The translations under genes and the position numbers were made by a program. Below the pieces are notes generated by a model. That model was not told the origin of the DNA. It made no database searches and was given only the letters and a program-made list of their open reading frames with translations. Of a stretch of 35,562 bases of DNA, positions 1-35,562 are shown piece after piece (position 1 is the first letter of the stretch; every line of letters begins with the position of its first letter). This DNA comes from an uncultured Porphyromonadaceae bacterium (lineage in GTDB: Bacteria; Bacteroidota; Bacteroidia; Bacteroidales; Muribaculaceae): the NCBI GenBank assembly GCA_947176935.1, contig CAMWSP010000003.1, positions 1 to 35,562 on the forward strand. Direction: 5' to 3'.

Positions 1-835
1 GTGTTACGGAGCTGGCCTCAATGTTTTTAGAGAGGAAGAGCGAGCCCATTTCGGAGAATTTGGCGGCGCTTTCGGTTGTTAGATAGCGCACCGAGCCGCC
101 GCGACTGATGCGGGCCGACATTTCGGGGTGGCGTTCGAGGTAGTTTTCGAGCGATTTGGCCACAATGTCGCCCTGAGTGACGATTTTGACCTCCGGTGGC
201 ATGAATTTGCGGATTTTTCGCAGCAGCAGGGGATAGTGGGTGCATCCGAGCAGTGCGGTGTCGATCCGGCGGTCGCGGTTGAGCAGCGTGTCGATATATT
301 TTTCAACGAAGTAGTCGGCGCCGGGATTGTCGAATTCGCGGTTTTCGACCAGCGGCACCCACAGGGGACACTCCTGGCCAACGGTTACGAAGCCGGGATA
401 GAGTTTGGCTATTTCCATGTCGTAGCTCTTGGAGCGGATGGTGCCGGGGGTGCCGAAAATGCCGATATGGCCGGTGCGGGTGTATTGGCCGATGGCTTCG
501 ACAGTGGGGCGGATGACTCCGAGGACTCTCCGCTCGGGGGCGATATGGGGCAGGTCGAGCTGCTGGATGGAGCGCAGGGCCTTGGCGGAGGCGGTGTTGC
601 AGCCGAGGATAACCAGCTGGCAGCCGAGTTCAAACAGCCGCTGAACGGCCTGGAGAGTGAACTGATAGACGACCTCGAAGGAGCGGGTGCCGTAGGGGGC
701 GCGGGCGTTGTCGCCCAGGTATAGATAGTCCGGCTCCGGCATGTGGCGCCGGATGGATTCGAGTATGGTTAGGCCCCCATAGCCGCTGTCGAAAACGCCT
801 ATGGGGCCCGGGGTACGGATTTCGGAAAGTTTCAC
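1..835 (-). CDS. murI: Glutamate racemase (3' end cut by window edge)
   Basis: Makes D-glutamate from L-glutamate in the cytoplasm for peptidoglycan precursors (family knowledge). About 278 residues are visible. The N-terminal motif GVFDSGYGGL is the racemase signature, and both catalytic-cysteine motifs are present (ILGCNTASA, and LLGCTHYPLL further on). The last visible residues read KNIEASSVT, so only a short C-terminal tail should be missing, given the usual 265-285 residues. I chose the GTG at 833-835, giving VKLSEIRTPG; it lies one base after the mscL stop codon. No ATG fits better. The gene is the last visible member of the minus-strand run GH95-kinase-serB-mscL-murI and shows no promoter of its own, so co-transcription with mscL is likely. 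Confidence 0.93.
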   Translation of the reverse strand, partial: MKLSEIRTPGPIGVFDSGYGGLTILESIRRHMPEPDYLYLGDNARAPYGTRSFEVVYQFTLQAVQRLFELGCQLVILGCNTASAKALRSIQQLDLPHIAPERRVLGVIRPTVEAIGQYTRTGHIGIFGTPGTIRSKSYDMEIAKLYPGFVTVGQECPLWVPLVENREFDNPGADYFVEKYIDTLLNRDRRIDTALLGCTHYPLLLRKIRKFMPPEVKIVTQGDIVAKSLENYLERHPEMSARISRGGSVRYLTTESAAKFSEMGSLFLSKNIEASSVT

Positions 836-836
836 T

Positions 837-1265
837 TTATTTGTTTTGCTGCTTGAGCAGGTCGCGGATTTCGGTCAGCAGGACTTCTTCGTTGGAGGGA
901 GCGGGAGCAGGAGCGGGGGCTTCGGCTTCTTTCTTTTTGAATTTCATCATTACGCGCAGGGCCACGAAGATGCTGAATGCGATGATGAGGAAGTCGACAA
1001 CGTTTTGGATGAACATGCCGTAGTTGAGAGTGACGGCTTCCTTGACAACTTCCTGAGTGGTGGGGTCGAGAACGGCGTCGTGGAGAGTGGCCTTAAGTTC
1101 GGTGAAGTTTACGCCACCGGTGAGCAGGCCGACAACGGGCATGATGATGTCGTTGACGAGCGACGAGACGATTTTGCCGAACGCACCGCCGATGATAACA
1201 CCGACTGCCATGTCGATAACGTTGCCTTTCATAGCAAAGGCCTTGAAGTCTTGAATAAAGCTCAT
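837..1265 (-). CDS. mscL: Large-conductance mechanosensitive channel MscL
   Basis: Homopentameric inner-membrane channel that opens under membrane tension and releases solutes during hypo-osmotic shock (family knowledge). It has 142 residues, the normal length. Visible features are the N-terminal amphipathic stretch [22 protein letters not shown]1 ([20 protein letters not shown], about residues 21-42), a periplasmic loop, TM2 (about 85-108, ending RVMMKFKKK), an Ala/Pro linker (PAPAPAP) and the C-terminal cytoplasmic helix ending LLKQQNK. The start is the ATG at 1263-1265. The gap to upstream serB is 42 nt with no TAnnTTTG box, and murI begins one base after its stop, so it is probably transcribed with both. 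Confidence 0.96.
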
Positions 1266-1307
1266 TTTTCGGTTAGGGGGGAGTTAGATGTTAAGTTATT
1301 ATGTTGT

Positions 1308-2543
1308 TTATACTTTTTTCATAAAGGAGTCTTTGAAGCCGAGGAAGTAGAGAACGCCGTCGAGTCCGATGGTTGACAGGCTCTGTTCGGCCGTGGCCTT
1401 GACTTTCGGCTTGGCATGGAAGGCGATACCGAGGCCTGCGGTTGCGAGCATTGGCAAATCGTTCGCTCCATCACCAACAGCTATGGTCTGCGCAATGTTC
1501 ACGTTTTCGACCTGGGCGAGGAGCCTGAGGAGCTCGGCTTTGCGGCGACCGTCGACTACTTCGCCGACGTAACGCCCTGTCAGATGGCCGGTTGAGTCGA
1601 CTTCAAGTTCGTTGGCATAGACATAGTCGAAACCGAATTTTTGTTTCAGGTAGTTGCCGAAGTATGTGAAGCCGCCCGAGAGAATTGCGGTTTTATAGCC
1701 GGCGCGTTTCAGAACGTCCATCATCCGCTCGAGGCCTTCGGTGAAGGGGAGGTTTTCGGCAATATCTTTCATGACCGAAATGTCGAGGCCCTTGAGCAGG
1801 GCAACGCGCTGGGTGAAGCTTTCGATAAAGTCGATTTCGCCGCGCATTGCGCTTTCGGTTATGGCTTTGACCCGGTCGCCAACACCGGCGCGGATTGCGA
1901 GTTCGTCGATAACTTCGGTTTCAATGAGGGTGGAGTCCATGTCGAAGCAAATCAGGCGGCGGGTGCGGCGGAAAACGTTGTCTTCCTGAAAGGAGATGTC
2001 GACGTCGTTTTTCGACGCGATTTCCAGGAACCGCCGGCTGAGGCCGAGGCGGTCGGCGGGATTGCCGCGGACGGCCATTTCGATGCAGGTTTTGGACTTG
2101 GAGTCGCAGTTGTCGCTTTTGAGCGAGATGCGGCCGGTGAGGCGCTTGATGTTTTCAATGTTGAGCCCTTCGGAGGCTACTTCGGCGGTGAGGCGCGCGA
2201 TATGGTCGGCGGTGAGCCGGCGGCCGAGCATGGTGATGATCCATCGGCTCTTGCCCTGCATGCTGACCCATTTTTCGTAGTCGTCGACCGCAGTTGGGGT
2301 GAAGCGGATGTTCAGGTTCAGCTCGGCGGCTTTGAAGAGCATGTCTTTGAGGATATTGCCGGAGGTTGTGGCGTCGGTCTTGATCAGGATGCCGAGCGAA
2401 AGATAGTGGTGGATGGTGCTCTGGCCGATGTCGAGAATCGAGGCGTTATAGTGGCCGAGAATTCCGGTTAGCGCCGACGTTACGCCGGGGCGGTCAACGC
2501 CGGTTATGTTGATGAGAATCAGTTCTGTTGAATTATCTGTCAT
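1308..2543 (-). CDS. serB: Phosphoserine phosphatase with N-terminal ACT domains
   Basis: Dephosphorylates O-phosphoserine, the last step of serine synthesis. It has 411 residues: two ACT-like regulatory domains (about 1-85, starting ELILINITGVDRPG, and about 95-180) followed by a HAD phosphatase domain. The nucleophile motif is FDMDSTLIE with D201 and D203. The later HAD motifs are ILSGGF (Ser/Thr motif) and GDGANDLPML (Mg-binding acidic motif). An upstream start at 2624 is possible, but its 27 extra residues have no family resemblance. The ATG at 2541-2543 puts the ACT domain at the terminus and overlaps the end of the kinase gene by 11 nt, which suggests translational coupling. The two-ACT form is common in Bacteroidales. 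The ACT domains may sense an amino acid such as serine (inference). Confidence 0.95.
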   Translation of the reverse strand: MTDNSTELILINITGVDRPGVTSALTGILGHYNASILDIGQSTIHHYLSLGILIKTDATTSGNILKDMLFKAAELNLNIRFTPTAVDDYEKWVSMQGKSRWIITMLGRRLTADHIARLTAEVASEGLNIENIKRLTGRISLKSDNCDSKSKTCIEMAVRGNPADRLGLSRRFLEIASKNDVDISFQEDNVFRRTRRLICFDMDSTLIETEVIDELAIRAGVGDRVKAITESAMRGEIDFIESFTQRVALLKGLDISVMKDIAENLPFTEGLERMMDVLKRAGYKTAILSGGFTYFGNYLKQKFGFDYVYANELEVDSTGHLTGRYVGEVVDGRRKAELLRLLAQVENVNIAQTIAVGDGANDLPMLATAGLGIAFHAKPKVKATAEQSLSTIGLDGVLYFLGFKDSFMKKV

Positions 2544-3336
2544 GGTTATGATAAGCGATGAGTCCGGAAATGGGACGTTCTTGAATCTGCTCGATGGTGA
2601 AGCCGCGCAGGGAGGCGGCGGCAATCAGCTGCGGGGCCAGGGCCTTGGCCACTCCGCCGATAACGGAGAGGCGCTGCGTCAGCTTATAATAGTTGCTCAT
2701 TGCGGCAAACAGGGAGTCAAGTTCTTCGCCGATGAGGTCGCTGAGGTGTTCGGCGTGGTCGAGGATGAAGGGCATCAGCGATGCGAGAAACGCGTTGGCT
2801 GCGGGGCGGCGATAGACGCGCTCGAGAATTTCGGCGTAGGTCATGCCGAGGAATCTTTCGAGTTCGGGGCGCAGCTTACCGGTTCGGTAAACGAGTCGGA
2901 GCAGGCGTTTGCCGAACGAGGCGCCGCTGCCTTCGTCGCCGAGGATGAAGCCGAGCGGGGGCATGTTTGAGGTCAGTTCGCGGCCGTTGTAGAGCGCGGA
3001 GTTGCTGCCGGTGCCGAGAATGAGGGCCAGGCCGGGTTTGGAGCCGAACAGGGCGCGGGCGGCGCCGAGCATGTCGGACGCCACTTCTACGCAGGCGCCG
3101 GCGGGGAAGGCCGAGGCTACTTTGGAGCACACGTCGGGGCTGACGCATCCGGCGCCGTAGTAGAATATTTCGTCGGGCCGGAGCGGGCCCAGGGCGTCGG
3201 CAAATGCCGCGCTGAGCTCGTGGTCGCTGAGCATGAGGGCGTTGATTCCGGGAGTTTCGAAAATGCGCACTGAGCCGTCATCTTCAATGGTGGCCCACTG
3301 CACTTTGGTGCTTCCGGCGTCGGCGATAATCTTCAC
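2533..3336 (-). CDS. BadF/BadG-family sugar kinase, N-acetylglucosamine kinase-like
   Basis: ASKHA-fold cytoplasmic kinase of 267 residues. The phosphate-1 motif is DAGSTKVQW (residues about 6-14), phosphate-2 is ILGTGSNSALY, and GDEGSGASFGKRLL follows, as in N-acetylglucosamine kinases of this family. A late IGGVAKAL supplies the adenosine-motif glycines. The start is a GTG at 3334-3336, four bases after the stop of the GH95 gene, and the 3' end overlaps serB. The position behind a fucosidase suggests phosphorylation of an amino sugar released from host glycans, but the substrate cannot be read from sequence. The BadF/BcrA family also includes ATPases of other function, so the kinase call is firmer than the GlcNAc specificity. 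Confidence 0.85.
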   Translation of the reverse strand: MKIIADAGSTKVQWATIEDDGSVRIFETPGINALMLSDHELSAAFADALGPLRPDEIFYYGAGCVSPDVCSKVASAFPAGACVEVASDMLGAARALFGSKPGLALILGTGSNSALYNGRELTSNMPPLGFILGDEGSGASFGKRLLRLVYRTGKLRPELERFLGMTYAEILERVYRRPAANAFLASLMPFILDHAEHLSDLIGEELDSLFAAMSNYYKLTQRLSVIGGVAKALAPQLIAAASLRGFTIEQIQERPISGLIAYHNHDR

Positions 3337-3340
3337 GGTT

Positions 3341-6300
3341 TCAGAGAATGGCTTTGGTTGAGGTTACGGTGCCGCCGGCAGCGACTGCTTTTATGAGGAG
3401 AACGCCCTGAAACGCAGCAGGCAGCAGAAGCATGGGGCCGTTGGCCGATGCTATTTCACGGCCCTGGATGTCGTAGGCCACAATGGAGATTGCTCCGGGA
3501 GCGATTACCTTGCCATTACTGACGCGCACGGGGCCGGAGGTCAGTTGGGCGGCTTCGATGGCGCCTTCGTCCTGGCGGGTGTTGGTGTTGGTATAGTTGG
3601 CGTCGTAGGTGAACTCAACGGTGTCGCCGGCTTTGAGGTCGGCCATGTCGATGGTTTTGGTTCCGGTGAGGGTGTTGATGGTAATCAGCGGGGAGTCGAT
3701 TTCGGCGCCGTTGAGGCTGACGTGGAGGTGTTCGATGTCGGAGTTTCCGATTTTGAGTGTGCCGCCCTGGTTGGCCACGAGCTTGGCGGTTGCGATCCGG
3801 CCGTTTTTCCAGGATGCGCCGAAGGTTACGTCGCCGGCGGCTTTCAGGCCGTTGATTTCGCCTTGTTTCCAGGTTGAGGGGAGGGCGGGGAGCATGTAGA
3901 TGCCACCGTTGCGGCTCTGCAGGAGCATTTCGGTAATGCCGGAGCAGGCGCCGAAGTTGCCGTCGATTTGGAAGGGGGAGTGGGAGTCAAACAAGTTGTT
4001 GTAGACGCCGGAGCCGTTGGTGTGGGTGGAGCAGAGGGCGTTGCGCAGAATCTTGCGGGCGTGGTCGCCATCCTGAGCACGGGCCCAGAGGTTGATTTTC
4101 CAGCCCATGGACCAGCCGGTTGCGCCGTCGCCGCGCAGAATCATGGAGTTTACGGCGGGCTGGAACATTGGGTGGCCGGGTTCGACCTGGGAGTAGGGAT
4201 AGAGGCACATCAGGTGGCTCATGTGGCGGTGGCCGTCCTGGCCGGCGTTGTAGGCGCTGTATTTCCATTCGCGCAGAATCGGGGTGCCTTTGGCCAGCGA
4301 GTTGTTGTTCCAAACCTTGGTGTATTCCTCAGAAGCGAGGCCTCGGTCGAGGTTATCGTAGTAGGCTTGGAGTTTGGCTTTGTCGGCAGCGGAGATTCCG
4401 CATGCTTCGAGGCCGAGGGTGTCGATGGCCTTGAGGGTGTTGGAGAAGAGGTCGACGAGAATCTGCTGGGCGTGGGCGGTGGCGTTTTCGGAGCCGGGGC
4501 CGTGTTCGGGCGAGTATTCCTTGGGGGCTTCCCAGGAGCCGTCGGCGCCTTTGACGAGGCGTTCCATCCAGAATTCGCAGGTGCTCCAGATTGTGGGGAA
4601 CGCGCGCTTGAGGAAGTCTTTGTCGAGGGTGTAGTCATAGTGCTGGAACAGGTGGGAGCAGCACCATGCGTTGGCAATGGTGTAGTTGTGCATGAAGGAG
4701 CCGGAGCCGCCGAAAATGTTTGATTCGGTGAAGAATGTCCAGCCTTTGGTCTGGCCGGCGCCTTTGGCGAGTTTCTGCCAGGTGTCGTGTTCGGTGGCCT
4801 GGCTGATGAGGTAGTTGAGCAGCGGCAGGTGGAGTTCGCTGAGGTTGGTTGGCTCGGCGGGCCAGTAGCACATCTGCAGGTTGATGTTGTTGTGGATGTC
4901 GGCGTTCCAGGGGGCGATCTGACCGCCGTAGGGGGCGGCGGCGGTGAATCCGCTCCAGATTCCCTGAAGGTTATTGGGCACGTCGACGCCGCGGCTCGAA
5001 CCTATGTGGAGGTAGCGGCCATAGTGGAAGTAGAGCTGCTCGAGGAAGCGCACGTTGTTGTCGTCGGCGTTGACGTTGCTCTTGGTGGTGTTTTGGTAGT
5101 AGGTGATGAGCTCGTCGGTGGGCTTGTCGTTGACCGAGCCGGTCAGGTCGAAGTCCACGCGGTTGAAAATGGCCTGATAGTCGGCCACATGGTCGGCCAG
5201 GACGGCATCCCAGCCCTTGGCGGCGGCGTTTGCCGCGCAGGCGGCTACGTTGCCGGTCAGTGCGTCGGTGTTGGAGGTGAAGTTTGAGGCGTGGAGGTCA
5301 TAGTCGGTGCCGGCGGCGATAACAACGAAGATCTGGTCGGCGCCTTTGACGGTGATGCCGGTGGCGTCGGCGGTCATGGTTGCGTTAGGACCCGTGGGTA
5401 CGATTTTGATGCAGCTGGCAAAGGAAACGGTTTCAAATTTGCCGCCGTAGGTAATGGTGCCGTCGGCATTGTAGGTGACGGGCGATTTGATGTAGCCGGC
5501 GGCCATGCCGGGCACTTCGGTGAACTTGACGTTAATGGCGCCGGGAGTCGAGGCGGAGAGCAGGGCGGCAACGACGTTGTCGGGGTAGGAGGCGAGGAAG
5601 CGGCGGGTGAATACCGTGCCGGCGGCGTTTTCGTAGCTGACGTTGGAGGTGGCGTCGGTCAGGTCGAGGTTGCGCCAATAGTTTTTAACGCCGTTGTCTT
5701 CCCAGCCGAAGCCTTCTTCTTCGAGCGAGTTGATTTTCAGCGAGCCGAAGTTTTGGTAGCAGCCATAGTTGGAGCCGTTGTCTTCTTTTTTGCCGGTCCA
5801 GAGTGTCTTTTCGTTAACCGAGATGTCTTCCTGCATAACACCGCCGAGAAGCGTTGCGCCGAGCTGGCCGTTGCCGATTGGCAGGCCGAGGTCCATCCAT
5901 TTCTGGGGGTGCGAGCCGATGGAGTAGGTGGCGGTGGTACCGGGGCGGGTGTACCAGAGGCTCAGTTTGTGTTCGGGGCGATAGGTTGTCGAGCCTTCAT
6001 AGGCGTATTCTTCGGCGGGGAGGTCGGCCATGGTCATGAATTGGAGCGCGTTGCCGGTTTCGGTTTCGCCGCCGGTCCAGAAGCCGATTTCCTGATGGGC
6101 GGCGTTGGCGCCTTGCCAGAGGTTGAAGTAGCCGTTGTAGCCGTTAGGTTTGATTTCGAGAGCGGGCCAGTAGGCGGTCGACGGGGTTTCGCGCAGCGAG
6201 AATCCTTTGTCGTAGGGATCGTCCGAGGCATAGAGCCGGGCGTCGTCGCCTGAGCCCTGCGGCTTGAGATATTCACCGTTTTTGTTGACAATCTGGAAGT

Positions 6301-6946
6301 TGGAGGCATTGCCGACAAGTTTCCAGAGCTTGGAGGGAACGGGGTTTACGGATGCTTCGCGTTTAACCTTGTTGCCGACGCCCTGCGAGGTGACAACGGC
6401 CTTGTTGTTGCAGAATTGGATGTAGTACCATTCGGGGTCAGCCTGGTCGGCGGTTGCGAATTCAGGCATTGCCGTGCTGATGAAGTTCAGTTTGTTGTTA
6501 TTGTCGGCCGAATTCCACTCGCCGAGTTCAACGCCGACGCTTGTGCCGCCCCATTGGTTCATGGCTTTGCCGGCGGAGTTGGCGTTGCGGCGGATTTCCC
6601 AGCATTCACCCAGGTCTTTGATGCTCAGCGAAACGGCATCGCTTTCGTTGGACACTGCGGTGAAGCGGTCGCCGGAGAAACCTACGTAGCGGCCGGCGGC
6701 ACTCTTCATCTTGAAGTCGGAGGGTGTGCCGATAAGTTGCCAGCGCAGCGCGTTGGCGCCTCCGGCGTCGGCGGTGATGAGCTTGCCAACGCCGTTATCT
6801 TTCAACACATGGCCACCGGTGGTGAATTTAACCTGATGCCACACCGGCGAGTCGGCCGATGAAAAAGTTGGCTCGTTGGCAGCGGAAACGACCATGGCCG
6901 AAATCAGGCCCATGGCACTGAGCAAAGATTTGAAATTGAATTTCAT
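3341..6946 (-). CDS. Secreted GH95 alpha-L-fucosidase/galactosidase with two N-terminal lectin-like modules
   Basis: Exo-glycosidase expected to remove terminal alpha-L-fucose (or alpha-L-galactose) from host or plant glycans. It has 1201 residues from the ATG at 6944-6946, which opens a signal peptide (MKFNFKSLLSAMGLISAMVV, then SAAN). Two related modules, about 28-165 and 170-325, precede the GH95 region that begins near WYTRPG. Catalytic residues equivalent to those of Bifidobacterium AfcA are visible: N687 and N689 in HNNINLQM, general acid E814 in YSPEHGP, and D995 in FQIDGNFG. The C-terminal 75 or so residues carry VAYDIQGREI and end VTSTKAIL, resembling a type IX secretion sorting tail. 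It leads the operon with the kinase and serB, behind a clear promoter at 7001-7031. Fucose versus galactose preference is not decidable here. Confidence 0.93.
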   Translation of the reverse strand: MKFNFKSLLSAMGLISAMVVSAANEPTFSSADSPVWHQVKFTTGGHVLKDNGVGKLITADAGGANALRWQLIGTPSDFKMKSAAGRYVGFSGDRFTAVSNESDAVSLSIKDLGECWEIRRNANSAGKAMNQWGGTSVGVELGEWNSADNNNKLNFISTAMPEFATADQADPEWYYIQFCNNKAVVTSQGVGNKVKREASVNPVPSKLWKLVGNASNFQIVNKNGEYLKPQGSGDDARLYASDDPYDKGFSLRETPSTAYWPALEIKPNGYNGYFNLWQGANAAHQEIGFWTGGETETGNALQFMTMADLPAEEYAYEGSTTYRPEHKLSLWYTRPGTTATYSIGSHPQKWMDLGLPIGNGQLGATLLGGVMQEDISVNEKTLWTGKKEDNGSNYGCYQNFGSLKINSLEEEGFGWEDNGVKNYWRNLDLTDATSNVSYENAAGTVFTRRFLASYPDNVVAALLSASTPGAINVKFTEVPGMAAGYIKSPVTYNADGTITYGGKFETVSFASCIKIVPTGPNATMTADATGITVKGADQIFVVIAAGTDYDLHASNFTSNTDALTGNVAACAANAAAKGWDAVLADHVADYQAIFNRVDFDLTGSVNDKPTDELITYYQNTTKSNVNADDNNVRFLEQLYFHYGRYLHIGSSRGVDVPNNLQGIWSGFTAAAPYGGQIAPWNADIHNNINLQMCYWPAEPTNLSELHLPLLNYLISQATEHDTWQKLAKGAGQTKGWTFFTESNIFGGSGSFMHNYTIANAWCCSHLFQHYDYTLDKDFLKRAFPTIWSTCEFWMERLVKGADGSWEAPKEYSPEHGPGSENATAHAQQILVDLFSNTLKAIDTLGLEACGISAADKAKLQAYYDNLDRGLASEEYTKVWNNNSLAKGTPILREWKYSAYNAGQDGHRHMSHLMCLYPYSQVEPGHPMFQPAVNSMILRGDGATGWSMGWKINLWARAQDGDHARKILRNALCSTHTNGSGVYNNLFDSHSPFQIDGNFGACSGITEMLLQSRNGGIYMLPALPSTWKQGEINGLKAAGDVTFGASWKNGRIATAKLVANQGGTLKIGNSDIEHLHVSLNGAEIDSPLITINTLTGTKTIDMADLKAGDTVEFTYDANYTNTNTRQDEGAIEAAQLTSGPVRVSNGKVIAPGAISIVAYDIQGREIASANGPMLLLPAAFQGVLLIKAVAAGGTVTSTKAIL

Positions 6947-7000
6947 AGAGTGGAAACCGGATATTTTTAATGGTTTAGGGTAATCAGATATTTGAGAATG

Positions 7001-7031
7001 CAAAGATAGTTAAAAAATCCTTTAGCGCAAA
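7001..7031 (-). promoter_or_regulatory. Bacteroidetes-type promoter for the GH95-kinase-serB-mscL-murI operon
   Basis: On the minus strand TTTG (7028-7031) and TATCTTTG (7001-7008) are separated by 19 bases, matching the Bacteroidetes -33/-7 consensus. The -7 box lies about 55 nt upstream of the GH95 ATG, so the leader should be roughly 50 nt. No other such pair appears before murI, which supports a single operon. Confidence 0.8.
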
Positions 7032-7093
7032 ACTTTTGCCGAGTTAATCTTGTTCTAAAGGCAAAACAACAAACGATAAACAAACTAAGTGAT

Positions 7094-7669
7094 ATGAAAT
7101 ACATCCAGCCGGAACTTCCCTATGATGCCGCCGCACTTGCTCCTGCAATCAGCGAGGAAACTGTCAGATTTCACTATGGCAAGCATGAGAAAACGTATAT
7201 CGACAATCTCAACGCTATGATTAAAGATACGCGTTTCGAAAATCTCAGCCTTGAGGAAATCATTACTGAAAGCGATGGCTCTTTGTTTAATAACGCCTCG
7301 CAGGCGTGGAACCATATTTTCTACTTCTTTTCGCTCAGCCCCGACGGGGGAGGCGAGCCCGGAGGCGATCTGCGCAAGGCAATCGACCGAGATTTCGGCT
7401 CGTTTGAAAAGTTTAAGGAAGATTTCGTAAAGGCCGGAACTTCGCTCTTTGGCAGCGGTTGGGTCTGGCTGGCGGCCGACACTGAGGGCAAGCTCTTTAT
7501 CCAGGCTACCTCAAACGCCGGCAACCCGATGACTACCGGGCTGATTCCCCTGCTGACATTCGATGTCTGGGAACACGCCTATTATCTGGACTATCAGAAC
7601 CGGCGCGCCGATGCCCTGAATGCTCTCTGGAGCATTGTTGACTGGGACGTTGTTGAAAGCCGCTACTGA
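7094..7669 (+). CDS. sodB: Superoxide dismutase, Fe type (possibly cambialistic)
   Basis: Converts superoxide to oxygen and hydrogen peroxide in the cytoplasm. It has 191 residues, the normal length. The metal ligands are H27 (FHYGKH), H74 (AWNHIFYF), D157 and H161 (DVWEHAYYLDY). Q70 in NNASQAWNH and the AGNPMT segment follow the Fe-SOD pattern rather than the Mn-SOD GNQDSPL pattern; Bacteroides enzymes of this type are known to accept either metal. It is monocistronic, divergent from the GH95 operon (147 bp between start codons) and convergent with wzc. Its promoter is not clear: only a weak TAATCTTG (7045-7052) is seen. A hairpin-type terminator follows. Confidence 0.97.
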   Translation: MKYIQPELPYDAAALAPAISEETVRFHYGKHEKTYIDNLNAMIKDTRFENLSLEEIITESDGSLFNNASQAWNHIFYFFSLSPDGGGEPGGDLRKAIDRDFGSFEKFKEDFVKAGTSLFGSGWVWLAADTEGKLFIQATSNAGNPMTTGLIPLLTFDVWEHAYYLDYQNRRADALNALWSIVDWDVVESRY

Positions 7670-7689
7670 TACTGATTTAAGAAAATACA

Positions 7690-7780
7690 AGAAAGCAATA
7701 AGCATAATGTGATGAATGGAGAGAGAGGCACGCGTGAGCGCCCCTCTTTTTCTCGTTTGTCACATTGCTGATTGCTTTCT
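7690..7780. repeat. Large imperfect inverted repeat in the sodB/wzc convergent gap
   Basis: The left arm 7690-7712 (AGAAAGCAAT, then AGCATAATGTGA) is nearly the reverse complement of the right arm 7760-7780 (TCACATTGCT, then GATTGCTTTCT). There is one mismatch and a two-base bulge. The arms enclose the smaller sodB terminator hairpin. It is not required for a simple terminator and could serve both converging transcripts or be a relic of a small mobile repeat. Confidence 0.65.
7724..7754 (+). terminator. Probable sodB terminator
   Basis: AGAGG (7724-7728) pairs with CCTCT (7743-7747), and an inner CGC/GCG pair (7731-7733 with 7738-7740) closes a GTGA loop. TTTT plus TCTC follows at 7748-7754. 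It lies about 55 nt after the sodB stop and is nested inside a larger imperfect inverted repeat. Confidence 0.6.
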
Positions 7781-7810
7781 GCGGTTCAGGCCGCGGCTCC
7801 GAAGGCGGGA

Positions 7811-10255
7811 TTATTTTTTGTGTTTGCGCTTCGAGGATGAATGGTAGCCATAGCCGTAGCCATAGTTGCCGTAAATGCCGTGGACCGAGTCGGTTGCGTT
7901 GAGAATGAGCGCCAGGTTGTTATAGCGGTGCGAGTCGTAGAGCTGGCGGAGCACCTTGAGGTCGCTCTTTTCGAACAGGCCGCTGCGCATAACGAAGATT
8001 GTCATGTCGATATACGGGTTGAGCAGGCGCGCATCGGCCACGATTTCGATAGGGGGACAGTCGAAAACAACGTAGTCGTAGCGTTCGCGCAGTTCGTCGA
8101 CGAGTTTTTCCAGATTGGGCGAATAGAGCAGCTCGGTGGGGTTGGGCGGAGTCAGGCCTTCGGGCAGGAGGTCGAAGTTTTCAATGCCTTCAATGTTCTT
8201 GACAATCAGGTTGTCGAGGTTGGTTTCCTTGCCAATCAGATAGTCTACGATGCCCTTGCGCGGCGAGCCAGCGTTCTGGCTCACGGTGCCTTTGCGCAGG
8301 TCGAGGTCAACGAGTATGGTCTTTTTGTTTTTGATTGCGAAAATCGACGCGGTGTTGAGGCTGACAAAGGTCTTACCGGAGCCGGCGTTGAGGCTGACAA
8401 CCATGATGGTGCGGCCTGATTCCGAGTTCTGGCGATGGTTCATCGAACCCATGAAGTCGATGTTGGTGCGAATCATTCGGAAGGCCTCGTTGGTGATGTC
8501 CTTGGCGTGGGGACGCACAAGAATTTCACGCGGACCTGTGGGCTCGGATTTCAGGCGCGAGCTGTGCGAGCGTGCATGTTGCGGAACGTCGGCCAGCGGC
8601 ACTTCGCCCAAGAAAGGTATGGCCAGGTCTTCGATGTCGCGGCGGGAGCGCACTTTGGTGTTCATGACCTCGCGCAGGTAGATGATGGCCGTTGGAATCA
8701 GCAGGCCCATTACGATTGCGAGCAGAAGAATCATTTTCTTGTTGGGCGACGTTGCGTTGGGCGCGCCGTAGGGCTCGGTTATCATGCGGGTGTTATACAT
8801 CGTGAAGGTCTGCGACAGTTCGTTTTCTTCACGGCGCTGGAGCAGGAACAGGTAGAGGCTTTCCTTTACTTTCTGCTTGCGTTCCTCGCTCATCAGGTAT
8901 TTGGCCTGACCGGGGGCGGTTGCGAGTTTGTTCTGAGTGTTGCTGTCAACGAGCGAAATGGCTTTGTAGCGCTTGTTGAGGGCCTCGAGGGCGGCGTCGA
9001 CCGACGAGAGGATGGCGTCGCGGGTACGCATGATGGCGTCGGCTTTCTGGCGCATCATGGGTGACTCCTCGGGGGTGGTTTCCAGACGGAAGTTACGTTC
9101 GGAAACGGCGCGGTTATATTCGGTTACCAGTGTCTGGATGTTGGTGCCGCCAATGTCGGCAGTTGCGGGGAGCAGGCGGGTAATGTCGCCCGCAGCGAGT
9201 TCGCTCTTGAGGTAGTGGCCTATGGCGATTTCCTGCGAGAGCTGGTTCAGCGCCTTCTGATTTTCGCTGCTTTGGTTGAGATATAGGGTTGCCATGGCAT
9301 CCATGTCGAGCATGCGGTGCGACGACTTGAACTGGGTGATGTTGCTTTCAACGTTGCCGAGCTCTTCTTCAATCATCATCAGGCGCTCGTCGATAAACTT
9401 CGAGGTTGCCATGGCGATTTTGTTGCGGTCGGCAATCCAGAGCTGATTGTAGGCTTCGACTATTTCGGTCAGAATGTTGTCGGCTTTCTTGGTGTTGCCC
9501 TCGGTAATCGAGAGGGTTATGATGTTGCCGTTATCTGCGTCGTATTCGCTTTTGACCTGCTCGCACAGGGCGCGTGCGGCGGCTTTCACCGTTTTATGGG
9601 CGTAGGTTATGCTTGTTGGAGCGGGGTTGCCCTTGGCGTCGGGCTTATCGATGAATTCGGTGGGTTTGACAATGAATGTTCCCACGGGAGTTTTTACTTC
9701 CTGGCCGAACTTGGCTTCAACGGCATCGCCGCTGACTCTTTTGCCTTTTGATTTGAAGCCGGACAGGGTTACACCGGTTTTCGCGTCGTTGATTTTGATT
9801 TTGAAACCATAGGAGAGCCTGGGGTCGGCGTTGGTCACGGAGTCGATGCGTTCAACGCTGACTGGCGAGTTCTGGTAGAGCTCAACTTTGCGCAGGCCGC
9901 GGCGGGTGGTGTAGACATTGTTGAGGTTCAGGCGACTAACGACCGTTTCCATGATCTGCGGAGAGGTCATGACGAACATTTCGTTGAGCGTTTCGCTCGG
10001 AACCGGGTTCACGCCGAGCATTGAAAGGTCGGCGCCGATGCTTTGCGAGGAGTCGTCTTTGAGCAGGATTTCGGTTGAGCGCGTATAGCGCGGAGTGGCG
10101 GCAAGCAGGTAGAATACGGCCAGCACGATGCAAACGCCAAGCGAAGCCACATACCAGAGCCATTTGGCTTGCATCTGGCGATAGAGGTCAATTAAAGAAA
10201 GGTTTGACTCTTCGGGTTCGGTGGCAGGGGTCTGACCTTTAATTGTTTCTTCCAT
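7811..10255 (-). CDS. wzc: Wzc-type polysaccharide co-polymerase / tyrosine autokinase
   Basis: Inner-membrane protein that controls chain length and export of capsule or exopolysaccharide through autophosphorylation. It has 814 residues. A Wzz-like periplasmic region lies between TM1 (about 32-52, WLWYVASLGVCIVLAVFYLL) and TM2 (about 505-527, KKMILLLAIVMGLLIPTAII). The C-terminal BY-kinase has Walker A NAGSGKTFVSLN (about 618-630), Walker A' ILVDLDLRKG and Walker B YDYVVFDCPP. The tail has a tyrosine cluster, IYGNYGYGYGYHSSSKRKHKK, the usual autophosphorylation site. It follows the Wza-like gene by 27 nt and should be in the same transcript. No glycosyltransferase cluster is attached, so the polysaccharide it serves is not identifiable. 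Confidence 0.94.
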   Translation of the reverse strand: MEETIKGQTPATEPEESNLSLIDLYRQMQAKWLWYVASLGVCIVLAVFYLLAATPRYTRSTEILLKDDSSQSIGADLSMLGVNPVPSETLNEMFVMTSPQIMETVVSRLNLNNVYTTRRGLRKVELYQNSPVSVERIDSVTNADPRLSYGFKIKINDAKTGVTLSGFKSKGKRVSGDAVEAKFGQEVKTPVGTFIVKPTEFIDKPDAKGNPAPTSITYAHKTVKAAARALCEQVKSEYDADNGNIITLSITEGNTKKADNILTEIVEAYNQLWIADRNKIAMATSKFIDERLMMIEEELGNVESNITQFKSSHRMLDMDAMATLYLNQSSENQKALNQLSQEIAIGHYLKSELAAGDITRLLPATADIGGTNIQTLVTEYNRAVSERNFRLETTPEESPMMRQKADAIMRTRDAILSSVDAALEALNKRYKAISLVDSNTQNKLATAPGQAKYLMSEERKQKVKESLYLFLLQRREENELSQTFTMYNTRMITEPYGAPNATSPNKKMILLLAIVMGLLIPTAIIYLREVMNTKVRSRRDIEDLAIPFLGEVPLADVPQHARSHSSRLKSEPTGPREILVRPHAKDITNEAFRMIRTNIDFMGSMNHRQNSESGRTIMVVSLNAGSGKTFVSLNTASIFAIKNKKTILVDLDLRKGTVSQNAGSPRKGIVDYLIGKETNLDNLIVKNIEGIENFDLLPEGLTPPNPTELLYSPNLEKLVDELRERYDYVVFDCPPIEIVADARLLNPYIDMTIFVMRSGLFEKSDLKVLRQLYDSHRYNNLALILNATDSVHGIYGNYGYGYGYHSSSKRKHKK

Positions 10256-10282
10256 TATTCGTTGTGTATTCTATTTAGCTTG

Positions 10283-11122
10283 TTAGCGGCTCAGGGTGAT
10301 TGCGAAGGTTGCGATTGTGATTGCCAGCGAAGCCAGCGAGGTCCAGAAGCCAACGCTCTTGAAGGTGTTTTCGTTGAGGGTGCTCTGGCCGGAGCGTACT
10401 GAGTTGGGTTCTACGTAGATTATGTCGTTCTGCTGAACGTAGTAGGCGGGAGATGAGAGGAAGTCGGTTCCGCGCATGTCGATCTGGTAGGCTTTGCGGG
10501 TGCCGTCGGGCTGTTCGCGGAGAACCCACACTTTGTCGCGGCGGCCGTAGATGCTCAGGTCGCCTGCGGCCGACAGGGCTTCGAGCACTGTCATGTCGTC
10601 TTTGCTGATGCTGTATTTGCCGGGCTTGGCAACTTCACCGATTGCCGAGAACGACAGGTTGGCGAACTGAACGGTTACGTTCACTGTGTTGTCCTTGACG
10701 AGGTGGGCGTTGAGAATGCGCTCTTCAACGGCTTCGGAAATCTGCTGGCGGGTGAGGCCGGCAACGTGGACGGAGCCGATAATCGGAATGCTGATGTTGC
10801 CCTGTTTGTTGACGGTGTAGGGGAGAACGGTAGTGTTGTTCTGAACCTGAACGCCAACGCCTTCAATCATTTGCGGGCGGCCGGCACCGGCCATCAGCGA
10901 CAGGCGAGCGGCGGTTTCGGGATCGGAGGTGCTGACATAAACCATGATTTCGTCGCCGGGCTGAATTTTAATGGGCTCGGCAACTGCCTGGGAAATAGTG
11001 GCTTCGGGGGTGAGATTTTGGAAGTACAGCACCTCTTTTTCGGCGCTGCATCCGGTCAGAGTCAGTGCGATGAGCGCTATGCCGCCAAGTGCGGTAAATG
11101 CGTGCTTAATCTTGCTGAACAT
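10283..11122 (-). CDS. Wza-type polysaccharide export lipoprotein
   Basis: Outer-membrane export channel component that works with the downstream Wzc. It has 279 residues from the ATG at 11120-11122. I preferred this to the in-frame upstream start at 11236 because it gives a lipoprotein signal, ALIALTLTGC, with lipidated Cys25. The poly_export (SLBB) region runs from about 50: IQPGDEIMVYVSTSDPE, then VNKQGNISIPIIGSVHVAGL, a second SLBB repeat GEVAKPGKYSISKDDMTVLE, and VQQNDIIYVEPN. It ends in one hydrophobic helix (SLASLAITIATFAITLSR), typical of Bacteroidetes homologues. A clear promoter lies at 11203-11233. Confidence 0.92.
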   Translation of the reverse strand: MFSKIKHAFTALGGIALIALTLTGCSAEKEVLYFQNLTPEATISQAVAEPIKIQPGDEIMVYVSTSDPETAARLSLMAGAGRPQMIEGVGVQVQNNTTVLPYTVNKQGNISIPIIGSVHVAGLTRQQISEAVEERILNAHLVKDNTVNVTVQFANLSFSAIGEVAKPGKYSISKDDMTVLEALSAAGDLSIYGRRDKVWVLREQPDGTRKAYQIDMRGTDFLSSPAYYVQQNDIIYVEPNSVRSGQSTLNENTFKSVGFWTSLASLAITIATFAITLSR

Positions 11123-11202
11123 GAGAGGTTTATGTTTGAAGAGGTTCGGTTTATGTGATGATTGTGATAGTGTGCTCTGCGCACACAAGTGTTTAGAGAG
11201 CG

Positions 11203-11233
11203 CAAATTTAAGAAATTTTTGCGTATATAACAA
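11203..11233 (-). promoter_or_regulatory. Promoter for the wza-wzc pair
   Basis: On the minus strand TTG (11231-11233), 20 bases, then TAAATTTG (11203-11210) matches the Bacteroidetes -33/-7 consensus. The leader should be about 75-80 nt. It contains a small perfect hairpin with a 6-bp stem, 11170-11175 with 11181-11186, and a 5-nt loop. Whether the hairpin regulates anything cannot be told. Confidence 0.75.
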
Positions 11234-11255
11234 CACTCCCGCTATAAAAAACGGG

Positions 11256-12251
11256 TTATATGTTCTTAATCATGGAGAATCGGCGTTTTCCGCGTAAAAA
11301 ATATTCCACCAGAATGTTCGGTCGCGTGGCAATGAGGTTTTGGGTGGCGTTGGCCGGTTTGGCGTCGGGTGCCATGCGCCGGTAGTCGTTGTGGGCTTTC
11401 AGAATGGCTTTGGCGTCGGCGAAATTCAGCGAGGCCACGCTCTTTGCCCAGGCTATGGTGTCGAGCAGTCGGCGCCGGTTGAGCGCGCTGCGCCGGTCGG
11501 CTTCGGGCAGGTTTTTGTGGAGCAGCAAAAGATTATTGCGGAAGTTCAGGTAGGTTTTGCGCGGGTTGCCCATGGGGAGCGAACCGCCGCCCAGATGCTC
11601 TACCTCGGCTGCCGGAACCACTGCGATTTCCATTCCGGTAAGGCGCATGCGCCAGCAGAGGTCGATTTCCTCCATGTGGGCAAAGAAGCTCTCGTCGAGC
11701 CCTCCGACGGCGCGGTAGGCCTCGGTGCGCACCATCAGCGCGGCGCCGGTGGCCCAGTCGCAGCGCATGGGAGAATCGTATTGCCCGGAGTCGGTTTCGA
11801 CTGTCGAGAAGATGCGGCCGCGGCAGAATGGATAGCCGTTGCGGTCAAGGAATCCGCCTGCGGCGCCGGCGTATTCAAATTTTTTCGGGTTGTGCCAGCT
11901 CAGGATTTTAGGCTGGCAGGCACCGACTTTAGGCTCCGATTCCATGAAGTCGAACAGGATGCGGTCCCAGCCCTTGCGCGGCGCCACATCGGAGTTGAGC
12001 AAAATGGTGTAGGGCGTGGTTATCTGCTCCAGCGCCAGATTGTAGCCACCGGCGAAACCATGGTTTTCGGAGAATTCGATGGTTGGCAGGCCGAGCCAGC
12101 GCACATAGTCGAGCGAGCCGTCGGTCGAGCCATTGTCGGCCACTATGACTTCCGACAGCTCCAGGTCGGTGGCCTCCAGAACCCGCGGCAGGTACTCTTT
12201 GAGCAGGTTCATGCCGTTCCAGTTGAGAATAACAACGCTTATTTGCTTCAT
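11256..12251 (-). CDS. Family 2 glycosyltransferase, rhamnosyltransferase-like
   Basis: Inverting GT-A glycosyltransferase of 331 residues. The N-terminal fold is visible as ISVVILNWNGMNLLKEYLP, then VIVADNGSTDGSLDYV (nucleotide-sugar binding). The DxD-like site is LLNSDVAPRKGWD, and the late acceptor-site motif is HMEEIDLCWRMRLTG. No membrane segment is evident. The ATG overlaps the mtaB stop by four bases (ATGA), so the two are translationally coupled in the GH20-mtaB-GT2 run. The donor and acceptor are unknown. The next genes downstream, wza-wzc, have their own promoter, so a shared role in surface polysaccharide is only suggested by proximity. Confidence 0.88.
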   Translation of the reverse strand: MKQISVVILNWNGMNLLKEYLPRVLEATDLELSEVIVADNGSTDGSLDYVRWLGLPTIEFSENHGFAGGYNLALEQITTPYTILLNSDVAPRKGWDRILFDFMESEPKVGACQPKILSWHNPKKFEYAGAAGGFLDRNGYPFCRGRIFSTVETDSGQYDSPMRCDWATGAALMVRTEAYRAVGGLDESFFAHMEEIDLCWRMRLTGMEIAVVPAAEVEHLGGGSLPMGNPRKTYLNFRNNLLLLHKNLPEADRRSALNRRRLLDTIAWAKSVASLNFADAKAILKAHNDYRRMAPDAKPANATQNLIATRPNILVEYFLRGKRRFSMIKNI

Positions 12252-13525
12252 ACAACGGTAGCTAAGAATTTATCGGCATCGTCGCTGAGCGAGTCGAGCC
12301 TTACGTTGACAACTTTGTTGGCCAGGTCGGGGCGCTGTCCGGCCAGTTCTATGCGCAGGTAATTATCTGTGAATCCGCCGGCTTTGCCGTGGCTGACGTG
12401 TTCAATCAGCGCCGGACGCACCTGCCCGACAAAAGGCTCGGAAAAGGCGCGCTGCTTGGCGGTGGAAACGTTGGTCATTACCTGCATGCGGCGGTGCTTT
12501 TCCTCCTGACTGACAACGAGGTCTATGTCGGTCAGGGCGCGGGTTCCGGGGCGTTCGGAGTAGGGGAACACATGGAGCCGCGAAATCGGCAGGGATTCCA
12601 CAAAGTCGCGGCTTTGGCGGAACAGTTCGTCGCTTTCGCCGCGGGCGCCGACTATCAGGTCAACTCCGATAAAGGCATGGGGCATGGCGGCTTTGATTTT
12701 GTTTACCTTGTCGGCAAACAGGTCGGTGCGGTAGTGGCGGCGCATCAGGCGCAGAACCTCGTCGGAACCACACTGCAGCGGGATGTGGAAGTGGGGCATG
12801 AACCGGCGGCTACCGGCCACGAAGTCAATGATTTCGTCTGATAGCAAATCGGGCTCGAGCGAGCTGATACGGTAGCGCTCAATGCCTTCGACCTTGTCGA
12901 GCTCGCGGCAGAGGTCGAGGAAGTTTTTGTCGGTTCCGTTGCCGAAGTCGCCTATGTTGACTCCGGTGATAACTATTTCCTTGCCACCCTCGGCGGCCAC
13001 CTGCCGCGCCTGCTCGACCAGCTGCTCTATGGAGCCGGAGCGCGAGCGCCCGCGGGCAGCCGGAATGGTGCAGTAGGTGCACCAGTAATTGCAGCCATCC
13101 TGCACCTTGAGGAAATAGCGGGTCCGGTCGCCGCGCGAGCATGAGGGCATGAATTCGCGCAGGTTCTTAGAGGGTTCGACCGGGTCGGGTGCGGCGCCGC
13201 AAACGAAGTCGGCAATGCGCAGTTTGTCGTTGATACCTACTACCATAGCCACTCCGGGCAGAGCGGCGACCTCGACCGGGCGCAGCTGGGCGTAGCAGCC
13301 GGTGACTATTATCTGCGCCTGAGGGTAGCGGGTGTGGAGCGACCGGATGAGCCGCCGGCATTTGCGGTCGGCTTCGGCGGTTACGGAGCAGGTGTTGACT
13401 ATGCAGAAGTCGGGCGTTTCGCCGGGGTTTATACGCGCAACACCGCGGTCAGCCAAAGCTGCCGCGATGGTGCCGGTCTCGGCGAAGTTGAGCTTGCAGC
13501 CGAGTGTGGAATAGGATGCTTTCAA
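12248..13525 (-). CDS. mtaB: tRNA t6A37 methylthiotransferase MtaB
   Basis: Radical-SAM enzyme that adds a methylthio group to t6A at position 37 of tRNAs reading ANN codons. It has 425 residues: N-terminal MTTase domain with cluster cysteines C10 (TLGCKLN), C46 (NTCSVT) and C77 (VTGCYAQ), then the radical-SAM CxxxCxxC at C145, C149 and C152 (DGCNYWCTYCTIP), then a TRAM-like C-terminal region (about 360-425). The TLGCKLNFAET opening distinguishes MtaB from MiaB and RimO. The start codon is TTG (13523-13525), immediately after the TAA of the GH20 gene with no spacer. No ATG gives a complete N-terminus. The 3' end overlaps the glycosyltransferase. Confidence 0.95.
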   Translation of the reverse strand: MKASYSTLGCKLNFAETGTIAAALADRGVARINPGETPDFCIVNTCSVTAEADRKCRRLIRSLHTRYPQAQIIVTGCYAQLRPVEVAALPGVAMVVGINDKLRIADFVCGAAPDPVEPSKNLREFMPSCSRGDRTRYFLKVQDGCNYWCTYCTIPAARGRSRSGSIEQLVEQARQVAAEGGKEIVITGVNIGDFGNGTDKNFLDLCRELDKVEGIERYRISSLEPDLLSDEIIDFVAGSRRFMPHFHIPLQCGSDEVLRLMRRHYRTDLFADKVNKIKAAMPHAFIGVDLIVGARGESDELFRQSRDFVESLPISRLHVFPYSERPGTRALTDIDLVVSQEEKHRRMQVMTNVSTAKQRAFSEPFVGQVRPALIEHVSHGKAGGFTDNYLRIELAGQRPDLANKVVNVRLDSLSDDADKFLATVV

Positions 13526-15505
13526 TTATTTGATAGCGTTTGTAACTTTCAGGTTTGTGATTTTGGAGTTGAAGTTGCCGGCTTGGTCGAGCGGGAACAC
13601 CAGGGTGCGCACCTGAGCCATTTTCTTCTTCATGTCGTAGGAGAGCCAGCGAACGTTCAGGTCGTCAACCAGTTTGCCGTTGACGTAGAACTTGGTGCCT
13701 TCGTTGTTGCCGGTGACTTTAACGTGAATCTTTTCGCCGGGGCGAACGTCGTGGCGGAAAGTGTTGAGGTGGCCTTCGCGCGAGAAGCCCATAAGGCCTT
13801 CGATGGGGTCACAGAGCCAGAAGGTTGCGTTGGGGCTTTCGAACAGTTTGGTGCCTTTGGCTTCGCTGGCGCCTTCGAGGTCGAATTCAACAGTGTAGTC
13901 ATAGCCGATTTCTTCCAGGGGGAGCTTCGATCCGGGTTTAACTACGTCAATGGCAAGCACTTCGCTTACTTCGCCGGGTTTGCCCTGGCGGGCGAGGTAG
14001 TTCACACCGGGGGCTTCAATCATTTTCGAGCTGCGTTCAATGAATTCGTCGTAGGGCACGCTGACGTTTTCGGCACTCCAGGTTTTGGCGGCCATGGTGG
14101 GGAGAGCGTGCTTTACGCGGTGAGCTATATCCTTAACGGTCAAGCCGTTGTTGGGGTGGTCGTTCCACACGGCAAACATGCCGCCGCGGATGCTCTGCTT
14201 GGCGGTGTCGGGGCTGAAAGTGATGTTGCCGATGGTGGCGGGGGTCCACTTGTCGTAGAGCAGTTTTGTGTTCAGATAGTCGTAGTAGTAGCCGGCTTTG
14301 GGCACGATGTAAACCCAGCCGTCGGGAATCGCAACCAGCTGATAGCCAAGCTCAATCATGTCGCGCGGGTTGGCGTAACCGTTGCTCCAGGCATACATCA
14401 GAACGTTGTCGGTCTGTACGGGAGTTTTGCCTTTTGCGTGTGTCAAAGAGCCCCAAATTGCGGGCATTTTTCCGAATTTTGTGGTATATTTTATGTATTT
14501 ATCGGTAAACGCGCGGAACTGTTCCATGGTCAGCGAGTCGCCCTGATATTCGTCGGTGCCGATGTGGAAAATGGGGCCGGAGAACACGGGGTCGTCGCCG
14601 CCGATGTATTCGGCAATCAGAGTGTCGAGGAATTCATAGGTCTTGGGATTGTTGATGTCGAGATGGTCGCGGCCGTTGCGTCCGGAGCTGGCGATTTCGG
14701 GGATATATTTTGTGAATGCCAGCGAGTGGGCGGGGAAGTCGAATTCGGGAATGATTTCAACGCCTTTGGAGGCGGCATATTTGATGAGGTCGCGGAATTC
14801 CTGCTTGGTGTAGGAGCCGTCGCGGGCGGTCAGGCCGGGGAACTTGTCGGACTCCATGCGGAACGCCGACTGGGTTTTGTCCCAATCATTGTCGAAGTAG
14901 TAGGGGAAGCCGTTGTCGTTAAGGTGAATGTGCAGGGTGTTCATCTTGTAGTAGCTCATGGTGTTGATCAGAGCATAGATGTAGTCCAGCGGAATGAATT
15001 TGCGGCCGGTGTCGAGCATGAATCCGCGCATGCCATATTGCGGAGCGTCGGCGATGGTGCCCACGGGGAGGGCCAGGCCGTCGGCGGAGTTCTCGGTCAT
15101 TTGCAGCAGGGTGCGGGTTGCCCAGTAGAGGCCTTCGGCGGTGGGTGCGGAGAGCAGAACGCCGGTGGGGGTTACGCTGATGGTGTATGCCTCGCTGTTG
15201 GCAGCCTTTTTGTCGGCTTTAATCTGCAGCGAAATGTCGCCTTTCTTGGCTTTTTCGGCAACTACGGGGAGCTCGGTGCCGGTAAGGGTGGTGTAGTCCT
15301 GACCCAGCTGACGGGCGATTTCCTGAACCGCAGGGTTCTTGGGGTCGGCAACGATGCGCGTTGCGCCGGCCTGGGGGGTAAACATTCCGTTGCCGCCTTT
15401 CCAAGTGGCAACTTCGGGAACGGTAAACGGTTTGGGGTTAGCGGCGAAGGTTGCCGAGGTGCCCGCCAGCAGCAGGGCCGCGAGCAAAGTAGATTTGATG
15501 TTCAT
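13526..15505 (-). CDS. Secreted GH20 beta-N-acetylhexosaminidase
   Basis: Removes terminal beta-linked GlcNAc or GalNAc by substrate-assisted catalysis. It has 659 residues. The signal peptide is MNIKSTLLAALLLAGTSATF, probably cleaved before NPKPF. A GH20b-like N-terminal domain (about 25-150) leads to the TIM barrel, which opens YGMRGFMLDTGRKFIPLDYI and carries the catalytic pair D318-E319 in HIGTDEYQGD. The last 150 residues or so (EIGYDYTVEFDLEG, then TKFYVNGKLVDDL) look like a LamG/concanavalin-type module. It leads the operon with mtaB and GT2 behind a promoter at 15531-15562. Together with GH95 it fits mucin-type glycan degradation. No lipobox and no sorting tail were seen, so periplasmic location is the default guess. 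Confidence 0.94.
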   Translation of the reverse strand: MNIKSTLLAALLLAGTSATFAANPKPFTVPEVATWKGGNGMFTPQAGATRIVADPKNPAVQEIARQLGQDYTTLTGTELPVVAEKAKKGDISLQIKADKKAANSEAYTISVTPTGVLLSAPTAEGLYWATRTLLQMTENSADGLALPVGTIADAPQYGMRGFMLDTGRKFIPLDYIYALINTMSYYKMNTLHIHLNDNGFPYYFDNDWDKTQSAFRMESDKFPGLTARDGSYTKQEFRDLIKYAASKGVEIIPEFDFPAHSLAFTKYIPEIASSGRNGRDHLDINNPKTYEFLDTLIAEYIGGDDPVFSGPIFHIGTDEYQGDSLTMEQFRAFTDKYIKYTTKFGKMPAIWGSLTHAKGKTPVQTDNVLMYAWSNGYANPRDMIELGYQLVAIPDGWVYIVPKAGYYYDYLNTKLLYDKWTPATIGNITFSPDTAKQSIRGGMFAVWNDHPNNGLTVKDIAHRVKHALPTMAAKTWSAENVSVPYDEFIERSSKMIEAPGVNYLARQGKPGEVSEVLAIDVVKPGSKLPLEEIGYDYTVEFDLEGASEAKGTKLFESPNATFWLCDPIEGLMGFSREGHLNTFRHDVRPGEKIHVKVTGNNEGTKFYVNGKLVDDLNVRWLSYDMKKKMAQVRTLVFPLDQAGNFNSKITNLKVTNAIK

Positions 15506-15530
15506 GATTGAATTTATAGGTTATTTTCCG

Positions 15531-15562
15531 CAAAGGTACGCAAAAAAACTCGAATCTCCCAA
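15531..15562 (-). promoter_or_regulatory. Promoter for the GH20-mtaB-GT2 operon
   Basis: On the minus strand TTG (15560-15562), 21 bases, then TACCTTTG (15531-15538). The -7 box ends 25 nt from the GH20 ATG, giving a leader of about 20 nt. It lies directly behind the last gene of the DUF3990 cassette. Confidence 0.72.
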
Positions 15563-15577
15563 TTCCCGCCGGAATTT

Positions 15578-15793
15578 TCAGCCATTTATAAGGTATTCAT
15601 CAACTATGGCCGGATCGCCGAGCATTGACAATAAGGAGCCCGGCCGGCGGAAATCAGCGTATGTTTGGCTTCTTATGAATCTGGTGAATGCTTCGTAGGT
15701 CGGTATATTCAGGGTTTTGGCCAAACGGCACACTATGGTTCCAGTCTGGCTGGCCGTAAGAATCCGGTGCAAAATTTTTTCTCGTTCACTCAT
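15578..15793 (-). CDS. Small protein of the DUF3990 cassette, unknown function
   Basis: It has 71 residues, no signal peptide and no membrane segment, and probably consists of a few helices (MSEREKILHRILTASQTGTI, later EAFTRFIRSQTYADFRRPG and DPAIVDEYLING). I do not recognise the family with certainty; small helical proteins of similar size often accompany DUF3990 genes. The ATG overlaps the end of the DUF3990-like gene by 8 bases (ATGAGTGA serves both), indicating coupled translation. The low GC of this stretch sets it apart from the flanking GH20 and ppdK genes. A partner or second antitoxin is a guess from position only. Confidence 0.7.
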   Translation of the reverse strand: MSEREKILHRILTASQTGTIVCRLAKTLNIPTYEAFTRFIRSQTYADFRRPGSLLSMLGDPAIVDEYLING

Positions 15794-16298
15794 CGGGGCT
15801 TATGTTTTTGCAATCAATGAATTCCAAATATTTATCCACTATTTCCTGATTAAGAAGGCAAATCTGGTTTGTGGGCTTAAAGTACTTTAACCTTTTCAGA
15901 GCGTCTTCGGCGGAAATAAATCCTGTCATAAAGAGTCGGACCGTGTCAATGACCCGATCATCGGCCACGCCACCTTCAATATAGTCCAATCCCTGCCAGG
16001 GTTTTTCGCCGAGCCTGCTTAGGGTTACGAACTCAAGCCATTCCCGATCATATTGCTGAAAGATTCTGGAAGTGCAATTTTTCAGCAATTCGCGCTGCTT
16101 AAGATGATAGATGTTTACGCATGGTGCTTCGCGCCGGTTTGCCGAAATGTTGTTTGCCCAATCTTTAGCCTGGCTATAAATGGCGGTAACGTAGAATCCA
16201 GGACCGAAATCGAGATTCAATCTGCCGTAGTCAACCTTCGGAGAGGGAATAATATCGGTGCCACCATGGTAAACAGTCAGCACATCGTAGAGTTCCAT
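15786..16298 (-). CDS. DUF3990-like protein, putative ADP-ribosyltransferase-type toxin
   Basis: It has 170 residues. The conserved features I associate with DUF3990 are VYHGG (H11), DFGPGFYVT (Y36), QAKDWA, REWLEF, then DYIEGGVADDRV (E108, D113-D114), and a C-terminal helix before QICLLNQ. DUF3990 is, to my recollection, grouped with ADP-ribosyltransferase folds; H11, Y36 and an acidic residue near 108 would fit an H-Y-E-like triad, which is inference. It lies 16 nt after a DUF3791-like gene and overlaps a 71-residue ORF, an arrangement that looks like a toxin with small partners. GC is visibly low: three 60-base lines (15841, 16021, 16081) hold 21, 25 and 29 G+C, against 36 in a GH20 line (14641). 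This suggests acquisition. Confidence 0.78.
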   Translation of the reverse strand: MELYDVLTVYHGGTDIIPSPKVDYGRLNLDFGPGFYVTAIYSQAKDWANNISANRREAPCVNIYHLKQRELLKNCTSRIFQQYDREWLEFVTLSRLGEKPWQGLDYIEGGVADDRVIDTVRLFMTGFISAEDALKRLKYFKPTNQICLLNQEIVDKYLEFIDCKNISPDE

Positions 16299-16314
16299 AT
16301 TTGTGGAGAGGCTT

Positions 16315-16569
16315 TTAGTGGTTGTTGAGGTATTCTCTGAGATATTCGAGGATTGTTTCCATGCTCTGAGTATGGAGGGTGTCGTAGTGTTTGAGGATGT
16401 ATCCCTCGGTCATATCCGCCGCTTCCATTTTGTCGAGCATTGTCAGGTAATCGCACTGTTCTGCTTCGGCCAATGCTTCGACGCATTGAGAAAGAAAGCC
16501 GAATTTGACTTCCTCTTCAGATAGCCTGATATATTTTTCGTTGGTGTTGGGGTCTACAATCTCTTTCAT
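16315..16569 (-). CDS. DUF3791-like small protein, putative antitoxin
   Basis: It has 84 residues, acidic and helical. The region EEEVKFGFLSQCVEALAEAE, then ILKHYDTLHTQS and YLREYLNNH, matches the pattern of DUF3791 proteins (a 'YDxLHTQ' turn followed by a helix). It is the first gene of the three-gene cassette, and its ATG (16567-16569) is only 10 nt after the 14-bp hairpin at 16580-16613. No -33/-7 promoter pair is visible between ppdK and this start. Expression may therefore depend on read-through from ppdK or on an atypical promoter. The antitoxin role is inferred from gene order and size, not shown. Confidence 0.78.
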   Translation of the reverse strand: MKEIVDPNTNEKYIRLSEEEVKFGFLSQCVEALAEAEQCDYLTMLDKMEAADMTEGYILKHYDTLHTQSMETILEYLREYLNNH

Positions 16570-16579
16570 AACTAAAACG

Positions 16580-16613
16580 AATCAGGCGCAGGCACGACGG
16601 CCTGCGCCTGATT
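16580..16613 (-). terminator. Strong hairpin, probable ppdK terminator
   Basis: A perfect 14-bp stem (16580-16593 with 16600-16613) closes a 6-nt loop. On the minus strand it is followed by TCGTTTTAG and then, 10 nt after the stem, the ATG of the DUF3791-like gene. The T-tract is short and interrupted, so it may be a leaky terminator or an attenuator for the cassette. Confidence 0.7.
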
Positions 16614-16645
16614 ATTAGGAGTTATCGAATGTTCGAGAGAAGGGG

Positions 16646-19360
16646 TTAGTCTTCGATGGCGGCCTGCGCAGCGGCTACGCGGGCGATGGGCACGCGGAAG
16701 GGCGAGCAGCTGACGTAGTTCATGCCGAGTTTTGCGCAGAACTTAACGGAGCTGGGTTCGCCGCCGTGTTCGCCGCAGATACCTACCTTGAGGTCTTCGC
16801 GGGTTGCGCGGCCTTTCTTCACGCCCATTTCAACGAGCTGGCCAACGCCTTCCTGGTCGAGCACTTCGAAGGGGTCAACCTTGATGATGCCGTGTTCCTT
16901 GTAGAATTTGAGGAACTTGGGAGCGTCGTCGCGGCTGAAGCCGAAGGTCATCTGGGTGAGGTCGTTGGTGCCGAACGAGAAGAATTCGGCCACGGAGGCG
17001 ATTTCGTTGGCGGTGAGTGCAGCGCGGGGAACTTCGATCATGGTGCCTACCAGGAAGGGGAGCGATTCGCCCTTTTCGGCGAATACCTTAGCGGCAGTTG
17101 TGCGGATAACTTCGTTCTGGTTCTGGAGTTCCTTGAGCGAGCCAACCAGCGGAATCATGATTTCGGGCTTCACGTCGATGCCACGGGCTTTGACGGCGAG
17201 AGCGGCTTCGATGATTGCGCGGGTCTGCATTTCGGTGATTTCGGGGTAGGTGATGCCCAGACGGCAGCCACGGTGGCCGAGCATGGGGTTGAATTCTTCG
17301 AGGGAGTCAACTTTGGCTTTGACTTCTTCGAGGGTGAGGCCCATCTTTTCGGCGAGTTCTTTCTGGGTTGCGGTCTGATGAGGCACGAATTCGTGCAACG
17401 GCGGGTCGAGCAGACGGATGGTAACGCCGTAGCCGTCCATGGCTTCGAAGATGCCTTCGAAGTCGCCACGCTGCATGGGCAGGAGTTTGGCCAGGGCTGC
17501 GCGACGGCCTTCAACGTCGGAGGCGAGAATCATTTCGCGCACGGCGTCGATGCGGTTGCCTTCGAAGAACATGTGTTCGGTGCGGCAGAGGCCGATGCCC
17601 TGAGCGCCGAACTTGCGGGCCTGCTTGGCGTCGCGGGGGGAGTCGGCGTTGGTGCGCACGAGGGTTTTGGTGTACTTTGAGGCGAGGTTCATGATAGCAG
17701 CGAAGTCGCCGTCGAGTTCGGGTTCGGTGGTGGGCACCTGGCCGTCGTAAACGTCGCCGGTCGAGCCGTTGAGCGAAATCCAGTCACCTTCGTGATAGGT
17801 TTTGCCGCCCATGGTAACGGTCTTGGCTTTGTAGTCGATCAGGATTTCGCCAGCGCCGGAAACGCAGCATTTGCCCATGCCGCGTGCAACTACGGCTGCG
17901 TGTGAGGTCATGCCGCCGCGCATTGTCAGGATGCCCTGTGCAACGGCCATGCCGCGGAGGTCTTCGGGCGAGGTTTCGATGCGGACCAGAATAACTTTCT
18001 TTTTCTTTTCAGCCCAAGCTTCGGCTTCGTCGGCGGAGAATACGATCATGCCGGTAGCGGCGCCGGGCGATGCGGGCAGACCCTTGGCGGCAACTTTGGC
18101 GTGTTTGAGCGATGCTTTGTCGAACACGGGGTGGAGCAGCTCGTCGAGCTTCTGGGGTTCCATGCGGAGCAGGGCGGTCTTTTCGTCGATTTCGCCGGCG
18201 CGGAGAAGGTCCATGGCGATTTTCACCATAGCGGCGCCGGTGCGCTTGCCGTTACGGGTCTGGAGCATCCAGAGTTTGCCGTCCTGAATGGTGAATTCCA
18301 TGTCCTGCATGTCTTTGTAGTGGTCTTCGAGCTTGTGGGCGATGGCGATGAGCTCGGCGGCGCAGGTGGGCATGGATTCTTCGAGCGAGGGATATTTTTC
18401 AACGCGCACTTCTTCGCTGATGCCCTGGAGGGCAGCCCAGCGGCGTGAGCCTTCAACGGTTATCTGCTGAGGGGTGCGGATGCCGGCAACCACGTCTTCG
18501 CCCTGGGCGTTGATGAGGTATTCGCCGTTGAAAATGTTTTCGCCGGTAGCGGCGTCGCGGCTGAATGCCACGCCGGTTGCGGAGTTATTGCCCATGTTGC
18601 CGTAAACCATTGCCTGAACGTTGACGGCGGTGCCCCATTCTTCGGGAATCTGGTTCATGCGGCGGTAGAGGATGGCGCGTTCGTTCATCCAGCTGTCGAA
18701 CACGGCGCAGATGCCACCCCAGAGCTGTTCCCATGCGGAGTCGGGGAAGTCTTTGCCGGTAAAGTCCTTAACGGCGGCTTTGAATTCTTTTACGAGAGTC
18801 TGGAGGTCTTCAACGTCGAGTTCGGTGTCGAGCTTAACGCCTTTGGCTTCCTTCATTTTGTCCATGATTTCTTCGAAGGGATCAACGTCGGTCTTCGATT
18901 TGGGCTTCATGCCGAGAACAACGTCGCCATACATCTGAACGAAGCGGCGGTAGGAGTCCCATGCGAAGCGGGGGTTGCCGCTCTTTTCGGCGAGCGAGGC
19001 AACGGTTGCGTCGTTCATGCCGAGGTTCAGAACGGTGTCCATCATGCCGGGCATTGAAGCGCGGGCGCCGGAACGTACGGAAACGAGCAGGGGGTTGGTG
19101 GGGTCGTTGAATTTGCGGCCGGTGAGTTCTTCAACGTGAGCGATGGCCTTTTCAACGTCTTTCTGAATGCGTTTAACTACTTCGTCGCGGCCATACTGGG
19201 TGTACTCGGTGCAGACTTCGGTTGTGATGGTGAAACCGGGAGGCACGGGCATGCCCAGAAGGTTCATCTCGGCGAGGTTAGCGCCTTTGCCACCGAGCAG
19301 ATTGCGGTCGTTGGCATTGCCTTCGGCTTTACCGTTGCCGAATGTATAGACTCTCTTCAT
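16646..19360 (-). CDS. ppdK: Pyruvate, phosphate dikinase
   Basis: Interconverts pyruvate, ATP and phosphate with PEP, AMP and pyrophosphate; in anaerobes it often runs in the ATP-forming direction. It has 904 residues, close to the family's usual 870-910. The N-terminal ATP-grasp domain shows LLGGKGANLAEM and SVRSGARASMPGMMDTVLNL. The swivelling phosphohistidine domain has GGMTSHAAVVARGMGKCCVSG with H487. The C-terminal PEP/pyruvate TIM barrel has GIGLCRTEHMF, MIEVPRA, FSFGTNDLTQMTFGFSRDDA and GICGEHGGEP. It is monocistronic: its own promoter lies at 19418-19448 and a hairpin follows at 16580-16613. Confidence 0.98.
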   Translation of the reverse strand: MKRVYTFGNGKAEGNANDRNLLGGKGANLAEMNLLGMPVPPGFTITTEVCTEYTQYGRDEVVKRIQKDVEKAIAHVEELTGRKFNDPTNPLLVSVRSGARASMPGMMDTVLNLGMNDATVASLAEKSGNPRFAWDSYRRFVQMYGDVVLGMKPKSKTDVDPFEEIMDKMKEAKGVKLDTELDVEDLQTLVKEFKAAVKDFTGKDFPDSAWEQLWGGICAVFDSWMNERAILYRRMNQIPEEWGTAVNVQAMVYGNMGNNSATGVAFSRDAATGENIFNGEYLINAQGEDVVAGIRTPQQITVEGSRRWAALQGISEEVRVEKYPSLEESMPTCAAELIAIAHKLEDHYKDMQDMEFTIQDGKLWMLQTRNGKRTGAAMVKIAMDLLRAGEIDEKTALLRMEPQKLDELLHPVFDKASLKHAKVAAKGLPASPGAATGMIVFSADEAEAWAEKKKKVILVRIETSPEDLRGMAVAQGILTMRGGMTSHAAVVARGMGKCCVSGAGEILIDYKAKTVTMGGKTYHEGDWISLNGSTGDVYDGQVPTTEPELDGDFAAIMNLASKYTKTLVRTNADSPRDAKQARKFGAQGIGLCRTEHMFFEGNRIDAVREMILASDVEGRRAALAKLLPMQRGDFEGIFEAMDGYGVTIRLLDPPLHEFVPHQTATQKELAEKMGLTLEEVKAKVDSLEEFNPMLGHRGCRLGITYPEITEMQTRAIIEAALAVKARGIDVKPEIMIPLVGSLKELQNQNEVIRTTAAKVFAEKGESLPFLVGTMIEVPRAALTANEIASVAEFFSFGTNDLTQMTFGFSRDDAPKFLKFYKEHGIIKVDPFEVLDQEGVGQLVEMGVKKGRATREDLKVGICGEHGGEPSSVKFCAKLGMNYVSCSPFRVPIARVAAAQAAIED

Positions 19361-19417
19361 AGGTCTTGATTGTGGTTATTGTTGTGATGATTAAAGTATA
19401 GAGTTTGAATTATTCTG

Positions 19418-19448
19418 CAAATATAGGAACTTTTTCGGGAATAGTCAA
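19418..19448 (-). promoter_or_regulatory. ppdK promoter
   Basis: On the minus strand TTG (19446-19448), 20 bases, then TATATTTG (19418-19425). This is an excellent match to the Bacteroidetes consensus and implies a leader of roughly 50-55 nt. Confidence 0.82.
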
Positions 19449-19488
19449 CATTTCGGCCAAAAAATTGCACTTATAGGCGAAAAACAAT

Positions 19489-19515
19489 GAGAGGACCGCT
19501 TATGGCGGTCCTCTC
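19489..19515 (-). terminator. Terminator of the 702-residue secreted protein gene
   Basis: A perfect 11-bp stem (19489-19499 with 19505-19515) has a 5-nt loop and is followed on the minus strand by ATTGTTTTTCG. It begins 25 nt after the stop codon, a textbook rho-independent terminator. Confidence 0.85.
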
Positions 19516-19540
19516 TGAAGTTATTTGGGGATAGGTTGAA

Positions 19541-21649
19541 TTAGCGGTTGAAAACTTTAACGCCGTCAACGATGAAGATGCCCTTGCCGGCTTTGTTTAC
19601 GCGGCGGCCCTGGAGGTCGTAGATGCCGTTGGCTTTAGCCTTCGAAGCGGCAACTTCGCTGAGACCACCCTGCTGTTCGGGGTAAACGAGGAATGCGTTG
19701 GTGTCGGCATACCAGTTGTTGGAGGTGGGGGTCCAGTCAACGAAGTTATAGTCAGAACCGGCGGAACCACGGTGTATATTGCCGGTGTAGCGGTAAGTAT
19801 CGTACTTGCCGGTGCCGGGGTTCATGACGTAGTAGTCATATTCAGCGTGCAGGCGAACCTTGTTTTCAACGTCGAGTTCAAGACCGGCAGCGCCAATCAG
19901 TTCGAGCTCGTCTTCATTGGGCTGATACTGGCCTTCTTCGTTGGGGCAAGCCTGGAAAGTGAAGGGGCAAGCCAGGTCGGGGTCATCGGTAGTGGCCCAG
20001 CCATATTCTGTAATGCCGTTGGCATCACCGAGATATTCGTCGCCGCCGAGGAAGGTGTACATGTCGTGGTGCTGGCGGATGTAGCAGTTGTTGGTGGGGT
20101 TATAGAGCTTGAAGTAGGCGGTGCCGGGAATGTGAATGAGCTCCCAGATAGCGTCTGCTCTTTCGTAGTTTTCCTCAAGCATAGGAACTACACCCATGCC
20201 GTAGTAATCTTCGAAGGTGGGGTCTTCGTCGCAATAAACAGGCGAGGAACCCTGGCGATAGTAGATGCTGCCGCCGGCGCAGAGGAATGCGTTGCCGAGC
20301 TGGAGGTCGGGATCGACGGTTTCACCTTCGTTGACGAACTTGTTGAGGTCGCGGAGGGCAAGCTGGTTCTGGAAGCGAACCTGGCAACCTTGGCCGACGA
20401 GAGCTGCAGCTTCGGCGAGCTTCTGGTCTACGATAGCCTGAACGGTAGCAACGTATTCATCGCGGGTGCCGGGGTCCTTAACTTTGGAAAGGTCAGCACC
20501 TTCGCCATTCCAGTTTTGGCAGAACTGCTGGATTGCACGCAGCTGACCCTGAACTTCGGGATACCAGATAGCAGGAACTTTCAGCCAGCCTTCAATGGTG
20601 CTGATGTTGTTTCTGAACAGCAGTTTTGCATTTTCCATGGCTTTGTTTCGGAAACCTTCTTCAATAACAATGGTGTAGCGTTCCTTGGCGGCGTTGGCGT
20701 CGGCTTCGGAAGCTTCGTTAACGAAGAAGATAGAGCCGTTGTTTTCCCAGTGGTTCTTGTTGGAGGTGGTGGTTACGGGCGACCAAGTGCGGTCAACACC
20801 GGCGAAGCCATAGCGGTTGTAAACAACGTTGCCGTTGTCGTTGCGAACGGTGTCGCCGTTTTCGTCGAACTGGGGAGCATAGATGGCGATGTTGACATAG
20901 TTGTTCATGTCAAGACACTGGTTGCGGTGGTCAGCATCGTTCGAGATGGTATCTTTCAGTGAGAAAGCGAAAGCGGCATCGAAGTCTTCGGGGGTGAGGT
21001 GCTGGAGAATGGCTTCGCACCAGTCTACGGTGTCCTGAGTAGCCTCGAAAGCGGGCTTAACGGGCAGAACATAGTAGCGGTTGGTGGTGCTCATGTTGAA
21101 GTCCATGTTGGAGCGGCTGTAGCCAACTGCATCCTGAGCGGTTTTAGCAGTGGTGGCAACCGAACCAGAAATCACGGCGTTCTTAATCAGAACGGTGCCG
21201 GGATAAGCACGGCCACCGGCTACGAAGTACCAATATTCAGTATCCGAACTCTTGATTTCAGTGATGCCGTTTTTGATGCCGTTGGCGTCGACGCTCTGAA
21301 AGGGAGAGAAATCGAAGCCTTCGTCATTAGCGAACGAGAGCCACCAGTTACCGCCGAGGTTCGAAAGACCCATGTAGGGGCGGTCGGAGATTTTGGGGGT
21401 GGGGGTTACGCCGTCGGCCTGGAAAGCGGACTGATAGAAGCCGCCGCGGTCGGTGTTTACGGAGTCACCGTCCATGTTTCTCAGGGTACCGTTGGTGTAG
21501 TCAAGACGCATGGCGCGCATGTTGCGGATGCGGTAGTAATAATAAGTGCCGGCCTTTTCATCGCTCAGCTTCAGGCCGTTAACAACGTCCTGAGCATACA
21601 TCGAGCCTGCGCATAAGGCGAGCATGGCAAGAAGAGTAAATTTCTTCAT
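19541..21649 (-). CDS. Secreted protein of unknown function with a sorting-type C-terminal tail
   Basis: It has 702 residues. The signal peptide is MKKFTLLAMLALCAGSMYAQ, cleaved before DVVNG. I do not recognise a named family. It is rich in aromatic residues and Asn/Asp. Segments such as TYYYYRIRNMRAMRLDYTNG, then GTAYFKLYNPTNNCYIRQHH and YDYYVMNPGTGKYDTYRYTG read like beta-trefoil/ricin-like strands. A helical stretch lies between about 330 and 450 (AKERYTIVIEEGFRNKAMEN, later VQAIVDQKLAEAAALV). The last 30 residues, NGIYDLQGRRVNKAGKGIFI then VDGVKVFNR, match the 'GIYDLQGRRV...G(I/V)YI' tails common on Prevotella/Muribaculaceae exported proteins and resembling type IX sorting domains. It is monocistronic with a strong promoter and terminator. 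A glycan-binding role is only a guess. Confidence 0.9.
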   Translation of the reverse strand: MKKFTLLAMLALCAGSMYAQDVVNGLKLSDEKAGTYYYYRIRNMRAMRLDYTNGTLRNMDGDSVNTDRGGFYQSAFQADGVTPTPKISDRPYMGLSNLGGNWWLSFANDEGFDFSPFQSVDANGIKNGITEIKSSDTEYWYFVAGGRAYPGTVLIKNAVISGSVATTAKTAQDAVGYSRSNMDFNMSTTNRYYVLPVKPAFEATQDTVDWCEAILQHLTPEDFDAAFAFSLKDTISNDADHRNQCLDMNNYVNIAIYAPQFDENGDTVRNDNGNVVYNRYGFAGVDRTWSPVTTTSNKNHWENNGSIFFVNEASEADANAAKERYTIVIEEGFRNKAMENAKLLFRNNISTIEGWLKVPAIWYPEVQGQLRAIQQFCQNWNGEGADLSKVKDPGTRDEYVATVQAIVDQKLAEAAALVGQGCQVRFQNQLALRDLNKFVNEGETVDPDLQLGNAFLCAGGSIYYRQGSSPVYCDEDPTFEDYYGMGVVPMLEENYERADAIWELIHIPGTAYFKLYNPTNNCYIRQHHDMYTFLGGDEYLGDANGITEYGWATTDDPDLACPFTFQACPNEEGQYQPNEDELELIGAAGLELDVENKVRLHAEYDYYVMNPGTGKYDTYRYTGNIHRGSAGSDYNFVDWTPTSNNWYADTNAFLVYPEQQGGLSEVAASKAKANGIYDLQGRRVNKAGKGIFIVDGVKVFNR

Positions 21650-21734
21650 GGTGATGATAATTGAATGATTAGTAAATGATTAGAATTTTAATTTTAGGGT
21701 AAGGAGATGGCGATATTGCGGGAATATCCACTCG

Positions 21735-21765
21735 CAAATTTACACATTTTTTTACTGATTGCAAA
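21735..21765 (-). promoter_or_regulatory. Promoter of the 702-residue secreted protein gene
   Basis: On the minus strand TTTG (21762-21765), 19 bases, then TAAATTTG (21735-21742). The leader should be about 80 nt and is AT-rich. The promoter starts about 17 bases after the malQ stop codon. Confidence 0.8.
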
Positions 21766-21781
21766 TTTTTTAGAAAAATAA

Positions 21782-23755
21782 TTATCTCAGCCCCGTAATT
21801 TTAACAACTTTAGCACGGAAGTCGGTGGAATTTAACATTTTCTCTAAAGGGATGTGCAATCGGTAGCGCCAGTAGTGGTTGGGGTCGGCGGGTATATTTA
21901 TCTGCTCCTCGGCCGCTTGGGCGCGACGCAGTTCGCCCGAAGCGGCGAGCCAGTCCTGAATCGGGAATATGGCGAGCATTGCCGGCGATTTGGCGTGGGT
22001 TTCGAGGAACGATTCGCAGGCGCGGGGCGAGGAGTCGAGGCCTTCGTTTTCGAGCCATAGGCGCAGCGGGGGCATGTCGTGGGTGGAGGTGGTTGCCACG
22101 TTCATGCGGGAGTAGGCGAGCGGGTCGGCCAGACTGACGCCGAACTGCTTGGGCATGCGCTGCACCTCAAGGGCCAGAATGCGCTCCGAGTCGAGCACTC
22201 CGGGCACACAGGCGGGAATCATGCCGAGGTCTTCGGCGCAGGCCAGCATGGGGGTGGCGTTGACCAGCGCAGGGAGTTTCAGCAGGGCCGATTGGCGCCA
22301 GAAGTCGTTGTGGCGGTGGTAGAAAAAGTGCTCGTGGATAGCGCGGTAGGCCTGCTGCTGCGCGGGGTCGAGCTGTTGGAAAGCTTCGGTGTCGAAGCCC
22401 ATTATGCGCGGATGGTAGAGTCCGGGAGAGCGCGGGTCTTCAATGAAGAGCAGGTCGGTGGGGGAGCCGGCCGGAGCCTGAGCCATTGCGGGGTTGAATT
22501 CGAATCCGAAGGCGGATTGCATTTCGGCGGGCAGCATGGGGAGCGCCGGCGAAAAATGGCCGAGCAGGCCGGAGCTTACGCCGGCCGGAATTTCCCAGAT
22601 GCGGAAAAAGCCGAGAATATGGTCGATGCGGTAGGCGTCGAAATATCTGGCCATGGCTCCAAGGCGGCGGCGCCACCATTTGAAGCCGTCGGAGGCCATG
22701 CGCTGCCAGTTATAGGTGGGGAATCCCCAGTTCTGGCCGTCGGCGGCAAAGGCGTCGGGCGGAGCGCCGGCCGAGCTGTCGAGGTTGAAGAGTTCGGGGT
22801 ATTGCCAGGCGTCGACGCTGTCGGGGCTGACGCCGATGGGAATGTCGCCCTTGACGGCCACTCCGCGCGAGCGCGCATAGCGGCAGGCGTCGAGCAACTG
22901 CAGGTGGAGGTGATATTGCAACCAGGCGTAGAACAGGAAGTTGCCGTCGGCGTTTTGCAGCGCCAACTCGGCCACCAGGCCTGGCGAGTAGGGTTCGCGG
23001 CGTCCGGCATCGCGCAGCACCGAGTAGGCGCAGTAGGGCAGGAGCCATTCGGCGTTTTCGGCCACGAAGTCGGCAAATGGCCGCGAGGCGGTTTCTTTGC
23101 GGCCCGACTCATTATAGATTGCACGCGCGTAGGCTTCTTTCAGCGCGATAACGGCCGGATAGTCGACCGAGTCGGCGGCGTTGAGGCGCAGGCGCTCCTG
23201 CTCGAAGCATATGCGGGCTTCGGGGTCGGGGAGGTCGCCGAGCAGCTGCGGGCGCAGGTAGAGCGGATGGAGCGCGAAGGAGGATATGGCGCTGTAGGGG
23301 TAGGAGTCGCTGCTGGAGCGGGTCATGGTGGTGTCGTTGACCGGCAGAATCTGAATTATTTGCTGGCCGGTTGCGGCGGCCCAGTCAACCAGGAGCTTGA
23401 GGTCTTCGAAGTCGCCGCAGCCGCAGTCGGCTTCGGAACGGAGCGAGAACACCGGCACCGCCACTCCGGCGGCGCGCCAGGGTTCCTTGCCTCGGAAATC
23501 GAGCGGCCCGGGGGCGTTGATGCGGCGGTTGGGGCCTTCTTCCCATTGGTGTTCGTCGCCGCAGACAATCACGAACTTGAATTCAGTGTCGGCCGGCAGC
23601 GAGTCGGGGAGGTCGAGGGTCCAGAGCGGTATGCCCGAGCGCTTCATTTGCGGGGCTGCCGCAGGGTTCCAGTTGCCGAGCAGGGGGTGGGAGCCGCAGC
23701 AAACAACGCTTTGGGCCGGCTGCAGCAGGGGAGTCAGAACGCGGATAATGGCCAT
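21782..23755 (-). CDS. malQ: 4-alpha-glucanotransferase (GH77, DPE2-like) with one CBM20
   Basis: Transfers maltosyl/glucosyl units between alpha-1,4-glucans in glycogen/maltose metabolism. It has 657 residues from the ATG at 23753-23755. A starch-binding CBM20 module (about 1-85: VVCCGSHPLLGNWNPAAAPQ, then FKFVIVCGDEHQWEEGPNR) precedes the GH77 barrel. Catalytic residues are D378 (AYRIDHILGFF), E508 (CAEDLGMIP) and D560 (STHDMPPLR). The 130-residue gap between D378 and E508, far longer than the 48 or so of E. coli MalQ, is the insertion of the plant DPE2/Bacteroides subtype. That subtype usually has two CBM20s and nearly 900 residues; only one CBM20 is here. The start follows the nrdJ stop by 5 nt, so the genes are probably co-transcribed. 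Confidence 0.94.
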   Translation of the reverse strand: MAIIRVLTPLLQPAQSVVCCGSHPLLGNWNPAAAPQMKRSGIPLWTLDLPDSLPADTEFKFVIVCGDEHQWEEGPNRRINAPGPLDFRGKEPWRAAGVAVPVFSLRSEADCGCGDFEDLKLLVDWAAATGQQIIQILPVNDTTMTRSSSDSYPYSAISSFALHPLYLRPQLLGDLPDPEARICFEQERLRLNAADSVDYPAVIALKEAYARAIYNESGRKETASRPFADFVAENAEWLLPYCAYSVLRDAGRREPYSPGLVAELALQNADGNFLFYAWLQYHLHLQLLDACRYARSRGVAVKGDIPIGVSPDSVDAWQYPELFNLDSSAGAPPDAFAADGQNWGFPTYNWQRMASDGFKWWRRRLGAMARYFDAYRIDHILGFFRIWEIPAGVSSGLLGHFSPALPMLPAEMQSAFGFEFNPAMAQAPAGSPTDLLFIEDPRSPGLYHPRIMGFDTEAFQQLDPAQQQAYRAIHEHFFYHRHNDFWRQSALLKLPALVNATPMLACAEDLGMIPACVPGVLDSERILALEVQRMPKQFGVSLADPLAYSRMNVATTSTHDMPPLRLWLENEGLDSSPRACESFLETHAKSPAMLAIFPIQDWLAASGELRRAQAAEEQINIPADPNHYWRYRLHIPLEKMLNSTDFRAKVVKITGLR

Positions 23756-23760
23756 GGCAA

Positions 23761-26313
23761 TTAGCCGCACTTGCTGGTTCCGCAGGAGGTGCAAACAAGG
23801 CAGCCTTCCTGGTAGACGAGGGTTTCCTGGCCGCAGTTAGGACACTTATGGCCGCTGGCCGAGGTGCCGCTGGGCACATATTTTTTCAGCGCGCGTTCAA
23901 CGCCGGCTTTCCAGGTGTTGATGCTTTCGGAGTTGAGCTGCAGGCCGTCGACCATCTTGATTACCTGGTCGATGGGCATGCGGTAGCGGAGCACACCGGA
24001 AATCAGCTTGGCGTAGTTCCAGAATTCGGGGTTGAACTTGTCGGAGAGGCCTTCGATGGTTGTTTTGTGGCCGCGCTTGTTGACGAACTGGAAGTCGTAG
24101 CGCTTGTTGCCGTCTTCATCGATGGTCTTGATGATGTTGCCTCGGGTAACCGACTTGGGGAGGAACAGGCCGTCTTCATCGTCGTTGAGGCCGGTGAAGA
24201 TTTCGTAGGGGCGACCGTCGACCAGGCCGATAAAGGCAATCCATTTTTCCTTGTTGTTCTGGAAGCGCACAACGTCGGCTTCGAGCGACACGGGGCGCTT
24301 TTGCAGCAGCGGGCCTGCGCCTTCGGCTTTTTTCTTGTCTTCTTTGTTTTTGGGGGTGATGGCGTTGAGCACACCGGAGCGCGAGCCGTCGCGATAAACC
24401 GTGCAGCCCTTGCATCCGGCTTTCCATGCGCGCAGGTAGAGCTGATTGACGGTTTCCTCCGAAATGTTGGCCGGCAGGTTGATAGTTACGGAAATGGAGT
24501 GGTCGACCCACTTCTGCACGGCGCCCTGCATGTTGACTTTTTCGAGCCAGTCGATTTCGTTGGCGCTGGCGCCGGCATAGGGCGAGCGGGCCACCAGTTC
24601 GGCGATTTCTTCGGCGGTCATCTTGGCGGAGGGTTCGATGCCCTGCACCTTCATCCAGTCGAGGAACTTGGGGTGGTAAACGATGTATTCTTCGAATGCG
24701 TCGCCCGATTCGTCGACGTAATCGACGTGGACGTCCTTATCGTTGGGGTTCACCTTGCGGCGGCGCAGGTAGACGGGCATGAACACCGGCTCGATGCCCG
24801 ACGAGGTGCGGGTCATCAGCGACACGGTGCCGGTCGGGGCTATGGTGAGGCAGGCGATGTTGCGTCGGCCGGAGCGCTCCATGCGTTCCTTCAGGGCGGG
24901 GTCGGCGTCGAACAGACGGTTGATGAACGGGTTATTCTTTTCGCGTTCGGAGTCGTAAACCTCGAATTTGCCGCGCTCCTCGGCCATGGTGACCGACGAA
25001 TTGAAGGCGGCCAGGGCAACCGCGCGGTGAACGCTGACGCTCATGTCGGTGGCTTGGGCGGTGCCGTATTTCAGGCCCAGGGCGGCAATCATGTCGCCCT
25101 CGGCGGTGGTGCCCAGTCCGGTTCGGCGGCCCATGAGGGTGCGGGAGCGGATTTTTTCCCAGAGGTGGCGTTCGGAGTGCTTCACGTCGGCATCTTCGGG
25201 GTCGGCGTCGATTTTGGCGAGTATGGCGTCGATTTTTTCGATTTCGAGGTCGATGAGGTCGTCCATGAGGCGCTGGGCCTTGGCGGCATGGTCGGCCAGG
25301 CGCTCGAAGTTGAAGCGGGCCTGAGGGGTGAAGGGGTTGTCGACGTAGCTGTAGAGGTTGATTGCCAGCAGGCGGCAGCTATCGTAGGGGCAGAGGGGAA
25401 TTTCGCCGCAGGGGTTGGTTGAGATGGTGCGGAAGCCGAGGTCGGCGTAGCAGTCGGGGAGCGATTCGCGGGTAATGGTGTCCCAGAACAGCACTCCCGG
25501 TTCGGCTGATTTCCAGGCGTTATGAACAATCTTGCCCCAGAGCTTGGCGGCGTCGGTTTCGCGGGTTACCTGCGGGTTGGGCGAGTCGACGGGGAACTGC
25601 TGGATGAAGGGAGTGGCGGCTTCGGCGCAGCGCATGAATTCGTCGGTTATGCGCACGCTGACGTTGGCGCCGGTGATTTTGCCTTCGGTGAGTTTGGCGT
25701 CGATGAAGGCTTCGGAGTCGGGGTGGACAATGGAGGTTGTGAGCATCAGCGCTCCGCGGCGGCCGTCCTGGGCCACCTCGCGTGTGGTGTTGCTATATCG
25801 CTCCATGAAGGGGACGAGGCCGGTGGAGGTGAGGGCCGAGTTCTTGACGGGCATGCCTTTGGGGCGGAGCTGGCTCAGGTCGTGGCCTACGCCGCCGCGG
25901 CGCTTCATGAGTTGCACCTGCTCTTCGTCGAGCTTGAGAATGGCGCCGTAGCTGTCGGCGGGGTCCTCGAGGCCGATGACGAAGCAGTTGCTGAGCGATA
26001 CGGTCTGAAACGGGTTGCCGATGCCCGACATGGGCGAACCCTGCGGAATCAGATAGCGGAAATCCTTGAGGAGGGAGTAGATTTCCTCTTCCGACATCGG
26101 ATTGGGATATTTGGCTTCCATGCGGGCGAATTCAGAGGCAAGACGCCGGTGCATATCGTCGGGAGTGAGTTCGTAGATGTTGCCGAAGCTGTCTTTGAGG
26201 GCATATTTCGAGGCCCAGACGCGGGCGGCGAGTTCGTCGCCGTTGAAATAATTGAGCGTTGCGGAGTGAACTTTCTCCGGGTCAACGGGTATGTGTGATG
26301 ATTGAGGTTCCAT
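23761..26313 (-). CDS. nrdJ: Class II, adenosylcobalamin-dependent ribonucleotide reductase
   Basis: Reduces ribonucleotides to deoxyribonucleotides using a B12-derived radical, independent of oxygen. It has 850 residues from the ATG at 26311-26313. The opening region YALKDSFGNIYELTPDDMHR is typical. Active-site cysteines are visible in TVSLSNCFVIG and in the radical-site motif STNPCGEIPL. LMTRTSSGIEPVF and TINLPANISEETV follow, and the C-terminus carries CPNCGQET and CLVCTSCGTSKCG (zinc-ribbon-like plus redox Cys). The next upstream in-frame start (26334) would place seven residues inside the promoter, so it was rejected. The -7 box ends only 8 nt before the ATG, and no cobalamin riboswitch can fit in such a leader. 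It is divergent from the coiled-coil operon. Confidence 0.95.
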   Translation of the reverse strand: MEPQSSHIPVDPEKVHSATLNYFNGDELAARVWASKYALKDSFGNIYELTPDDMHRRLASEFARMEAKYPNPMSEEEIYSLLKDFRYLIPQGSPMSGIGNPFQTVSLSNCFVIGLEDPADSYGAILKLDEEQVQLMKRRGGVGHDLSQLRPKGMPVKNSALTSTGLVPFMERYSNTTREVAQDGRRGALMLTTSIVHPDSEAFIDAKLTEGKITGANVSVRITDEFMRCAEAATPFIQQFPVDSPNPQVTRETDAAKLWGKIVHNAWKSAEPGVLFWDTITRESLPDCYADLGFRTISTNPCGEIPLCPYDSCRLLAINLYSYVDNPFTPQARFNFERLADHAAKAQRLMDDLIDLEIEKIDAILAKIDADPEDADVKHSERHLWEKIRSRTLMGRRTGLGTTAEGDMIAALGLKYGTAQATDMSVSVHRAVALAAFNSSVTMAEERGKFEVYDSEREKNNPFINRLFDADPALKERMERSGRRNIACLTIAPTGTVSLMTRTSSGIEPVFMPVYLRRRKVNPNDKDVHVDYVDESGDAFEEYIVYHPKFLDWMKVQGIEPSAKMTAEEIAELVARSPYAGASANEIDWLEKVNMQGAVQKWVDHSISVTINLPANISEETVNQLYLRAWKAGCKGCTVYRDGSRSGVLNAITPKNKEDKKKAEGAGPLLQKRPVSLEADVVRFQNNKEKWIAFIGLVDGRPYEIFTGLNDDEDGLFLPKSVTRGNIIKTIDEDGNKRYDFQFVNKRGHKTTIEGLSDKFNPEFWNYAKLISGVLRYRMPIDQVIKMVDGLQLNSESINTWKAGVERALKKYVPSGTSASGHKCPNCGQETLVYQEGCLVCTSCGTSKCG

Positions 26314-26321
26314 AATTGGCG

Positions 26322-26352
26322 CAAATTTACGCAAAAAATATTATTTACTCAA
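26322..26352 (-). promoter_or_regulatory. nrdJ promoter, near-leaderless
   Basis: On the minus strand TTG (26350-26352), 20 bases, then TAAATTTG (26322-26329). Only 8 bases (CGCCAATT) separate the box from the nrdJ ATG, so the transcript should have almost no 5' leader. The box lies inside the 22-bp inverted repeat. Confidence 0.75.
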
Positions 26353-26370
26353 TTTTTTTCACTAAATTTG
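26341..26370 (+). promoter_or_regulatory. Probable promoter of the coiled-coil/mgtC/antiporter operon
   Basis: TAAATTTG at 26363-26370 is an exact -7 box, 8 bases from the ATG at 26379. The -33 position is weak: only TTA (26341-26343) lies at the right distance (19 bases), compared with a clear TTG on the nrdJ side. Confidence 0.55.
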
Positions 26371-26378
26371 CGCCAATT

Positions 26379-27293
26379 ATGGAAGAGAACAAAAAACCGA
26401 ATTTCGCGCCGCTGATTGCCGGCGCCGTGGTGGCCGTAGTAGTGATCGGCACCTTAGTGTGGCTTTTCATCAGCCAGAAGCAGCAGGCCGAAGAGGCGAT
26501 GCTCAAAGTTCAGGAACTCGAGCTGGCCAACGAGCAGTTGCAGCTGTCGAACGAATACGACGAGCTGTCGGCCTCGTTCGTGCAACACGAAGGGCAGATG
26601 GTGCTGTTTAATAACGACAGCATCCGCGCCGAGTATGAGGCCGCCAAAAACAAGGTTGAGGAACTGCGACAGGAACTCAAGCAGCGCGACAAGCTCTCGC
26701 AGCAGCGCATAGCCGAACTGCAGAAGGAAATCGCCACGCTCAAGGAAATCATGCGCCACTACGTTGAGCAAATCAACGAGCTCAACCAGCAGAACCAGGA
26801 GCTGCGCGAAAAGAACGAAACCCTGGAGCAGAGCAACCGCCAGCTGAGCAACCGGGTGGCCGAAACGACGTCGAAAAACCAGGTGCTGACCCAGCGCATG
26901 GAGCTGGCCGAGAAGCTCAACGTGAGCAGCGTGAGCCTGCAGGCGCTGAACTCCAAGGGCAAGACCGAAAAGAAGGTTAACAAAGCCAAGCAGCTGGCCG
27001 TTACGTTCACCATTCCGCAGAACAATTCGACTCCCGTTGGGCGCAAAACCATTTATCTGCGCATAACCACTCCCGAAGGCAACCTGCTGAAAGATAACGG
27101 CATCACCTTCTCCTTCGAGGGCACGACCCTGGAGGCTACCGCCAAGAAAGACGTTGAGTATGAAGGCAACGAGATTCCGGGAGTTACAATCTACTGGAAC
27201 AACAACGCCATGCTGACCCCGGGCAGCTACCGCGTGGAACTGTTTGCCGACAACTACCGCCTGGCCTCGCGCAATTTTGAACTCAGCAAATGA
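26379..27293 (+). CDS. Single-pass membrane protein with long coiled coil, unknown function
   Basis: It has 304 residues. The start at 26379 (MEENKKPNF) is preferred to an in-frame start at 26316, because the extra 21 residues would be encoded by the promoter region. There is one TM segment at about 13-35 (LIAGAVVAVVVIGTLVWLFI). A heptad-rich Glu/Gln/Leu coiled coil follows at about 36-190 (EELRQELKQRDKLSQQRIAE and similar). The C-terminal domain (about 205-304) is beta-rich: LAVTFTIPQNNSTPVGRKTI, then VTIYWNNNAMLTPGSYRVEL. Topology is probably N-in with the coiled coil in the periplasm. Such proteins are common as conserved hypotheticals in Bacteroidetes. The stop overlaps the mgtC start (ATGA). 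An envelope-sensing or scaffold role is only suggested by the ion-transport neighbours. Confidence 0.88.
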   Translation: MEENKKPNFAPLIAGAVVAVVVIGTLVWLFISQKQQAEEAMLKVQELELANEQLQLSNEYDELSASFVQHEGQMVLFNNDSIRAEYEAAKNKVEELRQELKQRDKLSQQRIAELQKEIATLKEIMRHYVEQINELNQQNQELREKNETLEQSNRQLSNRVAETTSKNQVLTQRMELAEKLNVSSVSLQALNSKGKTEKKVNKAKQLAVTFTIPQNNSTPVGRKTIYLRITTPEGNLLKDNGITFSFEGTTLEATAKKDVEYEGNEIPGVTIYWNNNAMLTPGSYRVELFADNYRLASRNFELSK

Positions 27294-28003
27294 TTAACGC
27301 ATTCTGGACCGAGCTGACGGCCACCGAGGTGACCACTGCCCAGGCATTGTTTAAGCTCTGCCTGGCAATGATTCTCGGCGCCAGCGTGGGCTACGAACGC
27401 AAGCGCAAGGGGCAGCCGGCCGGTTTGCGCACTTTTTCGCTGATAGCCATGGGCGCGTGCCTGGCCATGCTGGTGAGCATCTATGTTTGCCAGGAATATG
27501 TGGGGCTGAAAAACGGCGACCCCGGGCGCATAGCGGCCCAGGTGATTTCCGGCATCGGTTTTCTGGGCGCCGGCGCCATAATCCAGGCCAAGGGCTCGGT
27601 GCGCGGCCTGACCACCGCCGCCGGCATCTGGATGTCGTCGATTATCGGTCTGGCCGTCGGGGTGGGGCTATATCTGCTGTCGGTTTGCGCAACGCTGCTG
27701 ATTCTGTTTATCCTGGTGCAGCTCGAAAACGTTGAGCGTTGGCTGGAAGTTGGCTCCGAAAGCCGCATTATCCGCCTTAAAGTGAGCGGTATATGCACCG
27801 AGCTGGAGCCATTTCGCGAGATTCTCAGGCGCCACCACGGTCATCTGGTCAACACCTATGTGGACTATGACTACGCGGCGCAGACCACCCGCCTGAATCT
27901 GGTGGTTCTGCTGCGCGAAAACACCGACTATCCCGGCCTGTTTACCGAACTGTCGGAGCCCTATCCGACCGAGAGCATTTCCATTGCCAACCAGTTGGCA
28001 TAA
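27290..28003 (+). CDS. MgtC/SapB family membrane protein
   Basis: It has 237 residues. The SapB/MgtC membrane domain is visible: CLAMILGASVGYERKRKGQP with the conserved GxERxxxG-x-AGLRT region, then VISGIGFLGAGAIIQAKGSV and RGLTTAAGIWMSSIIGLAVG. A soluble ACT-like C-terminal domain (about 155-237) follows. MgtC proteins affect growth in low magnesium and modulate other transport systems such as F-type ATPase in pathogens; here the role is unproven. It is translationally coupled to the upstream coiled-coil gene and 33 nt upstream of the antiporter, which is consistent with cation homeostasis. Confidence 0.92.
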   Translation: MINAFWTELTATEVTTAQALFKLCLAMILGASVGYERKRKGQPAGLRTFSLIAMGACLAMLVSIYVCQEYVGLKNGDPGRIAAQVISGIGFLGAGAIIQAKGSVRGLTTAAGIWMSSIIGLAVGVGLYLLSVCATLLILFILVQLENVERWLEVGSESRIIRLKVSGICTELEPFREILRRHHGHLVNTYVDYDYAAQTTRLNLVVLLRENTDYPGLFTELSEPYPTESISIANQLA

Positions 28004-28036
28004 TTCATTAACACATACACACATAAAAGTAAGCCA

Positions 28037-30250
28037 ATGATTGAATCGCTGATTTCAGATCTTGCGTATATAATGCTGCTTGCAGCGATAGTTACGCTGC
28101 TGTTCAAGTGGATAAAGCAGCCGGTGGTGCTGGGCTATATAGTGGCCGGCTTCCTGGCCAGCCCGAACTTCGAGCCGCTGCCGTCGCTGACAACCGCCGA
28201 AAACATTGACTTTTGGGCGGAGCTCGGCATAGTGATTCTGCTGTTCACCCTGGGCCTGGAATTCAGCTTCAAGAAACTGATGGGATGCGGCGGCTCGGCT
28301 ATCATAACCGCCATGGTGGTGATTTTCGGTATGCTCTGCACCGGTTTCAGCATCGGCCATCTGCTCGGGTTCAGCCATATCAACAGCATTTTCCTTGGCG
28401 GCATGATTTCCATGCAGTCAACAACCATTATTATCAAGGCATTGGGCGACCTGGGGCTGCGCCATAAAAAATTCTCATCGCAGGTGCTCGGAGTGCTGAT
28501 TGTCGAGGACCTGTTTGCGGTGTTGCTCATGGTTGTGCTGTCGTCGATAGCCGTGAATAACTCGGTCCAGGGCGGCGAGCTGCTGCTGAGCATGGCCAAA
28601 CTGGTGTTTTTCCTTGTTATCTGGTTCCTGGTGGGCACTTATGTGCTCCCGACCTTCCTCAACAAGGTGCGCCGGTTTCTCAACGACGAAACCCTGCTGG
28701 TTCTCAGCATGGGCCTCTGCCTGGGCATGGCGGTGTTCTCGGTTTATTGCGGCTTCTCGCTGGCTCTGGGCGCCTTCGTTATGGGTTCGATTCTTGCCGG
28801 AACGAGCTATGCCGAACGCATCGAGCATGTTCTCGGCCCGGTCAAGAACCTGTTTGGCGCGGTGTTCTTTATCAGCGTGGGCATGATGGTGAATCCGGGC
28901 GTCATAGCCGAATACTGGCGTCCGATTCTGCTGCTGTCGGCAGTGGTTGTTTGCGGCGGTCTGATTTTCGGCACCGGCGGCATGCTGCTGACCGGCCAGA
29001 CCCTGAAAGTTGCCTTGCAGAGCGGTTTCACCCTCACTCAAATCGGCGAATTCTCGTTTATCATCGCAACCCTCGGCACGAGCCTGGGTGTGCTCGATTC
29101 GTCGATGTATCCGATTATCGTGGCCGTTTCGGTAATCACTACTTTCACCACTCCCTACTTTATCCGTCTGGCCGACCCGACCTATAGCTTCGTGGCCGCC
29201 CATCTGCCCGAGCGGTGGAAATTTCTCATCGACCGCTATTCGACCAACAATGTCGAGGCCGGCAGCGAGTCGCGCCGCGTGTGGCAGGCGGTTCTCAAAC
29301 GCTACGCCTGGCGCATGTTGCTCTACAGCATCGTGCTCATAGCCATAGTGCTGGTTTCGTCGCTCTATGCGCGGCCGTTTATTTGCGGACTTATTCCGGG
29401 CTTCTGGGGCAGGCTGCTCAGCTGCGTCGTTACGCTCGGCGTTATGTCGCCCTTCCTGCTCGGCCTGACCTATCACTCCTCGCGCCGCTCGGAGCGCCAG
29501 CTGCTCATTGCCAACAACTCGCGGGCCCATGCGCCGCTGGTGGCCATGACTCTGGTTCGCCTGCTCATCTGCATTGCCTTTGTGGTCTACATTATCGGCA
29601 GCTACTTCGGCGTGTCGGCCGGCGTTATTTTCGGTGTGTCGCTGTTTGCGCTGTCGTTCGTGTTCGTGTCGCGCCGTGTTCGCCACCGCCTTGCGCGCAT
29701 CGAATCGCGCTTCCTCGATAATCTCAACGAGCGCGAACTGCGCCGCTCCGGCCAGAAGAATAACCTTGTGAGCAACATGCACCTGGCCTACGGAACAGTG
29801 GGCTATGACTTCCCCTTTGTGGGCGACCGCCTGAGTATAAGCAACGTTGGCCGCAAGTTCAACATCAACATCGCGTCAATTCAGCGCGGCGGCGAGGTGA
29901 TTCCGGTGCCCGGCGGCGACGAGCGCCTGTTTCCGGGCGATGTTGTGGGCGTTATCGGCACTGAAGAAAACATTTCCGCGTTCATGAACAGTCTGGAGCA
30001 GGGAAGCGAAGCCTCCTCGGCCGGCGGTCGTGGCGAAGAGGTGCGCTTTTCGTCGATTACTCTTTCGCCATCGTCGCCGCTGCCCGGCAAGACGCTCCGC
30101 GAGGCCGATTTGCGCAACCGCTACCACGCGCTGGTCGTTGCGCTTGAACGCGACGATTCGTTCGTTAAACTGAAGCCCGACGAGGCTTTCCGCGAGGGCG
30201 ACACGGTGTGGATCGTGGCTCAGCCGTCGGCCGCGCGCGCCCTTGCCTGA
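28037..30250 (+). CDS. CPA2-type cation:proton antiporter with C-terminal TrkA-C domains
   Basis: It has 737 residues. The N-terminal Na+/H+ exchanger-type domain (about 1-385) has many TM helices and the signature ELGIVILLFTLGLEFSFKKL. A second membrane block (about 415-560, four hydrophobic segments from WRMLLYSIVLIAIVLVSSLY) follows. Two TrkA-C/RCK_C-like modules close the protein: about 590-655 (PGGDERLFPGDVVGVIG) and 668-737 (SPLPGKTLREADLRNRYHAL, then FREGDTVWIV). I see no RCK_N nucleotide-binding (GxGxxG) domain, unlike KefB/KefC. It exchanges K+ or Na+ for H+ across the inner membrane; the ion is not decidable. It lies 33 nt after mgtC and 17 nt before the CotH-kinase gene. Confidence 0.9.
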   Translation: MIESLISDLAYIMLLAAIVTLLFKWIKQPVVLGYIVAGFLASPNFEPLPSLTTAENIDFWAELGIVILLFTLGLEFSFKKLMGCGGSAIITAMVVIFGMLCTGFSIGHLLGFSHINSIFLGGMISMQSTTIIIKALGDLGLRHKKFSSQVLGVLIVEDLFAVLLMVVLSSIAVNNSVQGGELLLSMAKLVFFLVIWFLVGTYVLPTFLNKVRRFLNDETLLVLSMGLCLGMAVFSVYCGFSLALGAFVMGSILAGTSYAERIEHVLGPVKNLFGAVFFISVGMMVNPGVIAEYWRPILLLSAVVVCGGLIFGTGGMLLTGQTLKVALQSGFTLTQIGEFSFIIATLGTSLGVLDSSMYPIIVAVSVITTFTTPYFIRLADPTYSFVAAHLPERWKFLIDRYSTNNVEAGSESRRVWQAVLKRYAWRMLLYSIVLIAIVLVSSLYARPFICGLIPGFWGRLLSCVVTLGVMSPFLLGLTYHSSRRSERQLLIANNSRAHAPLVAMTLVRLLICIAFVVYIIGSYFGVSAGVIFGVSLFALSFVFVSRRVRHRLARIESRFLDNLNERELRRSGQKNNLVSNMHLAYGTVGYDFPFVGDRLSISNVGRKFNINIASIQRGGEVIPVPGGDERLFPGDVVGVIGTEENISAFMNSLEQGSEASSAGGRGEEVRFSSITLSPSSPLPGKTLREADLRNRYHALVVALERDDSFVKLKPDEAFREGDTVWIVAQPSAARALA

Positions 30251-30267
30251 CCTACCCCCCTCTCTGT

Positions 30268-32220
30268 ATGAAAAATTTGAAGCGATATATCCTTGCTGTC
30301 CTCCTCCTTTCCGGGGCGGCAACCCTTGGCGCGCAAACCGATGACCCGAAGCTGACCGGCACACCCATAGGCACCTCGCGCGGCTATCAGTATGAAAACG
30401 GCGGCCGGGTGGTCAACAACATACAGCACTATGCCTTCGACGGCGACCTCAACACTTATTTCGCCACCGATGCGCGCTCCTACACCTGGGTGGGGCTCGA
30501 CCTGGGGCGCCCTCATGTGATTACCCGCGTGGGCTGGTCGCCGCGCAACGACGGCGTTGGCCCCCGACGGGTGCGCACCGGCGTTATCCAGGGCGCAAAT
30601 TCCGAGGATTTTCTTGACGCGCTGCCAATATACGTTATCGGTGAAGACGGAGTCATAGGGCGCATGAGCTATGCCGACGTTGACTGCTCGCGCGGCTTCC
30701 GCTATGTGCGCTTCGTCAGCACCGGCGACGCGCGCTGCAACATTGCCGAGCTTGAGTTCTACGGCCACGAGGGCGAGGGCGACGATTCCGGCCTGTATCG
30801 TCCGACCAACCTGCCAACGGTGGTGGTAAACACCGTTGACGCCCGGGAACCCTATGATAAAACACACGACATTGCGGCCAATATTTTGATTCTCAACGAC
30901 GATGGCATCAACGTTGCCGCTCCCGGAACCATTCGCGAGCGCGGCAACGGCTCGCGCCAGTTCCCGAAAAAGCCATGGCGCCTGAAGTTCGACCAGAAGC
31001 AAACGGTTCTCGACGCGCCCGCAAAGGCCAAAAAGTGGACCCTGATAAATAACTACGGCGATAAAACGCTGATGCGCAATATGCTTGCCTTTGAAATGGC
31101 CCGCTGCCTCGACATGCGCTATGTTTCTTATTGTCAGCCGGTCGACGTTATTCTCAACGGCGAATATAAAGGTTGCTATCAGCTTTGCGACCAGCAGGAG
31201 GTCAAGGCCGGACGCCTCGACATAACCGAAATGGATTCCACCGACATTTCCGGCGTGGAGCTGACCGGCGGCTATTTCCTGGAAATCGATGCCTATGCCA
31301 ACGAGGAGCCGGCCGGGTCGTGGTTCACCTCGCAGAACCGCATACCGGTGACCATCAAGTCGCCCGACAATGGCGGCACTCCCGAGCAGTTCAACTATAT
31401 CCGCTCCTATTTCAACAAGCTCGAAAGCCTGGTCTATTCATCGGATTTCACCAATCCGCTCACCGGCTACCGCTCCATTCTCGACGTTGAGTCGTTTCTG
31501 CAGCATTTCATAGTCGGCGAGCTCACCGGCAACACCGACACCTATTGGAGCACCTTTATGTATAAGGAGCGCAACGACCCGACTATCTACACCGGGCCGG
31601 TGTGGGACTTCGACCTCGGCTTCGACAACGACTACCGCACCTATCCCGTCAACCAGTATTCCACCTATCTGTTCAATCAGAGTTCCGCCTCGGCTGCCGA
31701 CAATATGAAGAACTTTGTGCGTCGCATAATCTACGGCGACCCGCAGATAGCCTCCGACATCAGCCGCCTGTGGTCGCTGGCGCGCAACGACCGCAACCTC
31801 ACGGCCGACGCCCTCACCGGCTATGCCGACTCGCTGGCCCTGGTGCTCGACCAATCGCAGCAGCTCAACTTCAAGCGCTGGCCCATACTCAGCCAGCAGG
31901 TCCACATGAATCCGCGTGCACTGGGCTCTTATGCCGCCGAGGTCAATGCGGTTAAGAACTTTATCCGCCAGCGGTTCAGCAAGCTCGACGTTCTGATGCA
32001 CTATGATCCCAATCTTTCCGCGCTCTGCGAGGTTGAGGAGAGCATGCCGGCAGTCAGCGTTTCCGACGGCATGATAACGGTTGGCGGCGGAGTCAGGTTT
32101 ACGGTGGCCGGCATTGACGGCACCATCCGCTTCAGCGGCTGCGGCACCACGCCGCGCCTGCCCCGCGGCCTCTACATCCTCACCGCCGGCTCCCTCACCC
32201 GCAAAATCAACTCGAGATGA
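30268..32220 (+). CDS. Secreted CotH-kinase family protein with F5/8C-like domain
   Basis: It has 650 residues from the ATG at 30268; the in-frame start at 30208 would put residues ahead of the signal peptide. The signal peptide is MKNLKRYILAVLLLSGAATL, then GAQ. A discoidin/F5-8C-like domain (about 30-165: HYAFDGDLNTYFATDARSYT, VGLDLGRPHVITRVGW) precedes the CotH kinase domain (about 190-540). That domain shows KKWTLINNYGDKTLMRNMLA, VDVILNGEYKGCYQLCDQQE and GPVWDFDLGFDND (W446, D447, D449), matching residues needed by spore-coat CotH kinase. The tail (LPRGLYILTAGSLTRKINSR) looks like a type IX sorting end. It is likely a surface protein kinase or carbohydrate-associated protein. The stop overlaps the next start (ATGA). 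Confidence 0.9.
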   Translation: MKNLKRYILAVLLLSGAATLGAQTDDPKLTGTPIGTSRGYQYENGGRVVNNIQHYAFDGDLNTYFATDARSYTWVGLDLGRPHVITRVGWSPRNDGVGPRRVRTGVIQGANSEDFLDALPIYVIGEDGVIGRMSYADVDCSRGFRYVRFVSTGDARCNIAELEFYGHEGEGDDSGLYRPTNLPTVVVNTVDAREPYDKTHDIAANILILNDDGINVAAPGTIRERGNGSRQFPKKPWRLKFDQKQTVLDAPAKAKKWTLINNYGDKTLMRNMLAFEMARCLDMRYVSYCQPVDVILNGEYKGCYQLCDQQEVKAGRLDITEMDSTDISGVELTGGYFLEIDAYANEEPAGSWFTSQNRIPVTIKSPDNGGTPEQFNYIRSYFNKLESLVYSSDFTNPLTGYRSILDVESFLQHFIVGELTGNTDTYWSTFMYKERNDPTIYTGPVWDFDLGFDNDYRTYPVNQYSTYLFNQSSASAADNMKNFVRRIIYGDPQIASDISRLWSLARNDRNLTADALTGYADSLALVLDQSQQLNFKRWPILSQQVHMNPRALGSYAAEVNAVKNFIRQRFSKLDVLMHYDPNLSALCEVEESMPAVSVSDGMITVGGGVRFTVAGIDGTIRFSGCGTTPRLPRGLYILTAGSLTRKINSR

Positions 32221-32777
32221 CTACTCCGAATTTTGCACAGCCTAAGACGAGCTATCGTAGCCTCTATGCTTTTCAGAAGGCAGAGGCTATCTATGACCTC
32301 ACTTACTTTTTCCTTTCCGGTCATGTTGCAAAAAGTGACCGAACTTACGACCAGATGCTTCAGGCGGCACGTTCAGGCAAGCAGAACATTGTTGAGGGAC
32401 GTGCGGATGCCGCTGCTTCGGTCGAAATGGAAATCAAACTTTATGGAGTGGCTCGCGGCAGCCTTCACGAGTTGCTCAATGATTATCTTGATTATATGCG
32501 GACTCGCAATATCCCTATATGGAAGCCTGGAGAAAATCCGCGCTTTAACAAATTACGCGAGGTTTGCAATACCCACAATGATGCTGCCTATTATTCCAGG
32601 TTGGCCCCGCGGCTCAATGATGAAGAGCTCTGCAACCTATTGGTTACCCTTATTCACCAAACTATTTCGATGATCGGGAAACTGATAGAGTTAGTCAAGG
32701 GCGACTTCTTGCGCAAAGGCGGCATCAAAGAGCAGATGCTCAAAGCCCGACTCGCTTACCGCAATGGCGAAAAATAG
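32217..32777 (+). CDS. Four-helix-bundle protein (S23/TIGR04258-like)
   Basis: It has 186 residues, helical and soluble. The N-terminal part resembles the S23-type four-helix-bundle family: SYRSLYAFQKAEAIYDLTYF, then DQMLQAARSGKQNIVEG, EMEIKLYGVARGSLHELLND. The C-terminal helix (LIHQTISMIGKLIELVKGDF) and the end GGIKEQMLKARLAYR fit the 'four helix bundle suffix' type. The function is not established; relatives occur in 23S rRNA intervening sequences and as accessory proteins of diversity-generating retroelements, but no reverse transcriptase is near. G+C is lower than in the gene before it: 26 and 24 of 60 in the lines at 32281 and 32461, against 33 and 42 in CotH lines. It may be an insertion that now overlaps the CotH stop by four bases. 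The TAG stop forms part of a 9-bp repeat array. Confidence 0.87.
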   Translation: MTTPNFAQPKTSYRSLYAFQKAEAIYDLTYFFLSGHVAKSDRTYDQMLQAARSGKQNIVEGRADAAASVEMEIKLYGVARGSLHELLNDYLDYMRTRNIPIWKPGENPRFNKLREVCNTHNDAAYYSRLAPRLNDEELCNLLVTLIHQTISMIGKLIELVKGDFLRKGGIKEQMLKARLAYRNGEK

Positions 32778-32822
32778 CTAAAATAGCTAAAGTAGCTATG
32801 ATAGCTAATTTAGCTATTTTTT
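32774..32822. terminator. Probable bidirectional terminator built from 9-bp TAGCTA repeats
   Basis: TAGCTA occurs at 32775, 32784, 32793, 32802 and 32811, exactly every 9 bases. Because TAGCTA is self-complementary, the block can fold: AATAGCTAAA near the start pairs with TTTAGCTATT at the end, followed by TTTTTT (about 32817-32822). It separates the convergent four-helix-bundle and fimbrillin-like genes. The first unit includes the TAG stop codon of the four-helix-bundle gene. Confidence 0.72.
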
Positions 32823-32827
32823 AGGGA

Positions 32828-35562
32828 TTAGTCGCCGCCGGTGTGGATGGGGCGGATGGGGAGGGCGTCGGGCTTGCCGTTGTCGCCGGTGTAGAGGTCA
32901 GCTTTGGTAAGGTAGTGGCCGTTGTAGTTGCCATAGTTGAAGTCAATGCCTATGGCGTTCGTGTTGTCTTTGTTCTCACCATAGTTGATCCAATAGCCGG
33001 CTCCCATCTGATTGGGAAGGTCCCATGCCAAAGGGCGATGGTTGTTGGTGTTGCCGGTAAGTCGGCCATCGAGAGAACCATAGCGCATCAGGCCATAAGC
33101 GGACCTATTTACGTTGCCGCCATTCTCCAAACTCCAGAAGCGAGATTTGCGGCGGGCATGGCCGCTGGCTCCCAACGGGAAGAAAATGTTTTTCGCGTCG
33201 GAGGTGGCGTAGGCAATCACACCGCGCACGCCGCATTTGTTTTTGACACCCTTGTTACCATAGTCCTTATAGGAATACGCGTCGGAGTTCATCAGGGTCA
33301 TTTTTGCGCTGTCGGCGTAGCAGATACCGAATGCCAGATTATAGTCGTTGGCGTAGTCTTTGCTGGCAAGACTCGTGCCTGCGGGCACTATACCGATTTC
33401 AAACAGGTCATCGAAGGTTGGCAGGCGATATGTGTTGGCCACATTCTGGTTGTGGTTGTTGAGCTTCATGTTTGTGAATGCATCTTCCGCGTCATTGGTA
33501 TTGCCGTTAATGGCAGTCCATTTCTTGAGAGTCCAGGTCGTATCGCCGGAGTTGCAAATCTTGTATGTTGCGCTTGAACTCGGTTCTTTGGCAAACGGGT
33601 AGTCTTCGTTGTTGCGTTCAAGAATCGGTTCGCTCAGGTCCCCGTAGCGGCGGAACAACGAGCCCACTGATAGTGGCGAGCGGCATAGGTCGGTCTGGTT
33701 ATAGACATTGAAGGTTGACCAGGTGAGTGAGCCATGTTCGCCGAGAGATGTGGGTGCATAGCCTTGGCGCACAAGAATCTTATGGACGCAGGTGTTGTTG
33801 TGGTATGTAACCGTTATCACCGCGCAGCGAACCTGCTCGGAGTTCTCCAGTGTGCCGTTTGGCATATAGGTGAATTGCACCGGGGTTTTGGTTCGGCCGG
33901 AAACGCTGGCGCCCGTGCCGGTGGCGGTTTGGCCGTTGGCTACCAGAGTTACGAGTCCGTCGGGGTCGTTTTCGATAGTTGCTGACCAAGGACCTTGCGA
34001 AATAACTTGGCGGAAGGTTTCTTTGCCGAATGCTAATTTAACGAGGAAGGGTTCGTCGTTGTTCCACGCGCGGTAGATTGCACGCGGATTGTCGACTCGT
34101 TCGGTCTGCATCACCACCGTGTAGGTAGATTCGCTGTATTCGTCGCCTTTGATTTTAGGTTTGCCGGAACCTTCAACGTATTTATAATGAGCAATGATTT
34201 TGACTTTTGCGAAGCGTTCGTGTTCGTAGAACGGGTTAGCGCCCGAGTAAACGGCCCATGAGTCGAGCGATTTTGCGCGGGTAAACAGCGGAATCTCGCC
34301 GACATAGTCAATTTCGTCGCGGTTATAGGGGTTGGTTGTGCGCGTAAAGGAGTAGCTGCCGTCGGTTTCGTTTACTCGCTCCACCGTACCGTCAACCCTG
34401 GGAATCTGGTTGTATTGACGGTAGTTGAGAGGCCCACCGAGGGCAAGTGTGCCTTGAAGATCTTTGTTCTCCGGGTTTTCTTGCGGTTTGAAGTAAGCAC
34501 GCCGGAATTTTCGAACAAGCGCAGTGAGTCGTTGAGTCAAGGTGCCTGTGTTTTCGCCGGCGCCGTCGCCACGGCCAAAGTCTTGCGAAACGGCCGACAC
34601 CTGACGCAGCGAAAGGAACCCGAATTCGGTGTTGGGCTTGATTTCGGAGTCGCGTTTATAGAATGCGTTTGTTTCCCAGCCTTTTTCAGCGGATTCAGAG
34701 GTAACCCATTTTGTGGCGAAATTGTTTTCGCCTTTCACTTGTTGGTTCCAGGCTTCGCTGTTATAGTAAACCGCACCGAGGTCGTTGTAGGGGCGCCATT
34801 CGTTGTCGACTATGATGGTTTCCAGGCTAACGAAGTCGTAGCCGGGCACCGGGGTGGCGCGCACGCTCATCGACGAGGGCTGGTTGTAGGTATAGGAAAC
34901 GTAGGCCGTGTCGGGGGAGAAGAGGCCGGGTTTGGCTTCTTCGAGGTAGTCGATGTGGAAGTCAATGTCGTTCGCGTTTTTGTTGAACTTCATTGTTAGG
35001 CGGTAGTGGTGGTTACGCTCGGCTTCGTAGTTGATTTTGGTGTCTTTGCCGAGCATGAAGCGGTAGGTTATGGCGCCTTTGCCGGGGTGGTTGCCGGAGT
35101 TACATTCATAGTAGGCCTCAACTTCGATGTAGCTGCCCCAGGGCATGCCGTCTTTCCAGCCTTTGTCGGTGTAGGCGTTGTCAACGAGGTTGCCGTTGTT
35201 GTCGTGCGAGCCGTCGTAGGTGCCGTCGGGGTAGGAAACCTGCGCGTTTTTGCCGCTGATGTCCTGGCGCTTGTCGGTAATGGTGCCTTCTTTGCCGTCG
35301 GGCTGCATGTTTTCGTAGAAATAGAGTGCTTCGGTGGCCTCGCTGTGTTCGGCGGCCAGACGCTGTTCGTAGGGAACGTAAACGTAGTTGCCGTTGGCGT
35401 CGGTTTTGCGCGGGTGGCGGTCGGTGTATAGGCCGTAGATGGTGTCACCGCAGGCAATCGAGGTCCAGTGGTGGTGGTCGTTTTTGGGGTCGCGGTCGGT
35501 GGCGGTCGCTTTGCCGAAGTAGAGCGTTTCGCCCTGCACCAGCTCGTTGGGGAGGGTGTAGT
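32828..35562 (-). CDS. Large fimbrillin-like surface protein (N-terminus outside window)
   Basis: About 910 residues are visible. The frame is open to the window edge (YTLPNEL precedes the first internal GTG at 35539), so the start and any lipoprotein signal are missing. The N-terminal part, with TYRFMLGKDTKINYEAERNH then HYRLTMKFNKNANDIDFHID, has the 'xxNHHYxLTxxF' pattern of Bacteroidales fimbrillin/DUF4906-type proteins. A middle BACON/Ig-like segment follows (QVISQGPWSATIENDPDGLV, later CVHKILVRQGYAP). The C-terminal about 230 residues (RLPTFDDLFEIG, FFPLGASGHARRKSRFWS, then ALPIRPIHTGGD) resemble the FISUMP/fimbrial tip C-terminal domain. It is likely a cell-surface or fimbria-tip adhesin. 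The exact family is uncertain. The stop is 51 nt past the convergent four-helix-bundle gene. Confidence 0.78.
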   Translation of the reverse strand, partial: YTLPNELVQGETLYFGKATATDRDPKNDHHHWTSIACGDTIYGLYTDRHPRKTDANGNYVYVPYEQRLAAEHSEATEALYFYENMQPDGKEGTITDKRQDISGKNAQVSYPDGTYDGSHDNNGNLVDNAYTDKGWKDGMPWGSYIEVEAYYECNSGNHPGKGAITYRFMLGKDTKINYEAERNHHYRLTMKFNKNANDIDFHIDYLEEAKPGLFSPDTAYVSYTYNQPSSMSVRATPVPGYDFVSLETIIVDNEWRPYNDLGAVYYNSEAWNQQVKGENNFATKWVTSESAEKGWETNAFYKRDSEIKPNTEFGFLSLRQVSAVSQDFGRGDGAGENTGTLTQRLTALVRKFRRAYFKPQENPENKDLQGTLALGGPLNYRQYNQIPRVDGTVERVNETDGSYSFTRTTNPYNRDEIDYVGEIPLFTRAKSLDSWAVYSGANPFYEHERFAKVKIIAHYKYVEGSGKPKIKGDEYSESTYTVVMQTERVDNPRAIYRAWNNDEPFLVKLAFGKETFRQVISQGPWSATIENDPDGLVTLVANGQTATGTGASVSGRTKTPVQFTYMPNGTLENSEQVRCAVITVTYHNNTCVHKILVRQGYAPTSLGEHGSLTWSTFNVYNQTDLCRSPLSVGSLFRRYGDLSEPILERNNEDYPFAKEPSSSATYKICNSGDTTWTLKKWTAINGNTNDAEDAFTNMKLNNHNQNVANTYRLPTFDDLFEIGIVPAGTSLASKDYANDYNLAFGICYADSAKMTLMNSDAYSYKDYGNKGVKNKCGVRGVIAYATSDAKNIFFPLGASGHARRKSRFWSLENGGNVNRSAYGLMRYGSLDGRLTGNTNNHRPLAWDLPNQMGAGYWINYGENKDNTNAIGIDFNYGNYNGHYLTKADLYTGDNGKPDALPIRPIHTGGD

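What the first reader, a model, noticed from the sequence alone, without database searches (positions are those of the whole stretch)
26308..26384. Perfect 22-bp inverted repeat containing two mirrored promoters and start codons
The arms 26308-26329 and 26363-26384 are exact reverse complements. Each holds a -7 box (TAAATTTG), 8 further bases, ATG and the codon GAA. nrdJ and the coiled-coil/mgtC/antiporter operon therefore share identical leader and first codons, and both mRNAs should be nearly leaderless, whereas other promoters here give leaders of about 20-80 nt. This could be one operator read from both sides, linking B12-dependent dNTP synthesis to an envelope/ion operon, or a duplication of a start region. 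The conserved first codons suggest selection at RNA level as well as DNA level.
Basis: partly seen in the sequence, partly recalled or inferred. Interest (0 to 1): 0.75.

Follow-up and report, generated by a model that had tools for sequence, protein, structure and literature searches.

The report
Back-to-back promoters with identical starts
Two neighbouring gut-bacterial genes that are read in opposite directions have start regions that are exact mirror copies; this looks like an ordinary pair of back-to-back promoters whose ends happen, or were copied, to match, and it led to the observation that such promoter pairs in this genus tend to sit a whole number of DNA turns apart.

Summary
The repeat is real: arms 26308-26329 and 26363-26384 are exact 22-nt reverse complements, each with a TAAATTTG -7 box and a predicted leader of about 4 nt. 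No other copy lies within 3 mismatches in the 86%-complete genome. It is not a conserved operator. Two relatives have the same nrdJ | coiled-coil order; neither has the repeat, and 2 of 80 related loci have nrdJ within the held flank upstream. Short leaders are common here (34 sites against 2 control). The pair is best read as two overlapping back-to-back sigma-A-type promoters. Full arm identity exceeds what the shared consensus predicts (0 of 17,860 unpaired comparisons reach 22 nt), so a one-off template switch is possible but unproven. Wider result: divergent -7 boxes are frequent in the genus (227 sites with gaps 20-50, against 52 tandem), and their gaps cluster near 22, 32, 43, 53, 63 and 74 bp (about 10.5-bp period), over phased A/T tracts also seen at single promoters. 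The window pair (gap 33) fits this. Nine paper searches showed no report of it.

The parts
23761..26313 (-). nrdJ, adenosylcobalamin-dependent ribonucleotide reductase; start ATG at 26313
   Evidence: TIGR02504 538.7 bits against cut-off 399.95; PF02867
26308..26329 (-). nrdJ arm of the inverted repeat: -7 box, short leader, ATGGAA
26322..26329 (-). nrdJ -7 box TAAATTTG; predicted start of transcription about 26317 (4-nt leader)
   Evidence: sequence; box position from PMC9723704; not mapped experimentally
26350..26352 (-). candidate -33 TTG of the nrdJ promoter, 20 bp upstream of its box
   Evidence: sequence; -33 TTTG consensus as quoted in PMC7366714
26330..26362 (.). 33-bp gap between the two boxes, with A/T tracts (AAAAAA 26333-26338, AATTTTTTT 26351-26359); shared upstream region of both promoters
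   Evidence: gap lies in the 30-33 cluster
26363..26370 (+). coiled-coil gene -7 box TAAATTTG; predicted start about 26375 (4-nt leader); no TTG -33 motif in the gap on this strand
   Evidence: sequence
26363..26384 (+). coiled-coil arm of the inverted repeat
26379..27293 (+). membrane-anchored coiled-coil protein (anchor and coiled coil read from the sequence), 304 aa, no Pfam family
   Evidence: relatives in 292 of 397 family genomes
27290..28003 (+). MgtC family protein
   Evidence: PF02308 140.9 bits
28037..30250 (+). CPA2-type cation:proton antiporter with TrkA_C domains
   Evidence: PF00999, PF02080

Best explanation
The repeat is a pair of ordinary back-to-back housekeeping (sigma-A-type) promoters. 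Each arm is a -7 box TAnnTTTGC followed by a very short leader and the start codon; the 33 bp between the boxes is upstream DNA used by both. The two RNA polymerase sites must overlap, so one bound enzyme should exclude the other (inferred). The boxes sit in a helical phase common to divergent pairs of the genus, because each promoter carries A/T tracts spaced by one helical turn and an A-then-T tract is its own reverse complement, so one array can serve both directions (tract phasing and gap clustering shown; function inferred). Identity of the arms beyond the shared consensus comes either from coincidence or from a single replication template switch that perfected an existing imperfect palindrome; this step is not resolved. 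There is no evidence for a repressor/activator operator.
For: 34 TANNTTTGC-N7-ATG sites in G000 against 2 for the reversed pattern; TANNTTTG-N6-10-ATG 160 against 40. nrdJ has a -7 box ending 7-9 nt before its ATG in 10 of 10 genus loci, with or without the coiled-coil neighbour (checked by eye; adjacency). Divergent boxes 20-50 bp apart: 227 sites in 11 genomes, 0 in the reversed-pattern control, 52 for the tandem orientation. Gaps: 148 listed sites, R=0.50 at 10.5 bp; 75 listed sites with gaps 51-81, best period 10.5 bp, R=0.42, 0 of 300 uniform draws as high; one site per homology cluster (95 from 140 fetched) R(10.5)=0.41, 0 of 2000. Single promoters show the same phased A/T tracts (99 sites, 0 of 2000 shifted sets). 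G003 has nearly the same nrdJ arm (TAAATTTGCGCTCATTATGGAA) with no coiled-coil gene beside it, and the G002 coiled-coil leader contains both TTTGCGCCA and ATTATGGAA, one 17-bp deletion and one substitution away from the window arm.
Against: No transcript ends were mapped. The coiled-coil promoter lacks a TTG at -33. The complete 22-nt identity is rarer than consensus sharing predicts: 0 of 17,860 unpaired comparisons, and G000 has 46 counted divergent box pairs, so chance alone expects well under 0.01 per genome; something more may be at work. Tandem pairs show weak periodicity too (n=52, R=0.29, nominal p about 0.015), so part of the phasing may be general A/T periodicity of intergenic DNA. 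Phasing is not universal: in other families G399, G419 and G398 show it, G397 and G412 do not, G406 is unclear.
Confidence: 0.72

Rival explanations
1. A quasipalindrome correction: during replication the polymerase switched template across the imperfect hairpin formed by the two facing promoters and copied about 16 nt of one arm (TAAATTTGCGCCAATT) onto the other, making the palindrome perfect in one step. This is an origin for the identity and is compatible with the best explanation.
For: Facing promoters are imperfect palindromes by nature; G002 shows one (27 nt, 74%). The coiled-coil box is TAACTTTGC in G002, G003, G006 and G005 but TAAATTTGC, the nrdJ box of G000 and G003, in the window. 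Identity is rarer than expected. Template switching at quasipalindromes makes them more perfect (PMC7202029, abstract and introduction).
Against: No general excess: in 95 divergent pairs arms are no more alike within a pair than between pairs (leader positions 1-7: 2.35 against 2.19 of 7). The direction of copying is unclear, since the G002 coiled-coil leader already holds GCGCCAA. No closer relative with the same order was available.
Confidence: 0.42
2. Coincidence: two short-leader promoters drawn from a narrow consensus (box, C, short leader ending ATT-ATG, GAA) became identical independently, for example by one deletion and one substitution in the coiled-coil leader.
For: Two unrelated G000 sites already share a 7-of-7 leader, AGGTGAT. 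One other divergent pair (L269, G006) has a 20-nt identical run. The G002 leader needs one 17-bp deletion and one substitution. Adenine at -3 is favoured in Flavobacterium starts (PMC6847099, passages), which fits the shared ATT-ATG.
Against: Model probability 7e-5 for the nine variable positions; 0 of 17,860 unpaired arm comparisons reach 22 nt.
Confidence: 0.4
3. One operator read from both sides: a regulator binds the arms and couples B12-dependent dNTP synthesis to the MgtC/antiporter operon.
For: Perfect symmetry and unique occurrence in the genome.
Against: Absent in both relatives with the same gene order; the gene order occurs in 3 of 10 genus nrdJ loci and nrdJ is found upstream in 2 of 80 related loci; no NrdR-box-like site in the window at up to 3 mismatches (consensus recalled). 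An operator with one target would be unique, so the lack of further copies alone is weak evidence.
Confidence: 0.08
4. Selection at RNA level: both mRNAs need the same leader and first codon.
For: nrdJ leaders are short in 10 of 10 genus loci.
Against: Leader letters differ freely among relatives (nrdJ: GCTCATT, AGGCAA, GGGCAA, GCCATT, CAACGTT; coiled coil: 7 to 31 nt). The first codons follow the two proteins' own N-termini.
Confidence: 0.05

Closest known systems
Bacteroidetes sigma-ABfr promoters (-7 TAnnTTTG, -33 TTTG)
   Same: Both boxes match TAnnTTTG; nrdJ also has a TTG 20 bp upstream
   Different: The coiled-coil promoter lacks the -33 motif; leaders are predicted at about 4 nt, against 23 nt as the commonest length and about 3.7% under 10 nt in B. 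thetaiotaomicron (PMC7366714, passages)
Prokaryotic bidirectional promoters (Warman, Grainger, Wade)
   Same: Pseudo-symmetric DNA, divergent mRNAs, mutually exclusive polymerase binding expected
   Different: Those share one -10 element, with starts 18 bp and also 10 or 23 bp apart (PMC12825309, passages); here there are two separate boxes and the predicted starts are 58 bp apart
Helically phased A-tracts aligned with -10 and start in Synechocystis
   Same: A/T tracts in helical phase with the promoter box, genome-wide (PMC9825172, passages)
   Different: Here in Bacteroidales -7 promoters, and visible as clustered gaps between divergent boxes; 'divergent' has 0 hits in that paper
Quasipalindrome template-switch products
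   Same: An imperfect inverted repeat made more perfect (PMC7202029, abstract and introduction)
   Different: The event is inferred, not observed; no general excess at such promoters

Membership tests
Bacteroidetes sigma-ABfr promoter | -7 box TAnnTTTG | tested here: met
   both arms
Bacteroidetes sigma-ABfr promoter | -33 TTTG/TTG about 20 bp upstream | tested here: inconclusive
   TTG at 26350-26352 for nrdJ; none for the coiled-coil gene
Bacteroidetes sigma-ABfr promoter | mapped transcription start just downstream of the box | not testable with these tools
   no RNA data
Bidirectional promoter sharing a -10 element | one element used in both directions, starts 10/18/23 bp apart | tested here: not met
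   separate boxes 33 bp apart; predicted starts 26317 and 26375
Regulator operator | conserved in relatives with the same gene order | tested here: not met
Regulator operator | protein bound in vitro or in vivo | not testable with these tools
   no binding data
Helically phased A-tract promoters | A/T tracts at helical spacing in phase with the box | tested here: met
   for the class, not for this site alone:
Quasipalindrome template-switch product | imperfect ancestral repeat and one-step replacement of one arm | tested here: inconclusive
   imperfect repeat in G002; step not seen

The most novel reading that the evidence does not exclude
In this genus, and in some other Bacteroidales families, divergent genes are driven by two -7 boxes set on one shared array of helically phased A/T tracts. 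The array is orientation-neutral, so the boxes are held a near-whole number of helical turns apart (gaps about 22, 32, 43, 53, 63, 74 bp). This would be a two-way promoter platform whose output balance depends on twist and supercoiling. The window pair, with gap 33 against 21 for the same gene pair in G002, is one member whose arms were perfected by template switching.
Probability: 0.4. Interest if true: 0.65.

Novelty: new variant of a known kind. Interest (0 to 1): 0.45.

Why it matters
For the repeat itself: it shows how two ordinary promoters can look like a designed operator, and it removes an unsupported regulatory link between dNTP synthesis and ion transport. For the wider result: Bacteroidales are major gut bacteria whose promoters are known mainly by the -7 box. 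A helical rule for upstream A/T tracts and for the spacing of divergent promoters would help promoter prediction and design, would tie expression of many gene pairs to DNA supercoiling, and can be tested directly with existing B. thetaiotaomicron start-site maps.

Tried and rejected
Cobalamin riboswitch or other known RNA: no Rfam family reached its gathering score in the window; the predicted nrdJ leader is too short to hold one. NrdR box: none at up to 3 mismatches (consensus recalled). Dispersed repeat or mobile element: no further copies. General homogenisation of arms at divergent promoters: not seen. RNA hairpin: the predicted starts lie inside the arms, so neither mRNA holds both arms (inference).

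Errors and repairs: one search printed the wrong ends for loci on the minus strand and was redone. One search looked at the wrong end of L006, L007, L008 and L011; redone. One search crashed after its first table and was redone.

Rows dropped before counts: two sites identical to another copy in the same genome (G003:C9:204, G004:C17:45093). Listings are capped: 73 + 75 = 148 of 227 gap-20-50 sites (G000, G008-G010 and one G007 site not listed), 75 of 204 gap-51-81 sites, 140 of 148 fetched. A few sites of the 51-81 list (G003:C33:30862, G004:C5:9495, G004:C7:80150, G005:C4:70566) share a box with a shorter pair or span a third box and were kept. Of 30 fetched G000 short-leader loci, the two window arms and one match inside mgtC (27482) were left out. 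The 87 'other Muribaculaceae' single promoters come from loci around one orthologous gene and are not fully independent. Matches are box patterns, not mapped promoters.
Full report
OBSERVATION. The two 22-nt arms exist as stated and are exact reverse complements. They hold TAAATTTG, eight bases, ATG and GAA. No other copy lies in the window or, within 3 mismatches, in the 2.04-Mb, 86%-complete genome. The genes are a B12-dependent ribonucleotide reductase (TIGR02504) on the minus strand and, on the plus strand, a coiled-coil membrane protein without Pfam family, an MgtC protein and a CPA2 antiporter.

ARE SHORT LEADERS SPECIAL? The Flavobacterium psychrophilum start map puts TAnnTTTG at -12 to -5 (PMC9723704, passages). 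On that basis both leaders would be about 4 nt. This is common in this genus: 34 sites TANNTTTGC-N7-ATG in the genome against 2 for the reversed pattern, and 160 against 40 with 6-10 bases after TTTG. In all 10 genus loci with nrdJ (10 of 11 genomes) a TANNTTTG ends 7-9 nt before the ATG (read by eye), whatever lies upstream. The coiled-coil leader varies: 7 nt after TTTGC in the window and in G003, and 24, 26 and 31 nt in G002, G006 and G005. In B. thetaiotaomicron about 3.7% of leaders are under 10 nt (PMC7366714, passages), so the class is a minority there.

RELATIVES. The coiled-coil gene lies beside nrdJ in 3 of 10 genus loci: the window, G002 and G005. G002 has an imperfect repeat (27 nt, 74%) and G005 none. 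The ATGGAA in each arm is inherited with the protein: MEPQ in nrdJ and MEEN/MEDN in the coiled-coil gene, also where the genes are apart.

HOW UNUSUAL IS THE IDENTITY? A position model built from the same-geometry sites gives about 7e-5 for agreement at all nine variable positions; yet two unrelated genes in the same genome already share a 7-of-7 leader. Among arms of 95 divergent pairs, compared across pairs, 0 of 17,860 comparisons reach a 22-nt run, 1 reaches 21 and 3 reach 20. Within pairs the longest run is 20 (L269, G006), and on average arms of a pair are no more alike than arms of different pairs. So arm identity is not a general property of such pairs, and this case is rarer than chance would easily give. 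Two origins remain. One is template switching on an imperfect palindrome, a known mechanism (PMC7202029, abstract and introduction); the coiled-coil box is TAACTTTGC in four relatives and the nrdJ-like TAAATTTGC in the window. The other is coincidence: one 17-bp deletion and one substitution turn the G002 coiled-coil leader into the window arm. I cannot separate them.

THE WIDER PATTERN. Searching for facing boxes (GCAAANNTA-N-TANNTTTGC) gave 227 sites with gaps of 20-50 bp in 11 genus genomes (8-34 each, 21 in the window's genome), 0 for the reversed pattern, and 52 for the tandem orientation. The gaps are clustered: in 148 listed sites at 21-24, 30-33 and 41-48, with none at 26-29. The clustering was noticed in the listing of G001-G004; G005-G007 served as a second set (R 0.58 and 0.43 at 10.5 bp). 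Gaps of 51-81 bp, searched afterwards, peak at 51-55, 62-65 and 71-77 with best period 10.5 bp (75 listed of 204; 0 of 300 uniform draws as high). Keeping one site per homology cluster (95 from 140) leaves R(10.5)=0.41, with 0 of 2000 uniform draws reaching the observed maximum. Within clusters some gaps differ by about one turn (for example 33, 33, 22; 41, 32); clusters were joined on one similar flanking protein, so not all are true orthologues. For nrdJ | coiled coil the gap is 33 in the window and 21 in G002 (L178).

CAUSE OF THE PATTERN. Upstream of the boxes, A and T frequencies alternate with the helical period: T peaks near -4, -15, -24 and -36, A peaks near -9, -17, -28 and -38. Promoters without a facing box show the same in G+C content (99 sites; 0 of 2000 sets with random 0-10 bp shifts reach it; also when -19 to -27 is left out, and for -30 to -70 alone, 0 of 1000 each). 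An A-then-T tract is its own reverse complement, so one phased array fits promoters in both directions; boxes at its two ends then fall a near-whole number of turns apart. That is an inference. Phased A-tracts aligned with promoters were described genome-wide in Synechocystis (PMC9825172, passages). Limits: tandem pairs also show weak periodicity (R 0.29, nominal p 0.015). In other Bacteroidales families G399 (46 sites, R 0.52), G419 (17, R 0.65) and G398 (11, R 0.59) show the phasing, G406 (12, R 0.43) is unclear, and G397 (24 listed of 25, R 0.11) and G412 (11, R 0.04) do not; 29 other listed sites give R 0.29.

LITERATURE. Nine searches gave no paper whose listing reports phased spacing of divergent promoters or phased A-tracts at Bacteroidetes promoters. 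I read listings and the passages named, not whole texts, and the library lacks most subscription journals. The key paper on bidirectional promoters (Warman 2021) is not held; its successor says such promoters share a -10 element with starts 10, 18 or 23 bp apart (PMC12825309, passages), which does not fit this pair.

VERDICT. The repeat is real but is best read as an ordinary, non-conserved pair of overlapping back-to-back promoters with short leaders. Its perfect arms are a local accident, by copying or by chance. The phased arrangement of divergent promoters is the more interesting result, and existing start-site maps can test it.

Noticed in passing
G000-G010; window 26322-26370: Gaps between divergent -7 boxes cluster at about one-turn (10.5 bp) steps from 22 to 74 bp, and facing boxes far outnumber tandem ones.
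   Followed up: yes
L043-L122 and L123-L152, upstream of single TANNTTTGC boxes: Single promoters carry helically phased A/T tracts out to beyond -30.
   Followed up: partly
L269 (G006:C8:9385-9432): A second divergent pair with a 20-nt identical run on both arms, TTTCGTAACTTTGCGCGATA.
   Followed up: no
L003-L012, nrdJ starts: nrdJ is predicted near-leaderless in 10 of 10 genus loci although its neighbours differ.
   Followed up: partly
window 30208-32220 and 32217-32777: A CotH-kinase/F5-F8 type C protein and a four-helix-bundle (23S IVP-like) protein with a suffix domain follow the antiporter gene.
   Followed up: no
L006 2277-2308 (G006, upstream of nrdJ): A perfect 15-nt inverted repeat with a 2-nt loop, TTTCAAAATTTTTAG / CTAAAAATTTTGAAA, lies upstream of nrdJ in a relative with a different neighbour.
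   Followed up: no
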